DNA of 64,000 bases. It comes from Alphaproteobacteria bacterium (GTDB taxonomy: Bacteria; Pseudomonadota; Alphaproteobacteria; Reyranellales; Reyranellaceae). This document shows positions 1-64,000 of the stretch, one piece after another. Position 1 is the stretch's first letter; every line of letters begins with the position of its first letter. The stretch spans positions 62,001 through 126,000 of the forward strand of contig JAFKFL010000007.1 of NCBI GenBank assembly GCA_017308235.1. The letters run 5' to 3'. The position numbers were made by a program, and so were the translations under genes. Under the pieces are notes generated by a model, which was not told the DNA's origin, made no database searches, and was given only the letters and a program-made list of their open reading frames with translations.

Positions 1-54
1 CGCCTGGAGGATCAGCTCGAGTTGCTTGCGATGGGCCTCGTAGGACGCGGGCAT
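1..54 (-). CDS. 5' end of a gene cut by the left edge, function unknown
   Basis: Only the first 18 codons are inside the window. The ATG at 54-52 is preceded by an AGGAG Shine-Dalgarno seven bases upstream, and it lies 19 bases after the stop of the SMP-30 gene on the same strand, so the two are probably co-transcribed. The visible peptide begins MPASYEAHRKQLELILQA. It faintly resembles the N-terminus of Ldh-type (malate/lactate/ureidoglycolate) dehydrogenases, but that is too little to name a function. Confidence 0.6.
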   Translation of the reverse strand, partial: MPASYEAHRKQLELILQA

Positions 55-73
55 TTGTTACTCCTGGTTAGAG

Positions 74-1027
74 CTAGCCACCTGCCACGCCCTGTGCCTC
101 GACATAGAGTGCATAGACGGACTGGCTGGCGGTCATGAAAAGGCGGTTGCGCTTCCTGCCGCCGAAGCAGAGGTTGGCGCAGCGTTCGGGCAGGAGGATG
201 CGGCCGATCAGGGTGCCGTCAGGCGCAAACACCGCGACGCCATCCTGTCCTTCGCCGCCCGAAAAGCCTGCCCACACATTGCCCTCGGTGTCGACGCGGA
301 TACCGTCCGCGAAACCCGGCGAGGCGTCGAAGAACAATCTGCCGTTGACCGCCTTGCCGTCGGCCATGTCGTAGACACGCGTGGTGCGGGTGCCGTCCGG
401 CGTGTCGACGACATAGAGCTTCGATTCGTCGGGCGAGAAGGCGAGCCCGTTCGGCCGCTCCATATCGCCGACCGCGATGGTGAGCTTTCCGGTCGCGGGA
501 TCGAGCTTGTAGACGCGGTACGGCATCTCTTTCGGCGCCTTATCGCCCAGATAGTTGCCGCGGATGCCCGCGCCATTGTCGCTGAACCAGATCGTACCGT
601 CGGACTTTACGATGACGTCGTTTGGCCCGGTGAGCCGCGTTCCCTCGAAGTTGTCGGCCAGCACCGTGATCGTGCCGTCGTGCTCGGTGCGGGTCAGCGT
701 CCGGCTGCCGAGCTCGCAGGTGATCAGTCGACCCTTGCGGTCGCGTGTGTTGCCGTCGGGGTAGCCTGCGGGGTTGCGCAAGGTGGCGACCGCACCGGTG
801 ATCTCATCCCAGCGCACCAGCGCATCGTTTGGGATGTCGGAGAACAGCAGGTAGCGGCCATCGCCGTAGTATGCCGGGCCCTCGGTAAATCGGAAGCCGG
901 TGGCGATGCGTTCGATCGCGGCCATCGGCACCACCAAGTGCCGGAAGCGCTTATCGAGTGTGGCCACGTCGGGATCGGGATAGCGGATCGGCGCTGAAGA
1001 CTCCCAGCGCGATGGACCTTCAGCCAT
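74..1027 (-). CDS. SMP-30/gluconolactonase/LRE family lactonase
   Basis: 317-residue six-bladed propeller hydrolase that probably opens a sugar lactone or related ester in the cytoplasm. The family's metal ligands are recognisable: Glu in FTEGPAY, Asn in TGPNDV followed by the IWFSDNG blade, and Asp in FADGIRVD. The start is the ATG at 1027 because GAGGAG lies seven bases upstream. The frame stays open to 1153, but that extension has no homologous look. It is divergent from the amidohydrolase at 1214 and the first gene of a leftward unit leaving the window. With its neighbours it suggests lactone or sugar-acid catabolism. The family is firm; the substrate is unknown. Confidence 0.85.
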   Translation of the reverse strand: MAEGPSRWESSAPIRYPDPDVATLDKRFRHLVVPMAAIERIATGFRFTEGPAYYGDGRYLLFSDIPNDALVRWDEITGAVATLRNPAGYPDGNTRDRKGRLITCELGSRTLTRTEHDGTITVLADNFEGTRLTGPNDVIVKSDGTIWFSDNGAGIRGNYLGDKAPKEMPYRVYKLDPATGKLTIAVGDMERPNGLAFSPDESKLYVVDTPDGTRTTRVYDMADGKAVNGRLFFDASPGFADGIRVDTEGNVWAGFSGGEGQDGVAVFAPDGTLIGRILLPERCANLCFGGRKRNRLFMTASQSVYALYVEAQGVAGG

Positions 1028-1213
1028 AGGGGTACTCCTCTGAGCCCAAGTGGACACTGATACGCTGCGGTCTGCAAACCGCGGCGAACCGATCGGATTG
1101 AGAGAAATCGCATCATGAAAATCGACTTCACGGGCAAGAAGGCCCGTTAACACCGCTCGACGTCGATAGATGACCGGCCAGACGATTGCCGTGGCGGGCG
1201 CTCAGGGTCTTTA

Positions 1214-2269
1214 ATGGTGGCCATGCAACCGAAGGACTCGCAGATCAGTGCCCATCTCGCGGTGCGGCCGGACTGGCTCGCTAGCCATCGCGAGGAGGCC
1301 CTTGAGCCCGATCTGAAGATCGTCGATCCGCACCATCACCTTATCGATCGGCCGGAGAGCGGGACGTACCTGCTGCCGGATCTGCTAGCCGATATCACCG
1401 GTGGCGGACACAATATCGTCGCCACCGTCTATCTCGAGTGGCTGTCGATGTATCGCGGCGACGGTCCCGTCGAGATGCGGCCGGTCGGCGAGATCGAGTT
1501 CGCCAACGGCGTCGCGGCGATGAGCGCCAGCGGCGGCTATGGCAAACCGCGCGTCTGCGCCGGCATCGTTGGCCACGCTGACCTCATGCTCGGCGCGCCG
1601 GTGAAAAAGGTGCTGGAGGCCATGATCGTGGCGGGCGGCGGCCGGTTCCGCGGCATCCGCTACATCGCCTCCATGGATCATGACCAAGCCGCTTGGGGAG
1701 CTACCGCCATTCGGCCGATGGGCCTGCTGCTCGACGAGCGCGTGCGTGAAGGCTTCGCGCAATTGGCGCCCCTCGGACTCAGCTTCGACGCCTGGATCTA
1801 CCATCCGCAACTCGGCGATCTCGTCGATCTGGCACGCGCTTTCCCGCAGACGCCGATCTGCCTCAATCATGTCGGCGGTGCGATCGGCCTTGGCCGATAC
1901 AAGGGCAAACGCGACGAAGTCTTCGCCGACTGGAGCAAGCGCATCCGTGAGCTCGCGGCGTGTTCCAACGTGCATGTGAAGCTGGGCGGCCTCGGCATGA
2001 AGATGTTCGGGTTCGACGTGCACGAAGGCAAGCTACCGCCAAGCTCCGAGCAACTGGCGACCTTGTGGCGGCCCTATGTCGAGACCTGCATCACGGCCTT
2101 CGGTCCGAATCGCGCGATGTTCGAAAGCAACTTCCCGGTCGACAAAGGCTCCTATAGCTACGGCGTGTACTGGAACGCTTGCAAGCGGCTGGCGCTGGGT
2201 TCGAATGCGTCCGAGAAGGCCGATCTGTTCCACGGTACCGCATCGCGATTCTATCGACTCGGCACTTGA
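1214..2269 (+). CDS. Amidohydrolase 2 family protein (COG3618-like)
   Basis: 351-residue TIM-barrel metal-dependent hydrolase related to 2-pyrone-4,6-dicarboxylate lactonase and other amidohydrolase-2 enzymes. The metal motif DPHHHL lies near residue 40, a conserved NHVGG near residue 220, and FESNFPVD near 305 supplies the late barrel-strand Asp/Asn region. Such enzymes hydrolyse lactones or decarboxylate aromatic acids, and the substrate cannot be read here. Either the ATG at 1214 or the one at 1223 could start translation; neither has a strong Shine-Dalgarno. It is followed after 11 bases by a TauD-type dioxygenase, so the pair probably forms a small catabolic operon. Confidence 0.85.
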   Translation: MVAMQPKDSQISAHLAVRPDWLASHREEALEPDLKIVDPHHHLIDRPESGTYLLPDLLADITGGGHNIVATVYLEWLSMYRGDGPVEMRPVGEIEFANGVAAMSASGGYGKPRVCAGIVGHADLMLGAPVKKVLEAMIVAGGGRFRGIRYIASMDHDQAAWGATAIRPMGLLLDERVREGFAQLAPLGLSFDAWIYHPQLGDLVDLARAFPQTPICLNHVGGAIGLGRYKGKRDEVFADWSKRIRELAACSNVHVKLGGLGMKMFGFDVHEGKLPPSSEQLATLWRPYVETCITAFGPNRAMFESNFPVDKGSYSYGVYWNACKRLALGSNASEKADLFHGTASRFYRLGT

Positions 2270-2280
2270 GGGAGTTCCAG

Positions 2281-3123
2281 ATGAGCGCCATCACTGTCAC
2301 CCCGATCGCCGGCTCGCTTGGCGCAGAGGTGCGCGGCGTCGACCTGCGCACCATGGACAACCAAGCCTGGGCGATCGTCCACCAGGCCTTCCTCGATCAC
2401 AAAGTGATCGCGATCCGCGGCCAGGATCTCGGACCACAGGATATGATGGATGTCGGCGCGCGGTTCGGTGAGCCCAACCACTATCCGTTCGTGAAAGGGC
2501 TCGACGGCTTCCCGTTCCTGTTCGACGTGATCAAGGAGCCGAGCGAACAGCGAAACTTCGGCGGTGGCTGGCATTCGGACACGACCTACATGAAGGCGCC
2601 GCCGATGGCGACGCTGTTGTACGCCCTCGAAACGCCGGTGAGGGGCGGCGACACGCTCTATTGCGACATGGTGGCGGCCCACGATTCGCTGTCGCCGAGG
2701 ATGAAGGAGATGCTCGGCAGCCTGAACGGCGTGTTCAGCGCCGGCTTGAAGAACTCGGGTGGCCGCTCGCTGCATCACGCCCAGATCGGCAACATGAAGG
2801 TCACCGGAGGCGAGACGGCGGACTCCTATGAGGCGGTGCATCCGATCGTGCGGACAGTTGAGGAGACCGGCCAGAAGGCGATCTACTGCAGCAAGGTCCA
2901 CACCACGCACTTTGAGGGCATGACCAGAGACGAGAGCCAGCCGATGATCGACTGGCTGGTCAGTCATGCGACGCAGCCGGAATTCACCTGCCGCGTGCAC
3001 TGGGAGCCCGGCACGCTGACGGTATGGGACAATCGCCGGGTGATGCACAATGCGATCAACGACTACCACGGCATGCGCCGCCATATGCGGCGACTTACGT
3101 CGGGGCCGACCGTTCCCGTTTGA
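2281..3123 (+). CDS. TauD/TfdA-family Fe(II)/2-oxoglutarate dioxygenase
   Basis: 280-residue non-haem iron oxygenase that couples 2-oxoglutarate decarboxylation to hydroxylation of a small acid (taurine, 2,4-D and related substrates in the family). The facial triad is visible: His98 and Asp100 in GGWHSDTTY, and distal His256 in RVMHNAIND, with the 2-oxoglutarate-binding Arg downstream in the MRRHMRR stretch. The ATG at 2281 is preceded by GGGAG. It lies 11 bases after the amidohydrolase stop and is likely co-transcribed with it. The length is normal for the family. It could equally be a TfdA-type or alpha-ketoglutarate-dependent hydroxylase of unknown substrate. Confidence 0.9.
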   Translation: MSAITVTPIAGSLGAEVRGVDLRTMDNQAWAIVHQAFLDHKVIAIRGQDLGPQDMMDVGARFGEPNHYPFVKGLDGFPFLFDVIKEPSEQRNFGGGWHSDTTYMKAPPMATLLYALETPVRGGDTLYCDMVAAHDSLSPRMKEMLGSLNGVFSAGLKNSGGRSLHHAQIGNMKVTGGETADSYEAVHPIVRTVEETGQKAIYCSKVHTTHFEGMTRDESQPMIDWLVSHATQPEFTCRVHWEPGTLTVWDNRRVMHNAINDYHGMRRHMRRLTSGPTVPV

Positions 3124-3255
3124 CGCGGCATGGACTGGCGGGGGCCACTGATCGTCGCCCCAGCGGTGGTGTATTTCTCCGCCGCCCGAGGCGTTGATCC
3201 GCTCGGCCATTCACTAAAGCAAGAAAGGCCGAATTTCGCGCACTGCTCGAGGCGA

Positions 3256-3276
3256 TCTCAGAAGTCCGTTCTGAGA
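3256..3276 (-). terminator. Hairpin downstream of the CAU tRNA
   Basis: A perfect 8-bp inverted repeat (TCTCAGAA, 5-base loop, TTCTGAGA) begins six bases beyond the encoded CCA end of the leftward tRNA. There is no long U-tract, so it is a terminator or 3'-processing hairpin by position and shape only. Confidence 0.5.
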
Positions 3277-3281
3277 CTGAT

Positions 3282-3357
3282 TGGTAGGCCCGGCAGGATT
3301 CGAACCTGCGACATAACCGTTATGAGCGGCTCGTTCTAACCACTGAACTACGGGCCC
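3282..3357 (-). tRNA. tRNA with CAU anticodon, probably tRNA-Ile2 (lysidine type)
   Basis: A 76-nt cloverleaf including an encoded CCA. The acceptor strands are GGGCCCG and CGGGCCT, the D-stem GTTC/GAAC, the anticodon loop CTCATAA on an AGCCG/CGGTT stem, and the T-arm GCAGG-TTCGAAT-CCTGC. CAU could serve elongator Met or Ile2 (AUA after lysidine modification). The sequence resembles bacterial Ile2 tRNAs more than elongator Met. The first acceptor pair is G1-U72, a wobble rather than Watson-Crick. The identity assignment is inference. Confidence 0.88.
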
Positions 3358-3390
3358 ACTGACCGGAGCGGCCGGGGCCCGCTTAATACA

Positions 3391-4098
3391 TCATTCGGCG
3401 GGCGGTACGAACATATAGCCGATGCCGCGCACGGTGCGAATGACCGTGGGCTTGTCAGGTGCCGGCTCGATCTTGCGCCGGATGCGGGTGATGCGCAGGT
3501 CGATCGCGCGGTCGAACGGATCGCGGGCGCGGTGGCTGGTGATCTCGAGCAGCCAGTCGCGGCTGAGTGGCCGGTTCGGGTTCTCGGCAAAGATCTTCAG
3601 GATGTCGAACTCGCCGGCGGTGATGGGCACTTCCAGGCCTGTGTCGTCCAGCAGCGCCCGCTTGGTGAGGTCGAGCGAATGGCGGCCCATGCGGACGCGT
3701 TCGATCCGGGGCGGCGTCGCCTTGTGGGCCGACCGGCGCAGCACGCTCTTGCAGCGCGCCAGCAATTCACGCGGCTCGTAAGGCTTGGATACATAGTCAT
3801 CGGCGCCGCTTTCGAGGCCCAGCACCTTGTCGACCGAGTCGCCGGCCGCCGTCAGCATGATGATGCCCACGCGCGTGCTGCTCTCGCGCAGCCAGCGGGC
3901 GAGGGCAAAGCCGTCATCCTGACCGGGAAGCTGGACATCGAGCAGAACGAGGTCGGGCATGGCCCGGGAGACCTGGCGGCGCATCTGGGCGCCGTTTTCG
4001 ACCGCAATCACCTTGAGGTCGTGATTCATTAAATATGCTTCGGCCGCCTTGCGCTGGAAGGCGTCATCTTCGACCAATAATACGGAAGGCTGTTGCAT
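3391..4098 (-). CDS. OmpR/PhoB-family response regulator
   Basis: 235-residue DNA-binding response regulator. The receiver domain covers about residues 5-115, with acidic pocket Glu10-Asp11-Asp12, phospho-acceptor Asp54 in LVLLDVQLPG, and the conserved Lys in SKPYEP. A winged-helix Trans_reg_C domain follows at about 135-232, ending in the typical TVRGIGYMF. The start is the ATG at 4098; the frame runs to a TTG at 4143, but that extension lacks receiver-like sequence. It is divergent from the hybrid kinase at 4253 across an AT-rich 154-bp promoter region and is the obvious final acceptor of that phosphorelay. The target genes are unknown. Confidence 0.9.
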   Translation of the reverse strand: MQQPSVLLVEDDAFQRKAAEAYLMNHDLKVIAVENGAQMRRQVSRAMPDLVLLDVQLPGQDDGFALARWLRESSTRVGIIMLTAAGDSVDKVLGLESGADDYVSKPYEPRELLARCKSVLRRSAHKATPPRIERVRMGRHSLDLTKRALLDDTGLEVPITAGEFDILKIFAENPNRPLSRDWLLEITSHRARDPFDRAIDLRITRIRRKIEPAPDKPTVIRTVRGIGYMFVPPAE

Positions 4099-4252
4099 GG
4101 CTTGATCCGAATATGAATAAAGTTTATGCCTATAAAATACCAAGGTTTTGCAACAATTTATAGTCCATTCTTAATACCTTTGATACAGTAATGGGCCTTT
4201 TTGGGGGCCAAACGCAAAATGTTGGCATCCATTGTTTCCCGGCTGGTGTCGC

Positions 4253-6418
4253 ATGTCGTCCGATCCTGAACAGGCAGACACTCCCGTTTCGCCCCTCGAA
4301 GTGGCCCATCCCACGCTCCAGGAAGCCTTCGTCCGCGCCGAGCTGATCCGCCGGCTGTTCGACGGTTCCAAGCAGTCCCGGTACTTTTCGTTCGTCCTGT
4401 GGCCGGTCATTGCCGCCATCTACTGGCGGCAGATCGACCTGATGGAGCTGGTACCGCCGTTCGTGGCCCATCTCGCGGTCACGGTTGCCTTCGATGTGCT
4501 GCGCCGCAACTTCGCACGCGCGAACCCGCCCGACGAGGACGTGGTCCGTTGGGGCTGGTGGTTCGCCGCGCTCTCCTTCCTGGCCGGCGCCTGCTGGGGC
4601 GCCGCGGGCTACCTGCTGGCCTCGAAGGACTATGAGCTGCAGCGCATGCTCCTGGGGCTGGTGCTGCTCGCCACAATCACCACGGCGGTGCCGATCCGGT
4701 CGGCCCATCCGCCGACCTTCTATACCTTTGCCGTCGCGACCACGGCGCCACTGCTGTTCGTGCTGCTCACCTCGGCCGACCCCTTCTATAAGCTGGTCGG
4801 CATCGCAGGCGGCGCCTATGTCGGCCATTTGATGGCCTATGTGCGCGACGTGCACCGCTGGCAGTACGACAACATCGCGCTCGCTTACCAGAAGGAGGAG
4901 CTGGCCCAGCGCCTGCAGGTCGCCTACGACGAGGAGCGGCTGGCGCGCGACACGGCGCTCGCCGCCAAGGGCGAGGCGGAGAAGGCCAACCAGGCCAAGT
5001 CGATCTTCCTTGCCACCATGAGCCACGAGATCCGCACACCAATGAACGGCGTGCTGGGCATGATCGACGTGCTGGAGCGCACGCCGCTTTCGTCGGAGCA
5101 GCGCGACTCGCTCGGCACCGTCCGCTATTCGGCCTCGGCGCTACTCAAGATCATCGACGACATCCTCGACTTCTCCAAGATCGAGGCCGGCCGCCTCGAT
5201 CTCGAACGCATCGAGGTCTCGACCGTGGAGCTGATCGAGGGCACGGCTGAGACGCTGGCCCAGCAGGCGGCCGCCAAGGGCGTGAAGCTGATCGCTTATG
5301 TCGCGGCGGGCGTGCCGGAACGGGTGATGGGCGACCCGCTGCGCCTGCAGCAGATCCTGTTCAACCTGCTGGGCAATGCGCTGAAGTTCACGGAGAAGGG
5401 CTGGGTGCGGCTCACGCTCGAACGGCCGGACGAAGACACGCTCTGCCTGCGCGTCGTCGATACCGGCATCGGCCTGACGCCGGAGCAGCGCGAGAAGCTG
5501 TTCCAGCCGTTCGTGCAGGCCGACAATTCCACGACGCGTCGTTTCGGTGGCACCGGGCTTGGCCTTTCGATCGTGCAGCGCCTTGCCGAAGCGATGGGCG
5601 GCTCGATCGCGGTCGAAAGCGCACCGGGCGAGGGCTCCGCCTTCACCGTCACCCTGCGGTTGGATGAGGCACCGAGCGCCGCGCCCGGCCCCATGCCGCT
5701 CGACGGGCTGACGCTTGCTCTGTCGCTCCCCGACTCCGAGGAATCGCGGGCGATCGCGCGGTATCTCACGGGCGCCGGCGCCCGTGTCGGCCTCGCACCT
5801 CCCGGCACGCCGTTCATCGGTATCAGGTTGATCGAAGCGGGAGCGCCCGAGCGTCGGGTGGCCCTGATCGACGGTCCGGCGCCGCGCAACGGCGGGCTGC
5901 TGCAGGGGCTGCCGCGGCCGTGGCGACGGGATGTCCTCATCCGCGCCGTGGCGCGTGCGGCGGGCCGGGCGCCGCTGCCCACACGGGGCATCGAGGTGCC
6001 GGCGGCACCGCAACGGACCGGTGGCCATATCCTTGTGGTCGACGACAATTCGGTGAACCGCAAGATCCTGGCGCGCCAGCTCGAGCTCGCCGGCGCCGCC
6101 TCGACCGACACGGCGGCCGGCGGCGTCGAGGCGCTGGAGCTGTGGCGCCGGCGACGTTACGACCTCGTGCTGGCCGATCTGCAGATGCCCACGATGGACG
6201 GCTTCGAACTGGCGCGGCGCATCCGCCAGAGCGAGCAGGCCGACCGGCGCGAGCGCACACCCATCCTCGCCATCACCGCAAGCGCGCTCGCCGAGCACGA
6301 GCAGCGCACGCGCGCGGTGGGCATGGATGGCCTGATCACCAAGCCGATCGGCATCGAGCAGTTGCGGGCGACTCTCGATGTCTGGCTGAAGGACGCCCGG
6401 ACGGAGCACATGACATGA
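4253..6418 (+). CDS. Membrane-bound hybrid histidine kinase (HisKA-HATPase-REC)
   Basis: 721-residue hybrid sensor kinase. The N-terminal ~200 residues hold about six hydrophobic segments, which I do not match to a named sensor domain, then a charged coiled-coil linker. HisKA follows with His258 in [10 protein letters not shown], then HATPase with N-box [10 protein letters not shown]1 DTGIGL and G2 [10 protein letters not shown] degenerate receiver-like stretch (about 480-560) precedes a true C-terminal REC with Asp642 in LVLADLQMP. The start is the ATG at 4253; an in-frame TTG at 4232 is less likely. Its TGA overlaps the HPt start as ATGA. This arrangement gives a His-Asp-His-Asp relay with the neighbouring HPt and response regulator. 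The signal sensed is unknown. Confidence 0.92.
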
Positions 6419-6741
6419 GCGAGGCCTACGATCGCGCGAGACTTGTCGAGCTGTTCGGCGATGATGCCGCGACGCTTGCCGAGGTCGAACGCGAGTTCCT
6501 CGACACCGCGCTCGGCGCAGCGCAGGAGATCGAGACCACCGACGATCTCGCCGTCATCGCTCGCGCCGCGCATCGGCTGAAGGGCGCGTCGGGCATGATT
6601 GGCGCCACGGCGCTGCACGGGATCGCAAAGGCCGTCGAGCAGGCGGCCAAGGCACACGACCTGCCGACGGTGCGCGGCATGCACGACGTCTTCCGCCACG
6701 AAGTTCAGCGCGTCGCCAATCAGGTCGGGTCGGCGGGATAA
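6415..6741 (+). CDS. Histidine phosphotransfer (HPt) domain protein
   Basis: 108-residue free-standing HPt module. The phosphorylatable His53 sits in the canonical AHRLKGASG motif within an all-helical protein. It overlaps the upstream kinase by four bases (ATGA), so translation is coupled and stoichiometry probably controlled. The inferred role is to take phosphate from the kinase's C-terminal receiver and pass it to the divergently encoded OmpR-type regulator. It ends 15 bases from the convergent amidohydrolase gene. Confidence 0.9.
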
Positions 6742-6756
6742 GATCTCGGACTCGCG

Positions 6757-8028
6757 TTATCGCGACGATCCAAGTCGGCGATTCGTTCGGCTGAGCATCG
6801 CTTCGTCTTCCCGCTCCAGCCTGCCGTCCCGCACCAGAAGCTCGCCATCGACCAGGACGTCGCGCACTGACCTGGGGCTCAGGGAGTAGATCAGGTTGGA
6901 GGCAAGATCGTGCGCCGGCGCGGTCTCCAGCCGCCTCAGGTCGAACACCGCGAGATCGGCGCGCTTGCCGGGTTCGATGCTGCCGGTCAACCGGTCGATT
7001 CCCAGAGCGCGTGCACCATCGATGGTCAGCATGCGGACCATTTGGCGTACATCGAGCACAGTCGGATCGTCGGCTTTCATTTTGCCGATGAGTGCGGCGA
7101 GCCGCGCCTCGGCCAAAAGGTCCATGCTGTTGTTGGTTACCGTCCAGTCGGTGCCGAGTCCGATGGGCACGCGGCCGGCCAGGCGGGCAAGCGGTAGCGT
7201 GCGCGCCTCGATCTTGAGGTTGCTGGCGGGGCAGTGGGCAATGGGAATGCCATAATCCGGCCATGCGTCGAGTTCGGCGTCCGACAGGTAGAGTGCATGA
7301 GCTGCAAGGGTGTTCGAGGTCGCAAGCCCTGTCCCGACCAAACAGGCGAGCGCGCCGTCATGGCCGCGGGCTCGCACCGCGGCGACCTCAGGCTCGCTTT
7401 GCGCGACATGGATGAACACTCGCGCTCCGGTTCGTTCGGCGCGCCGCGCGCAGTTCTTGAGCAGGGCATCCGAGCAGGTGTCGAGCGCATGCGGCGCAAT
7501 GCCGGCCGATACCCGGGCTTCGGGATCGGTGCCGTAACGTTCGATCAGGCGCTCGACCGTGGTCCAGTCGGCCGGTCCGCGATTGTCGGTGATCGTGTGG
7601 CCGACGATTGCTCGAATGCCCGTTTGCTCGATCACCGGCGCGATATGGTGCATGTCACCCAGCCGGTCGGCGATGCAGGTGACGCCATTCAGCAGGAACT
7701 CCGCACAGGCAGCCCGCACCGACGTCTTGTAGTGCTCGAGAGTGAAGCTCTCCTGTCCGGGCACGGCATAGCCGGCCCAGAAGGCGCGCGGTCGATCGTC
7801 AGCCAGGCCGCGAAAGAATGCCGTGGCGGCATGGGTGTGCACGTTGATGAGGCCCGGCGTCACCAGCGCTTCACTGGCGTCGATCACCCGGTCGCCAGAA
7901 TGTGCAAGCGTGCCGGCCGCGCCGATGGCGGCGATCGAAGTGCCGTCGATACGAATGTCGGCGGCGGGCAGGAATTGGTCGGCGGCGTTGACGGTCAGCA
8001 CCGCGCCGCCCTGAAGCACGATTGCCAT
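6757..8028 (-). CDS. Amidohydrolase of the AtzA/TrzN/SAH-deaminase type
   Basis: 423-residue metal-dependent deaminase or chlorohydrolase of the ATZ/TRZ-like group. The metal motif is in NVHTHAATAFFRG, the later His in FIHVAQSEPE and AHALYLSD, and the metal Asp in GLGTDWTVTNN; the composite beta-domain is split between both termini. Family members deaminate guanine, S-adenosylhomocysteine or methylthioadenosine, or hydrolyse s-triazines. GTDW replaces the more usual GTDG or GTDS. The start is the ATG at 8028, preceded by GGAG and one base from the LysR stop, so the regulator and enzyme are co-transcribed. The substrate is unknown; an imported N-heterocycle is a reasonable guess. Confidence 0.85.
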   Translation of the reverse strand: MAIVLQGGAVLTVNAADQFLPAADIRIDGTSIAAIGAAGTLAHSGDRVIDASEALVTPGLINVHTHAATAFFRGLADDRPRAFWAGYAVPGQESFTLEHYKTSVRAACAEFLLNGVTCIADRLGDMHHIAPVIEQTGIRAIVGHTITDNRGPADWTTVERLIERYGTDPEARVSAGIAPHALDTCSDALLKNCARRAERTGARVFIHVAQSEPEVAAVRARGHDGALACLVGTGLATSNTLAAHALYLSDAELDAWPDYGIPIAHCPASNLKIEARTLPLARLAGRVPIGLGTDWTVTNNSMDLLAEARLAALIGKMKADDPTVLDVRQMVRMLTIDGARALGIDRLTGSIEPGKRADLAVFDLRRLETAPAHDLASNLIYSLSPRSVRDVLVDGELLVRDGRLEREDEAMLSRTNRRLGSSR

Positions 8029-8029
8029 G

Positions 8030-9010
8030 TCAGGCTTTGCTCCGGGACTTCGCCCGACGCTGGGCGGGGCGAGAGGTGGAACGGAGGGCTGGGCGGACAG
8101 GAGCCGCAAGGAAGTCGTCGAAGCTGCGCAAACGCTCGCTGATGTGGTCGATCATCAGCCGCGCCGGCGGCGAGAGGCGGCGATAGCGCGGCACCAGAAT
8201 GCCGATACGGCTTTGCGCCAGCCCGGGCTCGGCCAGCGGCACGTGGACGAGTTCGCCACGGCGGACCTCTTCCAGGAATCCCACCGGTGTGAAGAAGCCG
8301 ATTCCCAGCCCCGACTTGATCACCTGGCGCATGAACTCGATCGAATTGGACACGATACGAGGCGAAAGCCGCGCGCCGCTGTCGGCGAATTCGGTCGCCA
8401 TGATCGCGTCGAGCAGCCAGCGGTCTTGCAGCATCACCACTGGATGGCCGACGCATTCGGTCAAGGTCAAGCTCTTGCGGCCGGCCAGCGGATGATCGGG
8501 CCGCATCAACGCGCCTACGGCGGTGGGGAACTCGGCCACCACGTCGATGCCGCGATGGCGGTTGTCGACGAACAGCACACCAAAATCGTTGTCGCCCGAG
8601 CGCAGCGCCTCGCTGATCTCGCTTGGGTGAACAGCCAGCACGGTGAAGGTCACCTGGGGGTGCTTGACCGACATCTCTTGAACGACCAGCGGCAGGAAGC
8701 GCACGAGCAGCGATTCCAGTGAGATGATGCGGACGTCTCCGCTCACCGTGCCGCCGAGGCTCGCGATCTCGGCGCGCATGCGTTGGTACTCGTTCTGCGT
8801 CTCGCGCACGTGGCGAAGCAGCAATTCGCCGGCAGCGGTCGGGCGCACGCCCTGACGGCCGCGTTCGAACAGCGTGACGCCCAGCTCGTCCTCCAACCGC
8901 AGGATCTGCCGGTTGACGGCCGACGAGGCGACGCTCAGTGCGTCCGCTGCCTTGCGGATCGACCCATGGCGCGCCACGTGGTCGAAATAGCGCAGGACCG
9001 CCGCGTGCAT
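8030..9010 (-). CDS. LysR-family transcriptional regulator
   Basis: 326-residue LTTR. The N-terminal winged HTH (about residues 1-60) contains GSIRKAADALSVASSAVNRQI, and a periplasmic-binding-like effector domain follows (about 88-295). The C-terminal tail is basic. The ATG at 9010 is chosen because GAGGA lies eight bases upstream; a TTG at 9025 would cover that site. It is divergent from the importer/CoA operon at 9161 and directly upstream of the amidohydrolase on its own strand. It is therefore the likely regulator of both units, sensing the imported substrate or an intermediate. No clear T-N11-A box was picked out by eye in the 150-bp spacer. Confidence 0.9.
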   Translation of the reverse strand: MHAAVLRYFDHVARHGSIRKAADALSVASSAVNRQILRLEDELGVTLFERGRQGVRPTAAGELLLRHVRETQNEYQRMRAEIASLGGTVSGDVRIISLESLLVRFLPLVVQEMSVKHPQVTFTVLAVHPSEISEALRSGDNDFGVLFVDNRHRGIDVVAEFPTAVGALMRPDHPLAGRKSLTLTECVGHPVVMLQDRWLLDAIMATEFADSGARLSPRIVSNSIEFMRQVIKSGLGIGFFTPVGFLEEVRRGELVHVPLAEPGLAQSRIGILVPRYRRLSPPARLMIDHISERLRSFDDFLAAPVRPALRSTSRPAQRRAKSRSKA

Positions 9011-9111
9011 GGTCTTGGTCCTCAATCCGCCGGCGATGCCGAAATGGCAGCGTGCCGCGCGAATTAATGTTCTTTTCTAGAGCACCCCGCGTCAATACCG
9101 TTTCGGGAAAA

Positions 9112-9150
9112 GCCGGAAAATCGGGCCAGAAAATCAGGCCAGAAAATCAG
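9112..9150 (+). repeat. Three tandem 13-bp repeats next to the Shine-Dalgarno
   Basis: Three head-to-tail 13-mers abut exactly: GCCGGAAAATCGG (9112-9124), GCCAGAAAATCAG (9125-9137) and GCCAGAAAATCAG (9138-9150). Copies 2 and 3 are identical and copy 1 differs at two positions. The array ends at the GGGAGG Shine-Dalgarno of the binding-protein gene starting at 9161. The 13-bp period does not match a helical turn. It could be a regulator array, an RNA leader element or a slippage product. Confidence 0.85.
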
Positions 9151-9160
9151 GGAGGCCGCC

Positions 9161-10195
9161 ATGCGCCAACTCGGCAGGATCCGCCGTCGCTCGCTATTCA
9201 AATCAGGTGCCGCTGCCACGGCCTTCGCCGCTTACGGCTTGTTGCCGTCGGGCGGCTTCGCCCAGGCCAAGACGCAGACCGTCAACCTTCAGCTCGGCTG
9301 GCTGGCTGGCAACAACCAGATCGGCGAGGTGGCGGCCAAGGCTCTTGGCTTCTTCGAGGAAGAGAAGCTCAACCTTGCGATCCAGCCCGGCGGGCCCAGC
9401 ATCGACGGTGTTGCCATCGTCGCCTCCGGTCGTCATGAGATCGGCCAGGTCTCGTCCAGCCCGTCGCTGATGTTGGCGGCCTCGCAGAAGATCCCCGTGA
9501 TGTGTTTCGCGACGGGCCTGCAGCAGCATCCCTACGCTTATTTCTCGCTGCCCAAGAAGCCAGTGCGCGCGCCACGTGACCTGATTGGCAAGAAGGTCGG
9601 CATCCAGGCGACCGCCAAGGTGCTGCTGAATGCGCTGATGAAGAAGCACAATATCGCCGAGAAGGACGTCGAGATCGTGATCATCGGATCTGAGATGACG
9701 CCGATCCTGACCGGCCAGACCGACGTCGTGAGCGGCTGGATCACAAACACCACGACGCTGAAGCCGCTCGGCCCCGAGCGCATCGATCTTCGCCTGTGGG
9801 ACGCCGGCGTGCGCCTCTATGCGCTGCCTTACTACGCCACCAAGGACACGATCGAGAAGAAGGCCGACATGCTGGCCGCCTACACGCGTGCTGTTTCGCG
9901 CGGCTGGGAGTATGCGCTCAAGAATCCGGAGAAGGCGGTGGACTTCCTGATCAAGGAATATCCCAACCTCAAGCACGACGACGAGATCGAAGGCAGCAAG
10001 GAGCTGCTGAAGTTCGCCTTCAACGCCAACACCCAGGCCAATGGCTGGGGCGCGTTCGATCCGGCGATATGGCAGGAGCAGATCACGCTCTACGACGATC
10101 TCAAGCAATTCTCCGCCGGCCCGCCCAAGCTCGAGCATGTCATCACCACCAAGATCCTCGACGCCACCAAGGCCCAGCGTGCCAAGCTCGGCTGA
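9161..10195 (+). CDS. ABC transporter substrate-binding protein, SsuA/TauA/NMT1 type
   Basis: 344-residue periplasmic binding protein of the nitrate/sulfonate/taurine/NMT1 group. The N-terminus carries a twin-arginine-like signal (R-R-R-S-L-F-K at residues 8-14), a hydrophobic segment and a likely cleavage after GGFAQA. The mature part starts with VNLQLGWLAGNNQIG, typical of the fold. GGGAGG precedes the ATG at 9161. It is the first gene of a run with ATPase and permease 10 bases and then one base apart, followed by CoA-metabolic genes, so the ligand is probably a carboxylic acid or a related organic acid. The ligand itself cannot be read. Confidence 0.9.
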   Translation: MRQLGRIRRRSLFKSGAAATAFAAYGLLPSGGFAQAKTQTVNLQLGWLAGNNQIGEVAAKALGFFEEEKLNLAIQPGGPSIDGVAIVASGRHEIGQVSSSPSLMLAASQKIPVMCFATGLQQHPYAYFSLPKKPVRAPRDLIGKKVGIQATAKVLLNALMKKHNIAEKDVEIVIIGSEMTPILTGQTDVVSGWITNTTTLKPLGPERIDLRLWDAGVRLYALPYYATKDTIEKKADMLAAYTRAVSRGWEYALKNPEKAVDFLIKEYPNLKHDDEIEGSKELLKFAFNANTQANGWGAFDPAIWQEQITLYDDLKQFSAGPPKLEHVITTKILDATKAQRAKLG

Positions 10196-10205
10196 GGCCA
10201 ACGCC

Positions 10206-11012
10206 ATGACAGCGGCTCTCTCGCGCCAGCAACCGGCCGCGGCCGACGGCAGAGAAGCCGTGCGATGCGAGCGTGTGACTGTCCGCTTCACGACGGAACG
10301 CGGCACGGTCACTGCGCTGGAGAACATCGATCTTGCGATCCCGGCGGGCGCTTTCCTGACGCTGCTGGGACCGTCGGGCTGCGGCAAGTCGACGTTGCTG
10401 CGCGTCATGGCCGATCTGATCGACCCGACCGGCGGCACGATCTCCGTGATGGGCGACGTGCCGGCCAAGGCGCGGCTCAATCGCGAGATCGGCTTCGTCT
10501 TCCAGGACGCCGCCCTGCTGCCGTGGCGCAACGTGCTGGACAACGTCACGTTGCCGCTCGAGGTCGGCGGCGGCAAGGCGCTGCCCGGTGCGCGCTCGGC
10601 GCAGGAGCTGCTGAGCCTGGTCGGCCTGGCCGGCTGGGAGACGGCGTATCCGCATGAGCTGTCGGGCGGCATGCGCCAGCGCGTGGCGATTGCCCGCGCC
10701 TTGATCTCGGGACCGCGGCTTCTCCTGATGGACGAACCGTTTGGCGCCCTGGACGAGATCACGCGCGATCGTTTGAACGAGGAGTTGCTGGAGGTCTGGC
10801 AATCGACCGGGACCACGATCGTGTTCGTGACTCATTCGATCTACGAAGCCGCCTTCCTCGGCCAGAAGGTGCTGCTGCTGGCGGCACGTCCGGGCCGGGT
10901 GCGGGAGCTGGTGCCGGTGACCCTGCCGACGCCGCGGCGGCTTGCGATGCGCGAGACGCCGGAATTCGTGGCATTGGCCGGTCACCTCCGGCGCGTTCTG
11001 GAGAGCTGCTGA
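10206..11012 (+). CDS. ABC transporter ATP-binding protein, SsuB/TauB type
   Basis: 268-residue ATPase of the nitrate/sulfonate/taurine class. Walker A GPSGCGKST is near residue 60, Q-loop VFQDAALLPW, signature LSGGMRQRV, Walker B LLLMDEPFGALD, and the switch His in FVTHSIYEA. The start is the ATG at 10206; the longer open frame overlaps the binding-protein gene and carries no domain. Its TGA shares one base with the permease ATG. It energises import of the ligand bound by the 9161 product. Confidence 0.93.
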   Translation: MTAALSRQQPAAADGREAVRCERVTVRFTTERGTVTALENIDLAIPAGAFLTLLGPSGCGKSTLLRVMADLIDPTGGTISVMGDVPAKARLNREIGFVFQDAALLPWRNVLDNVTLPLEVGGGKALPGARSAQELLSLVGLAGWETAYPHELSGGMRQRVAIARALISGPRLLLMDEPFGALDEITRDRLNEELLEVWQSTGTTIVFVTHSIYEAAFLGQKVLLLAARPGRVRELVPVTLPTPRRLAMRETPEFVALAGHLRRVLESC

Positions 11013-11857
11013 TGGCAAACCAGGCGGAACCCATGACCATGGCCGGCGCCTTCGTCGAGGACGCCGAGGCACAGGCGCGCTTCCTCGGCCGCAAGCGCTA
11101 TCTCGCCTGGCGTCGGCGTCTGCTGCCGGTGATCGCCGTCGTGCTCTTCCTGCTCGCATGGTGGCAGGCAGTCGAACAATTCGACATCAAGCCTTTCATT
11201 GCGCCCTCACCCGTCGCGGTGGCGCATGTGCTGATCGATCGCTTCGACGTCCTGATGGCCAATCTGCTGCCGACGGCGATCGAAGCGGTGCTCGGCTTCC
11301 TGCTGGGCAACTTTGCAGCCATCAGCCTTGCGACGGCCTTCGTCTGGCGCAAGACGATGGAGGAGGCGCTGTTTCCCATCGCCGTGATGGTCAACACCAT
11401 CCCGGTCGTCGCCAAGGCGCCGATCCTGGTGCTGCTGCTGGGCAACGGCATGGAACCCAAGATCGCCATCGCCGCCATCATCTGCTTCTTCCCGACACTG
11501 GTGAACATGACGCGCGGTTTGCGCGACGTGCGGCCCGAGCAGCTCGAGCTGATGCGCATCCTGTCGGCGACGCCGCGCGAGGTGTTCCTCCGTATCCGCG
11601 TGCCCAACGCGCTGCCGTATCTCTTCTCGGCCCTCAAGATCGCGGCCTCCACGGCCGTTATCGGCGCGATTGTCGGCGAGTGGATCGGATCGACCAAGGG
11701 CATCGGCGCGCTGATCATCCAGTCGACCTACAATTTCGACTCGCCGCTGCTCTACGCCACCATTGTCGTCGGCTCGACCTTCTCGGCGCTGTTCTTCGGC
11801 GTCGTGACGTTCGCCGAGGGACGCATGCTGCGCTGGAACGTGACGCATAACGCCTGA
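11012..11857 (+). CDS. ABC transporter permease, SsuC/TauC type
   Basis: 281-residue inner-membrane permease of the BPD_transp_1 family, with about six hydrophobic segments after a polar N-terminus of 30 residues. The cytoplasmic EAA-like loop is visible around EQLELMRILSATPREVFLRI. Start and preceding stop overlap as TGATG, indicating coupled translation with the ATPase. It forms the membrane channel of the importer with the genes at 9161 and 10206. The FAD oxidoreductase follows after 10 bases, inside the same transcription unit. Confidence 0.92.
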   Translation: MANQAEPMTMAGAFVEDAEAQARFLGRKRYLAWRRRLLPVIAVVLFLLAWWQAVEQFDIKPFIAPSPVAVAHVLIDRFDVLMANLLPTAIEAVLGFLLGNFAAISLATAFVWRKTMEEALFPIAVMVNTIPVVAKAPILVLLLGNGMEPKIAIAAIICFFPTLVNMTRGLRDVRPEQLELMRILSATPREVFLRIRVPNALPYLFSALKIAASTAVIGAIVGEWIGSTKGIGALIIQSTYNFDSPLLYATIVVGSTFSALFFGVVTFAEGRMLRWNVTHNA

Positions 11858-11867
11858 GGAGGCATCG

Positions 11868-13223
11868 ATGACCACAACGCCTCAATTCATTGCCGAGGCC
11901 GCAGGACGCGTGCCTGTGGCGGCCGTATCGGACGTCGTCGTGGTGGGGGGCGGTCCGGCGGGTATCGCGGCCGCAATCGCCGGCGCGCGCAACGGTCTTT
12001 CCGTGACGCTGCTTGAACGCTATCCCTATCTCGGCGGTCTCGCGTCGGGTGGCATGGTCCTGGTGCTCGACGACATGTGCAATGGCACGGAGATCGCCGT
12101 CCGAGGCATATGTGCCGACCTGATTGGCCGCATGGAGAAAATGGGCCTCGCTGTCACGCCGCCCGAGGCCGACCGCCGCTCCGATCCCGCGATGTGGCGC
12201 AAGTGGTCGCGCTGGGGCGTTTTCGATTTCACCTCCCATCTCAAGCCGCAGCCCATCGTCTATGCGGCAGCGTTCGATCCGGATGGTTTCAAGCGCGCGG
12301 CCAATGACATGATCGCCGAGGCGAAGGTCAACCTGCGCCTCCACAGCTGGTTCAGCCGCGCGATCGTCGAGGACGGCGCGATCAAGGGCGTGGTGTGCGA
12401 GAGCAAGGAAGGTCGCCAGGCCGTCCTTGGCAAGATCGTGGTCGATGCGACGGGTGACCTCGATGTTGCCGCCTCGGCCGGCGCACCTTTCATCGAAGGC
12501 GCCTATATCGTCACCACCGTGTTCCGCCTCGGCGGTGTCGATGTCGAGGAGGCAGAGCGCTTCGAGCATGAAGATCCCGAAGCCTTCAAGGCGATCGATC
12601 GCGAGGCCAAGCGCATCATCGGTGGCTCATGGGACAAGTGGTGGCTGAAGACGCCGTTGCCCGGCGTGGTGTGGTGCAACTGCCCACACATGGCCAACTA
12701 CGACGGACTCAAGGTCGATGACCTGACACGGGCCGACGGCGAGGGCCGCAAACGAATCGCCAGCCTGGTCGAGTATCTGCATGCCAGGATGCCCGGCTTC
12801 CGCGATTGCTACGTGATCGACGTGGCGCCACAGCTCGGCATCCGTCAGACGCGGCTTTTGGAAGGCCTTTACGTCGTTACCAAGGAAGACGTGGCCGAGC
12901 GCCGCCACTTCGCCGACTCTGTTGCGCGCGGCCGCGACTACTACACACCCTACCGCGCCCTGCTGCCGCGCAATGTGCAGGGCCTGATTGTCGCCGGCCG
13001 CCACTATTCGGCGACATCCTCGGCACAGCGCATGTCGCGCGAGATCCCGCCATGCATGGCGATGGGCGAGGCGGCGGGTGAGGCGGCAGCGCTTGCACTC
13101 GACGGCAGCGTGACGCTCGACCGCGTCGATGTCGGCGAACTCCAGACGAAATTGCGTGACCGCGGCGCCGATCCGGGTGACCGGCCGGCCGCCAACGCCA
13201 CCGTATTGAGGGCAGCAGAATGA
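11868..13223 (+). CDS. FAD-dependent oxidoreductase (FAD_oxidored family)
   Basis: 451-residue flavoprotein with an N-terminal Rossmann fingerprint VVVVGGGPAGIAAAIAGARNG (near residue 22) and a second FAD-contact region VVDATGDLDVAASAG (near 190). Late motifs IRQTRLLEG and MAMGEAAGEAAALA are typical of FAD_oxidored (PF12831) proteins, a group including enzymes that oxidise CoA thioesters or cofactors but mostly uncharacterised. GAGG precedes the ATG, and the last codons overlap the CaiB gene as ATGA. Its place between an importer and CoA-thioester enzymes, with a ferredoxin in the operon, suggests it oxidises or reduces the imported compound using the ferredoxin. That is inference. Confidence 0.85.
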   Translation: MTTTPQFIAEAAGRVPVAAVSDVVVVGGGPAGIAAAIAGARNGLSVTLLERYPYLGGLASGGMVLVLDDMCNGTEIAVRGICADLIGRMEKMGLAVTPPEADRRSDPAMWRKWSRWGVFDFTSHLKPQPIVYAAAFDPDGFKRAANDMIAEAKVNLRLHSWFSRAIVEDGAIKGVVCESKEGRQAVLGKIVVDATGDLDVAASAGAPFIEGAYIVTTVFRLGGVDVEEAERFEHEDPEAFKAIDREAKRIIGGSWDKWWLKTPLPGVVWCNCPHMANYDGLKVDDLTRADGEGRKRIASLVEYLHARMPGFRDCYVIDVAPQLGIRQTRLLEGLYVVTKEDVAERRHFADSVARGRDYYTPYRALLPRNVQGLIVAGRHYSATSSAQRMSREIPPCMAMGEAAGEAAALALDGSVTLDRVDVGELQTKLRDRGADPGDRPAANATVLRAAE

Positions 13224-14422
13224 CAACTGACGGCAAACAGCCCTTGTCGGGCGTGAAGGTGCTCGACTTCACGCAAGTGATGATGGGACCCTGCTGCACC
13301 CAGATGCTCGCCGACTACGGCGCCGACGTGATCAAGATCGAGCGGCCGGGCGCGGGGGATCTGTCGCGCACCTCGCTCGCCGATGATCCCGACGGGCTCA
13401 ACAACCCCGTGTTCCGCAGCCTCAACCGCAACAAGCGGTCGATCGCCCTCGATCTGCGCGGGGATGCGGGCAAAGCCGTCGTCTACGACCTGGTCAAGAC
13501 CGCCGACGTCGTGGTCAACAACTTCCGCGCCGGCGTCATGGACAGAATGGGTTTCGGTTACGAGACGCTACGGAAGATCAATCCGCGTATTATCTGTGCT
13601 TTCGGTTCGGGCTTTGGCCAGAGCGGGCCGCTGTCGCACAAGGGCGGGCAGGATATCCTGGCGCAGGCGTTGTCAGGCGTCATGGCACGCAAGCCCGATC
13701 AGGAGCTGCCGACCACGCTCTACTCGACGGCCCTGGCCGACTATTCGGCCGGCATGCACATGGTGCAGGGCATCCTGCTTGCGTTGATGCAGCGGGAGAA
13801 AACGGGCGTTGGCCAGGCGATCTCGGTGTCGCTGTACGATTCCATGCTCGCCATGCAGATGCAGGAAGCGGCGATGTGGCTGCAGCGCCGGCGCGAACTG
13901 AACTGGGGATCGTTCCCGCTCACCGGCGTGTTCGCCACGACCGACGGCGCCCTGGTGATCGTCGGCGCCTTCAAGGTCAATCCATTGCAGGATATTTGCT
14001 GCGCGCTTGACCTGCCCGATCTGTCCGCCGATCCCAACTATGCGACCTTCGCCAAGCAGATGGAGAACAAGGCCGAGCTGCATCGACTGTTCCGCAGCAA
14101 GCTCTCGACCGGCACGACCGCGCACTGGCTGGCCAGACTCGAGGAGCAGGACCTTCTCTGCGCGCCGGTGCAGACGCTCGGCGAAGCGCTGGCCTCCGAG
14201 CAGACCACCGTCAACAACATGGTGGTCACCGTCGAGGCGAACGGAAGCGGGCGCAACGAGCCGCTCAAGCTGGTCGCCTCGCCCATCACCATGGACACCT
14301 CCGCCTTCCGCCTGCGTCATGCGCCACCGGCGCTGGGCGAGCATGGAACGGAGATCCTGGGTGAGCTGGGCTACGGGCCCGACCGCATTGCCGAACTGCG
14401 TGCCGCCAAGGTGTTCTCATGA
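13220..14422 (+). CDS. CaiB/BaiF (class III) CoA-transferase
   Basis: 400-residue class III CoA-transferase that moves CoA from one acyl-CoA to a free carboxylic acid. The hallmarks are the N-terminal GVKVLDFTQVMMGP and LADYGADVIKIERPGAGD, NRNKRSIALDL, and the catalytic Asp174 in TALADYSAG (equivalent to Asp169 of formyl-CoA transferase). Length is normal. It overlaps both neighbours by four bases (ATGA at 13220 and at 14419), so it is translated in lockstep with the FAD enzyme and the hydratase. It probably activates the imported acid for the downstream crotonase. Confidence 0.93.
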   Translation: MTTDGKQPLSGVKVLDFTQVMMGPCCTQMLADYGADVIKIERPGAGDLSRTSLADDPDGLNNPVFRSLNRNKRSIALDLRGDAGKAVVYDLVKTADVVVNNFRAGVMDRMGFGYETLRKINPRIICAFGSGFGQSGPLSHKGGQDILAQALSGVMARKPDQELPTTLYSTALADYSAGMHMVQGILLALMQREKTGVGQAISVSLYDSMLAMQMQEAAMWLQRRRELNWGSFPLTGVFATTDGALVIVGAFKVNPLQDICCALDLPDLSADPNYATFAKQMENKAELHRLFRSKLSTGTTAHWLARLEEQDLLCAPVQTLGEALASEQTTVNNMVVTVEANGSGRNEPLKLVASPITMDTSAFRLRHAPPALGEHGTEILGELGYGPDRIAELRAAKVFS

Positions 14423-15195
14423 CCATTCGCTTCGCCGTCGACAATCACGTGGCGCGCGTGACCATCGATCGGCCTGATCGCATGAATGCGGTCGACGAGG
14501 CATCGGAAGCGGAGCTGATCCGCATCTGGGAGACCATCGAGGCAGACAATAACGTGCGCTGCGTCGTGGTTACGGGCGCGGGCGAGCGCGCCTTCTGCAC
14601 CGGCGCCGACATGAAGCAGAGCGGCAACAAGACGGGCCTGGAATATTGGGGCGCAACGCGGCCCGGCGGCTTCGGAGGCCTCTCGTTGCGAGATACCCTC
14701 GATGTGCCTGTCGTGGCTCGAGTTAACGGTCACGCGCTGGGCGGCGGCATGGAGATGGTGCTGGGCTGCGACATCGTCGTGGCTGCTAGCAACGCCACGT
14801 TCGGCTGCCCGGAGCCCAGGGTTGGCCGATTGGCCCTGGAAGGCGGCATCGCACAGCTGCCGCGCCGCATTCCCCATGTCTGGGCCATGGGCATGTTGCT
14901 GACAGGCCGCCGAATTTCGGCCGCCGACGCGCTGCGCTTCGGCCTGGCGAATGAGGTCGTACCGCAGGCGGGGCTCGACGCGGCCGTCGACAAGTGGGTT
15001 GCGGACATTCTCGCCTGCGCGCCGCTCTCGGTGAAGGCCGTCAAGCAGATGGTGCGCCGCGGCGCGCAGCTATCGCCGCAGGAAGCGCAGATGCTGCGCG
15101 TGCCGGCCCTTATTGCGGCCCTCAACTCGACCGACCAGGACGAGGGTGTTCAAGCCTTCGTCGAGAAGCGTGCACCGCAATGGCGCGGGCAATAG
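14419..15195 (+). CDS. Enoyl-CoA hydratase/isomerase (crotonase) family protein
   Basis: 258-residue crotonase. The oxyanion-hole segments are visible at AFCTGADMKQ and GHALGGGMEMVLGCD, and the catalytic-type Glu in FGCPEPRVG. The late helix motif SVKAVKQMVRRG is typical. It overlaps the CaiB gene as ATGA and precedes the ferredoxin by 10 bases. In context it should hydrate, isomerise or cleave the CoA thioester made by the CoA-transferase. The precise reaction cannot be inferred because crotonases catalyse many. Confidence 0.92.
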   Translation: MTIRFAVDNHVARVTIDRPDRMNAVDEASEAELIRIWETIEADNNVRCVVVTGAGERAFCTGADMKQSGNKTGLEYWGATRPGGFGGLSLRDTLDVPVVARVNGHALGGGMEMVLGCDIVVAASNATFGCPEPRVGRLALEGGIAQLPRRIPHVWAMGMLLTGRRISAADALRFGLANEVVPQAGLDAAVDKWVADILACAPLSVKAVKQMVRRGAQLSPQEAQMLRVPALIAALNSTDQDEGVQAFVEKRAPQWRGQ

Positions 15196-15205
15196 GAAGA
15201 GGGAG

Positions 15206-15538
15206 ATGACCTACGTCATCACTTCGACCTGCATCGACGTGAAGGATGGCATCTGCCAGAAAGTGTGCCCTGTCGAATGCATCTATGAAGGCGGGCGGAT
15301 GATGTACATCCAGCCCGACGAATGCATCAATTGTGCGCTCTGCGTCTCGGTCTGTCCGGTGCAGGCGATCTACGAGGATGAAGATGTCCCCGCTGCCGAA
15401 CAGGCTTTCATCGCCGCCAATGCCGAGTTCTTCGCCGCGACCGTGACGGGATGGGGTGCGCCCGGAGGCGCCGATCCCCGCCATGTCAGCCGGCTCGACG
15501 CGCCGCTCGTGCGCGATTTCGCGGGCTCGAAAGCCTGA
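15206..15538 (+). CDS. 7Fe-type ferredoxin family protein
   Basis: 110-residue ferredoxin resembling FdxA/Azotobacter FdI. The first motif is C-x7-C-x3-CP-x2-C (in TCIDVKDGICQKVCPVEC) and the second is C-x2-C-x2-C-x3-CP (CINCALCVSVCP). The cysteine that corresponds to Cys11 of FdI is Val here; that residue is not a cluster ligand in FdI, so a [3Fe-4S]/[4Fe-4S] protein is still possible. The ATG at 15206 follows a GGAAGAGGGAG Shine-Dalgarno. As last gene of the CoA operon it is the probable electron partner of the FAD oxidoreductase. Confidence 0.88.
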   Translation: MTYVITSTCIDVKDGICQKVCPVECIYEGGRMMYIQPDECINCALCVSVCPVQAIYEDEDVPAAEQAFIAANAEFFAATVTGWGAPGGADPRHVSRLDAPLVRDFAGSKA

Positions 15539-15544
15539 CCGCCT

Positions 15545-16447
15545 CTACTTCCGCGCCCGCAACAGGATCGTCGACGAATAGGAGAGCAGCGGCTTGCCGT
15601 TCTGTTCCAAAAGGCCGCGCAGGAAGGCGAGCGTCTTGCCGTGGCGCGGCACCTCCACGCGCGTCGTAACCGGCGATGTCGCTTCGCCGGCGGCCAGGAA
15701 CTCCGCGGCGAAGGAGACCGTGCTGGGCGCCATGCCGGTGACGAGTCCGGCTGCCCGCGTTATCGCCGAATCGGCAAAGCTCATCATGTAGCCGCCGTGC
15801 AGCACGCCGCCCGAGTTGCACATATGCGGCAGCGTCGGTTGCACCAGCGTGGCGCCGTCGGATTCCTGGCGTGCGTAGGAGGGACCGATATGGCGCGAGT
15901 AGGCGCTGGCGTTCGCCAAAAGCTCAAAGCCGGACGGCACGACCTGCGGGCCGGCCTTTGCGATGGTGGGCTGTGCGGCTTCCTTGCGGGCCATCGCCTT
16001 GTCGCGCGCCACGTGGCGGCAGACGCCTGACCATAATGCGATCGGGCGGCCTTCCTGCGTGACGGTGCCGCGCACGAAGGCGAGGCGGCCAGTGATCTGC
16101 AGCGGCTCGCCGCGCGCCTCGAGGGGTGGCCCGATGCGGCCGGCATTCAGGAACTCAACGGCAATGCTTACCGTCATCGCAAACGCGCTGTTGCCGCCGC
16201 CGTCGACGGCACGGCCGGCGATTACACAGAGCGCATAGTCGGCGAGCGTGATGATCGCGCCGCCATGTACGCCGCCGGCGTAGTTGGCCTGGCGCGGCTC
16301 GGTCGGCAGCACGCAATGGATGCTGTCCTTGACGCGCGGATCGCCATCGATGCGGAAGTAGAAGGGGCCGGTGTGATCCTCGAACGGATCGGTCGGCGCA
16401 AACATCGAGTAGTGCGCAAGATCTATCGCGGCAGCAGTGTCGGGCAT
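15545..16447 (-). CDS. Tandem hotdog-fold thioesterase (PaaI-like, two domains)
   Basis: 300 residues containing two consecutive hotdog domains. The first has GGVHGGAIITLADYA and the second GGVLHGGYMMSFADSA, each the HGG-centred helix of PaaI/4HBT thioesterases, each followed by its own beta-sheet run. The start is the ATG at 16447; the frame upstream to 16552 is basic and unlike the family. It is convergent with the ferredoxin gene six bases away and divergent from the second crotonase, so it probably hydrolyses acyl-CoA from the same metabolism. Single-domain PaaI proteins are about 140 residues, so this is a covalent dimer. Confidence 0.85.
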   Translation of the reverse strand: MPDTAAAIDLAHYSMFAPTDPFEDHTGPFYFRIDGDPRVKDSIHCVLPTEPRQANYAGGVHGGAIITLADYALCVIAGRAVDGGGNSAFAMTVSIAVEFLNAGRIGPPLEARGEPLQITGRLAFVRGTVTQEGRPIALWSGVCRHVARDKAMARKEAAQPTIAKAGPQVVPSGFELLANASAYSRHIGPSYARQESDGATLVQPTLPHMCNSGGVLHGGYMMSFADSAITRAAGLVTGMAPSTVSFAAEFLAAGEATSPVTTRVEVPRHGKTLAFLRGLLEQNGKPLLSYSSTILLRARK

Positions 16448-16532
16448 CCGGTTGGCTCTTGTGATTCGTCGCGAGCGGGTTCTATTAGAGGAAATTCTCC
16501 TCGACGACAAAAGAGCCACGGAGCGAAACCCC

Positions 16533-17324
16533 ATGACGCCTGCCGCGCACAAAATCGAGGTCCGGCGCGAACAGCGCGAACGCGGGGCCGTGGCCCATGT
16601 GATCTATGACCAGTCGCGGCGGCTGAATGTGGTGGGGCCGCCGTCGCTGCGCGATCTCGCCGACACCTTCCATACGCTCGCCAAGGACGACGACCTCAGG
16701 GCCGTGGTGTTTTCGGGTGCGGGAGGCCGCGCTTTCATCGGCGGCGCTGACATCAACTATATGGCGGCATTGCGCGAAGGCGAGGAGGGGCGCGCATTCA
16801 TTACCCTGATCCACAAGCTCTGCCAGTCGATCCGCGACTGCCCGGTCCCGGTCATTTGCCGCATGGAGGGCTATACGCTGGGCGCGGGCCTCGAAGTGGC
16901 GGCAGCATGCGACATGCGCATCGCCGCGGAGACGGCCTTCTTTGGCATGCCCGAGGTGAAGGTCGGCCTGCCGTCGGTGGTCGAAGCAGCGCTGCTGCCG
17001 CGCCTGATCGGCTGGGGCCGCACCTCGCGACTTCTGCTCACGGCCGAGACCATTGGAGCGGCAAAGGCCGAGGCCTGGGGCATGGTCGAGGAAGTCGTGT
17101 CGACAGCCGAGCTGGACGCCGCGATCGAACGAGTGGTGCAGGCCATCGTCGAAGCCGGGCCCGCCGCGGTGCGCAGTCAGAAGCAGCTGATGCGCCGTTG
17201 GGAGCGGTTGTCGCTCGACGAGGCGGTGCAGGCCGGCATCGATGCGTTCGCCCAAACCATCGCCGGCGGCGAGCACATCGAGCCGATGACCGCCTTCGTC
17301 CAGCGCAAGCGCGAGAAGAAGTAG
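16533..17324 (+). CDS. Second enoyl-CoA hydratase/isomerase family protein
   Basis: 263-residue crotonase. The oxyanion-hole parts are AFIGGADINYM and EGYTLGAGLEVAAACDM, and the Glu lies in FGMPEVKVG. The ATG at 16533 is preceded by GGAG; the frame extends upstream to 16437, overlapping the divergent thioesterase start, which makes the longer form unlikely. It is not close in sequence to the crotonase at 14419, so it is not a recent duplicate. It is convergent with the response regulator seven bases downstream. Role: hydration or isomerisation of an unidentified enoyl-CoA. Confidence 0.9.
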   Translation: MTPAAHKIEVRREQRERGAVAHVIYDQSRRLNVVGPPSLRDLADTFHTLAKDDDLRAVVFSGAGGRAFIGGADINYMAALREGEEGRAFITLIHKLCQSIRDCPVPVICRMEGYTLGAGLEVAAACDMRIAAETAFFGMPEVKVGLPSVVEAALLPRLIGWGRTSRLLLTAETIGAAKAEAWGMVEEVVSTAELDAAIERVVQAIVEAGPAAVRSQKQLMRRWERLSLDEAVQAGIDAFAQTIAGGEHIEPMTAFVQRKREKK

Positions 17325-17331
17325 CGGCCGC

Positions 17332-18138
17332 TTACGTCGGTCGGCGCCGCGAATAGGTCTCGAAGAAATTCTCGACTGCGGCGAGGCCGGTCGAACTGAG
17401 GCGCACGATGGCGCGGCGTTTGTCGTCCGGATCGTCGATGCGTTCGATCAGGCCATGCGACTGCAGGGCGCTGATGCGGCGCCACGCCGTGGTTGGCGGC
17501 GCGCCCGAAGCGGCAGCAAGACTGGTCACCGTAACCTGCTGATTGGCAAGACGCGCATCGTAGAGGTCAAGCAGCATTTCCCAGCATGGATCGGAGAAGA
17601 GTTCGGAGGGGAAATACTGGCTCCGGACCTTTCGCACGGCGCGCAAGCTGTCGAGCGTCGCGCGATTGCGCTGCGGCGGATGACGCTCATCGGCACGCAC
17701 TTGCGGCGCTGCTTCCGCCTTCGTCTCGGCCCGCAGCTGACGAACCTGGAGCGCCGACTTCACCGAGCGCACCAGCGTTTGAGGCGGAACCGGCTTGGTC
17801 AGCAGGTCCCGTGCATGAAGACGGATCGCCTGCACGGCATCGTCGAAGCCGGCGTTGCCGCTCATGAAGACGAGTTCGGGCCGCTGCGGATCGGGCAGTC
17901 CGTTGAGCCGCTCGGCAAATTGTAATCCGTCCAGCTCCGGCATGCGCAGATCGGAGACGACGACGCCTACGCGGCATCCCCGCGAGAGAAGGTGCAAGGC
18001 GTGAAAGCCATCGCGGACATCGAGGCAGGAGAGCCCCGATTTCTTCAGGCAATTGCCAGCTTCGGCGGCGATCATCGGATCGTCGTCAACGATCAGGACA
18101 TCGATCGCCCTCGAACCATAAGCTTGCGCGTCGGCCAT
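17332..18138 (-). CDS. Response regulator with MarR-like winged-helix output domain
   Basis: 268 residues. The N-terminal receiver (about 12-130) has the acidic pocket Asp18-Asp19-Asp20, phospho-acceptor Asp63 in VVSDLRMPELDG, and Lys in LTKPVPP. After a charged linker the C-terminal ~90 residues form a MarR-type winged helix: SLAAASGAPPTTAWRRISALQSHGLIER then the wing DPDDKRRAIVRLSSTG. The start is the ATG at 18138; the open frame runs far upstream without domain content. No kinase lies beside it, so it is an orphan. A large palindrome 63 bp upstream of the start (18201-18232) is a candidate autoregulatory site. Confidence 0.88.
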   Translation of the reverse strand: MADAQAYGSRAIDVLIVDDDPMIAAEAGNCLKKSGLSCLDVRDGFHALHLLSRGCRVGVVVSDLRMPELDGLQFAERLNGLPDPQRPELVFMSGNAGFDDAVQAIRLHARDLLTKPVPPQTLVRSVKSALQVRQLRAETKAEAAPQVRADERHPPQRNRATLDSLRAVRKVRSQYFPSELFSDPCWEMLLDLYDARLANQQVTVTSLAAASGAPPTTAWRRISALQSHGLIERIDDPDDKRRAIVRLSSTGLAAVENFFETYSRRRPT

Positions 18139-18200
18139 ACCTGCTGCTTCCGCTATGACGCTCACGCCACAGGCCCTAGAGTAAAGCCGTACCCATCCCT

Positions 18201-18232
18201 GCGCTATTGCATATTTAATATGCAAAAAGCGC
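18201..18232. promoter_or_regulatory. Large palindrome, candidate MarR-type operator
   Basis: The core is a perfect 9-bp inverted repeat around one base: TTGCATATT (18207-18215), T, AATATGCAA (18217-18225). It is nested in an outer pair GCGCT (18201-18205) and AGCGC (18228-18232). MarR-family dimers classically bind AT-rich palindromes of this form, and the gene 63 bp away encodes a MarR-output response regulator. Function as an operator is inferred. Confidence 0.6.
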
Positions 18233-18400
18233 TGCCGGACGCGGTTCTTCCAAGAATTTGCCCCCTTGTGGAACCTCTTTTGCCAAACCAGATAGGCCGC
18301 TGACCTTCGGATTGAGGTCTGTGGCGGCCCTCGAAGGGCTTGGCGGGGGCTCCCTATTTTCACTCCTATCTGCAGCGGTCGACAAAATAATATCGTTCGA

Positions 18401-18427
18401 TTGACACAGTTTCGCGGTGCGTATAGA
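18401..18427 (+). promoter_or_regulatory. Promoter-like -35/-10 upstream of the TetR-family gene
   Basis: TTGACA at 18401-18406 and TATAGA at 18422-18427, with a 15-bp spacer, which is shorter than ideal. The -35 touches an inverted repeat ATCG-TT-CGAT (18392-18401), a possible site for repression by the TetR-type product 30 bp downstream. Confidence 0.4.
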
Positions 18428-18456
18428 CAGCCGCGCTGCACCGCAGGGCAAATCGG

Positions 18457-19170
18457 ATGAATCACAGCGCACTACGGCAGCGGCCCGGAGCCTATGCCCG
18501 GGGCGAGGATACCCGTCGTCGCATCCTTGAGACCGCGCTCGATATCTTTGCTGCCGAAGGCTACGAGGGCGCAAGCACTCGCCTGCTGGCCGAACGCGCC
18601 GGCGTCAACTTGCCGGCCATCCAATATTACTTCGGCAGTAAGGAAGGTCTTTACCGCGCTGTCGTCGAACATATTGTGCAGCGCAACGAAGCGCAGATGG
18701 CGCCGCTGGCAGTGAAAGTCCGTGCGGCTCTTGCCCATCCGGAAACACCGGCCGAGGAACTGCTGGAGCTCCTGTGCAACATGCTTGAGGCGTTCGTGAC
18801 CTTGATCTCCGGCGGACCGCAAAGTGAGAGCACGCGGCTGTTTTATGCACGAGCAGAGATCGAGCGCACGGCGGGTCTCGAAATGCTGCACCAGGCGGGG
18901 ATGCGCCAGATCTTCGAGCCTTGTCTCGCTCTGGTTGGCCGGCTACTCGGCCGATCGGTGGACGATCAAGCGATCGTGCTGCGGACGCTGACGCAGATCG
19001 GTCAGGTGACGATCTTCTGCAATCGTGGGGTGCGCGAGGCGTTGGGCTTCGACCTCTTCAGCGAGGAACGCGTGCGCGCTGTCCAGTCGCTGGTGCGGGC
19101 TCATACCCGGGCAATCATGCGCGATGCCATGGCGGCGCCGCGCCAAGCTGAACTGACGGGCGGACAATAA
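18457..19170 (+). CDS. TetR-family regulator, CecR/YbiH-like
   Basis: 237-residue repressor. The N-terminal HTH spans about residues 20-65, with the recognition segment STRLLAERAGVNLPAIQYYFGSKEGLY. The C-terminal half, including IFEPCLALVGRLLGRS and IGQVTIFCNRGVREALG, resembles the DUF1956 ligand domain of CecR proteins. It is followed after four bases by the outer-membrane efflux gene, so it is the first gene of the pump operon and probably represses it until a toxic compound binds. CecR homologues elsewhere control efflux genes, which supports this role. Confidence 0.9.
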   Translation: MNHSALRQRPGAYARGEDTRRRILETALDIFAAEGYEGASTRLLAERAGVNLPAIQYYFGSKEGLYRAVVEHIVQRNEAQMAPLAVKVRAALAHPETPAEELLELLCNMLEAFVTLISGGPQSESTRLFYARAEIERTAGLEMLHQAGMRQIFEPCLALVGRLLGRSVDDQAIVLRTLTQIGQVTIFCNRGVREALGFDLFSEERVRAVQSLVRAHTRAIMRDAMAAPRQAELTGGQ

Positions 19171-19174
19171 TCAA

Positions 19175-20767
19175 ATGAGACGTTCTTCCTCCTCCTCCCT
19201 GTCGCGTGCCGCCCGGCGCGCGGGTATTCGCGTCGGCCTTGGCGCCGCTGCCCTGGCAAGCCTTGCCGTCGTGGCCGGCTGCTCGGTGGGTCCCGATTTC
19301 AAGCGGCCGACCAAGCCGGCGGAGTCGGGCTATACACCGGAAAGCCTGGTGCCGACGACTGCGTCGGCCGGCGTGGTCGACGGCGGCTCGTCGCAAACCT
19401 TCAATCCCGGCGCCGACATTCCCGGCCAGTGGTGGGAGCTCTATCGCTCGTCCGAGCTCAATGGGCTGATCGAGCAGGCGCTCAAGGCCAATCCCGATCT
19501 CGATGCCGCGCAGGCGTCGCTGCGCCAGGCCAACGAGCTGCTCTATGCCCAGCAAGGGACGCTGTTTCCGACGATCAGCGCCAATGGACAGGGCCAGCAG
19601 CAAAAGTTCAACGGCGCGACGACGGGCCAACTTGTCGCCCCGCAGGTGTTCGGCGTGACCACCGGTTCGCTCAACATCGCCTACAACCCCGACGTTTGGG
19701 GCGGCACGCGGCGGTCGGTCGAGGCGCAGGCGGCGCAGGCCGAGTTCCAGCGCTTCCAGCTCGAGGCGACCTATCTCACGCTCACCTCCAACGTCGTCGT
19801 GGCGGCGGTGAACCTTGCCTCGCTGCGCGCCCAGATCGCGGCCACCGAGGACATCATCAAAAGCCAGACCGATTCGCTACGCGTGGTGCAAACCCAGTTC
19901 GACCTGGGTGGTGCCGCACGGTCGGACGTGCTGCAGCAGCAGGCGACGTTGACGGCGACACAGGCCCAGCTTCCGCCGTTGCAGAAGCAGCTCGCCCAGC
20001 AGCGTAACCAGCTCATGACCTTGCTCGGCAAGCCGCCGACCGACGATGCGGGACAGGGCCTGCGGCTGCAGACGCTGCATCTGCCGGAGCAGCTGCCGCT
20101 CAGCCTGCCCTCGCAACTGGTCGAGCAGCGACCCGATGTGCGCTCGGCAGAGGCGCAGCTCCACACTGCGAGCGCCAACGTCGGCGTGGCCGAAGCAGCG
20201 CAGCTTCCGCAGTTCCAGATCAACGGCCTGTGGGGCGTCGCGTCCTTGGGCCTCGGCACCTTCTTCGCACCCGGCTCGGGCGTGTGGAGTCTCGGCCTCA
20301 GCCTGGCGCAGACGCTGATCGACGGCGGCCAGCTCGAACACAAGAAGCTCGCGGCGGCGGCGGCTTATGACAAGGCGGCGGCGCAGTACCGCAGCACCGT
20401 GCTCACGGCCTTCCAGGACGTGGCCAACGCGCTGCGCGCCTTGCAATCCGACGCCGATACGCTGAAGGCGACGGTGGCGGCCGAGCAGACGGCGTTGGCG
20501 AGCTTGAACCTCGCCCAGCAGCAATTCCAGCTCGGCGCCGTCAACTACCTGACACTTTTGACCGCCCAGCAGCAGTATCAGAACTCGCTCGTCAATCGCG
20601 TGCGGGCGCAGGGCCAACGCTACGCCGATACGGCGGCGCTGTTCCAGGCGCTGGGCGGTGGCTGGTGGAATCGAACCGACGTCAAGCCCGAGTCGAAGGG
20701 CAAGCCTAATCGGTACGTGAACGTGCCGCACGTGGAAGACATCAAGCCGCCCCGGGCGGGGCACTGA
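19175..20767 (+). CDS. RND efflux outer-membrane factor, NodT/OprM family lipoprotein
   Basis: 530-residue TolC-type outer-membrane channel. The N-terminus has a basic, then hydrophobic signal with a lipobox-like VVAGC, so Cys near residue 36 is probably lipidated. The mature start SVGPDFKRP and later QWWELYRSSELNGLIEQAL are typical NodT features, as are two OEP repeats rich in Ala and Gln. The tail (about the last 30 residues) is polar and Lys-rich. The membrane-fusion gene starts 12 bases after the stop. It completes a tripartite pump with the next two genes. Confidence 0.93.
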   Translation: MRRSSSSSLSRAARRAGIRVGLGAAALASLAVVAGCSVGPDFKRPTKPAESGYTPESLVPTTASAGVVDGGSSQTFNPGADIPGQWWELYRSSELNGLIEQALKANPDLDAAQASLRQANELLYAQQGTLFPTISANGQGQQQKFNGATTGQLVAPQVFGVTTGSLNIAYNPDVWGGTRRSVEAQAAQAEFQRFQLEATYLTLTSNVVVAAVNLASLRAQIAATEDIIKSQTDSLRVVQTQFDLGGAARSDVLQQQATLTATQAQLPPLQKQLAQQRNQLMTLLGKPPTDDAGQGLRLQTLHLPEQLPLSLPSQLVEQRPDVRSAEAQLHTASANVGVAEAAQLPQFQINGLWGVASLGLGTFFAPGSGVWSLGLSLAQTLIDGGQLEHKKLAAAAAYDKAAAQYRSTVLTAFQDVANALRALQSDADTLKATVAAEQTALASLNLAQQQFQLGAVNYLTLLTAQQQYQNSLVNRVRAQGQRYADTAALFQALGGGWWNRTDVKPESKGKPNRYVNVPHVEDIKPPRAGH

Positions 20768-20779
20768 AGGACGAACGCT

Positions 20780-21910
20780 ATGATCAAGCGAATGCTCATC
20801 ATGTTGGTTCTGGTCGGAGCCACTCTGTTCGGTGTCTTCGGCTTCAAGGGCTTCGTCGATGGCAAGATCAAGGAAGCCATGTCCGGCATGGGCAACATGC
20901 CCCAGACGGTGTCGACCACCGTCGCGCAGGAGACCGACTGGCAGCAGCAGGTCGAAGCCGTCGGCTCGCTGCGCGCCGTGAACGGCGCGGATCTGTCGCT
21001 CGAGCTTGCAGGCGTGGTCGATAAGATCGAATTCGACTCGGGTCAGGACGTCCAGGCCGGCCAGGTGCTCCTGCGCCTGCGCAATGACGACGACGTCGCC
21101 AAGCTCGAATCGCTGGAGGCTCTGGCCAAGCTCGCCCAGATCACCTACGACCGCGACGTCAAGCAGCTCAAGGCGCAGGCCGTGAGCCAGGCGGTGATCG
21201 ACAGCGACGCCGCCAACCTGAAGAACAGCCAGGCGCTCGCCGAGCAGCAGCGGTCGATCGTCGACAAGAAGATTCTCAGAGCGCCCTTCGCTGGCCATCT
21301 TGGTCTGCGACAGGTCGATCTCGGGCAGTATCTCGCGCCTGGAACGGTGATCGTGACGCTGCAGGCGTTGACGCCGATCTATGCCGACTTCACTCTTCCC
21401 CAGCAGGCGCTCGACAAGATCAATGTCGGCCAGGCGGTGACGGCCAGGGCCGACACCTATCCGGGCAAAACCTTCGCGGGCAAGATCACCGCGATCAGCC
21501 CCAAGGTCGACTTGGCCACCCGCAACGTGCAGGTGCGTGCCCTCCTCGATAATCCCGAGAAACTCCTGACGCCGGGCATGTTCGTCACGGTCGACGCCGT
21601 CACCGGCAAGCCGGAGAAGCTGGTGACCCTGCCGCAGGCGGCGATCAGCTACAACTCCTACGGCAGCCTCGTCTATGTCGTCGAAGAAAAGGGCAAGGGC
21701 CCGGACGGCAAGCCGCATCTCATCGCTCAGCAGACCTTCGTCGCCGTCGGCGCCACGCGTGGCGATCAGGTGTCGATCACCAAGGGGCTGAAGGAGGGTG
21801 TGACCGTCGTCACCAGTGGCCAGATGAAGCTGCGCAACGGCGTTAGCGTGGTGGTCAACAACACTGTTGTGCCGAAGGACAATGCCAATCCCAAGCCGGT
21901 CGATCACTGA
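20780..21910 (+). CDS. RND efflux periplasmic adaptor (membrane-fusion protein)
   Basis: 376-residue adaptor. A single N-terminal transmembrane anchor (about 4-24) replaces the lipoprotein signal of AcrA. Then come a lipoyl half-motif near GVVDKIEFDSGQDVQAGQVL, a helical hairpin (about 100-160), the second lipoyl half at ILRAPFAGHLGLRQVDLGQYL, a beta-barrel and a membrane-proximal domain. It has 12-base spacers to both neighbours. It bridges the RND transporter and the NodT channel. Confidence 0.93.
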   Translation: MIKRMLIMLVLVGATLFGVFGFKGFVDGKIKEAMSGMGNMPQTVSTTVAQETDWQQQVEAVGSLRAVNGADLSLELAGVVDKIEFDSGQDVQAGQVLLRLRNDDDVAKLESLEALAKLAQITYDRDVKQLKAQAVSQAVIDSDAANLKNSQALAEQQRSIVDKKILRAPFAGHLGLRQVDLGQYLAPGTVIVTLQALTPIYADFTLPQQALDKINVGQAVTARADTYPGKTFAGKITAISPKVDLATRNVQVRALLDNPEKLLTPGMFVTVDAVTGKPEKLVTLPQAAISYNSYGSLVYVVEEKGKGPDGKPHLIAQQTFVAVGATRGDQVSITKGLKEGVTVVTSGQMKLRNGVSVVVNNTVVPKDNANPKPVDH

Positions 21911-21922
21911 GGGCCACGCGCC

Positions 21923-24900
21923 ATGAAGTTCACGGACATCTTCATCCGCCGACCCGTGCTGGCGTCGGTGGTCAGCCTCATGATCCTGGTGGTCGGCATT
22001 CGCGCCGGGACCACGCTGCAGGTCCTGCAATATCCACGGACCGAGAACGCCGTCGTGACGATCGCGACGACCTACTACGGTGCCGATCCCGACATCATCG
22101 CGGGCTTCATCACGACGCCGCTCGAGCAGGCGGTCGCACAGGCCAACGGCATCGACTACATGACGTCGACCAGCATGAGCGGCGTCAGCACCATCACGGT
22201 CAACCTGCGCCTGAACTACGATTCCAACAAGGCGATGACCGAGATCAACGCCAAGGTGAATTCGGTCATCAACCAGCTGCCGCCGGGCACGCTGCAGCCG
22301 GTTTTGACGGTCAAGGTCGGCCAGACCACCGACGCGATGTATCTCGGCTTCCGCAGTGACACGCTGGCGCCCAACCAGATCACGGACTATCTGGTACGTG
22401 TCGTCCAGCCCAAGCTGCAGGCGGTTGAAGGCGTTCAGACGGCCGAGATGCTGGGTGGCAAGAACTTCGCGCTGCGCGCCTGGCTCGACCCGCAGAAACT
22501 CGCGGCCTACGGCCTGACGGCGGCCGACGTCGCCAGCCAGCTCACCAACAACGACTACATTTCCGGCCTCGGCACCACCAAGGGCGAGATGGTCCAGGTG
22601 CAGCTCAGCGCCTCGACCAACCTGCGCACGCTCGAATCGTTCCGCAATCTCGTGCTGAAGCAGGACGGTGGGGCGCTTGTGCGCCTTTCCGACGTGGCCA
22701 AGGTGACGTTGGGATCAGACGACTACGAGAGCCAGGTCAGCTTCAACAACCAGCAGGCCGTCTACATCGGCATCCAGGTCGCACCGGCGGCCAACCTGCT
22801 CGACGTCGCTGCCGGTGTCCGCGCGATATTCCCCGACATCGTTGCCCAGCTTCCACGAGGGCTCGAAGGCAAGATCGTCTACGACACGACCGACTTCGTG
22901 AACAGTTCGATCAACGAAGTGGTGCGCACGCTGATCGAGGCGTTGCTCATCGTCACAGTCGTGGTGTTCCTGTTCCTGGGATCCGTGCGTTCGGTGCTGA
23001 TCCCCACGGTGGCCATCCCGCTGTCGCTGGTCGGCACGTTCACGATGATGCTGATCTTCGGCTTCTCCATCAACCTCTTGACCCTGCTGGCGTTGGTGCT
23101 CGCCATCGGTCTGGTGGTCGATGACGCGATCATCATCGTCGAAAACGTCAACCGCCATCTCGAGGAGGGGATGAAGCCGATCCCTGCCTCCATCCAGGCG
23201 GCGCGCGAGCTCGGTGGTCCGATCGTCGCCATGACTGTCGTGCTGGTCGCGGTCTATGTGCCAATCGGCTTCCAGAAGGGTCTGACCGGCGCGCTGTTCA
23301 CCGAGTTTGCGTTCACACTGGTGGGAGCGGTGACCGTGTCGGCGATCGTGGCGCTGACGCTTTCGCCCATGATGTGCTCGCGCTTCCTGAAGCCGCACGG
23401 CCAGGGGACGGCCAAATGGGAGGCGCGATTCATTGCCTTCATCGACCGCAATTTCACCCGGCTGCATGATGGCTACGTGCGCCGACTCGACGGCAGTTTG
23501 AACTACCTGCCGGTGACGGCGATGTTTGCCGCCATCGTCCTGGGCAGCATCTACTTCCTTTATTCTTCCACCAAGAGCGAGCTGGCGCCATCGGAGGACC
23601 AGGGGATCCTGCTCGCGCTCTCGACCAACTCGCCGACCGCGACCATTGACCAACGGCTGATGTATTCGCGCCAGGTCTACGACGTCTTCATGAGCCATCC
23701 GGAGACCCAGCAGGTCTTCCAGCTCGACGTTCCGGGCCAGGTGATCTCAGGCATGGCGCTGAAGCCTTGGGACCAGCGGTCGAAGACCTCCAATCAGCTT
23801 CAGCCGGTCGTCCAGGGGCAGCTGGCAGGCATCGCCGGCGCGCAGATCGTTGTGTTCCCGCTGCCGCCGCTGCCCGGCGCGTTCGGCTTGCCGGTGCAGT
23901 TCGTCATCACGACCACGAGCGACTTCAGTCGTCTGAATGAGGTCGCGCAGGACTTCCTCAAGGAAGCCATGGGCAGCGGCAGGTTCCTGTTCCTGAACAC
24001 CGACCTCCGCGTCGACCAGCCCCAGTTCGTCGCGCGCATCGATCGCGACAAGGCGGCCCAGCTCGGCCTCAAGATGAGCGATGTCGGTTCGGCTCTCGCC
24101 TGGATGCTGGGCGGTGCCTATACCAACTACTTCGACCTCGACGGACGTTCCTACAAGGTCATGCCGCAGGTCCAGCAGCGCTCGCGCCTCAATGCGGATC
24201 AGCTGCTGAACTACTATATCAAGGCGGCGGATGGCAGCGTCGTGCCAGCTTCGACCATCGTGAAGCTCGTGCCCAAGACGATCCCGGAGTCGTTGAACCA
24301 CTTCCAGCAGCTCAACAGCGCCACTATCCAGGGCGTCGCTTTCCCTGGCGTCTCCCAGGGTGAAGCGATGCAGTATCTGCAGGATCTCGCCGCTCGCACC
24401 TTGCCGGCGGGTTACTCGGTCGACTACGGCGGACAGTCGCGCCAGTTCGTCCAGGAATCGGGCGGCTTCGTCACCACCTTCGCCTTCGCGTTGATCATCA
24501 TCTTCCTGTCGCTGGCGGCGCTGTTCGAAAGCTTCCGCGACCCGCTGATCATCCTGGTCTCAGTGCCGATGTCGATCGCGGGAGCGCTGCTCTTCCTGAT
24601 GGTGTTGAGCACGATCAATGTGCTCGGCGCCAGTATCAACATCTACACCCAGGTCGGCCTGGTGACCCTGATGGGCCTGATCAGCAAGCACGGCATCCTG
24701 ATCGTCGAAGTCGCCAACGAGCTGCAGGGCGCCGGCAAGACCAAGCGCCAGGCGGTGGTCGAGGCGGCAGGCATCCGGTTGAGGCCGATCTTGATGACCA
24801 CCGCTGCGATGGTGATGGGCGTGTTCCCGCTCATCACCGCCTCGGGTGCGGGCGCGCTGTCGCGCTTCAGCATGGGCCTCGTGATCGCGACCGGCATCTC

Positions 24901-25012
24901 GCTCGGCACGCTCTTCACGCTGTTCGTGGTGCCGGCGGTCTACGTCCTGCTGGCCGGCGATCATCACAAGAAGGCCGAAAGCGACGAGGTCCTGCCGGCG
25001 CCGGCCGAATGA
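21923..25012 (+). CDS. RND multidrug efflux transporter, HAE-1 (MexB/AcrB-like)
   Basis: 1029-residue proton-driven inner-membrane transporter, normal family length. It opens with FTDIFIRRPVLASVVSLMILV, and the paired proton-relay acids Asp400-Asp401 lie in VVDDAIIIVENVNRH of TM4. Two large periplasmic loops follow TM1 and TM7, and the second half repeats the pattern with the GLISKHGILIVEVANE segment in the TM10 region. It is the last gene of the operon, after OMF and MFP, and is followed by a strong hairpin. Likely substrates are hydrophobic drugs or xenobiotics. Regulation is probably by the TetR-type product at 18457. Confidence 0.95.
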   Translation: MKFTDIFIRRPVLASVVSLMILVVGIRAGTTLQVLQYPRTENAVVTIATTYYGADPDIIAGFITTPLEQAVAQANGIDYMTSTSMSGVSTITVNLRLNYDSNKAMTEINAKVNSVINQLPPGTLQPVLTVKVGQTTDAMYLGFRSDTLAPNQITDYLVRVVQPKLQAVEGVQTAEMLGGKNFALRAWLDPQKLAAYGLTAADVASQLTNNDYISGLGTTKGEMVQVQLSASTNLRTLESFRNLVLKQDGGALVRLSDVAKVTLGSDDYESQVSFNNQQAVYIGIQVAPAANLLDVAAGVRAIFPDIVAQLPRGLEGKIVYDTTDFVNSSINEVVRTLIEALLIVTVVVFLFLGSVRSVLIPTVAIPLSLVGTFTMMLIFGFSINLLTLLALVLAIGLVVDDAIIIVENVNRHLEEGMKPIPASIQAARELGGPIVAMTVVLVAVYVPIGFQKGLTGALFTEFAFTLVGAVTVSAIVALTLSPMMCSRFLKPHGQGTAKWEARFIAFIDRNFTRLHDGYVRRLDGSLNYLPVTAMFAAIVLGSIYFLYSSTKSELAPSEDQGILLALSTNSPTATIDQRLMYSRQVYDVFMSHPETQQVFQLDVPGQVISGMALKPWDQRSKTSNQLQPVVQGQLAGIAGAQIVVFPLPPLPGAFGLPVQFVITTTSDFSRLNEVAQDFLKEAMGSGRFLFLNTDLRVDQPQFVARIDRDKAAQLGLKMSDVGSALAWMLGGAYTNYFDLDGRSYKVMPQVQQRSRLNADQLLNYYIKAADGSVVPASTIVKLVPKTIPESLNHFQQLNSATIQGVAFPGVSQGEAMQYLQDLAARTLPAGYSVDYGGQSRQFVQESGGFVTTFAFALIIIFLSLAALFESFRDPLIILVSVPMSIAGALLFLMVLSTINVLGASINIYTQVGLVTLMGLISKHGILIVEVANELQGAGKTKRQAVVEAAGIRLRPILMTTAAMVMGVFPLITASGAGALSRFSMGLVIATGISLGTLFTLFVVPAVYVLLAGDHHKKAESDEVLPAPAE

Positions 25013-25018
25013 GACGAT

Positions 25019-25054
25019 GTCCGTGCCTGGCGCCTTCGGGCGTCAGGCATGGAC
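25019..25054. terminator. Bidirectional hairpin with UUCG tetraloop
   Basis: A 16-bp stem (25019-25034 with 25039-25054), containing two G-U pairs as read on the + strand, is closed by a cTTCGg tetraloop at 25035-25038. It fills nearly all of the 48-bp gap between the convergent RND transporter and beta-lactamase genes. There is no T-run on either side, so termination would rely on stem strength or Rho. Confidence 0.75.
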
Positions 25055-25060
25055 GGACGG

Positions 25061-25918
25061 TCAACCGAGCGTCGTCACGACGGCGCGCGCCACGTCGGCG
25101 ATGACGGCGTTCTTGGTCGCCGCCGTTCCCGAGGCGCCAGTAAGGTAGACGGTCATCACCATCGGCGCGCGATCGGTTGGCCAGATCACGGCGATGTCGT
25201 TGGCGGTGCCGCGTTCGCCGGTGCCGGTCTTGTCGCCGACCCGCCAGCTTTTCGGCAGCCCGGCGCGAAGGCGGTCGTCGCCGGTCTTGGTGGCGACCAT
25301 CCAGGTCGCCAGTTGAGCGCGCGAGGCGGGCGACAAGGCGGTGCCCAGGACCAACTTCGACAGCGTCGCCGCCATCGCATTGGGCGACGTGGTATCGCGC
25401 GGATCGCCGGGCAGCGCTTCGTTGAGCGTCGGCTCGGTGCGGTCGAGGCGCGTGGCATTGTCGCCGAGGCCTCTCGCAAAGGCGGTGAGGCCGGCCGGAC
25501 CGCCGATGTTCGCCAGCAGCAGATTGCCCGCGGTATTGTCCGAGAGCGTGACCGCGGCCTCGCAGATCTCGGCAAGGGTGAGGCCGGAGCCGACATGTTT
25601 TTCCGTTGTGGGTGAATAGGGCACGAGATCGGCCCTTGCATAGGTCACGCGCCGGTCGAGTTTCTCCTGCCCGGCATCGACACGATGCAGCAACGCGGCC
25701 GACGCAAGCGCCTTGAAGGTGCTGCACATGGGGAATCGCTCGTTCCCGCGCCAGCCACGCGCTCCGTTGCCACTGCCGTCGAGCAGCGCCACGCCCAGCC
25801 GGCCGCCGCTGAGCGCCTCCAGCCGTTTCAGCTCTTCTTCCAGGCGCGGCGTTGCGTGGGACAGGCTGGGAAGACCCGCCAACACCGACGCGCCCAGAAA
25901 ACTTCTTCTGCCGATCAT
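25061..25918 (-). CDS. Class A beta-lactamase
   Basis: 285-residue periplasmic serine beta-lactamase. The N-terminus has a twin-arginine-like signal (GRRSFLGASVLAG). All active-site motifs are present: Ser66-x-x-Lys69 in CSTFK, Ser126-Asp127-Asn128, Glu162 in the omega loop with RTEPTLNEALPGD, and Lys230-Thr231-Gly232. The residue before the nucleophile is Cys, but Gly occupies the position that is Cys238 in KPC-like carbapenemases, so the carbapenemase disulfide is absent. The start is the ATG at 25918. It is divergent from an AmpR regulator, which implies beta-lactam-inducible expression. The spectrum is unknown. Confidence 0.95.
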   Translation of the reverse strand: MIGRRSFLGASVLAGLPSLSHATPRLEEELKRLEALSGGRLGVALLDGSGNGARGWRGNERFPMCSTFKALASAALLHRVDAGQEKLDRRVTYARADLVPYSPTTEKHVGSGLTLAEICEAAVTLSDNTAGNLLLANIGGPAGLTAFARGLGDNATRLDRTEPTLNEALPGDPRDTTSPNAMAATLSKLVLGTALSPASRAQLATWMVATKTGDDRLRAGLPKSWRVGDKTGTGERGTANDIAVIWPTDRAPMVMTVYLTGASGTAATKNAVIADVARAVVTTLG

Positions 25919-25969
25919 GTGCCTGATCCTTTCAAGAGGGTGCGCTCTCGTCGCAGGAAGGGACCGCGG

Positions 25970-26000
25970 TTGACAAACCATGGATGGTGACGTGAACCAT
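25970..26000. promoter_or_regulatory. ampR/beta-lactamase divergent control region
   Basis: Within the 104-bp spacer are TTGACA (25970-25975), an inverted repeat ACCAT-GG-ATGGT (25977-25988) and a further ACCAT (25996-26000). AmpR-type regulators bind a site between the divergent genes; this cluster is the best candidate by eye. No good -10 at the ideal distance from the TTGACA was found, so promoter polarity is uncertain. Confidence 0.35.
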
Positions 26001-26022
26001 AAGCAAAACTTGGGACGGGAAA

Positions 26023-26934
26023 ATGAGTCGCGCGCCGCGTCTGTCGCAGCTTCCGCTCAATGCCTTGCGTGCCTTCGAGGCATCAGCCCGGCATCTGAGC
26101 TTCACCCGCGCCGGACTGGAGCTGCGCGTGACGCAAGCGGCGGTCAGCCAGCAGGTGAACCGGCTGGAGGCAAGCCTCGGCGCGCGGCTGTTCCGCCGCC
26201 TGCCGCGCGGTCTGGCGCTGACCGACGAGGGCGAGGCGTTGCTGCCCGCTATCGAGCGCGCCTTTCGCCGCATCAGCGAGACCCTCGAACGCTTCCGCGA
26301 CGGCCGTTTCAGCGAGGTCCTCACCGTGGGCGTGGTCGGCACCTTCGCGACCGGTTGGCTGCTGCCGCGTTTGCCGCGCTTCACGCGGGCGCATCCGCGA
26401 ATCGACGTGCGCCTGCACACTAACAACAACCGTGTCGATCTTGCGGGGGAGGGGCTGGATTGCGCCATTCGCTTCGGCGACGGTGCCTGGCATGCGACCG
26501 ATGCGCAGCACCTGTTCGAGGCGCCGCTGACGCCGCTTTGCCCGCCGGCGCTGGCACGCAAGCTTCGCAAGCCGGCGGACCTGCGCCGCCAGACACTGCT
26601 GCGGTCCTACCGCCCTGACGAATGGACACACTGGTTCGAGGCGGCTGGTGGCACGGCGCCAAAGAACCAGGGGCCGGTGTTCGACTCGTCGGTAACGATG
26701 GCAGAGGCGGCGGCGCGCGGAGTCGGCGTGGCGTTGCTGCCGGCAATGATGTTCGCCGAGGATTTGAAGCGCCAGCGACTGGCGAGGCCGTTCAGAGCGG
26801 AAATTTCGCTGGGATCCTACTGGATTACGTCATTGCGCTCGAAACGGCCGAGCGCTGCCATGGAAGCGTTCCGAACCTGGCTGCTGGCCGAAGCGGCAAG
26901 GACACGAGGCCGCCTGCCGGCTAAAGCGCCTTGA
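26023..26934 (+). CDS. ampR: AmpR-type LysR regulator of beta-lactamase
   Basis: 303-residue LTTR. The N-terminus LPLNALRAFEASARHLSFTRA is characteristic of AmpR/GcvA. The effector domain keeps AmpR hallmarks: VGTFATGWLLP with Gly106-Thr107 (equivalent to Gly102-Thr103 of enteric AmpR), NNNRVDLAGEGLD, LLRSYRPDEWTHWF, VFDSSVTMAEAA and DLGSYWIT-like SLGSYWITSL. In the family these bind muropeptides or UDP-MurNAc-pentapeptide and switch the divergent beta-lactamase on. Here the partner is class A, as with PenR/PenA, rather than AmpC. Its 3' end overlaps the convergent dehalogenase-like gene by 14 bases. Confidence 0.93.
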   Translation: MSRAPRLSQLPLNALRAFEASARHLSFTRAGLELRVTQAAVSQQVNRLEASLGARLFRRLPRGLALTDEGEALLPAIERAFRRISETLERFRDGRFSEVLTVGVVGTFATGWLLPRLPRFTRAHPRIDVRLHTNNNRVDLAGEGLDCAIRFGDGAWHATDAQHLFEAPLTPLCPPALARKLRKPADLRRQTLLRSYRPDEWTHWFEAAGGTAPKNQGPVFDSSVTMAEAAARGVGVALLPAMMFAEDLKRQRLARPFRAEISLGSYWITSLRSKRPSAAMEAFRTWLLAEAARTRGRLPAKAP

Positions 26935-27805
26935 TTGCCGCCCGCGCGATCGGCGTGCCCCATTCCTGCGTGAAATGGCCAGCGCCCGCGACCTCGAGAG
27001 GCGGCGGGCAGTTGCGGATGTCGGCATGCAGCGCCCTCATCACCGGAGGCCCCAGCACCGGATCGGTCATGCCGATCGCCATCAGGCTCCTGCCGGCCCA
27101 ATCGTTGCGCCAGAAATCCCGTGCCTGTCGGCTGAGTGCGGCACCGTCGGCCTCGGGATGGTCGGGAACCAAGTTGGGGAAGCGCCGCACACCCGCTTTG
27201 TACGAAGCATCCGGGAAGGGGGCGGCGTAGGCCATCGCCTCGGCGGCCGAGAGGTGAGGGCAGGCGCGCTGCATCAGCCGGGCGACATCCATGTCGGGGC
27301 TGCGGTTGGAGAAGGCACGCCAGTCGAGGAAACCTTGGCCCAGGGGAGCATCGCCGGTGGCCAGCGTGGTGTTCATCACCAGCAACCCCGTGAACCGTTC
27401 CGGCATCGCCATCGGCAGGGTGAGGCCGATCAGGCCACCCCAGTCCTGCACCACCAGTGCGATGTTCGTGAGATCGAGCGCCTCGATCAGGCCCGTGATC
27501 GATTCACGATGGAAGCGGAAAGTATAGGTCGATTCCTCGACCGGCTTGTCGGAGCGGCCGAACCCCGGGAAGTCGGGTGCGATCACACGGTGCCCTGCTG
27601 CCACGAAGACCGGGATCATGCGCCGATAGAGATAGCTCCAGGTGGGCTGACCATGCAGGCAAAGCCAGGTTTTCGAGGCGTGCCGCGGGCCGGTATCAAC
27701 ATAGTGCAGCCGAAGCCCGTCCGGCCGCTGCCAGTAAGAGGGTGCGTATGGCCAGTCGGGCAGGTTCGAGAAACAGTCGTTGGGTGTACGCAGTGGCTCG
27801 GCCAA
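26921..27805 (-). CDS. Haloalkane dehalogenase-like alpha/beta hydrolase (HLD-I type)
   Basis: 294 residues when started at the TTG at 27805, which has GGAGG eight bases upstream and gives MAEPLRTPNDCFSNLPDWP, matching the usual dehalogenase N-terminus. Upstream open frame to 27946 has no homologous look and no ATG nearby. The catalytic set matches DhlA: nucleophile Asp121 and halide-binding Trp122 in VVQDWGG, oxyanion segment HGQPTWSYLYRRM, acid Asp248 in GMTDPVLGP, base His277 in AGHFTQEWG, and a cap-domain Trp162. The reaction would be hydrolytic removal of halide from a haloalkane. It overlaps ampR convergently and is divergent from the 51-residue gene. Confidence 0.85.
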   Translation of the reverse strand: MAEPLRTPNDCFSNLPDWPYAPSYWQRPDGLRLHYVDTGPRHASKTWLCLHGQPTWSYLYRRMIPVFVAAGHRVIAPDFPGFGRSDKPVEESTYTFRFHRESITGLIEALDLTNIALVVQDWGGLIGLTLPMAMPERFTGLLVMNTTLATGDAPLGQGFLDWRAFSNRSPDMDVARLMQRACPHLSAAEAMAYAAPFPDASYKAGVRRFPNLVPDHPEADGAALSRQARDFWRNDWAGRSLMAIGMTDPVLGPPVMRALHADIRNCPPPLEVAGAGHFTQEWGTPIARAAIKAL

Positions 27806-27823
27806 TGTTGTATCCTCCGCCCG

Positions 27824-27979
27824 ATGAAAGAACCCGGAAAGCCCGCTCCTGCACCGGCCGCCGCCGGGGACGAGCGCGCCCAGCGCCTGGCCGCCGCCTT
27901 GCGCGAAAACCTCAGGCGGCGCAAGGCCCAGGCTCGCGCCAAGCAAGAGGCGGGAGAACAGAAGTCGACCAAAGATTGA
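27824..27979 (+). CDS. Small conserved-looking basic protein, 51 residues
   Basis: 51 residues, almost entirely Ala, Arg, Lys, Glu and Gln. A Pro/Ala-rich start is followed by a predicted amphipathic helix, [20 protein letters not shown] recall similar short proteins upstream of housekeeping genes in alphaproteobacteria, but cannot confirm that here. The ATG at 27824 overlaps the divergent dehalogenase Shine-Dalgarno region and lacks a strong site of its own. It lies 79 bases before dcd on the same strand. Function is unknown; RNA binding is possible from the charge but is only a guess. Confidence 0.55.
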
Positions 27980-28058
27980 GCGGCGCGGCCGCCTCGTTTA
28001 CAACCCGTCTCAAGGCCCCTCGGCCGATAAGCACCCCCTCGCGGAAACCAAGAAGAAA

Positions 28059-28613
28059 ATGGCCATCCTTTCCGACCGCTGGATTCGCCGCATGGCGGAG
28101 GAGAAGGGCATGATCGAGCCCTTCGTCGATGCCCAGAAGCGCGACGGCATCATTTCTTACGGCCTCTCGTCCTACGGTTACGACGCGCGGGTGGGCAATG
28201 ATTTCAAGATCTTCACCAACGTCGATTCGGCGGTGGTGGACCCGAAGAATTTTGCTGAGAACAGTTTTGTCGATCGCACGACCGACGTGTGCATCATCCC
28301 GCCCAACTCGTTCGCGCTCGCCCGCACGGTCGAATATTTCCGCATCCCGCGTGACGTTCTGGTCATCTGCGTGGGCAAGTCGACCTATGCCCGCTGCGGC
28401 ATCATCGTAAACGTGACGCCGCTCGAGCCCGAATGGGAGGGCCACGTCACGCTCGAATTCTCCAACACCACGCCCTTGCCGGCGAAGATCTATGCCAACG
28501 AGGGCGCGGCGCAGTTCCTGTTCTTGCAGGGCAACGAGCCCTGCGAGGTCTCTTATCGCGACAAGGCCGGCAAGTATCAGGGCCAGCGTGGCGTCACGCT
28601 GCCCAAGATCTGA
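28059..28613 (+). CDS. dcd: dCTP deaminase
   Basis: 184-residue homotrimeric enzyme converting dCTP to dUTP plus ammonia for thymidylate synthesis. The family signature is clear: [13 protein letters not shown] near residue 30, [25 protein letters not shown] with the catalytic Glu near 128, and a C-terminal [22 protein letters not shown] phosphate lid. It is 15 bases upstream of murA, so the two are probably co-transcribed. Confidence 0.97.
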
Positions 28614-28628
28614 GCGGGGGGAGTACAA

Positions 28629-29909
28629 ATGGATCGCATCCGCATCAAGGGCGGCCGCCAGCTCAAGGGCGAGATCGTCGTCTCGGGATCGAAGAACGCC
28701 TGCCTGCCGCTCATGGTCACGTCAATGCTGACCGACAAGCCGCTCACGCTGAAGAACGTGCCGCGGCTCGCCGACATCACGACCATGATCCACCTACTGC
28801 AGCAGCATGGTGTCGAGGTCTCCGCGGCTCCTGGTGAGAACGGCCACAGCCACGGCACGACGCTCACCCTCAAGGCTGGCAAGATCACCTCGACCACGGC
28901 GCCCTACGACATCGTCCGCAAGATGAGGGCGTCGGTGCTGGTGCTGGGCGCACTGCTCGCGCGCGAGGGCGAGGCGCGCGTGTCGCTGCCCGGTGGCTGC
29001 GCCATCGGCGCGCGTCCCGTCGATCTGCACATCGCGGGCCTCAAGGCCATGGGCGCCGAGATCGATATCGATGGCGGCTATATCGTTGCCAGGGCACCGA
29101 AGGGACTGAAGGGTGCGCGCTACACTTTCCCCAAGGTATCCGTGGGCGCCACGGAAAACCTGATGATGGCGGCGGCGCTCGCGAAGGGCACGACCATGAT
29201 CGACAATGCCGCCCGTGAGCCGGAGATCACAGATCTCGCCGAGTGCCTGTCCAAGATGGGCGTGCCCATCACCGGCATCGGCACCGAGACCCTCACGATC
29301 GAAGGCGTGCAGCAACTCAAGGGCACGACGCACACCGTTATTCCTGACCGCATCGAGACCGGGACCTACGCCATGGCGATCGCCATGACGTCGGGTGACG
29401 TCGAGCTGGTGGGTGGCCGCCTCGACCTGATGGAAGCTGCCGCGCAAAGCCTGCGCGCCGCCGGCGTGGTGCTGGAGAAGACCAATCGCGGCTTCCATGT
29501 CGGCCGTGCCAACGGACTGCACGGCGTTGATGTGATGACCGAGCCCTATCCCGGCTTCCCGACCGACCTTCAGGCACAGATGATGGCGCTGATGACGCGT
29601 GCCGAAGGGGCTTCGATGATCACCGAGACGATCTTCGAAAGCCGCTTCATGCACGTGCCGGAACTCGCGCGCATGGGTGCCAATGTCACGGTCCATCATG
29701 AGTCTGCGCTGGTGCGCGGCGTGCCGAAGCTGCGGGGAGCGGAAGTTATGGCGACCGACCTGCGTGCCTCTGTCTCGCTTGCGATCGCAGGTCTTGCCGC
29801 CGAAGGCGATACGACGCTCCACCGCGTCTATCATCTCGATCGCGGTTATGAGCGACTGGAAGAGAAGCTTGCCGCCTGTGGTGCCGATATCGAGCGCCTG
29901 AAAGGGTGA
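28629..29909 (+). CDS. murA: UDP-N-acetylglucosamine 1-carboxyvinyltransferase
   Basis: 426-residue enzyme for the first committed step of peptidoglycan synthesis, adding enolpyruvate from PEP to UDP-GlcNAc. The N-terminus [20 protein letters not shown] and the active-site loop with Cys124 in [13 protein letters not shown] are standard. Having Cys rather than Asp in the loop predicts fosfomycin sensitivity of the enzyme. GGGGG lies upstream of the ATG. Its stop overlaps a GTG of the next gene (GTGA at 29906-29909). Confidence 0.97.
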
Positions 29910-31096
29910 CCTCCAGTCTTGGCGCCTCCCTCGGCTCGCGTTCTTCGGCCATGAAACTGCGTCCTATCGGCATTGCCGTCCTTCTCATCGCGGCCGTCGC
30001 GGCCCCGGCCATTTGGCTGCCGATGATGGCCGCGCTGGCCGTCTGGGCGCTCGTGGCGTTGCTCGGTGTCGTGTGGTTTCGCAAACCGGTGTGGCGTAAC
30101 GCTTCGCTGTTTCTGGCCGCGACGCTCTTCGGCCTGGCAGGTCTCGAGTTTGCTTTCTGGATCATCGATCCGCAGTCCACCAACTCGGGGACAGTGAAGC
30201 TTGATGTTCCTGATCATTGGCTGATCGAAGACGATGTCGTCGGCTTCAAGCTGAAGCCGGGCATCATCGTCGATTCGATGTCCAAATACGGTGATCAGGT
30301 CCTCTTCCACCAGAAATACACGATCGATGCTGCTGGCGCGCGCGCAACGCCCGGATCTGTGTCGAACGGGCCAACCTATCTTTTCATCGGCGACTCGCTG
30401 ATCTTCAGTCAGGGCCTTGGAGATGACGAAGCCATGGCCTCGCAGTTCGCCCAAAGCCTGCAGCCCCCCGCGCATGTCGTAAATCTCGGCGTGCCGGGCT
30501 ATGCCCTGAACAACCTTGTTCGAGCCGTCGAAACCGGACAGTACGATCCGTTCGTCGTCGGCAAGGTCAAAGCCGTGATCGCCTGGATTGCGCACTATCA
30601 CATGGATCGTGTGACCGGCGATCAACCGTGGCTCGCCGAGTCGCCTCGCTACGCACTGGAAAGCGACGGTCGCGTCCGTTACACGGGCGACTTTCTCGAC
30701 TATCGCTTATCCCATCCACTGGATGGCACCTACTATGTCGCACGCCACAACTTCCGCTCGGTCGCACGAGCCAGTCACACTTCGATGCAACGCAAGCAGG
30801 CTGTCCTTTATGTCGCGTTACTGGCCCAGCTCAGGGACCTCGTGAAGGAGCGCTACGGCGCGCCGCTAGTGCTGATCATCGACTGGCCTCAACAGGTCGA
30901 GCCGGGGGCCAACGACAACGACTACGTTCCTGTCTACCAGTCCATCGCGGCCTTGGGCATGCCGATGGTCTCGGTCCGTCAGATCATCGGTCCTTACCAA
31001 AACTGGTCCAAGTACCTCATTCCCCATGACGGACATCCCAATGCACGCCTGGCCAAGCTCGTTGCGCAAACGTTGCGAAAGACACTCGCCCAATGA
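29906..31096 (+). CDS. Membrane-anchored SGNH-like hydrolase of unknown role
   Basis: 396 residues from a GTG that overlaps the murA stop, or 381 from the ATG at 29951; the GTG is preferred for coupling. Two or three N-terminal hydrophobic segments (to about residue 90) anchor an extracytoplasmic domain. That domain shows SGNH/GDSL-like blocks: [12 protein letters not shown] (nucleophile Ser), [13 protein letters not shown], and a late [13 protein letters not shown] with a Asp-x-x-His pair. It could deacylate a lipid or glycan, and the neighbourhood of murA suggests an envelope role. The assignment rests on motif blocks alone. Confidence 0.7.
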
Positions 31097-31173
31097 AGGC
31101 CGTGTCGCCTGGAATGACGCTATCGTTGTCGCGACGCTGTGCTAGGTAGGCCGTCCATGCCAATCTGCCCGGA

Positions 31174-31599
31174 ATGACTGAAAAGCTGAAGCTCACGGCG
31201 CTGGACGCCGACGATCTCGCCGTGATCTCGGCGGCAGTGCAGGATTCGCTGGTCGCGGTGCGTGACTGCGCTTTCTTTGCTGATGAGAAGCGCTTTGTTC
31301 TCCTGTTGAACCGCTTCTGCTGGGAGGCCGATGCGACCATCGACACGGCCTATTGGCGGACCCATTCCGCCCTTGTTTTCAACGAGGTAGAGGCCGTCCA
31401 CCATCACAAGATCCCGCTTCAGCAACCCGACCGGATGCTGGAGTTGCTGGCCGTGGGGCAGGGCAAAAACGGTTCCGTGACGCTGAGCTTTGCCGCCGCC
31501 CGCGCCATACGGCTGGAAATCGGCCGGCTTGCGTGCCATTTGGGGGACGTCGGGGAGCCTTGGCCTACCCCGTGGAAGCCCGCCCATCCGGTCGAATAG
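31174..31599 (+). CDS. DUF2948 family protein
   Basis: 141-residue protein matching the alphaproteobacterial DUF2948 type, with the diagnostic opening KLTALDADDLAVISAAVQDSLV and a later RFVLLLNRFCWE. No catalytic motif or membrane segment is visible. It sits between the SGNH-like gene and hisG, a conserved-looking position beside hisG-hisD. Function is unknown. Confidence 0.88.
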   Translation: MTEKLKLTALDADDLAVISAAVQDSLVAVRDCAFFADEKRFVLLLNRFCWEADATIDTAYWRTHSALVFNEVEAVHHHKIPLQQPDRMLELLAVGQGKNGSVTLSFAAARAIRLEIGRLACHLGDVGEPWPTPWKPAHPVE

Positions 31600-31647
31600 C
31601 CTTTGGCCCCGACCCGGGGCGGGCATTCGTTACTGGAGCGATTGGTT

Positions 31648-32316
31648 GTGTCGAGCGAAGCGAACGAGAAGCTGATCCTGGCCGTGCCCAAGGGGCGCAT
31701 CCTCGACGAGGCGGGGCCATTGCTGCACGCCGCCAACGTCGAGCCCGAGCCGGCCTTTGCCGATCCCGATGCACGTCAATTGCGATTCGTGACCAACCAT
31801 CCGGATCTCGACATCATCCGCGTGCGCTCGTTCGACGTGGCGACCTTCGTGGCCTTCGGCGCGGCCCATCTCGGCATCGCGGGCTATGATGTGCTGATGG
31901 AGTTCGACTATCCCGAGATCTATGCGCCGATCGACCTCGGCATCGGCAAGTGCCGGCTGGCGGTCGCGGAGCCCGCGGAAATGGCGAATAGCGACGATCC
32001 CCGGCGCTGGAGCCACGTGCGCATCGCCACCAAATATCCCGAGGTGACGCGGCGCCACTTCGCCGCGCGCGGCGTGCAGGCCGAATGCGTGAAGCTTTCG
32101 GGTGCCATGGAACTTGCACCCTCGCTCGGCCTCAGCCATCGCATTGTCGATCTGGTCGATTCGGGCCGCACGCTGCGCGACAACGGCCTGGTCGAGATCG
32201 AGCACATCGCAGACGTCACCTCGCGCTTCATCGTCAATCGCGCCGCGCTCAAGACGCAGCCGGAGCGCGTCGGCCACTGGGTCGATCGCTTTCGCGAGGT
32301 GAGCCGTGCCGCCTGA
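31648..32316 (+). CDS. hisG: ATP phosphoribosyltransferase, short form
   Basis: 222-residue catalytic subunit for the first step of histidine synthesis (ATP + PRPP to phosphoribosyl-ATP). Seen motifs: [16 protein letters not shown] at the N-terminus and the PRPP loop [14 protein letters not shown]. The GTG at 31648 is chosen because GGAG lies nine bases upstream; the TTG at 31603 is less likely. The ~220-residue length and lack of the C-terminal regulatory domain mark the short form, which needs HisZ for activity and feedback. No hisZ is in the window. It overlaps hisD by 11 bases. Confidence 0.95.
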
Positions 32317-33622
32317 CGGGCCGACAAGACTCGACGCCTCGTCGCCCGGTTTCGAAAAGGACTTCTCGGCTTTCCTCTCGCGCAACCGGGACACCGATGA
32401 GAACGTCGACCGTATCGTCGCAGACATCGTAGCCGACGTGCGCGCGCGCGGTGACGCGGCGCTGGTCGAGTATACGCGGAAATTCGACAGGGTCGAGACC
32501 GACGCCGCGGGCCTGCGTGTCTCCGAAGCCGAGCGTCGTGCCGCCGCGGCGCAGGCATCGGCGGCGCAACGCGAGGCGCTGGAATTCGCGGCCCGGCGCA
32601 TCGAAGCCTTCCATCGCGCGCTCTTGCCCAAGGACGTCGACTTCACCGATCACACCGGTACGCGGCTCGGGGCGCGCTATAGGCCGCTCGACTCGGTGGG
32701 TGTCTACGTGCCGGGTGGCACGGCGGCCTATCCCTCGTCGGTGCTGATGAACATCGTGCCGGCCAAGGTGGCGGGCGTGAAGCGCGTCGTCATGGTCGTG
32801 CCGACGCCGGGTGGCACGCTCAATCCATTGGTCATGCTGGCTGCCGAGATTGCCGGCGCTGACGAGATCTGGCGCATCGGCGGCGCACAGGCCGTGGCGG
32901 CGCTCGCTTATGGCACGGCGTCGATGAGGCCGGTCGACAAGATCACCGGCCCGGGCAATGCCTTCGTTGCCGCCGCCAAGCGGCGCGTCTTCGGTCAGGT
33001 CGGCATCGACCTGATCGCAGGTCCCTCGGAGATCCTGGTGGTCGCCGATCGGCACAACGATCCCGCCTGGATCGCCGCCGATCTCCTGTCCCAGGCCGAG
33101 CACGATGCCTCCTCGCAGTCGGTGTTGATTGCCGACGACAAGGCCTTCGCCGGGGCGGTCATCCGGGCGGTCGATACAGAGCTCAAGACCCTCGCGCGCG
33201 CCGATATCGCGGCGGCCAGCTGGCGCGACAACGGCGCCATCATCCTGGTGCCCGACCTGGCGCAATCGGCGCCGATCGTCGATCGCATCGCCGCCGAGCA
33301 TGTCGAGCTCGCGATGGAACCGGATGCGGCCGAGGCGCTGAGCCAAAAGATCGCCCATGCCGGGGCGATTTTCCTTGGCCGTCATACGCCCGAGGCCATC
33401 GGCGACTATGTGGCCGGCACCAATCACGTGCTGCCGACCTCGCGGGCCGCGCGTTTCTCGGGCGGCCTTTCCGTCGCGGATTTCCTGAAGCGCACCTCGA
33501 TCGTCGGCTGCTCTCCGGCAGCGCTGGCGGAACTCGGTCCGGCGGCATTGGCGCTCGCCGAGGCGGAAGGGCTTGACGCGCACGGCCGTTCCATCTCCAT
33601 CCGGTTGAACCGCCGCGGCTGA
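32306..33622 (+). CDS. hisD: Histidinol dehydrogenase
   Basis: 438-residue zinc enzyme that oxidises L-histidinol to L-histidine with two NAD+. Family blocks are clear: [58 protein letters not shown] with Zn-site residues, and IAAEHVELA carrying the catalytic Glu-His pair. The GTG at 32306 overlaps the 3' end of hisG, so the genes are coupled. Five bases separate it from the UPF0262 gene. Confidence 0.96.
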
Positions 33623-33627
33623 CGACC

Positions 33628-34125
33628 ATGGCCCATCCGCCATCACCGGCAGAGACCACGCCGCGGCGCATCGTTGATATCGTGCTTGACGAGAAATCGG
33701 TGGCGCGGCGCTCGCCCGAGGTCGACCACGAGCGTGCCGTCGCCCTGTTCGATCTTCTGGAGGAGAACGACTTCGCCCTCGTGAATGGCGAGTCCGGTCC
33801 CTACAAGCTGCATATCGGCATCTTCGAACAGCGGCTGGTGTTCAGCGTCTATGCCGCCGACGACCGCAAGCTGCGTGACGTCATCCTGTCGCTGACGCCG
33901 TTCCGCAAGATCGTGAAGGACTACTTTCTGATCTGCGGCAGCTATTACGCCGCCATCAAGAAGCTGGGGCCGGCGCAGATCGAGGCGCTCGACATGGGAC
34001 GCCGCGGTTTGCACAACGAGGGCTCCGAACTGCTGCGTGAGCGGCTCGACGGCAAGATCGAGCTCGACCTCGATACGGCACGGCGGATCTTCACCCTGAT
34101 CTGCGCCCTGCACATCAAGGTCTGA
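33628..34125 (+). CDS. UPF0262 family protein
   Basis: 165-residue protein that matches the alphaproteobacterial UPF0262 family by its central SLTPFRKIVKDYFLICGSYY and LHNEGSELLRERL segments and by its place just after hisD. No membrane segment or known catalytic motif. It is linked to both neighbours by spacers of five and two bases, so it belongs to the his-linked operon. Function is unknown. Confidence 0.9.
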   Translation: MAHPPSPAETTPRRIVDIVLDEKSVARRSPEVDHERAVALFDLLEENDFALVNGESGPYKLHIGIFEQRLVFSVYAADDRKLRDVILSLTPFRKIVKDYFLICGSYYAAIKKLGPAQIEALDMGRRGLHNEGSELLRERLDGKIELDLDTARRIFTLICALHIKV

Positions 34126-34127
34126 GG

Positions 34128-34577
34128 ATGAGGAACGGCGAACTCCCCAGCAGCCTGCTCTTCGCCTGTACCTACAATTCGATTCGCTCCCCCATGGCCG
34201 AAGCCCTGGCGCGGCGTCTCTACGGCCAGGCGGTCTATATTGAGTCGGTCGGTGTCCATTGCGGCGACCTCGACGCCTTTGTTTTGGCGGTGCTGGACGA
34301 GATCGGCATCGACAGCCATGCCCATCGCGCCAAGAGCTTCGACGATGTCGAAGCGAGCTCGTTCGACCTGATCGTGAGCCTGTCGCCCGAGGCCCATCAC
34401 AGTGCGCTCGAGTTCACGCGCAGTGCTGCGACCGACGTCGAGTACTGGCCGGTCCCCGATCCCAGCGCCGTCGAGGGCTCACGCGAGACCCGGCTCGACG
34501 CCTATCGCCGCGTCCGCGACCTGATCCTCACCCGCCTCAAGACAAGGTTCGGCTCACCATCGGGCCCGACATTGTAG
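34128..34577 (+). CDS. Low-molecular-weight protein-tyrosine-phosphatase-like protein
   Basis: 149 residues of the LMWP/arsenate-reductase fold. The P-loop C-x5-R is at Cys14-Arg20 (FACTYNSIRSPMAEAL), and the general-acid region is WPVPDPS near residue 110. The P-loop sequence CTYNSIRS is closer to bacterial LMW phosphatases that follow UPF0262 in alphaproteobacteria than to ArsC, which usually has CTGNSCRS. Two bases separate it from the UPF0262 gene, so it is the last gene of the his-linked run. It could dephosphorylate a protein or a small phosphate ester. Confidence 0.88.
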   Translation: MRNGELPSSLLFACTYNSIRSPMAEALARRLYGQAVYIESVGVHCGDLDAFVLAVLDEIGIDSHAHRAKSFDDVEASSFDLIVSLSPEAHHSALEFTRSAATDVEYWPVPDPSAVEGSRETRLDAYRRVRDLILTRLKTRFGSPSGPTL

Positions 34578-34624
34578 GCAAGAAACAGGAGGTCCTTCAC
34601 TTCGTTCGAGACCTTTCCAGCCTC

Positions 34625-34966
34625 TTAGGCTGCCCTGCGCATCGTGGCTGCCGACGGCAACATGCCACAATCGATCACCAGCCAGACCTGGCCGACGACC
34701 GGCAGCAGCAGGAGCATCGACCAGAAACCTGTCTTGCCGCGATCGTGACAGCGCTTGATGGTGATCGCGGCCTGCATCCAGATGATGGGAACGGCGAGGA
34801 TCAGGGCGATGCCCGAGCCCATGAAGATGCTGCCTGGCAGCCAGGCGGCGAGCAGCCGGTCGGCGTAGGTCACATAGAGCCCGACGAGCGCCAGCACGAC
34901 CGCCTGGCCGGTCCAAAACGGACCGCGCCCGATCCGGCCTTCGAAGCCGAAGAGCAGCGCCGTCAT
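34625..34966 (-). CDS. DUF805 family membrane protein
   Basis: 113-residue integral membrane protein. The opening ALLFGFEGRIGRGPFW (the DUF805 F-x-G-R-x-x-R-x-x-[FY]W element) is followed by about three or four hydrophobic helices with the conserved KRCHDRGKTGFW turn between them. The ATG at 34966 has GGGAGG upstream; starting at 34993 would add an uncharacteristic tail. It is convergent with the phosphatase gene. Function is unknown in the family. Confidence 0.88.
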   Translation of the reverse strand: MTALLFGFEGRIGRGPFWTGQAVVLALVGLYVTYADRLLAAWLPGSIFMGSGIALILAVPIIWMQAAITIKRCHDRGKTGFWSMLLLLPVVGQVWLVIDCGMLPSAATMRRAA

Positions 34967-35049
34967 TTTTATTTGCCTCCCGTTGGCGGTCATGTCACCG
35001 CGGCGGCAGAGCCTGCCTCACCGGGAAGGGTCGGTCGAGGCCTGAGTGT

Positions 35050-35747
35050 CTATCGGCCCGTTCCCGGTGGCGTGGTGAGCGGCGGCGGGCCGGCCGGCGC
35101 TGATCTGTCCGGTGGGCCGTTCGGGGCCGGGTTTGGCCACCCCCCGGATGTGCTGGTGCTGGCAGGATCGCTGACGGAGGGCGTCGTGCCGCCGGTTGTG
35201 CGGTTCTGGCCGAGATAGTGTACGCCGCCGCCGCCAATGCCGAACCAGATCGTGTCGATGAAGACCGCGGCCGGTCCCTTGGCCTGGCCGAGGTCACCTT
35301 CGAGGACCGTTACGTCGAACGTGAGCGTGTCTCCATTGGCGCCATGTCCACGTTTCGGCGATTTCAGCACGACGACCAGATCGTTGAGCTGCGTGCCGTC
35401 GGCGGCGAAAGCCGAAACGGTGGCATTGGGAGGATCCTTGGCGAAGCTGCCGCTCGACCAGAGCTTCAGCAGATCGTCCATATGGATATAGCCGGCACGG
35501 CGGATCGGCCGGTCGGCGAAGACGATCGCGGAGGCGTCACGCCATCGAGCGCAAGCGTGTGGCCGATAAGTGCCGCCTTGCGGGCATTCAGCACCATGAG
35601 TGAGCTTTGCTTCGGCTGGCTGCTCGCAGGGCCGGGAACCGCCGAGGCGGGGGCAGACGGAGAGGGCGCCTGCGCGCTGGCGACGGCGGGCAGGAGCAGG
35701 GAGAACAGCAGGCCATGGGCTGCAATGGGGAAAAAACGCCGAAACAT
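35050..35747 (-). pseudogene. Frameshifted secreted protein of unknown function
   Basis: The gene starts at the ATG at 35747 behind a purine-rich Shine-Dalgarno (GAGGAAGG). It encodes a clear signal peptide (MFRRFFPIAAHGLLFSLLLPAVASAQA) that continues in frame to LNARKAALIGHTLALDGV. At 35538/35539 the coherent sequence jumps to another frame: DASAIVFADRPIRRAGYI, then a beta-rich domain and a Pro/Thr/Ser-rich tail to the TAG at 35052. One added base at the junction would restore a single frame of about 232 codons. It is either a real frameshift mutation or a sequencing error. There is no known domain I can name. The gene is divergent from infA. Confidence 0.8.
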
Positions 35748-35814
35748 GTCTTTCCTTCCTCTTTCCTTTCCTGGCATCGGGCGGCAATGCCTGTTTTGCA
35801 CCGGCCGGTAGACA

Positions 35815-35843
35815 TTGACTATGCCCGTGTCCCAGCCCATTTT
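35815..35843 (+). promoter_or_regulatory. Promoter-like site for the infA operon
   Basis: TTGACT at 35815-35820 and CATTTT at 35838-35843 with a 17-bp spacer, about 40 bp upstream of the infA start. The -35 is good and the -10 is mediocre. It lies in the 140-bp spacer facing away from the frameshifted gene. Confidence 0.4.
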
Positions 35844-35887
35844 CCGGCCCGCTTTCATCTTTTGTACTCGCTCCAACCGGAGGCCGG

Positions 35888-36106
35888 ATGGCCAAGGAAG
35901 ATCTGATCGAATTCAATGGCGTCGTCGAGGAGTTGCTGCCCAATGCGATGTTCCGCGTGAAGCTCGACAACGACCATACAATTCTCGCCCACACCTCGGG
36001 CAAGATGCGCAAGAACCGCATCCGCGTGCTGGCAGGCGATCGTGTCACCGTCGAGATGACGCCCTATGACCTGTCCAAGGGCCGCATCACCTTCCGCTTC
36101 AAGTAG
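35888..36106 (+). CDS. infA: Translation initiation factor IF-1
   Basis: 72-residue S1/OB-fold protein that binds the ribosomal A site during initiation. The sequence is nearly canonical: [20 protein letters not shown], then [20 protein letters not shown] and ending [13 protein letters not shown] precedes the ATG. It is the first gene of the run infA-maf-RNase E/G-yacG-tRNA-Phe, typical of alphaproteobacteria. Confidence 0.97.
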
Positions 36107-36112
36107 GCACCG

Positions 36113-36694
36113 CTGGCGCTGCCGCTGATCCTGGCTTCCGCCTCACCGCGCCGCCTGGATCTGCTGCGGCAGATCGGGATTGAGCCGGCTGCGACCGATC
36201 CCGCCGACATCGACGAGACGCCGCTTCCGGACGAGCTGCCGCGCGCCTATGCCTTGCGCGTGGCGGCCGCCAAGCTCGAGGCGGTGGTGGCGCGTCATCC
36301 GACGGCGCTGGTCCTCGCGGCAGACAGCGTCGTGGCCGTCGGCCGGCGCATCCTGCCCAAGGCCGAAAGCGAAGACGAGGCGCGCGCTTGCCTCGCTCTG
36401 CTGTCGGGGCGCCGTCACAAGGTGCTGGGCGGTATTGCCATCGCAGCCAAGGGATGTGTGCGCAAACGGTTGGTGGAAACCGCGGTGCGCTTCAAGCGAC
36501 TCGAGCGGCGCGAGATCGACGACTATATCCAGAGCGGTGAATGGCACGGCAAGGCGGGCGGCTATGCCATCCAGGGACGCGCTGCGGCCTTCGTCTCCTT
36601 CCTTTCGGGTTCCTACAGCAACGTGGTCGGCCTGCCGCTGTTCGAGACGCAGGCGTTGTTGCGTTCACTCGGCCTCGCGGGGAACAAGCCATGA
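36113..36694 (+). CDS. maf: Maf-like nucleotide pyrophosphatase, non-standard start
   Basis: Maf proteins hydrolyse non-canonical dTTP/UTP/CTP-type nucleotides. The family blocks are ILASASPRRLDLL at the N-terminus, LAADSVVAVG with the catalytic Asp, LSGRRHKVLGG, and GKAGGYAIQGRAAAFV near the end. The conserved N-terminus begins right after the infA stop, and the frame contains no ATG, GTG or TTG before it. The first standard codon is a TTG at 36254, which would delete the substrate-binding SxSPRR motif. I place the start at a CTG (36113), five bases after AAGTAGG; CTG at 36119 is an alternative. It overlaps the next gene as ATGA. Confidence 0.8.
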   Translation: MALPLILASASPRRLDLLRQIGIEPAATDPADIDETPLPDELPRAYALRVAAAKLEAVVARHPTALVLAADSVVAVGRRILPKAESEDEARACLALLSGRRHKVLGGIAIAAKGCVRKRLVETAVRFKRLERREIDDYIQSGEWHGKAGGYAIQGRAAAFVSFLSGSYSNVVGLPLFETQALLRSLGLAGNKP

Positions 36695-37917
36695 GCCGGA
36701 TCGATCGGTTGATCTGCCACGTCCTGCCGCACGCCTTCCTGCTGGCGTTCGTTGAAGAGGGCCGGCTGGTCGAATTGCGCGTCGCGCGTCGTGATCGGCC
36801 GACGCTGGCCGAGGGCATCTTCCTCGGCCGACTGGAACGGGTGATGCCCGAGCTCAATGCGGCGTTCGTCGATATCGGCACCGGTCGTTCGGGCTTCCTG
36901 CGCGCCGAAGATCGTGCCGGCATCGACGGCTGGCCGCCGCCTGGTGCTCCCGTACTGGTGCAGGTGCGCAACGAAGGGGCCGGCGACGGCGGCGGGAACA
37001 ACGGTGGTAAGGGCCCGCGGCTCTCGATGGATCTCGCCGTGTCCGGCCGCTACATCGTCTATCACCCGCTGGGAACGGGCGTGAGCTTCTCGCGCCGCAT
37101 CGAAGGCGAGGCCGAGCGCGAGCGGTTGGCTGACCATGTGCGCGACCTGCTGGAGGGCGGCATGGTGCTGCGCACCGCGGCGGCCGGTGCTTCCGGCGAT
37201 CTCCTGCGCGCCGACGCCGCCCAGCTGATCGAGCGCTGGGAGGTGATCCGCCGGCATGCGCTCGACGCCCCGCCGCCTTCTGACCTGACGGCGCATCTAC
37301 CAGGCGAACGCGATCCGATCGAGCGTGCGCTGCGCGATCATGGCGCGAGCCTCACCGACCTGGTCATTGACGATCGCACTCGCGCGCAGCGGCTGCGCGA
37401 CGAGCTTGCTCGCCGCGAGGAGAAGATCGAGGTGCGCTGGCACGCCGGGCCGATGCCGATCTTCGACATCGACGACGTGGCGGGGCAGATCGACACCGCG
37501 CTCGCGCAGCGGATTGCGCTCGAGAGCGGCGTCGAGGTGCTGTTCGAGCCGGGCGAGACGCTGGTCGCGATCGATGTCGACAGCGCCAGCGCCGGCGGCC
37601 GCCAGGGCCGCGCGCCGCGACGGGCGGTCGACATCAACATCGAGGCCGTGCCGGCGATCGCCCAGCAGCTGCGCCTGCGCAACCTTGGCGGCGCGGTGGT
37701 GATCGATTTCGTCACCATGCGCAGCGCCTACGATCGCGACAAGGTGCAGGCGACGCTGGCCGAGGCCCTGGCCGACGATCCGGTGCCGACTCAGCTGTTC
37801 GGCTTCACGCGGCTTGGCCACTTCGAGTTGACGCGCGCGAGACGTGGCGCGACGCTGGCGGCCGAGCTCGAAGCGTTGCAACAGGGAACGGGCGAACCGA
37901 CCGACCAGGAGCCATGA
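36691..37917 (+). CDS. Short ribonuclease E/G family protein
   Basis: 408-residue endoribonuclease of the RNase E/G type. The N-terminal S1-like region has LGRLERVMPELNAAFVDIG. The DNase I-like catalytic domain keeps both metal-binding aspartates, Asp295 in AIDVDSAS and Asp339 in VVIDFVTM, matching Asp303 and Asp346 of E. coli RNase E. It lacks the CPxC zinc-link and the whole degradosome scaffold, so tetramer formation through the link would not occur. It overlaps maf and yacG by ATGA on both sides. It probably processes or decays RNA, but a second, full-length RNase E may exist elsewhere. Confidence 0.9.
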   Translation: MSRIDRLICHVLPHAFLLAFVEEGRLVELRVARRDRPTLAEGIFLGRLERVMPELNAAFVDIGTGRSGFLRAEDRAGIDGWPPPGAPVLVQVRNEGAGDGGGNNGGKGPRLSMDLAVSGRYIVYHPLGTGVSFSRRIEGEAERERLADHVRDLLEGGMVLRTAAAGASGDLLRADAAQLIERWEVIRRHALDAPPPSDLTAHLPGERDPIERALRDHGASLTDLVIDDRTRAQRLRDELARREEKIEVRWHAGPMPIFDIDDVAGQIDTALAQRIALESGVEVLFEPGETLVAIDVDSASAGGRQGRAPRRAVDINIEAVPAIAQQLRLRNLGGAVVIDFVTMRSAYDRDKVQATLAEALADDPVPTQLFGFTRLGHFELTRARRGATLAAELEALQQGTGEPTDQEP

Positions 37918-38144
37918 CGCCGTCCGATCGATCCTCTCCGCCGCTGCGCGCCGTGCGCACCGACACCAAGTGTCCGGTCTGCAGCAAGCCCGTCGACCTC
38001 AAGGTCCGGCCGTTCTGCAGCAAGCGTTGCGCCGACATCGACCTCGGCCGCTGGCTGAAGGAAAGCTATCGCGTGCCGAGCGACGAAACCCCCGACGACG
38101 AAGCGGGGGAAGGCCCCGACGGACGACCTAGACACGGGCCCTGA
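37914..38144 (+). CDS. yacG: YacG family zinc protein, DNA gyrase inhibitor
   Basis: 76-residue Cys4 zinc protein. The motif C-P-V-C at residues 20-23 and C-S-K-R-C at 35-39 in KCPVCSKPV...FCSKRC are the family signature, followed by DLGRWL. The C-terminal 25 residues are acidic and disordered-looking. In E. coli YacG binds GyrB and blocks gyrase. The start overlaps the RNase gene stop (ATGA). Confidence 0.93.
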   Translation: MTPSDRSSPPLRAVRTDTKCPVCSKPVDLKVRPFCSKRCADIDLGRWLKESYRVPSDETPDDEAGEGPDGRPRHGP

Positions 38145-38157
38145 CGCATCCTATACA
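38129..38157 (+). promoter_or_regulatory. Promoter of tRNA-Phe
   Basis: TAGACA at 38129-38134 and TATACA at 38152-38157 with a 17-bp spacer, a close match to the sigma-70 type. The -35 lies at the end of yacG. The predicted start (about 38164) is 17 bp before the mature tRNA 5' end. Confidence 0.6.
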
Positions 38158-38180
38158 GCCCGCCGCCAACCAAACGGCGC

Positions 38181-38256
38181 GCCCAGGTAGCTCAGTTGGT
38201 AGAGCATGCGACTGAAAATCGCAGTGTCGGTGGTTCGATTCCGCCCCTGGGCACCA
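38181..38256 (+). tRNA. tRNA-Phe (GAA)
   Basis: 76-nt cloverleaf with encoded CCA. Acceptor GCCCAGG/CCTGGGC is fully paired, D-arm is GCTC-AGTTGGTA-GAGC, anticodon loop CTGAAAA gives GAA, and the T-arm carries GGTTCGATTCC. It is 36 bases downstream of yacG but has its own promoter-like site. Confidence 0.97.
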
Positions 38257-38698
38257 TCCGCCAAATTGGCTCGCAATTTCGAATCGTCGTTTCCGGCCCT
38301 CGCAGTGAGGGCCGTCTAGTCCGCGATCTTCGACAGAGGATCAGGCGTCGACGGATAGAAGGCCGTCTTCCAAAATGCTTCCCCACAAATTTGCTGAGCA
38401 ACGTCGTTCACTGCATTGGTGAACTTGGGCTGCTCATTTGTTGACGCCCGTCAAACCTTGTCTCGGATGACCTGCTTGTCTGTATGACGATGCACGTCGA
38501 CCCGGTCGCCACAGAGGATGACGAGGAGAGCGCCGACGCGCGGCTGAAATTCGAAGACGAGCTCAGCGAGCCATTTACGAGCGGCATACGGCATGCTTGG
38601 TGCCCCAGGATGGTCACAGCCTGCCAGCCGGAGCTCCATGTTAGGCGATTCGTTGGCTTAACCGCCGGATGGCCCATCTGAAGAGGAGAGCTGGAAGT
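38257..38698. other. 442-bp gap after tRNA-Phe, no supported gene
   Basis: The first part holds a terminator-like hairpin (38294-38314). The rest contains short open frames on both strands, none with a good Shine-Dalgarno, coherent codon use or a family resemblance I trust. The last ~20 bases provide the GAGGAG-containing leader of the gene at 38699. Confidence 0.6.
38294..38314 (+). terminator. Hairpin downstream of tRNA-Phe
   Basis: An 8-bp GC-rich stem, CGGCCCTC (38294-38301) with GAGGGCCG (38307-38314), and a 5-base GCAGT loop, 38 bases after the tRNA CCA. The tail has no U-run, so intrinsic termination would be weak. Confidence 0.55.
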
Positions 38699-40456
38699 AT
38701 GACGGCGGTTGCCGGCGAACGCGATTCGTTGCCCTCGGGCTCTTCGGCCCACCCGACAGTAGACAGTGTTCTGTTCACGTGGCTGGTATCCTCTGCCTCG
38801 CCCGCGAAAGTGTTAATGCTCGCAGCGCCGATCGTCGCGGCCGCGATATGGGCTCTTCTGTCTCCGCCGGTGGTGCTGTCCCGAGAGATGACCTGGGATC
38901 TGCTGTTCAATCTTGCGGGCGCCTGGCACCTGCATCTTGGCCACGTTGCCCATGTCGATTTCCACGAACCTGTTGGCCAACTCAATTTCCTGCTGACAGA
39001 GGCCGGCTTCCGCCTTGTCGGAGTCGGGCCGCGTGCGTTTCTGGTCGGCGCCGTCCTGATGGCGGTCGCGCTCTTCGCCGCCGCAGCCAGCGTAGCCTGG
39101 CGACGGCTGCCTCCGTTGCCAGCCGCAATCTTCGTGGTGTTCGTTTGTCTGCTTGCCCTGATGCCCAGGAATGTCGGCGACAAGCCCGACGCCTACACCT
39201 TCGCCATGTCCTACAATCGATATGGCTGGAGCTGCATCAGTGTTCTCTTCCTGATTCTGTTCCTTCCGCCGCGGCCACGGCGCTGGGGCGACGCGGTGGA
39301 TATCGCGGTCGCGGCAGGGCTGCTGGCCACGATGTTCTACCTCAAAATGACTTACTTCTTGGTAGGACTTGCGGCGCTACCCGTGGCGGCGGTCGTGTGC
39401 ACGCACATCCGTGGTGCGCCACGAAGCTGGTGTGCTTTCGGAATCGGCGCCTTCGCGTTGGCACTTGCCCCCATCAATCGGCCCTACTGGGCTGACCTGT
39501 TCGCTGCAGCTGACGCCGGCCAGATGCGCGAAGGGCTCACCGACTACTTCAACAACTTCCTGCAGCACGGGGGCGAGTATGCTCCCTATTTCGCCGCCCT
39601 TGCCGTCGCGCTTTGGATGTGGCGGCGACAGGACATACCGCTGCGGCTGCCAGTGGCGGCTGGCTTCATTTTGATCGCAGGCGCGGTCCTGCTGTCGCAG
39701 AATGCGCAAGTCCACGGCTTACCCGCGGCGATTGTCATTGCCTTCCTGTTCTACGCAGCGCTGCGTGATCGTCAGCCGCGCTACGGTGGCAGTACAGGTC
39801 TCCTGCTGGCGCTTCTGATCTTTCCGCTGCTCTTGATCGGCACCGCAATGGCAAGTCTTGCGGGCTATTACAGCACAGCCTCACATCAGAGACTGCGGAC
39901 GCTCGAAGGTACGAATTTGCGCGGCCTTGGCGTTCCGTCCGGCCCCCCAGGCCTCCTTGCCGCATTCGCCGGCTTTCGACCCGACTATCGTTTGTTGAAC
40001 CGTGCCCGGGCCGCTTCTCCCCGCTACGAGCTGACCTCCAGCGAGTATGTCGAGACACTCCTGGATGGCGTCGCTTTGCTCGGCAAGGAGCATGGCCGTT
40101 ACGGCCACATCGTCGTTCTCGACCAGGTCAATCCGTTTCCTTTCATGCTCGGTCTCACGCCACCTCGTGGTGGAAGCCTGTGGTGGGGACCAGACGCACC
40201 AAAGCGGGCCCCGGAAGCGATCTTCGCTGAAGCCGATTGCGTGTTGATCCCGAAATTTTCGACCTACGGTTTGTGGACGCAACAGGCCCTGGACTGGTAC
40301 GGACCTTATCTGAGGCAGCAATTCCCCTTTCGGTCAGAAAGCGAAAACTGGATTTTGCTGAGTCGCGGGTCCACCGTTCCGAAAACCGACGACAAACCCC
40401 CGCCAACGCTGGAAGAGCTCTCTGCTTCCAAAGTCGCAACGCAACTTCTTCCATGA
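38699..40456 (+). CDS. Polytopic membrane protein, possibly GT-C glycosyltransferase-like
   Basis: 585 residues with about ten hydrophobic helices between residues 30 and 370 and a C-terminal soluble domain of ~190 residues. The first periplasmic-type loop has acidic residues (REMTWDLLFNLAGAWHLHLG, then VDFHEPVGQLNF), as in GT-C glycosyltransferases and related surface-polymer proteins. I do not recognise a named family. The ATG at 38699 has GAGGAG and GGAAG upstream, whereas 38669 does not. It stands alone, convergent with the LVIVD gene, close to a tRNA. Function unknown. Confidence 0.75.
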   Translation: MTAVAGERDSLPSGSSAHPTVDSVLFTWLVSSASPAKVLMLAAPIVAAAIWALLSPPVVLSREMTWDLLFNLAGAWHLHLGHVAHVDFHEPVGQLNFLLTEAGFRLVGVGPRAFLVGAVLMAVALFAAAASVAWRRLPPLPAAIFVVFVCLLALMPRNVGDKPDAYTFAMSYNRYGWSCISVLFLILFLPPRPRRWGDAVDIAVAAGLLATMFYLKMTYFLVGLAALPVAAVVCTHIRGAPRSWCAFGIGAFALALAPINRPYWADLFAAADAGQMREGLTDYFNNFLQHGGEYAPYFAALAVALWMWRRQDIPLRLPVAAGFILIAGAVLLSQNAQVHGLPAAIVIAFLFYAALRDRQPRYGGSTGLLLALLIFPLLLIGTAMASLAGYYSTASHQRLRTLEGTNLRGLGVPSGPPGLLAAFAGFRPDYRLLNRARAASPRYELTSSEYVETLLDGVALLGKEHGRYGHIVVLDQVNPFPFMLGLTPPRGGSLWWGPDAPKRAPEAIFAEADCVLIPKFSTYGLWTQQALDWYGPYLRQQFPFRSESENWILLSRGSTVPKTDDKPPPTLEELSASKVATQLLP

Positions 40457-40507
40457 AAGAGGCGGCCTGGCTCCTGCCCAGGGTACCATTCCTACGCGAA
40501 GGCAGAG

Positions 40508-41632
40508 CTATACACGCTCGAGGATCGACAGGCCTCGGTTGCGATCGATCAGGTAGATCAAGCCTCGATGGTCGACGTAGACGTCGTTGCTGCAGACGCG
40601 GTCGGCCCCCGCCGGTACGTCCGGCATCCACCAGGCGGCCTGCTTCATCGACAGGGGATTGGCGATATCGATCACCCTGAGCCCGTTGGCGAACCAGGCG
40701 GCGGGAACCTCGTTGCCGATGATGGTTTCGACGGGCTGATGGCACGCCGTCATCAATGGCGTCTCGATCCCGACCAATTCCGGCAGCTGGAAACAGCCGA
40801 CCGGTACCGGCCGCGTCTCGTCGGTGATGTTCACCATCCAAAGCGCCGCCGGCAACTCCGGCGAGAGCTTGGGATCCAGGGGCTGCACGTGCTCATCTGC
40901 AACCAGCATCCAGCGATGGCCGGCGATCGGCACATCGATCGGAACCAGGCTGTGCGTGGGCCAGCCGAACGGCGGACTCCAGTCGAGGTGAGAGATCAGC
41001 TTCGGCTTGCTCATATCGCTGATGTCGAGGATGACGCCGCCGCCGTACCAGTAGCTGACATACAGGCGATCGCCGCGCCGGATCGGATGGTGGCAGCGAT
41101 GGTTCTTCGCCTTCCAGCTCGGTGTTTCGCCGCCGCCGGTCCATTGCCCTTGCATCCACCAGCGACCGACCTCCTCGGGCCTGGTCGGATCCTTCAGGTC
41201 GAGGATCATGACGATGGTACCGACATAGCCCTCTTGCTCCGTGGAGATGTAGGCGTAGCGGCCGTCAAAGGTGAAACGGTGCACGCCCATCCCGGCGCAC
41301 TGCCAATGGCAGATGTCGCGCGGCTTGCTCGGCCGGCTGACGTCGAAGATGCGCAGGCCGACGAAATCACCGGCCGGCTTCTCGCCCCGTGTGCGCTCGC
41401 GGTTCACCACCATCACGTCATTCGCCACGCGCACCTTGTGGGAATGCAGTCCCGTTGGAATGTCGATCGAAGCGACGACCTTCGGATGCGCCGGATCGCT
41501 CACGTCCAGGACGGAGGTCCCGTGCGGCGGCTGCATATGTCCGACATAGGCGTAGTTGCCGTCGAGGACGACCTGCCCGCCGCCGGGGATATCGACCCAG
41601 GCAACCTCGCGAATGCCGTGACCCTGACCCAT
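40508..41632 (-). CDS. LVIVD-repeat beta-propeller protein
   Basis: 374 residues made of repeats of the form G-x-YAYV...LDVSDPxxPKVV, as in YAYVGHMQPPHGTSVLDVSDP and YAYISTEQEGYVG...ILDLKDPTRPEEVG. This is the LVIVD repeat that folds as a propeller and usually serves as an extracellular or catabolic-accessory scaffold. No signal peptide is visible, so it may be cytoplasmic. It is downstream of the maleate-isomerase-like gene on the same strand by 91 bases. Function unknown. Confidence 0.82.
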   Translation of the reverse strand: MGQGHGIREVAWVDIPGGGQVVLDGNYAYVGHMQPPHGTSVLDVSDPAHPKVVASIDIPTGLHSHKVRVANDVMVVNRERTRGEKPAGDFVGLRIFDVSRPSKPRDICHWQCAGMGVHRFTFDGRYAYISTEQEGYVGTIVMILDLKDPTRPEEVGRWWMQGQWTGGGETPSWKAKNHRCHHPIRRGDRLYVSYWYGGGVILDISDMSKPKLISHLDWSPPFGWPTHSLVPIDVPIAGHRWMLVADEHVQPLDPKLSPELPAALWMVNITDETRPVPVGCFQLPELVGIETPLMTACHQPVETIIGNEVPAAWFANGLRVIDIANPLSMKQAAWWMPDVPAGADRVCSNDVYVDHRGLIYLIDRNRGLSILERV

Positions 41633-41723
41633 GGCGCTTTCTCCTTTGGAATGTCGGCGGACCAGACCGGGCTCTTTGGCCGGTCCCGGTGCGTGAGGCA
41701 GACAAGGCTGCGCGATGTAGGCG

Positions 41724-42431
41724 TCAGCCCGCGGGCAATTGTTCGAGCAGCCGACCCTTGCCGGGAAGGGGCGCGTCGACCTTCATGGTCTGCAGCATCG
41801 CCCACAGCGCCGCCTGATTGGTGGTGATCACCGGCTTGCCAAACTGGCGCTCCCAAGCGACAATCAAGTCCATGGTCGGGAAGTTGCCGCCCGGCACCAC
41901 CAGCGCGTCGATATCTGGCCGATCGATCCGGCGAAACGCCGCCTCGGCCATGCCGGCGTCCATCTTTCCAATGGCGTAGGCATTGATGGCACCCAGGCTT
42001 TCCGAGGCGATCACGGCGATGCCGTACTTCGTCTCATAGTAGCGCTGAGCCCGTCCGATCACCTCTTCCGAATAGGGTGTCGCCATGGCGATCCGCGACG
42101 CCTTGAGGGCCTTCAGCGCCCGGCCGATCGCCTGGGCAGAGGTCAAGCACGGCACGCCCGACGCCTCGGTCATCCGCTTTACCGTCACCTCGTCATAGTC
42201 GTCGGCGAACAGGCTCGCCGAGGTTTGCGCCAGTGCGATCACCTCCACCCGGGCGTCGCCCAGGAGCTTCGCCTGGTAGGCCACGTCGGCATCCAGGCTC
42301 GGCGAGAACGGCGTGTTGCCGCCTTTGCCGAGCCGACCCGTATGCACCTGCAGCTCCGGGGGCAAGCGGCAGAACTCGATCTCGCAGGTCGTGTTGGTCG
42401 AGGGGATCAGGATCCCGAAATGTCGCGACAT
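41724..42431 (-). CDS. Asp/Glu racemase superfamily, maleate-isomerase-like, no catalytic Cys
   Basis: 235 residues that align to maleate cis-trans isomerase/arylmalonate decarboxylase, opening GILIPSTNTTCEIEF and with conserved SAQAIGRALKAL and TPYSEEV. The two catalytic cysteines expected in the family (in YACLVA and ISCCVQ-like segments) are Gln in LAQTSASLF and Gly in VVPGGNFPT. The only nearby Cys residues are in the N-terminal NTTCEIEFC. It is in line with the LVIVD gene and 51 bases downstream of the MFS transporter. It may therefore be an EutA-like or binding-only relative rather than an isomerase. Confidence 0.82.
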   Translation of the reverse strand: MSRHFGILIPSTNTTCEIEFCRLPPELQVHTGRLGKGGNTPFSPSLDADVAYQAKLLGDARVEVIALAQTSASLFADDYDEVTVKRMTEASGVPCLTSAQAIGRALKALKASRIAMATPYSEEVIGRAQRYYETKYGIAVIASESLGAINAYAIGKMDAGMAEAAFRRIDRPDIDALVVPGGNFPTMDLIVAWERQFGKPVITTNQAALWAMLQTMKVDAPLPGKGRLLEQLPAG

Positions 42432-42482
42432 GACATCCGTCCTCCAGCACTTTCTTGAGAGCCCTCCTGACGCTACGAAACG

Positions 42483-43763
42483 CTACGGTTTGGAGGGCAG
42501 CGTTTGGTTGAGCGTCGGAAATTGAACTCCAACATCCCTTGGTGCGGCCGGTCTCGGTTTGAAAGTGAGTGCCACTGCCACGGCAGCCAGCCCGACGGTG
42601 AACGAGCCGATGTAAAGCCAAGTGTAGCTCGCCTGCGTGTCGAACACCCAGCCGCCGACCCATGGGCCGAAGGCCATGCCGAGGCTGGCCACAGCGGAGA
42701 TGGCGCCGAACACCGTGCCCATGATGCGCATGCCGAAATAGTCGCGCGCCAAAATGGCGTAGAGCGGCATCACCCCGCCATAGGCGATGCCGAACACGAT
42801 CGACAGCGCGTAGAGCTCGCCGAGCTCGCGCACGAACACATAGGCGCCTGCGCCCATCGCCTGCACCATCAGGCCACCAACCAGGACGGGCTTGGCGCCC
42901 ATTCGGTCGGCCAGCACACCGAGCAACAGGCGGCCACCCAAGCCTGAAACACCCGCCAGGCTATAGACACTGACCGCGGCCATCACCGGGATGCCGCAGC
43001 CGATGGCAAAGCTCACCATATGGAAGATCGGGCCAGAGTGGGCGGCGCAGCAGGCGAAGTGCGCCAGCGCCAAGGCCACGAACTGCGGGGTGCGCAGTGC
43101 CTCTGCCACCGAAAGGGATGGCTCCGCGGCGATCGCCGGAACTGGTGTTGAAACCCTCGGCGCCGAGGGCGCGACTTTCAGGACGACTGAGGGCCTCCTC
43201 ATCAGTAAGGCCGCCGGCAGCAGCAGCAGCCCTGTCGCTGCGATGCCGACAATCAGCATCGCCGGTCGCCACGTGTAGGCGTCGATCAGCCAGCGCGCGA
43301 ACGGTGCCACGGTAAGTGGTGCCATGCCGGTGCCGGCCGAAACGAGGGCGACAGCGAGACTGCGGTTTCTTTCGAACCATGCCGAGGCGAGTGTGATTGC
43401 AGGCACATAGAAAGCTCCGGCCGCAGCGCCCATGAACAGGCCGAACAGGAGCTGGAACTCGATGACATTCGCCGCGCGGCTGGCCAGTACGAGGCCGAGC
43501 CCCAGGAGTATGGTGCCACAAAGCATGACGAGGCGCGGTCCGAAGCGATCGCTCAGGGCACCCCACAGAAAGGACGCAACGGCCATCGCCACGAAGGCGA
43601 TCGTCATAGCGGTCGAGATGCCGGTCCGCGACCAACCGGTATCGACCGACATCGGCTGGAGGAACACCGCTAGCGAGAACATCGCCCCCATGCTGATGCA
43701 GGTCATGAGCGCACCCGCAGCGACGATGACCCAGCCATAGGCCGAGCCGCTTGCCCGTGTCAC
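42483..43763 (-). CDS. MFS transporter, oxalate/formate or monocarboxylate type
   Basis: 426-residue, twelve-helix major facilitator. The loop motif WGALSDRFGPRLVM after TM2 and GRLLLGVLADRMGAKPV after TM8 are the MFS A-motif copies. The start is a GTG at 43763, giving MTRASGSAYGWVIVAAGALM with GGAAG upstream. A soluble central loop follows TM6. It is upstream of, and on the same strand as, the maleate-isomerase-like gene (51 bases), so it probably takes up a dicarboxylate or similar acid for it. The substrate is inferred only. Confidence 0.85.
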   Translation of the reverse strand: MTRASGSAYGWVIVAAGALMTCISMGAMFSLAVFLQPMSVDTGWSRTGISTAMTIAFVAMAVASFLWGALSDRFGPRLVMLCGTILLGLGLVLASRAANVIEFQLLFGLFMGAAAGAFYVPAITLASAWFERNRSLAVALVSAGTGMAPLTVAPFARWLIDAYTWRPAMLIVGIAATGLLLLPAALLMRRPSVVLKVAPSAPRVSTPVPAIAAEPSLSVAEALRTPQFVALALAHFACCAAHSGPIFHMVSFAIGCGIPVMAAVSVYSLAGVSGLGGRLLLGVLADRMGAKPVLVGGLMVQAMGAGAYVFVRELGELYALSIVFGIAYGGVMPLYAILARDYFGMRIMGTVFGAISAVASLGMAFGPWVGGWVFDTQASYTWLYIGSFTVGLAAVAVALTFKPRPAAPRDVGVQFPTLNQTLPSKP

Positions 43764-44073
43764 GTTGCTTCCACCCCTGGCTCTGTCTTGGCGTCGATCT
43801 TAGCGCAACAGGGCGGGGGCGACGAACTTTCGGACGATCGCGGTCAAATTATTGAAAAACGGTTAGCCAAGGCACGCACGCTGTAACGGATCAGCCGTCT
43901 GCTGCTCTGTCTGATTGACCGGTCCTAATCGTCACGTCATGCTGATCGCTCTTCCGTAGCTCGAAATGCAGTGCCGATCGGCATGCCGTCGCACGATACG
44001 TAGTTGCGTGGTGTCACCCAAAGAGTGAGGTCGTAACAACCCAGAAAACAAAGCAAATACAGGGAGGAAGTCC
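43764..44073. other. 310-bp divergent intergenic region
   Basis: This separates the leftward MFS gene and rightward Liv operon. I see no gene and no strong promoter; the right end carries the AGGGAGGAAG Shine-Dalgarno of the 44074 gene. An AT-rich stretch sits around 43845-43862. Confidence 0.6.
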
Positions 44074-45267
44074 ATGATAGCGCAGCGTTTTCTCTCGGTG
44101 ATAGTTGCTGCTGGCCTGCTGCCCGTCGCGGCGCAGGCCGAGAATATCAAGATCGGTTTTCCGATGCCGTTGTCTGGTCCCGCATCGGTCTACGGCGTGC
44201 CGATCACCAAGGGAGCCGAAATGGCCGTCCAGGAGATCAATGCCAGCGGCGGCATTCTTGGTCACAAGGTCGAACTGCTGACACGCGACAGCAAGGCGAG
44301 CGCCGACGAGGCAGTGCGTCTTGCGCGTGAGCTCATCATCAAGAACGGCGTCGACTTCCTGTCAGGCACGCTGACTTCGGCGGAAGCTCCGGCGGTCTCG
44401 ACCATCGCCAAGGAGAACAAGATCGTCTTCGTCGCTCCGACGGCGAAAACCATCCAACTCACCGCGCCGGCCAACCTGCATCCCTACATCTTCCGCCTCG
44501 CGTCCAATACCGACATCGACGGCCGCACAGGTGCCTCGATCATTGCCGGCTGGAAGGATGTGAAGCGCGTCGCCACCATCGCGCCCGACTACGCCTACGG
44601 TCGGGACGCCGTCGGCGCCTTTGTCGAGTTCATCAGGAAGGCGCGCCCTGACATCGAGATCGTCGATCAGCAGTGGCCGAAGCTTGGCCAGGCCGACTTC
44701 ACGCCGTTCATCACCGCGCAGATGGGCAAGAAACCGGATGCGGTGTTTTGCGACGTGTTCGGTGGCGATTTCGTCACCCTCGTGAAGCAGGCTGCTCCGC
44801 TCGGTTATTTCAAAGCGATCAACAATCGGCTGGTCGACGGCGGCGAGGTGGGCACCACGGATGCGGCTCTGGCACTGGGCAAGGACTATCCCTACGGCAT
44901 CTGGTCCGATGCCTACGACCCGGTGATCTGGCCGGAGAACGAGCCGGCGGCGCATAAAGCCTATATCGATCGTCTGAAAGCCTTTACCAAGCAGGAGTAT
45001 GCCTCTGGCTGGGCGATCATGGGCTACGCCTCGATCCTGGCGCTGAAGGCCGGCATCGAGAAGGCGAAGAGCACCAAGTCGGCCGATGTCGCCAAGGCGA
45101 TGCTCGGGCTGAGCTTCGACACGCCGATCGGTCCACTCACCTTCGACGCCAAGACCCACGAGACGGCGATGGGCGAGTTCTGGGGCCAGATGGTGAAGGA
45201 CGATCGCTATCCCTTCGCCATCATGAAGAACCCCAAGTATCTCTCGCAGGGGCCGTACACGCAGTAA
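44074..45267 (+). CDS. Branched-chain amino acid ABC transporter substrate-binding protein
   Basis: 397-residue periplasmic binding protein of the LivJ/LivK type (Peripla_BP_6). The Sec signal is MIAQRFLSVIVAAGLLPVAAQA, and the mature protein starts ENIKIGFPMPLSGPASVYGVPI. Length is usual. AGGGAGGAAG precedes the ATG. The first permease starts 128 bases later, separated by a hairpin, so the binding protein can be made in excess. The ligand may be a branched-chain amino acid or another small acid. Confidence 0.93.
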   Translation: MIAQRFLSVIVAAGLLPVAAQAENIKIGFPMPLSGPASVYGVPITKGAEMAVQEINASGGILGHKVELLTRDSKASADEAVRLARELIIKNGVDFLSGTLTSAEAPAVSTIAKENKIVFVAPTAKTIQLTAPANLHPYIFRLASNTDIDGRTGASIIAGWKDVKRVATIAPDYAYGRDAVGAFVEFIRKARPDIEIVDQQWPKLGQADFTPFITAQMGKKPDAVFCDVFGGDFVTLVKQAAPLGYFKAINNRLVDGGEVGTTDAALALGKDYPYGIWSDAYDPVIWPENEPAAHKAYIDRLKAFTKQEYASGWAIMGYASILALKAGIEKAKSTKSADVAKAMLGLSFDTPIGPLTFDAKTHETAMGEFWGQMVKDDRYPFAIMKNPKYLSQGPYTQ

Positions 45268-45325
45268 CGGCCCTTATCGCGGCCGTTCCCGGATGAGGGA
45301 TCTGCACACTCCAGGCACGACAGGC

Positions 45326-45349
45326 CTTCTCCCCCGGGACGGGGAGGGG
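45326..45349 (+). other. Intercistronic hairpin between binding protein and LivH genes
   Basis: A 9-bp stem (45326-45334 with 45341-45349, two G-U pairs) and a 6-base loop, CGGGAC, in the 128-bp spacer. Such hairpins after a binding-protein gene commonly protect the upstream mRNA or reduce downstream expression. No U-tract follows. Confidence 0.65.
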
Positions 45350-45395
45350 CCGCATCCTTGCGGCGCCCGGTCGGGGCGACACGGGAGGCTGGGCG

Positions 45396-46280
45396 ATGAC
45401 TGACTTGTCTTTTTTGTTCACGCAGTTCCTCGGCGGGCTGACGACGGCGATGTTCCTGTTCCTGATCGCGTCGGGACTGTCGCTGGTGTTCGGTGTGATG
45501 CGCGTGCTGAACTTCGCACACGGCTCGTTCTACATGCTGGGCGCCTACCTCGCGTGGCAGGCGGTGCAGTGGCTGACGCCCTTGCTGGAGAGCTTCTGGC
45601 TGGCGGCCTTATTCGCGGCGTTGGTCGTCGCCGTGCTCGGCGGCCTCGTCGAGCGGCTGCTGCTGCGCCACATGTACGGCAAGGAGGAGCTCTACCAGCT
45701 ACTGCTCACCTATGCGCTGGTCTTGATTCTCGGCGACGCCGCCAAGGCGATTTGGGGCACCCAGCAGCTCTCGGTGTCGCGGCCGCCGATCCTCGACGGC
45801 GCCATCGAGATGTTCGGCACCGTGCTGCCGCTCTATAACCTGTTCATCATGCTGGCCGGTGTGGCGATCGCCGTCATCGGCTGGCTGATCCTGGCGCGCA
45901 GCTCGGCCGGGCGCCTGGTGCGGGCGGCGGCGCTCGACCGCGAGATGCTGGGCGCGCTCGGCGCCAATGTCGGCGCCCTCTATACCGGCATGTTCATGGC
46001 GAGCTCGTTCCTCGCCGGCCTATCGGGCGCGCTGGTCACGCCGATCCAGAGCATCGTGCCCGGGATGGACGTCGAGGTCATTGTCGAGGCGTTCATCGTC
46101 GTGGTGATTGGCGGCCTGGGCTCGTTCTGGGGCACGTTCTGGGGATCGTTGATCTATGGCCAGGTGCTGTCGTTCGGCATCCTCATCATGCCGAGCTTCT
46201 CGCTGTTCTCGGTATTCGCCCTGATGGCGGTGATCCTGATCGTCCGACCGTGGGGCCTGTTCGGAAAGCCGATGCGATGA
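45396..46280 (+). CDS. livH: Branched-chain amino acid ABC transporter permease, LivH type
   Basis: 294-residue inner-membrane permease with about eight hydrophobic helices. The family signatures are visible: SGLSLVFGVMRVLNFAHGSFYMLGAY near the N-terminus and the cytoplasmic coupling loop with RAAALDREMLGALGANV. The ATG is preceded by GGGAGG. Its stop overlaps the LivM start (ATGA). Confidence 0.94.
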   Translation: MTDLSFLFTQFLGGLTTAMFLFLIASGLSLVFGVMRVLNFAHGSFYMLGAYLAWQAVQWLTPLLESFWLAALFAALVVAVLGGLVERLLLRHMYGKEELYQLLLTYALVLILGDAAKAIWGTQQLSVSRPPILDGAIEMFGTVLPLYNLFIMLAGVAIAVIGWLILARSSAGRLVRAAALDREMLGALGANVGALYTGMFMASSFLAGLSGALVTPIQSIVPGMDVEVIVEAFIVVVIGGLGSFWGTFWGSLIYGQVLSFGILIMPSFSLFSVFALMAVILIVRPWGLFGKPMR

Positions 46281-47329
46281 AGACGAACGATCTCGCAGGC
46301 CGCATTCCCTGGACGCTCGTCGTCTTCCTCGCGGCCCTGGCTGTGCCGTGGCTCGGCTCGCGCTACGACGTGTTTCTGGCGACGCAGATCGCGATCAGCG
46401 GCCTGTTCGCCGTGAGCCTCAACCTTTTGCTCGGCACGACCGGCCTGGTGTCGTTCGGCCATGTCGCCTATTTCGGCATCGGCGCCTACGTCTGCGGCAT
46501 CCTGATGAAGACATACGCCATGCCGTTCTCGATCGCCCTGCCGGCCGCGGCATTGGGCGCCGCCTTTGCCTCTCTGGTGTTCGGCTTCTTCTGCGTGCGT
46601 CTCACGCGCATCTACTTCGCCATGCTGTCGCTCGCCTTCTCGCAGATCATCTGGGCGATCGCCTACAAGTGGAACGACGTCACCGGCGGCGACCAGGGCC
46701 TGCCCGACGTGCCCTATCCCGATCTCGACTGGATGAATTCGATCCCGCTGCTCGGCGACTTGCGCATCGCAGGCCAGTTCTACGTGGTGTCCCTGGTGGT
46801 GGTCGGCCTGTCGTTGGCGGCGATGCGGCGAATCATCAATTCTCCGTTCGGCCGCATATTGACGACCATCCGCGAGAATGCCGAGCGGGCGTCGGCGATC
46901 GGCGTCGACGTGCGCCGCTACGAGCTCGCCGCCTTCGTGGTCGCCGGCGGCTTCGCCGGCATCGCCGGCGCGCTGTTCGGCATCTTCAGCCGCGGCGTCT
47001 TCTCCGACTACGTCTTCTGGCCGAAATCCGCCGAGGTCATGATCATGACCATCCTGGGCGGCATCGACCATTTCTGGGGGCCGGTCGTCGGCGCGGCCAC
47101 TCTCGTGCTCCTGAACCAGGAGATCACGTCCTACACCGAGTACTGGTCATTCGTTCTCGGCACGATCCTGCTCGTCCTGCTGTTCGCCTTCCCCGGCGGG
47201 ATCGTCGGCGGCCTGTCGGCCGGCTTCGCCTGGCTGCGCCGCAAGAGAGGGCGCGCCATCAGTCCTGACGCGAGGAGGCTGGAGGCAACCGGCGCCGAGA
47301 CCACCAGTGTCGAGGTGAAGCGTGCTTGA
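46277..47329 (+). CDS. livM: Branched-chain amino acid ABC transporter permease, LivM type
   Basis: 350-residue permease. LNLLLGTTGLVSFGHVAYFGIGAYV is the LivM signature and RENAERASAIGVDVRRYELAAFVVAGGFAGIAG the coupling region. The ATG at 46277 overlaps the livH stop. A basic tail of ~25 residues ends the protein, overlapping the livG start by eight bases. Confidence 0.94.
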   Translation: MKTNDLAGRIPWTLVVFLAALAVPWLGSRYDVFLATQIAISGLFAVSLNLLLGTTGLVSFGHVAYFGIGAYVCGILMKTYAMPFSIALPAAALGAAFASLVFGFFCVRLTRIYFAMLSLAFSQIIWAIAYKWNDVTGGDQGLPDVPYPDLDWMNSIPLLGDLRIAGQFYVVSLVVVGLSLAAMRRIINSPFGRILTTIRENAERASAIGVDVRRYELAAFVVAGGFAGIAGALFGIFSRGVFSDYVFWPKSAEVMIMTILGGIDHFWGPVVGAATLVLLNQEITSYTEYWSFVLGTILLVLLFAFPGGIVGGLSAGFAWLRRKRGRAISPDARRLEATGAETTSVEVKRA

Positions 47330-48056
47330 GGTGAAGGGCCTTTCCAAGTCGTTCGGCGGCTTCAGGGCCGTCAGCGACGTCAACCTCGCCGTGGCGGAGG
47401 GCGAGATCGCCGCGGTGATCGGCCCGAACGGCGCCGGAAAGTCGACGCTGTTCAACCTGATCACCGGCCATTTGCAGCCGACCGCCGGCCGCGTCGTGGT
47501 CGACGGCCGTGACATCACCGGCGTAGCGCCATTCAAGATCTGCGGCATGGGCATGGGGCGCTCGTTCCAACGTACCAACATCTTTCCCAAGCTTACCGTT
47601 CTCGAGAACGTGCAGGCCGCCTTCCTGATCCATCGCGGGCAGGGGCCGAACTTCTGGTCTCGCTCGGAGCGGCTGTACCGCACCGAGAGCGAGGCGCTGC
47701 TCGCCTCCATCGGTCTTGCCGCGCAGGCCTGGACCACGGCGGGCACGCTCTCCTATGGCAACCAGAAGCAGCTCGAACTCGGCATTGCGCTCGCCAGCGA
47801 TCCCAAGATCCTGCTGCTTGACGAGCCGACCGCTGGCATGTCGGCGACCGAGACCCATGAATCGATCGCCCTGATCGCGCGCATCGCTCGCGAGCGCGGG
47901 CTGACCTTGCTGTTCACCGAGCACGACATGGCGGTCGTGTTTTCGATCGCTCAGAAAATAGCGGTGTTGCACCAGGGCCGTATCATCGCCCACGGCGATC
48001 CGGCGACGGTACGGGCCGATGCCGAAGTCCGGCGCGTCTACCTGGGTGACCACTGA
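47322..48056 (+). CDS. livG: Branched-chain amino acid ABC transporter ATPase, LivG type
   Basis: 244-residue ATPase. Walker A GPNGAGKST, signature LSYGNQKQLEL, Walker B ILLLDEPTAGMS and switch His in FTEHDMAVV. LSYGNQ replaces the usual LSGGQ, as is common in LivG. The GTG at 47322 overlaps the livM end. Its TGA overlaps the livF ATG. Confidence 0.94.
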   Translation: MLEVKGLSKSFGGFRAVSDVNLAVAEGEIAAVIGPNGAGKSTLFNLITGHLQPTAGRVVVDGRDITGVAPFKICGMGMGRSFQRTNIFPKLTVLENVQAAFLIHRGQGPNFWSRSERLYRTESEALLASIGLAAQAWTTAGTLSYGNQKQLELGIALASDPKILLLDEPTAGMSATETHESIALIARIARERGLTLLFTEHDMAVVFSIAQKIAVLHQGRIIAHGDPATVRADAEVRRVYLGDH

Positions 48057-48763
48057 TGACCGCCCTGCTGGAGCTCCAGGATGTGCATGCCGCCTACGGG
48101 CTGAGCCGCGTGCTGTTCGGCATCTCGCTCGAGGTCAACCAGGGCGAATGCGTCTGCCTGCTTGGGCGGAACGGCGTCGGCAAGACCACGACCATGCGCA
48201 CCGTCATGGGACTGACGCCACCCAGCGCCGGCCATGTCCGCTTCAAGACGGGCAACATTACCGGTTGGGCACCCTACCGCGTCGCCCGCGCCGGCATTGG
48301 CTTCGTGCCGGAGGATCGCCGCATCTTCTCCGAGCTCTCGGTGTGGGAGAATCTCGACGTGGCGCGCCGCGCCGCCCAGCGTCCCGGGCACTGGACGATT
48401 GACTCCGTCATCGAGCTCTTCCCCGTACTGGGCGGGCTGCGCGACCGGCAGGGCGGCTTCCTGTCGGGCGGCGAGCAGCAGATGCTGACCATTGCTCGCA
48501 CGCTGGTGGGCAATCCCGAGGTGTTGCTGCTCGACGAGCCGTCGGAAGGCTTGGCTCCGCTCGTGGTCGAGGCATTGCTCGCCAAGGTCGGCGAGCTGAA
48601 GGCGCAGGGACTGACGATCCTGCTCGCCGAGCAGGGCATCGAATTCTCGCTCGCGCTTGCCGATCGCGTCTACGTCCTCGAGAAGGGCACGGTCCGCTAT
48701 TCAGGTTCCGCCGCCGCGCTCAAGGCCGATCGTGCACTACTCGATCGACTGCTGGCCGTATGA
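48056..48763 (+). CDS. livF: Branched-chain amino acid ABC transporter ATPase, LivF type
   Basis: 235-residue ATPase. Walker A GRNGVGKTT, Q-loop VPEDRRIF, signature LSGGEQQML, Walker B VLLLDEPSEGLAP and His replaced by Gln in LLAEQGIEF as in most LivF proteins. It is the last gene of the five-gene importer and faces a convergent dehydrogenase 32 bases away. Confidence 0.94.
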   Translation: MTALLELQDVHAAYGLSRVLFGISLEVNQGECVCLLGRNGVGKTTTMRTVMGLTPPSAGHVRFKTGNITGWAPYRVARAGIGFVPEDRRIFSELSVWENLDVARRAAQRPGHWTIDSVIELFPVLGGLRDRQGGFLSGGEQQMLTIARTLVGNPEVLLLDEPSEGLAPLVVEALLAKVGELKAQGLTILLAEQGIEFSLALADRVYVLEKGTVRYSGSAAALKADRALLDRLLAV

Positions 48764-48795
48764 GGTCGTCCAAGTCCAGCGCATCGGCCTCAACA

Positions 48796-49749
48796 TCAGA
48801 ACCAGTTCTCCTTGTCGACGACATTGATTAACGTTTCACCGCGGGCGAACCGGCGGCAGTTCTCGAGCAGGATCGCCTCGCGTTTGGGCTGATAAGGTGC
48901 GCCAAGAATGGCGACGTGCGGGGTGAGCAGGACGCCCGGCATCGTCCACAACGGGTGATCGGCTGGCAGCGGTTCGGGCGTCACGACGTCGAGGCCCGCG
49001 CCGGCGAGCTGGCCGGAGGACAGGGCGGCGACCAGGTCCTCCGTTATCACGCAGGCGCCACGGCCGATGTTGATGAAGTAGGCGCCGCGTTTCATCGCGG
49101 CGAAGCGTCCGGCATCGAACAGGCGCAGTGTCTGCGGTGTCTCGGGTGTCGTCAGGATGATGAAATCGGCATCGGCAAGCGCGGCGTCCAGCCGATCGGG
49201 CGTCGCCAGGGCCGACATTCCCTGAGGCGGCGCCTTGAGCCGCGGATCTATCCCCGCGACCTGCATGCCGAAGGCGGCGCACAGGCGTGCGGCCTCGGCG
49301 CCCGCGCCGCCAACGCCAACGATCAGGGCGCTCTTCTGGGAGAGGTCGAGCATGGCTGGGCCGCGTTGCCAGCGCCGCGCTTGTTGCTGAGGCAGGTAGT
49401 GATCGAGGCGGTGGGCGAAGGCGAGCACGAACGCCATGATGTGATGCGCGAGGCTCTCGTTGTAGATGCCTCGCAGGTTGGTCACGACGATAGGGCTCTT
49501 CACCAGCTCGTCGTAGAACCAGTTACCGCCGAGACCAGCGAGCGGTGCCGCGATCCAGCGCAAGCGTTTCGCCTTCACCAACAGTTCGCGCGGAATAGTG
49601 CCGTAGGCGGCATCCGCATCGACGATCGCGTCGGCTGCATCCAGTGGGTTCTCGAAGGACTCGACGTGGATGCCCGGCACGGCAGCCCGGATCTTCGCGG
49701 GCCAATTCTCGCCGATATTCGGCGGCAGCAAGACCATCCTGAAGCTCAT
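48796..49749 (-). CDS. D-isomer-specific 2-hydroxyacid dehydrogenase
   Basis: 317 residues with the split substrate domain and central NAD(P) domain of the D-2-hydroxyacid family. The dinucleotide loop is VGVGGAGAEAARLCAAFG, and the catalytic set is Arg in INIGRGACV, Glu in TPEPLPADH and His in LTPHVAILG. The compact N-terminal domain resembles GhrA/hydroxypyruvate-type reductases. It would reduce a 2-keto acid, possibly one made from an amino acid brought in by the convergent Liv importer. Confidence 0.9.
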   Translation of the reverse strand: MSFRMVLLPPNIGENWPAKIRAAVPGIHVESFENPLDAADAIVDADAAYGTIPRELLVKAKRLRWIAAPLAGLGGNWFYDELVKSPIVVTNLRGIYNESLAHHIMAFVLAFAHRLDHYLPQQQARRWQRGPAMLDLSQKSALIVGVGGAGAEAARLCAAFGMQVAGIDPRLKAPPQGMSALATPDRLDAALADADFIILTTPETPQTLRLFDAGRFAAMKRGAYFINIGRGACVITEDLVAALSSGQLAGAGLDVVTPEPLPADHPLWTMPGVLLTPHVAILGAPYQPKREAILLENCRRFARGETLINVVDKENWF

Positions 49750-49895
49750 TTCCGCGCCTCTCTCGTTTTGCGGCGATCGGACAGTCTAGCGCAGCGTTCC
49801 GGAGATGCAGCGGCACCATGCACGCGCACCTCTGCCCTGAGTCGGAGGGCGAGTGCCGTTTGACAGTTACGGCAATTGATTGGCTCCAGGCCTTC

Positions 49896-50573
49896 TCAGC
49901 TTTCCGGCGCAGCCGCTTTCTTTGGCATCGGCGGTGTGACGACCCAGATCACGCGGCTGGGCTCGCGCCCTGGGTTGTCGAAGCAGTGCGGCAGCAGGCT
50001 CGGGAACTGGAAGCTGTCGCCCTCGCGTAGAAGATACGGTTGCTTGTCGAGCCAAAGCTGGAGCGTGCCCGTCACCACGACGCCGGCCTTTTCTCCCTGA
50101 TGGCTATAGAAATCCGTACCGGATGAGCCGCCCGGTTGAAGCAGCAGTTCGTACATCTCCATGAATTCGGAAGAGGCCGGGCTCAGCAATTCCTTCATGA
50201 CGCCGGTGAGGGTGAGCTTCAGAAGTCGCCGATGTCCGCGGCGCGTGATGTAGCGCGACTCAGGCGTCTCGTCGTGTTCGGGCGCCGCGAAGAACCAGGA
50301 GATGGGCACGCCCAGCGCCACGCCGAGGAGACGCAGCGACCGAAGGGATGGGCTCGAAAGACCGCGCTCGATCTGGCTCAGCATGCCAGTGGACAGACTG
50401 GACAGCTCTGCCAGTTGGTGCAGCGAAAGCCGGCGCTCGCGGCGCAGGGCCTTCAATCGCACGCCCAGCCGCCGCTCGTCGTGGCTATCGAGATCGGTTC
50501 CTTCACTCTGGTTAAACGCAGGGATTTCGATCTGTGATGTCGACGATGTTTCGCTCAACCGGCAGCTCTCCAT
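49896..50573 (-). CDS. XRE-family regulator with C-terminal cupin domain
   Basis: 225 residues. An N-terminal XRE HTH (about 33-88) with LGVRLKALRRERRLSLHQLAEL and SSLSTGMLSQIERG is followed by a cupin-2 domain (about 145-215) with HQGEKAGVVVTGTLQLWL and PHCFDNPG. Such fusions control uptake and catabolism of polyamines, amino acids and similar compounds. The ATG at 50573 is preferred to the upstream extension, though its Shine-Dalgarno (AGG) is close. It is divergent from the PuuB-like/HyuAB operon and is its likely regulator, with a palindrome at 50693-50705 as a candidate site. Confidence 0.9.
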   Translation of the reverse strand: MESCRLSETSSTSQIEIPAFNQSEGTDLDSHDERRLGVRLKALRRERRLSLHQLAELSSLSTGMLSQIERGLSSPSLRSLRLLGVALGVPISWFFAAPEHDETPESRYITRRGHRRLLKLTLTGVMKELLSPASSEFMEMYELLLQPGGSSGTDFYSHQGEKAGVVVTGTLQLWLDKQPYLLREGDSFQFPSLLPHCFDNPGREPSRVIWVVTPPMPKKAAAPES

Positions 50574-50692
50574 CCTAAAGTCATTAATACACTGACACTT
50601 AAGGCAGTTAGTTACAAGCTGCCGGCGATGCTGGTGGCGATCTTCCCTGTGATTCGTCTTGACGACCCAGGATGTCCATGAAAACTTCAAAT

Positions 50693-50705
50693 TGATATTC
50701 AATCA
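50693..50705. promoter_or_regulatory. Palindrome in the regulator/oxidase spacer
   Basis: ATTGA-TAT-TCAAT, a 13-bp palindrome 57 bp before the PuuB-like ATG, in an AT-rich part of the 188-bp divergent spacer. It is a candidate operator for the XRE-cupin regulator. This is inference from symmetry and position. Confidence 0.45.
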
Positions 50706-50761
50706 GAGTGAACGCTCGTGATGACGCCTTTGGATGATCGTGAATTGACCTGGATGCCGCG

Positions 50762-52108
50762 ATGAGCGGCCTGTCGGCACAACGTCCGAAGGCAACGGAT
50801 CATCCCGCTTCCTATTGGGTCTCGACCGGCAACGCAGCGCCGGAATTGGCCGAACTCACGACCGATCTTCAAACCGACGTCGTCATCATCGGCGCAGGCT
50901 TCACCGGCCTTTCGACCGCCTATCACCTGCAGAAGGCAGGTGTCGGTTGCATCGTCGTGGAAGCGCAGGATGTTGGCTGGGGCGCGAGCGGGCGCAATGG
51001 CGGCATGCTGCCGCCACGCTACAAGAAGGGCTTCGCCACCGTCGCGAAGCACTATGGCAACGAGGTCACGCTCCGACTCCACGGCCTCATGCATGAGGCG
51101 ATCGATACGGTCGAAGCGATGGTCGAGGATTGCCGCATCGATTGCGATTTCCGGCGATCCGGGCAGCTGACGGCCGCCCATTCGAGCCAGCACCTGCGCT
51201 CTCTGGAAGCGGATCGGGACTGGATGGCGTCCGTGGCGCGCGACAAGGGCGCGCGCATTCTCGATCGCCGCGAGACGATGGATGAAGTCGGTGGAGGCAC
51301 CCTCATCGGCGGCTGGCTCGATCCCCGCGGCGCCGGCATCCATCCCTTGAACTATACACGCGGGCTGGCCGCTGCCCTGGTTGCCCGCGATGTGAAGATC
51401 TTTGCGCGCACGCCGGTGCTTCGTCTGATCGATGAAGCGGCGGGGGTGCGCGTGGAGACGCCGTGCGGCAGCGTACGGGCCAAGCAGGCGGTCATTGCGA
51501 CCAATGCCTATACCGATGCGGTCGATTTCGCGCCCGGCCGGCTCGATCGGCGCATCGTTGCCATCAATACGTCGGTGATCGCGACGCGGCCGCTCAGCGC
51601 CAATGTCGCGGCGACGGTCGTGCCGGGCCGGCGCATGGTCGCCGACACCAAGCACATCATGAACTGGTACCGCGTCACGCCGGACAACTGCGTGATCTTC
51701 GGCGGTCGCGGCGATATCACGGGGCGCAGCGACGATCCCAGTGTCTATTCGATGCTCGAGCGCCAGCTGGTCGAAACCTTTCCCCAGGTCGACGGCGCAG
51801 AAATCGGCCACCGCTGGTCCGGCAAGATCGCCGTCACCCTGGACGACTTCCCGCATATCGGCCGCCTCTCGCCGCAGGTCTCCTTCGCCATGGGCTATGG
51901 CGGTCGTGGCGTGGCCCTGTCCAATCTGCTGGGCAAGCTTCTCGCGCGGCTTGCGCGCAACGAAGCGATCGATGCCGGACCGATGAGCGACAATCGGTTT
52001 GCGCCCATTCCCATGCATGCCTTCCGCATTCCCGGCATGCAGATCGTCGCGTCGTGGTACCGGTACCTCGACGCCAAGGCGATCCGCGACGAACGGAGAG
52101 CGGCGTGA
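50762..52108 (+). CDS. FAD-dependent amine/amino-acid oxidoreductase, PuuB/OrdL-like
   Basis: 448-residue DAO-family flavoenzyme. FAD fingerprint DVVIIGAGFTGLSTAYHLQKAG near residue 40, then EAQDVGWGASGRNGG, and a C-terminal FAMGYGGRGVALSNLLGKLLA, all typical of gamma-glutamylputrescine oxidase-like proteins. It would oxidatively deaminate an amine or N-substituted amino acid. It is the first gene of a module with HyuA/HyuB 52 bases downstream and a Pot-type importer, and is divergent from an XRE-cupin regulator. The true substrate is unknown. Confidence 0.88.
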   Translation: MSGLSAQRPKATDHPASYWVSTGNAAPELAELTTDLQTDVVIIGAGFTGLSTAYHLQKAGVGCIVVEAQDVGWGASGRNGGMLPPRYKKGFATVAKHYGNEVTLRLHGLMHEAIDTVEAMVEDCRIDCDFRRSGQLTAAHSSQHLRSLEADRDWMASVARDKGARILDRRETMDEVGGGTLIGGWLDPRGAGIHPLNYTRGLAAALVARDVKIFARTPVLRLIDEAAGVRVETPCGSVRAKQAVIATNAYTDAVDFAPGRLDRRIVAINTSVIATRPLSANVAATVVPGRRMVADTKHIMNWYRVTPDNCVIFGGRGDITGRSDDPSVYSMLERQLVETFPQVDGAEIGHRWSGKIAVTLDDFPHIGRLSPQVSFAMGYGGRGVALSNLLGKLLARLARNEAIDAGPMSDNRFAPIPMHAFRIPGMQIVASWYRYLDAKAIRDERRAA

Positions 52109-52119
52109 CCTCTTATCCT

Positions 52120-52138
52120 GCGCGGGTACGGCCCGCGC
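52120..52138 (+). other. GC hairpin between oxidase and hyuA genes
   Basis: A 7-bp all-GC stem, GCGCGGG (52120-52126) with CCCGCGC (52132-52138), and a 5-base loop in the 52-bp spacer. It may set relative expression or mRNA ends inside the operon. No U-tract follows. Confidence 0.55.
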
Positions 52139-52160
52139 TCTTCTCCAGGGACGTGATTGA

Positions 52161-54230
52161 ATGACGACGGCAGCGAGCCAGCGCAGTTTCGAGATCGGCG
52201 TCGATATCGGCGGTACTTTCACGGACATCGTATGCCGCGAGACCGGCGGCGCCATGCACGTCATCAAGGTGCCGACGACCCGCGGCGACCCCAGTGAAGC
52301 CGTCATCCAATCGATCATGGAGCTGCGCGAGCGCTGGGGAATCGACGCGACCGAGGTCAAGCGTTTCGCACACGGCACGACGGTCGCCACCAACGCTGTC
52401 CTGGAGCGCAAGGGCGCTCGCGTCGGCCTCATCACGACCGCGGGCTTCCGTGACGTGCTGGAGATCGGGCGGCAATGGCGCGGTCAGGTCTACCAGATCA
52501 TCCTGCAACCCGAAGCGCCCATCTTTCTCGCGCCGCGCCGCTATCGCAAGGAAGTTCCCGAGCGGATGGACGCGGCGGGGAAGATCCTGACGCCGCTCGA
52601 CGAAGAGGCTGTCGTTCGCGCCGCCGACGAGCTAGTGAAGGAGGGCATCGAGGCGATCGCGATCGCCTTCCTGTTCTCGTTCAAGAACCCGGTACATGAA
52701 CGGCAGGCGGCCGAGTTGATTCGCGCCCGCCATCCCGATCTCATGCTGTCGCTGTCGCACGAGGTCGATCCGGCGTTCCGTGAATACGAGCGCACCGTCG
52801 TCACGGCCTTCGACGCCTATGTGAAGCCACGCGTCGATAATTACCTGGCGCGCCTTGAAAACGGTCTCGCGCGAGCGGGCATCAAGGCGCCGTTGCAGGT
52901 GATGCAGTCGCGAGGCGGTCTTGCGACCGTCCAGGTCGCGCGGCAGCGTCCGGTGCGCCTGTTCCTCTCCGGTCCCGCGGCGGGCGTGATCGGCGGGCAG
53001 ATCGTCGGCGCCTCGGCGTCGACCGACAACCTCATCACCATCGACGTCGGCGGCACATCGGCGGATATCGCGCTGATCAGCCGGCGCAAGCCGATGCTCC
53101 GATCCGAGGGCGTCATCGCCGGTCATTCGGTGCGGGTCGCCATGGTCGACGTGACGACACTCGGCGCCGGCGGCGGCGGCATCGCTCATCTCGACGCATC
53201 GGGCGGGTTGCGCGTCGGCCCCCATTCGGCCGGGTCGGAGCCCGGTCCGGCCTGCTACGGTCGCGGCGGCCAGGAAGCCACGGTGACCGACGCATCGATC
53301 GTTCTTGGTTATCTCGATCCCGATTTCTTTGCCGGCGGCCGACTGAAGCTCCAGCCGAAGAAGGCGGCAGAGGCGGTTGAGAGCCGGGTCGCCAAACCGC
53401 TCGGCATGACGACCGCGCAGGCAGCACTTGGCATCCATCGAGTCCTGAATACGCAGATGGCAGAAGGCATCCGGCTGGTTTCGGTGCGGCAGGGCATCGA
53501 TCCGCGAGCCTATGCCCTGGTCCCGCTCGGGGGTGCCGGTGGCATTCATGCGACGGCGCTATCTCGCGAGCTCGGAATCCGGCGCGTTGTCGTACCGCGC
53601 ATTCCGGGTGTGCTGGCGGCCGCGGGTCTGCTGGCCGCGCCAACAGAGCACGAGGTCACTTCGGAGTTCGCCACACCGCTCAAGGACCTGGACATCGCCG
53701 CGCTGCGCGAAAAGCTGCGTGAGGTCGACAAGCGGGCCGCTGAATTGATCGCCGCCGAGAAGGTGAAGCCCGAGGATGTGACGATCAGCTACTTCGCGGA
53801 CGTTTGCTATATCGGCCAATCGTACAACCTCGAGATTCCGCTGCATCCCGACGACCCCGATCCCGCCAAGCGTCTGTACCGCGATTTCCTCGAAGCCCAC
53901 GATCGCATCTACGGTCACAGCGTGGAAAGCCCGGCCAGGATGGTGGGCGTGCGCACGGTGCATCGGGCGGGTGGCAGCGACGTTCTCGACGAGATGCGGT
54001 TTGCCCCCTCCGATGGTCCCAAGGAGATCGGCCGGCGCGACATCATGGTCGCGGGCGAGCAGGGCTTCGTGAGCGCCATCGTCTATGACCGCGACGCGCT
54101 GCCCAAAGGCTTCACCTTCGCCGGTCCCGCGATCATCCAGCAGTCCGACACCACGACCCTGGTAGAGCCCGGCTGGTCGGGCGCCGTGGACGAAGCAGGC
54201 AATCTCATCCTCACGTGCAAGGGGGAGTAG
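52161..54230 (+). CDS. hyuA: Hydantoinase/oxoprolinase A subunit (HyuA)
   Basis: 689 residues of the HyuA/oxoprolinase/acetone carboxylase beta family. N-terminal Hydant_A_N has VDIGGTFTDIVCRETGG and FAHGTTVATNAVLER; the central ASKHA-like part has TIDVGGTSADIALI and GAGGGGIAHLD; the C-terminal lobe is normal. ATP-dependent opening of a hydantoin, 5-oxoproline or related lactam is the family reaction. One base separates it from hyuB, its obligate partner. The upstream amine oxidase suggests N-containing substrates. Confidence 0.92.
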   Translation: MTTAASQRSFEIGVDIGGTFTDIVCRETGGAMHVIKVPTTRGDPSEAVIQSIMELRERWGIDATEVKRFAHGTTVATNAVLERKGARVGLITTAGFRDVLEIGRQWRGQVYQIILQPEAPIFLAPRRYRKEVPERMDAAGKILTPLDEEAVVRAADELVKEGIEAIAIAFLFSFKNPVHERQAAELIRARHPDLMLSLSHEVDPAFREYERTVVTAFDAYVKPRVDNYLARLENGLARAGIKAPLQVMQSRGGLATVQVARQRPVRLFLSGPAAGVIGGQIVGASASTDNLITIDVGGTSADIALISRRKPMLRSEGVIAGHSVRVAMVDVTTLGAGGGGIAHLDASGGLRVGPHSAGSEPGPACYGRGGQEATVTDASIVLGYLDPDFFAGGRLKLQPKKAAEAVESRVAKPLGMTTAQAALGIHRVLNTQMAEGIRLVSVRQGIDPRAYALVPLGGAGGIHATALSRELGIRRVVVPRIPGVLAAAGLLAAPTEHEVTSEFATPLKDLDIAALREKLREVDKRAAELIAAEKVKPEDVTISYFADVCYIGQSYNLEIPLHPDDPDPAKRLYRDFLEAHDRIYGHSVESPARMVGVRTVHRAGGSDVLDEMRFAPSDGPKEIGRRDIMVAGEQGFVSAIVYDRDALPKGFTFAGPAIIQQSDTTTLVEPGWSGAVDEAGNLILTCKGE

Positions 54231-54231
54231 C

Positions 54232-55914
54232 ATGGCCAAGGCCGTAACAAGCCGCGAGCTCGATCCGATCACCGTCGAAGTGGTCCGCAACAAGCTCGAA
54301 GGCATCGCCAACGAGATGCAGCAGACGCTGCTGCGGTCCTCCTTCTCGCCGATCGTGAAGGAAGGGCTCGACGCCTCCTCCAGCCTGTTCACGATCCGCG
54401 GCGAGACGCTTGCGCAATCGATCTCGATCCCGATTCATCTCGCGACGCTGATCCCGATCATCGAGAAGATCCTGCAGGTCTATCCGCCGTCCACGATGAA
54501 GCCGGGCGACGTCTACTGCATGAACGATCCCTATCTCGGCGGCACCCATTTGCCCGACGTTGCGCTCGTGCAGCCGGTGTTTGTCAACGGGCGGCCGATC
54601 GCCATCTCCGCGACCATGACGCACCATCAGGACATGGGCGGCATGTCGCCGGGATCGGTGCCAACCAACGCCACGGAGATCTTCCAGGAGGGCCTGCGTC
54701 TGCCGCCGCTGAAGTTCCGCGAGGCCGGCCAGTACAACGAGACGCTCGTCGCCATCATCCGCCAGAACGTGCGCATCCCCGACGCCGTCATGGGCGACTT
54801 CAACGCCCAGCTCGCCGCCTGCAATGTCGGCGCGCGCCGCATGGCCGAACTCGCAGGCGAACTGGGCGAGAATCATGCGCTCGCAATCTTCGACGAGTTG
54901 CTCGACCGTTCGGAGAAGTTGACTCGCGCCGCGCTGCGGACTGTCCCGGAGGGCACGTACCGCTATGTCGACTTCAACGACAATGACGGGATCGACCTCG
55001 ACAAGAATGTCCGCTTCGAGGTTGCCGTCACGGTGAAGGACGGCACGTTCCACTGCGACTTCAGCGGGTCCTCGCCGCAGGTGCGCGGCCCCTTCAATTG
55101 CGTTCCGTCGGGCTCGCTCGCTGCTGCCTGCTACGCCGTGCGGGCCGTCACCGATCCCGAGATCCCGACCAACGCCGGCTGCTTCCGGCCGATCACGCTC
55201 GTCCTGCCCAAGGGCAGCGTGGTCAATCCGGTCGAGCCTGCACCCGTGAACTCGCGTACGGCGACGATCAAGCGTATCACCGGATGCATCCTGGGTGCGC
55301 TCAAGAACGTGTTGCCCGAGCGCGTGCCGGCTGACAGTTCGGGCGAGCTGCTGATCCTGATGTTCGGCGGCCACCATCGCGACGGCTCGGCATACGTGAC
55401 CGGCGAGCTGATCGCCGGCGGCAGCGGCGCCGGTGATAAGTCCGACGGCGTCGATGTCATCGAGACGGATGTGACGAACTGCATGAACCTCCCTGTCGAG
55501 GCCATGGAGATGGACACGCCGATCCGTGTCCATCGGATCGCCCTGCGTCAGGATTCCGGCGGCGCCGGCAAGCACCGCGGCGGCCTCGGCGTGGTCAAGG
55601 AATACGAGATTCTCGACGGCGACGTCTCGTTCACCTATCGCGGCGAACGGCATTTCTTCGCACCGCAAGGAGCCCAGGGCGGCGGCGAGGGCGCCAAGGC
55701 AAATGCCGTGATCAAGCGCGTCGATGGGGCGGCAGAAGTCATTCCGTCGAAGATGATGGCGACCTTGAGAAAAGGCGATCGCGTCGTCATTGAGACGGCG
55801 GGTGGGGCCGGCAACGGCACGGCGAAGGCGCGCGGCCGGCACGAGCTGGAACTCGACATGGCTGACGGCAAGGTCAGCAGGGCTCGCGCGCAGGATCAGT
55901 ACGGATTGACCTGA
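54232..55914 (+). CDS. hyuB: Hydantoinase/oxoprolinase B subunit (HyuB)
   Basis: 560-residue partner of HyuA. Family blocks: ITVEVVRNKLEGIANEMQQTL at the start, DVYCMNDPYLGGTHLPDVALV, and YDFNDN-like RYVDFNDNDGID, then GGSGAGDKSDGVDV and HRGGLGVVKEYEIL. A GGGGGAG Shine-Dalgarno overlaps the hyuA end. The two subunits form the amidohydrolase complex. The next gene is a polyamine-type binding protein 50 bases downstream. Confidence 0.92.
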   Translation: MAKAVTSRELDPITVEVVRNKLEGIANEMQQTLLRSSFSPIVKEGLDASSSLFTIRGETLAQSISIPIHLATLIPIIEKILQVYPPSTMKPGDVYCMNDPYLGGTHLPDVALVQPVFVNGRPIAISATMTHHQDMGGMSPGSVPTNATEIFQEGLRLPPLKFREAGQYNETLVAIIRQNVRIPDAVMGDFNAQLAACNVGARRMAELAGELGENHALAIFDELLDRSEKLTRAALRTVPEGTYRYVDFNDNDGIDLDKNVRFEVAVTVKDGTFHCDFSGSSPQVRGPFNCVPSGSLAAACYAVRAVTDPEIPTNAGCFRPITLVLPKGSVVNPVEPAPVNSRTATIKRITGCILGALKNVLPERVPADSSGELLILMFGGHHRDGSAYVTGELIAGGSGAGDKSDGVDVIETDVTNCMNLPVEAMEMDTPIRVHRIALRQDSGGAGKHRGGLGVVKEYEILDGDVSFTYRGERHFFAPQGAQGGGEGAKANAVIKRVDGAAEVIPSKMMATLRKGDRVVIETAGGAGNGTAKARGRHELELDMADGKVSRARAQDQYGLT

Positions 55915-55964
55915 AGCTCGCCGGCTGGCGCGTGGTCATGTGAAGGAAGGGACAGGGAGGAATA

Positions 55965-56996
55965 ATGAAACGCAAACTTTTGCTGACGGCAGTTCTCGTG
56001 TCGGCTCTCGGGCTTGCACCGATCACCGAGGCTCAGACGGACAAGAAACCCGACAAGATCGTCGTCGCGGCCTACGGCGGCATCTGGACCGAGTCGGTCA
56101 AGAAGAACTTCGTGCCATGTTTCGAGAAGAAAACCGGCGTGAAGGTGGAGATCATCACCGGCGAGTCTGCGGATTGGCTGGCGCGCATCCGTGCCAACCC
56201 GACCCGTCCGCCGATCGACGTCGTCGCTCTTGCGGAAGCAGACAGCCTGCGTGCCGGCCGCGAAGGGCTGCTGGAGCAGGCGACGGTCGAGAAGGTGCCC
56301 AATCTCGCCGACATCCCCGATCAGTTCCACAAGCCGTGGAACGACTACTCCATCACCCAGAACATGGGCGGCCTCGGGATCATGTACAACAAGTCGGCGG
56401 TGGCCAAGCCGCCGGCGACATGGCGCGAATTCATTGATGACGTCGCGGCCGGCAAGTACGGCAAGCGCGTCTCCATGCCGGCCGGCACCTACACCTGGGG
56501 ACCGGAATTCATCTGGCTCATCTCGCAGCAGTACGGCGGCGATGTCGACATGGCGTTCAAGAAGCTGAAGGAAGCCTCGAAGTACGTCGTCAAGTTCTGG
56601 AACACGCCGGTCGAAGCGCTCAATCTTTTCGGCACCAAGGAAGTCGATGCGCTGGTCTACTGGGACGGCCGTTCGATCAACTTCATCGACAAGGGCAATG
56701 ACTGGGCGGGCTTCACCCTGCCGGGACCAAAGACCATCGCGGGACTTGCCATGCTCTCCAAGGTGAAGAACGCCCCCGCCGTGTCGTGGGAGTATATCAA
56801 CTGCGCGCTGGCGCCCGAGAACCAGCTCAAGCACGCGGAGACGATTCTCTACGCCGTGCCCAACACAAAGGTCGTCTATCCGGCTGCGATCAAGGACAAG
56901 GTCATGGCCACCGACAAGGCGGTCGTGCCGCCCTACGACCAGATCTTCGACAAGTTCGGCGGCTGGATCGAGCGCTGGAACAAGGAAATGCGCTAG
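55965..56996 (+). CDS. Spermidine/putrescine-type ABC transporter substrate-binding protein
   Basis: 343-residue PotD/PotF-like periplasmic protein. The signal peptide is MKRKLLLTAVLVSALGLAPITEA with cleavage near residue 23-25. Mature motifs are VVAAYGGIWTESVKKNF, GLGIMYNKSAV and ALVYWDGRSINFID. GGGAGG precedes the ATG. It is the first of four Pot-type genes. The hydantoinase and amine oxidase upstream suggest an amine or N-heterocyclic ligand instead of, or besides, a polyamine. Confidence 0.9.
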   Translation: MKRKLLLTAVLVSALGLAPITEAQTDKKPDKIVVAAYGGIWTESVKKNFVPCFEKKTGVKVEIITGESADWLARIRANPTRPPIDVVALAEADSLRAGREGLLEQATVEKVPNLADIPDQFHKPWNDYSITQNMGGLGIMYNKSAVAKPPATWREFIDDVAAGKYGKRVSMPAGTYTWGPEFIWLISQQYGGDVDMAFKKLKEASKYVVKFWNTPVEALNLFGTKEVDALVYWDGRSINFIDKGNDWAGFTLPGPKTIAGLAMLSKVKNAPAVSWEYINCALAPENQLKHAETILYAVPNTKVVYPAAIKDKVMATDKAVVPPYDQIFDKFGGWIERWNKEMR

Positions 56997-57010
56997 GAAA
57001 CCGGCCGGAA

Positions 57011-57883
57011 ATGGCCATCAGCACGCAGGAGACGGTAACAGACGGCAGGAAGGCGGGCAGGGCGAACCTCGGCCTCTTGATGGGCCTCGCGCCGATCATC
57101 CTGATGCTGCTCGTCTTCCTGGTCGGGCCGATCTGGGTGAACTTCATCGAGAGCCTCCAGGCTCCCGATGGCAGCCGGAACCTGCACCAATATGCGCGGA
57201 TCTTCGGTGACAGCTACTATCTGATCGTCATCGCCCAGACGCTCGGCTTTGGCCTCGCCGTCACCGTCATCTGCGCGTTGCTCGGCTATCCGCTCGGCTT
57301 TGCGCTCGCGCGCTCCGAGGGGATGGTCAAGTCGCTGCTGATCCTCGTTGTCGTGACGCCGCTGATGGTGAACGTCGTCGTCCGGTCGTTCGGCTGGATG
57401 GTCATCCTGGGCGGGTCGGGCGCTCTCAATGCCGGCCTTGTCGCCCTCGGGTTGCCGAAACTGGAACTCATGTACAACTGGACCGGCGTCACCATCGCCA
57501 TGGTCCACGTCTTGCTTCCATTCATGGCGCTCTCGATTGCCAGTACGCTCGAGACCCTCGATCGGCGGATCGAGGAAGCGGCGATGGTGCTCGGCGCTGC
57601 GCCCCGCAGCGTGTTCCTGCATGTGACGCTGCCGCTCAGCATGGAGGGCGTGGTGACGGGCGGGATCCTCGTCTTCACCCTGGCGATCGGCAGCTTTGTC
57701 ACCGTCCTGTTGCTCGGCAAGACCTCGACCATGGTTCTGCCTCTCCTTATCTATCAACAGCTGACGACGAGTTCGGATTGGCCGTTTGCAGCCGCCATGG
57801 GGATCACGCTGCTGGTCCTGGTGTCCCTGGTGTTGTGGTTGCAATCGAGGTTACGAACCGCAGCGATGGGCGCGCGGCGTTGA
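57011..57883 (+). CDS. Pot-type ABC transporter permease, PotB-like
   Basis: 290-residue permease with about six helices. The coupling loop is at RIEEAAMVLGAAPRSVFLHVTLPLSMEG. The ATG at 57011 is 15 bases after the binding-protein stop with GGAA just upstream. It overlaps the second permease by four bases (TTGA). Confidence 0.9.
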   Translation: MAISTQETVTDGRKAGRANLGLLMGLAPIILMLLVFLVGPIWVNFIESLQAPDGSRNLHQYARIFGDSYYLIVIAQTLGFGLAVTVICALLGYPLGFALARSEGMVKSLLILVVVTPLMVNVVVRSFGWMVILGGSGALNAGLVALGLPKLELMYNWTGVTIAMVHVLLPFMALSIASTLETLDRRIEEAAMVLGAAPRSVFLHVTLPLSMEGVVTGGILVFTLAIGSFVTVLLLGKTSTMVLPLLIYQQLTTSSDWPFAAAMGITLLVLVSLVLWLQSRLRTAAMGARR

Positions 57884-58674
57884 CCGGTCTCCCGCGACTC
57901 CTCGTGGTCTACACGATCGCCATCTCGGTCTTCCTGATTGCGCCGGTCCTGATTGTGATGATCGCTGCCTTCACGTCAGGCGATTTTATCATGTTCCCGC
58001 CAGGTGGCTTCTCATTGCGCTGGTTCGACCAGGTGCTGAGCGATCCGCAGTTCATCGTGCCATTGTGGAACAGCGTCCGGCTGGGGATCGCCGCCACGAT
58101 CATCAGCGGCCTGCTCGCGATTCCGGCAGCGCTGTCGCTCGTCCGCGGCGTGTTTCCGGGACGCCGATGGGTGGAAACGTTTCTCCTCGCCCCGCTCAGC
58201 CTGCCGACGATCATCCTGGCGATCGGGCTCCTGTTCTTCGCCTCCCGTATTGGCCTCTCCAACTCCTTCATCTCGCTGCTGGCGGGCCACGTGATCATCA
58301 CCGTGCCGTACATGCTGCGCACCGTGCTCGGGGTATACGCCGGCGTTAACCGGGAGGTCGAGGAGGCTGCCCGGGTTCTCGGTGCCGACCGCTGGCGCAC
58401 AGCCTGGTACGTTACACTGCCGATCATTCGTCCCGGCGTGCTCGCGGGCGCGATATTTGCCTTCCTCATGTCGTTCGATGAGGTTGCGGTGGCGCTGTTG
58501 TTGACCAATTCCGACACGACAACCTTGCCGGTCTCGATCCTGAGCTACCTGGTCTACAACTACGATCCGGCGGTCGCTGCCATCTCGACGATCCAGATCG
58601 TGATTGTCATCGTGGCGCTCCTGCTTCTCGAACGGCTCTTTGGAATTCGCCACCTGATGTTTGCCTCGCAGTAG
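57880..58674 (+). CDS. Pot-type ABC transporter permease, PotC-like
   Basis: 264-residue permease. The start is a TTG at 57880 that overlaps the TGA of the preceding permease; no ATG exists near it, and the hydrophobic N-terminus LPRLLVVYTIAISVFLIAP follows at once. Six helices and the coupling loop with VEEAARVLGADRWRTAWYVTLPIIRPG are normal. It pairs with the PotB-like permease. Confidence 0.9.
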   Translation: MTGLPRLLVVYTIAISVFLIAPVLIVMIAAFTSGDFIMFPPGGFSLRWFDQVLSDPQFIVPLWNSVRLGIAATIISGLLAIPAALSLVRGVFPGRRWVETFLLAPLSLPTIILAIGLLFFASRIGLSNSFISLLAGHVIITVPYMLRTVLGVYAGVNREVEEAARVLGADRWRTAWYVTLPIIRPGVLAGAIFAFLMSFDEVAVALLLTNSDTTTLPVSILSYLVYNYDPAVAAISTIQIVIVIVALLLLERLFGIRHLMFASQ

Positions 58675-58675
58675 A

Positions 58676-59809
58676 ATGATGGACCAGTCCAGCAAATTTC
58701 CCGTGACGGCATCGCGCTCGACGGCTGGCGCGGTCGTGGACATTCGTGCGTTGCGGCACAACTTCGGGGCCGTAAGTGCGTTGAGGGCGGTGGATCTCTC
58801 GATCCAGGCCGGCGAGTTCGTCGCTCTCCTCGGCCCGTCCGGTTGTGGCAAGACCACCTTGCTGCGCTGCATCGCGGGCCTCGTGCTGCCGACGGGCGGG
58901 GAGATCCTGATCGACGGGCAGCCGATCACGCACACGCCGGTCCACAAACGGGACCTCGGCATGGTCTTTCAAAGTTATGCGTTGTTCCCGCATATGACCG
59001 TCAGCGACAACGTCCAGTTCGGTCTCAAGATGCACGGCGTGCGCGGCGGCGTCGCCGACCGTCGCATTGCCGACGCGCTCGCGCTCGTCCAGATGACCGA
59101 CTATCAAAGCCGCTATCCGGCACAGCTATCCGGCGGCCAACGGCAGCGGGTCGCCCTGGCGCGCGCGCTGGTGACCCAGCCAAAGGCGTTGTTGCTGGAC
59201 GAGCCCTTCGGTGCTCTCGACGCCAAGCTGCGCGAGTCGATGCAAATCGAACTGCGCCGCCTGCAGAAGAGGCTTGGTGTCACGACGATCTTCGTCACGC
59301 ACGATCAGCAGGAAGCGCTGACGATGGCAGACCGTGTCGCGGTCATGCATGACGGCCGGGTCGAGCAATTCGATGCGCCAGCGAAAATCTACAACGCGCC
59401 ATCGACCCCATTCGTCGCCGACTTCATCGGACAGACCAACCGCTTTGGCGGCACCATCCAGTCGATCGCGAACGGGCGCATGAACCTGCGGTTTGACGGT
59501 GGCGAGCACGCCGTCGACGTGCCGGCGGCTCATGGTATGGCGGGCGGTGACCGTGTCATTGCGATGGTGCGTCCCGAATGCGTGCGCGTCGGCGTCGAGG
59601 CGACGGCACAGAAGGATGTCACATTGCCCGGTACGATCACCGACACAGTGTTCGCGGGTGAGAAAGTAAGCGTTTATGTGCAGACCAGCATCGGTGTGGT
59701 TGTCGCGTCGCTGTTGAACCCAACTCGGCAGGGTAGTGGGGCAATGGCGGCCGGTACTGATGTCCCCGTAAGCTGGCGAAAGGATGACCTGCTCATCTTC
59801 CATCATTGA
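58676..59809 (+). CDS. Pot-type ABC transporter ATPase, PotA-like
   Basis: 377-residue ATPase with a C-terminal TOBE domain. Walker A GPSGCGKTT, Q-loop VFQSYALFPHM, signature LSGGQRQRV, Walker B ALLLDEPFGALD, His in VTHDQQEAL, and TOBE-like FIGQTNRFGGTI. Two adjacent ATGs (58676 and 58679) are possible starts, one base after the PotC stop. It energises import of the ligand bound by the 55965 product. Confidence 0.93.
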   Translation: MMDQSSKFPVTASRSTAGAVVDIRALRHNFGAVSALRAVDLSIQAGEFVALLGPSGCGKTTLLRCIAGLVLPTGGEILIDGQPITHTPVHKRDLGMVFQSYALFPHMTVSDNVQFGLKMHGVRGGVADRRIADALALVQMTDYQSRYPAQLSGGQRQRVALARALVTQPKALLLDEPFGALDAKLRESMQIELRRLQKRLGVTTIFVTHDQQEALTMADRVAVMHDGRVEQFDAPAKIYNAPSTPFVADFIGQTNRFGGTIQSIANGRMNLRFDGGEHAVDVPAAHGMAGGDRVIAMVRPECVRVGVEATAQKDVTLPGTITDTVFAGEKVSVYVQTSIGVVVASLLNPTRQGSGAMAAGTDVPVSWRKDDLLIFHH

Positions 59810-59866
59810 TGGAGTGTGGTTCCGGACCCGTGTTACGCTCCGCATGGGGCAGCTGGAGGAAGACGA

Positions 59867-61921
59867 ATGGGCAAGGAGTTCTGGAAATCGGCCTGCCCGC
59901 ATGACTGCCCGAGCGGTTGTTCGCTCGAGGTCGAGCGTCTGTCGTCAACTCGCATCGGCCGCGTTCGCGGTGCTGCAGCGAACACATATACCGACGGCGT
60001 CATCTGCGCCAAGGTTGCCCGCTACGCCGAGCGCGTCCACCATCCGGACCGCCTCAGGCAGCCGCTGCAGCGCATCGGGGAGAAGGGCGCAGGCGAGTTT
60101 CGTCCGATCTCCTGGGAAGCGGCCCTCGACGAGGTCGCCGAAGCCTTCCTGCGTTCAACGCAGGTTCACGGCAGCGAGGCCGTGTGGCCGTATCACTCTG
60201 GTGGCACCATGGGCGTGGTGCAGCGCTGGGGAATCGATCGCCTGCGCCATGCTTTCGGCTATTCACGCCAGCACAGCACGATCTGCATGACGCCCGCCGA
60301 GGCGGGTTGGCTTGCTGGTGTCGGAAAGCTCACCGGCACCGACCCGCGAGAGATGGCGCAGTCCGACCTCATCGTGGTGTGGGGCGGCAACCCCGTCTCG
60401 ACGCAGGTCAATGCGATGTCGCACATCGCCAAGGCGCGCAAGCAGCGCGGCGCCAAGCTCGTCGTCATTGACGTCTATCGCACGCCTACGGTCGAGGCCG
60501 CGGACATCGGCCTGGTGCTGCGGCCCGGCAGCGACGGCGCGCTCGCCCTTGCGATGATGCACGTTCTCTTCAAGGAGGGCCTGGCCGATCGCGACTATCT
60601 CGCGCGGCACACCGACTTCGATGCCGACGTCGAAGCCCATCTCGCCGACAAGACGCCGCAATGGGCGGCGGCCCTCACCGGGCTCTCCGAGGCCGAGATC
60701 GTCGACTTTGCGCGTTTGTACGGGCGTACGCAGCGCTCGTTCCTGCGCCTCGGCTTCGGTTTCACGCGCTCGCGCAACGGCTCCTCGGCCATGCATGCCG
60801 TGAGCTGCCTGCCGGCCGTCACCGGTGCCTGGAAGTATCCGGGAGGCGGTGCGTTCTTCATCAGCTGGGACATCTGGCAGCTCGATCTCACGCTCGCGCA
60901 TGGCCTGGATCTCCTCAACCCGGCAACGCGTGTGTTGGACCAGTCGCGCATCGGTCCCGTCCTGTGTGGTGACCGCGATGCACTCGCCGGCGGGCCGCCG
61001 GTGACCGCGATGCTAATGCAGAACGCCAACTCGGCTGATGTCGCCCCCGACAGCACGACGGTGGCCAGGGGCCTGTCGCGTCAGGACCTGTTCCTTTGTG
61101 TGCACGAGCAGTTCATGACCGCGACGGCAAAGTATGCCGACATCCTGCTGCCCGCGGCGATGTTTCTCGAGTACGACGATATCTATTACGGCTATGGCCA
61201 CACGCATCTCACCGTGGGTCCCCGGGTGCTGGACCGTCACGAAGAATGCCGCACCAATCACGAGCTGATCTGTCAGTTGGCGCGGAGGCTCGGTGCCAAC
61301 CATCCAAGCTTCGAGATGAGCGCCGTCGACCTGCTGGATGCGACGCTGCGCGCGTCCGGCAAGGGCACCTGGGAGGAGGCGACGCACCGCGGCTGGATCG
61401 ATTGCGCGCCGAGCTTCGAGAGTGCGCATTTCCTAAATGGCTTTCCATCGAACGACGGCCGCTTCCGCTTCAAGCCGGACTGGCCGTCGGTCGGGCCGTA
61501 TCACGCCGGCATGACGGCGCTGCCGGTGCATCGCGAGAACGTCGAGCAGGCCAAACCGGAAGCCCCGTTCCGGTTGGTCGTGCCGCCCGCCCGCAGCTTC
61601 CTCAATACGACGTTTGCCGAGACGCCCGGTTCGATCGCGCGCGAAGGGGGACCGCGGGCCCTGATCCATCCGGCCGACGCGGAACGGCTTGGTATCGCGG
61701 ACGGCGCGTGCGTGCGACTCGGCAACGACCGCGGCGAGGTGAGGCTGAATGCCCGGTTGGTGGATACCGCCAAATCAGGCGTCGTGATCGTCGAAGGCAA
61801 CTGGCCAGGCCATGCCTTTCTCGACGGCAAAGGCATCAATGTCCTGATCGGGTCCGATCCCGTGCCGCCCAAAGGCGGGGCCGCGTTCCACGACACGGCC
61901 GTCTGGATGCGCCTCGACTAG
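59867..61921 (+). CDS. Molybdopterin oxidoreductase with N-terminal [4Fe-4S] site
   Basis: 684-residue DMSO-reductase-superfamily catalytic subunit. The N-terminal iron-sulfur motif is C10-x3-C14-x3-C18-x28-C47. The Mo-ligand region is probably SRQHSTICMTPAEAG near Cys140, which resembles the RHCMAS Cys-ligand motif of NapA, but that identity is inference. Molydop_binding follows at the C-terminus (NDRGEVRLNARL). No twin-arginine signal is seen, so it is cytoplasmic. GGAGGAAG precedes the ATG at 59867, 57 bases after potA-like. It may hydroxylate or reduce a heterocycle in the same pathway. Confidence 0.88.
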   Translation: MGKEFWKSACPHDCPSGCSLEVERLSSTRIGRVRGAAANTYTDGVICAKVARYAERVHHPDRLRQPLQRIGEKGAGEFRPISWEAALDEVAEAFLRSTQVHGSEAVWPYHSGGTMGVVQRWGIDRLRHAFGYSRQHSTICMTPAEAGWLAGVGKLTGTDPREMAQSDLIVVWGGNPVSTQVNAMSHIAKARKQRGAKLVVIDVYRTPTVEAADIGLVLRPGSDGALALAMMHVLFKEGLADRDYLARHTDFDADVEAHLADKTPQWAAALTGLSEAEIVDFARLYGRTQRSFLRLGFGFTRSRNGSSAMHAVSCLPAVTGAWKYPGGGAFFISWDIWQLDLTLAHGLDLLNPATRVLDQSRIGPVLCGDRDALAGGPPVTAMLMQNANSADVAPDSTTVARGLSRQDLFLCVHEQFMTATAKYADILLPAAMFLEYDDIYYGYGHTHLTVGPRVLDRHEECRTNHELICQLARRLGANHPSFEMSAVDLLDATLRASGKGTWEEATHRGWIDCAPSFESAHFLNGFPSNDGRFRFKPDWPSVGPYHAGMTALPVHRENVEQAKPEAPFRLVVPPARSFLNTTFAETPGSIAREGGPRALIHPADAERLGIADGACVRLGNDRGEVRLNARLVDTAKSGVVIVEGNWPGHAFLDGKGINVLIGSDPVPPKGGAAFHDTAVWMRLD

Positions 61922-61922
61922 C

Positions 61923-62627
61923 CTAGCGGCCGAGATAGGAGCGCAGGACCTCGGGGTTGTCGACCAGACCCGCGGCTGGTCCGGAGAAGGTGATCTCGCC
62001 GCCTTGCAGAATATGCGCCTGCTCGGCGACGGCGGCGGCGACGCCGATATTCTGCTCGACCAGCAGGATGGTGAGGCCGCGCTTGTTGAGCGCCAGTATC
62101 GTGTCGACCATGTCGCCCACGATGGCAGGCGCGAGGCCGGCCGAGGGCTCGTCCATCAGGAGGCAGCGCGGCCGCGCCATCAGGGCGCGGGCAATCGCCA
62201 CCATCTGCTGCTCGCCACCGCTCAGGCTGCCGGCACGGCGCTTGCGGGCCATCGCGAGCTTGGGAAACATCGAAAGGACGTCGTCGATGTCGGACCGGAT
62301 GCCGGCCCAATCCCGCCGCGTCGCCGCCCCCAGCTCGAGGTTGTCCTGCACCGACATGCTGGGCCAGACCTCGCGTCCCTGCGGAACCTGCGCGATGCCG
62401 CTGCGGACGACATTATCGGCAGAGAGGCCCGCGCATTCCTTGCCCTCGAACAGGATCGAGCCGCCGCTTGGACGAACCATCCCGGACAATGTGTTCAGCA
62501 TCGTCGTCTTGCCCGAGCCGTTGCCGCCCAGCAGCGCCACGATCTTCCCGGTCGGCACCTCGAACGTCACATCGCGCAGGACCTGCGTGATACCGTAGGA
62601 AACCTTAAGATGCTGGATGACGAGCAC
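61923..62627 (-). CDS. livF: Second LivF-type ABC ATPase
   Basis: 234-residue ATPase of the branched-chain type. Walker A GGNGSGKTT, VPQGREVWP, signature LSGGEQQMV, Walker B CLLMDEPSAGLAP and LVEQNIGV. The GTG at 62627 is preferred; an ATG at 62666 lies inside the livG coding end. It overlaps livG by 23 bases. It is convergent with the molybdoenzyme gene, one base away. It belongs to a Liv set distinct from the one at 44-48.8 kb. Confidence 0.9.
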   Translation of the reverse strand: MLVIQHLKVSYGITQVLRDVTFEVPTGKIVALLGGNGSGKTTMLNTLSGMVRPSGGSILFEGKECAGLSADNVVRSGIAQVPQGREVWPSMSVQDNLELGAATRRDWAGIRSDIDDVLSMFPKLAMARKRRAGSLSGGEQQMVAIARALMARPRCLLMDEPSAGLAPAIVGDMVDTILALNKRGLTILLVEQNIGVAAAVAEQAHILQGGEITFSGPAAGLVDNPEVLRSYLGR

Positions 62628-63396
62628 GGAGTTCTTTCCCGAGATAGGCCTCGATGACCTGGGCATCGTTGCGCACCGTATCGGGCGATCCCTCGGCGAT
62701 GCGCCGGCCCGAGCTCAGCACCGTCACCTGATCGCAGACATCCATGACCAGGCGGATGACATGCTCGATGAGGATGAGCGTGACGCCCTTCTCGTCGCGG
62801 ATGCGGCGCAAGAGGAGGTCGAACTCGGCCAGCCGGTTGAGGCTGAGACCGACGGCGGGCTCGTCGAGCAGGACGACCTTCGGCGAGCCGATCAGGGTGC
62901 GCGCGATTTCGATCACGCGCTGCTGGCCGAAGGACAGTGCCGAACCCGGCCGATCGGCGAACGCCGACATGCCGATGAACTCCAGCGCCTGCCGCGCTTC
63001 CTCCTTGGTGGCTTCCTCTTCCTCCTGGTGGCGCCGCGTATTGAAACAGGCGGCAAGAAGACCGGACGAGGTGCGGTGGTGGAGGCCCGTCATCAGGTTC
63101 TCGAGCACCGTCATGCCGCGGAACAATTGCGAGGTTTGGAAAGTCCGGCCGAGCCCGAGGCGGGCGATATCGCTGGGCTTGCGTCCGACGATCGAGGCCC
63201 CGTCGAGCAGCACGTCTCCGTGATGGGGCGGGTGGATGCCGGAGATCACGTTGAGCATCGTCGTCTTGCCGGCACCGTTGGGGCCGATCAGGCCGCGGAT
63301 CTCACCCGGCTTGACGTCGAGGTTAATGCCATCCAGCACCTTGACGCCGCCGAAGCTCACCGAGACGTCGCGCACGGAAAGCAGCGGCGCGGTCAT
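62605..63396 (-). CDS. livG: Second LivG-type ABC ATPase
   Basis: 263-residue ATPase. Walker A GPNGAGKTT, signature LSFGQQRVI, Walker B VVLLDEPAVGLS and switch His in LIEHVIRLV. The first ~30 residues and loop NPxxVVGL-like SDIARLGLGRTFQTSQLF are the LivG type. The stop overlaps the livF start, and the ATG at 63396 overlaps the permease end as ATGA-like coupling. Confidence 0.93.
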   Translation of the reverse strand: MTAPLLSVRDVSVSFGGVKVLDGINLDVKPGEIRGLIGPNGAGKTTMLNVISGIHPPHHGDVLLDGASIVGRKPSDIARLGLGRTFQTSQLFRGMTVLENLMTGLHHRTSSGLLAACFNTRRHQEEEEATKEEARQALEFIGMSAFADRPGSALSFGQQRVIEIARTLIGSPKVVLLDEPAVGLSLNRLAEFDLLLRRIRDEKGVTLILIEHVIRLVMDVCDQVTVLSSGRRIAEGSPDTVRNDAQVIEAYLGKELRARHPAS

Positions 63397-64000
63397 GACC
63401 GGACCTCGCTTTTCTCCGAGGGCGTCACCAGGGTCGACGGCGGCGGCCTGCCGCCCTGCGTCCGGTGCAAGGGCTCCTCCCAGCCACGCAGCTTCGCCTT
63501 GAGGAAGCCCGCGATCCCGCCTGGCATGAACAGCACGAAGCCGACGAGGATCGCGCCAAAGGCAATCTCCTGGACCCCTTTCACTGCGCGCAGGGCTTCC
63601 AGGATCACGACGATGGCGCCGGCGCCCAGGATCGAGCCGACGATGGACCCCAGGCCACCGACCACGATCATCGACTTTTGCAGGACCATCTGGAACAGAT
63701 CGTACCCCTCGGGCGACACGAAGTTCAGAAGCGCCGAATAGAGGCCGCCGGCAATGCCGGCATAAAAGCCGCTGATGCCGAAGGCGAGGGCCTTGTAACG
63801 TAGCAGATCGACGCCGAGCGACTGGGCCGCGATCTCGCTGTCGCGCACCGCGACAAAGGCGCGGCCAAAGCGCGAGCGCACCGCATTCTGCGCCAGGACG
63901 AACAGGACGACCACGAACAGCAGGCTGAGATAGTAGAGGCCGATCTCCTTCGAAAAGGGCAGGGGCGCGAAGGAGATGGGCGGAGTCTTGAAGCCGCCGG
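63393..64000 (-). CDS. livM: LivM-type permease, cut by the right edge
   Basis: The 3' two-thirds of a permease are visible, about 202 codons open to the right edge. VAVRDSEIAAQSLGVDLLRYKALAFGISGFYAGIAG is the LivM coupling region and FMPGGIAGFL the last helix, then a polar tail. A GTG at 63914 is internal: LYYLSLLFVVVLF continues upstream of it to 64000. The gene is upstream of the LivG/LivF ATPases on the same strand and overlaps livG. Confidence 0.9.
   Translation of the reverse strand, partial: GGFKTPPISFAPLPFSKEIGLYYLSLLFVVVLFVLAQNAVRSRFGRAFVAVRDSEIAAQSLGVDLLRYKALAFGISGFYAGIAGGLYSALLNFVSPEGYDLFQMVLQKSMIVVGGLGSIVGSILGAGAIVVILEALRAVKGVQEIAFGAILVGFVLFMPGGIAGFLKAKLRGWEEPLHRTQGGRPPPSTLVTPSEKSEVRS

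Follow-up and report, generated by a model that had tools for sequence, protein, structure and literature searches.

A response regulator with a MarR-type output in a Reyranellaceae genome and a candidate operator upstream of its relatives

The window analyzed here, a stretch of 64,000 nucleotides from a Reyranellaceae genome (G000), carries on its reverse strand a gene for a response regulator of 268 amino acids (17332-18138). The gene was read from an ATG at 18138; upstream of this codon the reading frame remains free of stops as far as a GTG at 18465. The protein is a genuine receiver joined to a MarR-type output. Its receiver domain (17761-18099, reverse strand) matches Response_reg (PF00072) with an E-value of 9.6e-21, and both the phosphoacceptor Asp63 (codon 17950-17952) and Lys115 (codon 17794-17796), at alignment positions 52 and 104, show no variation across the 30 rows aligned. 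The initial annotation, which had described a true receiver with this aspartate and a lysine, was correct in this respect, and the domain has the features of a two-component response regulator, acidic pocket included.

The output domain is a winged helix (17416-17577, reverse strand) whose recognition helix contains Trp219 (codon 17482-17484), a leucine in 26 of 27 orthologs. A profile search, the check proposed with the initial annotation, recovered both parts of the architecture: MarR (PF01047) was matched with an E-value of 8.5e-6 and 26.0 bits against a cut-off of 24.6, but HTH_IclR also exceeded its own Pfam cut-off (23.9 versus 22). Assignment to another winged-helix family was nevertheless rejected, as both the PDB profile search and the fold favor MarR. 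More specifically, a profile of the output domain retrieved 60 PDB sequences at E ≤ 0.01, most of them named MarR family or known members, including MepR, SlyA and TcaR. The modeled output domain (mean pLDDT 90.1) has a MarR fold, with Z-scores of up to 14.3; it superposes best on the MepR-DNA complex, with Z 14.3 and an rmsd of 2.0 across 109 residues, and most of the 50 matches listed are MarR-family chains. The MarR-like output that had been proposed is therefore backed by Pfam, by the PDB profile search and by the fold. The full-length model reached a mean pLDDT of 86.5 and a pTM of 0.53. With the MarR family (PF01047; MepR, HpaR, SlyA) the protein shares a winged helix with flanking helices, but it differs in carrying an N-terminal receiver domain. 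MarR proteins have a full dimer domain; the modeled chain stops after one C-terminal helix, so that such a domain is not evident in the window protein.

This architecture is rare but known. Among 387 alphaproteobacterial genomes, the output domain was matched at E ≤ 1e-12 in 27 and was fused to a receiver at least once in 17, the window's own genome included, a count for which the best match was examined in all 27 genomes and second matches only in part. The rarity originally ascribed to MarR outputs is borne out by these numbers. A survey of Azospirillum has already tabulated a MarR family of response regulators, counting one member in B510 and, for A. brasilense Sp245, two (Table 5 of PMC4618731), so the architecture is not new. 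These proteins resemble the window protein in their MarR DNA-binding output and their occurrence in Alphaproteobacteria, but the accessible portions of that survey give no regulon, operator or kinase for them. No mention of a REC-MarR fusion was found in the accessible portions of PMC2222644, PMC2864759, PMC3899027 and PMC4340629, and the literature, as far as it was accessible, yielded no operator, regulon, partner kinase or function for a response regulator with a MarR output. In our searches, Azospirillum sp. B510 carries on one of its replicons a match that spans 95% of the window protein at 28.6% identity, and a relative on an Ochrobactrum plasmid sits after a gene with the annotation ATP-binding protein. 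L207 shows the architecture in a longer form, a 589-aa open frame with a receiver at residues 270-385 and a winged helix at 451-551.

The gene lies between an enoyl-CoA hydratase-like gene (16533-17324, forward strand; label by eye) and a gene for a TetR/CecR-type regulator (18457-19170, forward strand), which heads an OMF-MFP-RND efflux set extending to 25012 (OMF, MFP and RND labels by eye). Together with a palindrome, it forms an insertion of one gene, about 0.9 kb long, that separates the hydratase gene from the tetR-RND operon, with an approximate extent of 17325-18260. Compared with 27 other genomes of the genus, only the window has a REC-MarR gene at the tetR locus. In seven of them (G001, G002, G010, G015, G027, G036, G085) the genes for the PaaI-like protein, hydratase, TetR and OMF lie side by side without it; in the remaining 20, no hydratase gene was found next to tetR within the stretch examined. 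In a BLAST comparison with G015, the match ends near 17309 and resumes at 18334, with a weaker alignment reaching back to about 18260. G002, which is nearer to the window than G015 for five of six flanking proteins, retains a degraded remnant of about 90 bp from the 3' end of the REC-MarR gene (local alignment score 27, against at most 20 in 300 shuffles) as well as the palindrome region, with 15 of 19 bases kept (score 16; maximum 12.5 in 300 shuffles). Neither was found in G015, G085 or G010, which together with G002 made up the comparison. This pattern suggests that gene and palindrome entered before the split of G000 and G002 and that the gene was subsequently lost from G002. An insertion younger than this split was dropped as an explanation, given that G002 retains both the gene remnant and the palindrome region.

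Other genomes of the genus encode relatives of the TetR/CecR-type regulator at 54-85% identity; the regulator and the RND genes are neighbors of the REC-MarR gene, not homologous to it, and also occur in congeners that lack it. The tetR promoter region is conserved in such congeners, too. By direct reading, TTGACA-N15-TATAGA stands upstream of tetR at 18401-18427. All eight hydratase-tetR intergenic regions compared share CGATTGACA, which in G001, G027 and G036 lies within a near-palindrome resembling a TetR operator. A search for Rfam families at the gathering threshold returned none in 16400-19500, no sigma-70-like pair reached the scan threshold in 17250-18520, and TTGACA-N17-TATAGA had no match in the window.

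The palindrome is an AT-rich, perfect 9-bp inverted repeat, TTGCATATT-T-AATATGCAA, at 18207-18225 (no strand assigned). Its perfection was reported initially and stands; the outer arms described with it (GCGCT/AGCGC, 18201-18232) do exist, but direct reading showed them to be imperfect and one base out of register. Position 18201 is 62 bp from the ATG. The window has three perfect inverted repeats that are 9 bp or longer and have a gap of 0-3, and 20 simulated first-order Markov sequences contain 2.45 of them on average, so repeats of this kind are unexceptional over 64 kb. The simulated ones all stayed at or below 70% A+T, and the chance of such a repeat in a 318-bp intergenic region of the same composition is 0.005. 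At up to three mismatches the palindrome is single in the 6.3-Mb genome, and a repeated regulon site was ruled out by this one copy. The same search matched 7 of 65 genomes of the genus including its own (6 of 64 others) and 5 of 65 with the backwards control, which places the matches at chance level, G002 apart. The palindrome had been proposed as the operator of the regulator. It did not, however, turn up in any of the upstream stretches examined for 29 orthologs (330 bp, or 68 bp at L060), where another dyad is conserved. The palindrome is probably not the usual operator of the REC-MarR family and qualifies at most as a candidate operator; autorepression through it is possible, on local rather than comparative grounds.

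The orthologs were drawn from 80 loci. The 29 that code for a REC-MarR ortholog (L035-L063) entered the analysis; in the remaining 51 it is mainly the receiver that matches. These 29 loci are mutually related, and two come from one assembly (L043, L051). REC-MarR proteins of at least 57% identity are present in 18 of 37 genomes of the genus, the window's own included, which holds one full-length match; G017, G024 and G034 have REC-MarR proteins at 35-41% identity, and REC-MarR status is not established for nine genomes (G066, G074, G075, G076, G077, G079, G081, G082, G083). A small receiver related to one on contig C32 of the window's genome, described below, lies in the examined stretch at 19 of the 29 loci.

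A histidine kinase was found in the examined flanks of 26 of the 29 loci. Twenty-one have a divergent kinase of one clade, labeled dCache from a Pfam match below threshold in the case of the L038 kinase and, for the other 20, from the kinase tree; four (L036, L037, L041, L060) have a PAS kinase of a separate clade, and L062 has an 894-aa kinase. Three loci are without a kinase: L055 and L063, both with short upstream flanks, and L059, the other REC-MarR copy of G002, where none was found within 17 kb (L150). The window gene likewise has no adjoining kinase, as originally noted; the sole profile match in the window is a hybrid kinase at 4232-6418, about 11 kb away. With a kinase in the examined flanks of nearly all ortholog loci (26 of 29), its lack at the window gene and at the other copy of G002 appears to be a derived state. 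The REC-MarR tree does not settle the position of the window protein. At L041 (4317-8442), the REC-MarR gene stands between receiver and PAS kinase genes, both on the opposite strand, which is also an insertion-like arrangement. Within the window, 3391-6741 comprises an OmpR-like regulator divergent from the hybrid kinase, followed by an Hpt-like ORF, labels that were assigned by eye except for the receiver and kinase matches.

To characterize the upstream regions of the orthologs, all 4-mer dyads with spacers of 1-9 were scanned. The top three, present in 12, 6 and 5 of the 29 regions, are all forms of TCCRNNNYGGA, and the maximum in 30 shuffles was 3. The dyad lies 72-89 bp before the codon of the near-invariant aspartate that opens the receiver (residue 13 of the window protein). 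In its strict form it was found in this narrow range upstream of 22 of the 29 orthologs, TCC and GGA being invariant among these by selection. The remaining seven are L035, L036, L037, L041, L060 (68 bp examined), L062 and L063. Upstream of the linked small receivers, a 3-mer dyad scan (20 loci given, 19 yielding a receiver match) ranked TCC-N5-GGA first, with 18 of 19 against a maximum of 9 in 50 shuffles. These findings suggest that TCCRNNNYGGA is a candidate operator of REC-MarR proteins. The strict dyad occurs 4 times in the 64-kb window, a background of 0.0125 per 200 bp, and is commoner in the 29 ortholog loci, with 87 occurrences in 279 kb, conserved sites included. Near the window gene (18101-18470) no match with up to one mismatch was found, and nine with two mismatches compare with 6.2 expected from the window density. 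The distant REC-MarR relatives L023, L024, L025, L190 and L191 gave no match in the examined stretches.

The dyad also precedes receivers that are not linked to a REC-MarR gene, 8 of 30 in the genus. These totals take in all 30 unlinked receivers; in the grouping used for the linked-receiver scan, the dyad was present in 5 of 5 and 0 of 22, with the dyad-bearing L230, L240 and L245 in neither group. Seven of the eight carriers are in genomes with REC-MarR (G000, G002, G011, G018, G032, G072, G078), and the status of the eighth, G082, is not established. In genomes without REC-MarR the dyad is absent from all seven unlinked receivers (G001, G004, G020, G022, G023, G028, G031). It is absent from seven more despite a REC-MarR in the genome (G017, G018, G027, G029, G036, G063, G072) and from eight in genomes whose status is not established. 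Since the orthologs are related to each other and the carriers in G000, G002, G011, G032 and G078 form one clade (95/90), the association reflects few independent events and is suggestive. Three unlinked receiver loci, L153, L154 and L155 (in G032, G011 and G078), each carry a pair of TCCRNNNYGGA dyads separated by 77-85 bp.

In the window's own genome, the dyad-bearing receiver gene is located on contig C32, unlinked to the REC-MarR gene. It overlaps the gene of a multi-PAS histidine kinase of 987 aa, the two together occupying L133 7558-10967. The dyad TCCGTTATGGA is located upstream at C32:175010-175020, at a distance of 44-67 bp from the two alternative starts of the receiver gene. Contig C15 encodes an 871-aa paralogue of this kinase. 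A kinase tree, which gave long-branch warnings, places the kinases of C32 and C15 in a single clade (99/98) together with the PAS kinases found close to REC-MarR in L036, L037, L041 and L060. The C32 receiver was also considered as an ortholog of the cluster-linked receivers, an assignment that was dropped when it fell in the clade of unlinked receivers.

The window copy has itself diverged. It departs from the orthologs at 15 positions where at least 25 of 27 agree. In the recognition helix Leu219 is replaced by Trp and Met222 by Ile, each against 26 of 27 orthologs; Trp219 is shared with L041. Helix 1 of a receiver carries partner specificity. Measured against the consensus for dCache-linked orthologs, this helix of the window protein has 23% identity and the rest of the receiver 67%; for the PAS-linked L036, L037, L041 and L060 the values are 38-54% and 59-76%, respectively. 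L062 and L063 were left out of the recognition-helix and helix 1 comparisons.

From these data, the protein would be a phosphorylation-controlled, presumably dimeric transcription factor of the MarR type. In relatives, REC-MarR would control its own gene and the adjoining small receiver genes (and kinase genes) through the dyad. The window gene, which has neither dyad nor such neighbors, would act in trans on the C32 operon at TCCGTTATGGA, and its likely phosphodonor is the C32 987-aa PAS kinase or its C15 871-aa paralogue, both candidates by homology. We give an even chance to this reading, in which a relocated regulator acts on the receiver-kinase operon through TCCRNNNYGGA and is phosphorylated by the C32 or C15 kinase. 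Several findings count against this reading, among them the orthologs and the unlinked receivers of REC-MarR genomes that are without the dyad (seven of each), the loss of this gene copy from G002, a second strict dyad match at C32:164151 in the 18-kb stretch, the paralogous rather than orthologous relation of the C32 receiver to most linked receivers, and the 4-mer scan of the linked receivers, in which GATC-N7-GATC was commonest (8 of 19) and TCCG-N3-CGGA second (7). Furthermore, the two differences in the recognition helix mean that the window protein may no longer bind the dyad. All function ascribed to REC-MarR here is read from sequence. A fuller version, which we advance only tentatively, would hold that REC-MarR of the Reyranella lineage uses TCCRNNNYGGA as operator and controls its own receiver and PAS-kinase genes, and that the window gene moved singly and still commands the operon in trans with an altered kinase interface and recognition helix.

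The autorepression originally envisaged, through the palindrome at 18207-18225 and modulated by phosphorylation, would draw on a perfect dyad that is locally improbable, single in the genome and at a plausible distance from the ATG. The recognition helix of this copy has also changed, and G002 retains 15 of the 19 palindrome bases next to a mere gene remnant. With no palindrome found upstream of the 29 orthologs, most of which have the other dyad, and with chance-level matches in the genus apart from G002, we consider this account unlikely. As a whole, the initial annotation is supported as to receiver, MarR output and rarity; a role of the palindrome as the operator of the family is not supported. 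It is similarly improbable that the dyad belongs to another regulator of both genes and that REC-MarR has other targets. Dyad and REC-MarR are linked by co-occurrence alone, and seven unlinked receivers in REC-MarR genomes are without the dyad; yet Pfam recognized no other DNA-binding domain in 20 neighborhood proteins, and the dyad is missing in all seven genomes that have the receiver but no REC-MarR.

More doubtful still is the view that the window copy is a relocated gene in the course of diverging or decaying, perhaps recruited by the adjoining tetR-RND or hydratase genes. The divergence of receiver helix 1 and the recognition helix would fit, as would the adjacent, divergent tetR gene and the remnant of about 90 bp to which the gene is reduced in G002. 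The reading frame and the invariant residues of the window copy are intact, however, and the tetR promoter region is conserved where the gene is missing.

If the reading of a relocated regulator acting in trans is true, a two-component circuit would have been caught while being split and rewired. The candidate operator stands upstream of 48 genes across related genomes (22 regulator, 18 linked receiver and 8 unlinked receiver genes), and together with the candidate kinase operon it would make this class of response regulators testable. The relocated copy in the window and its remnant in a related genome would amount to a small natural experiment on the way in which such circuits come apart and are rewired.
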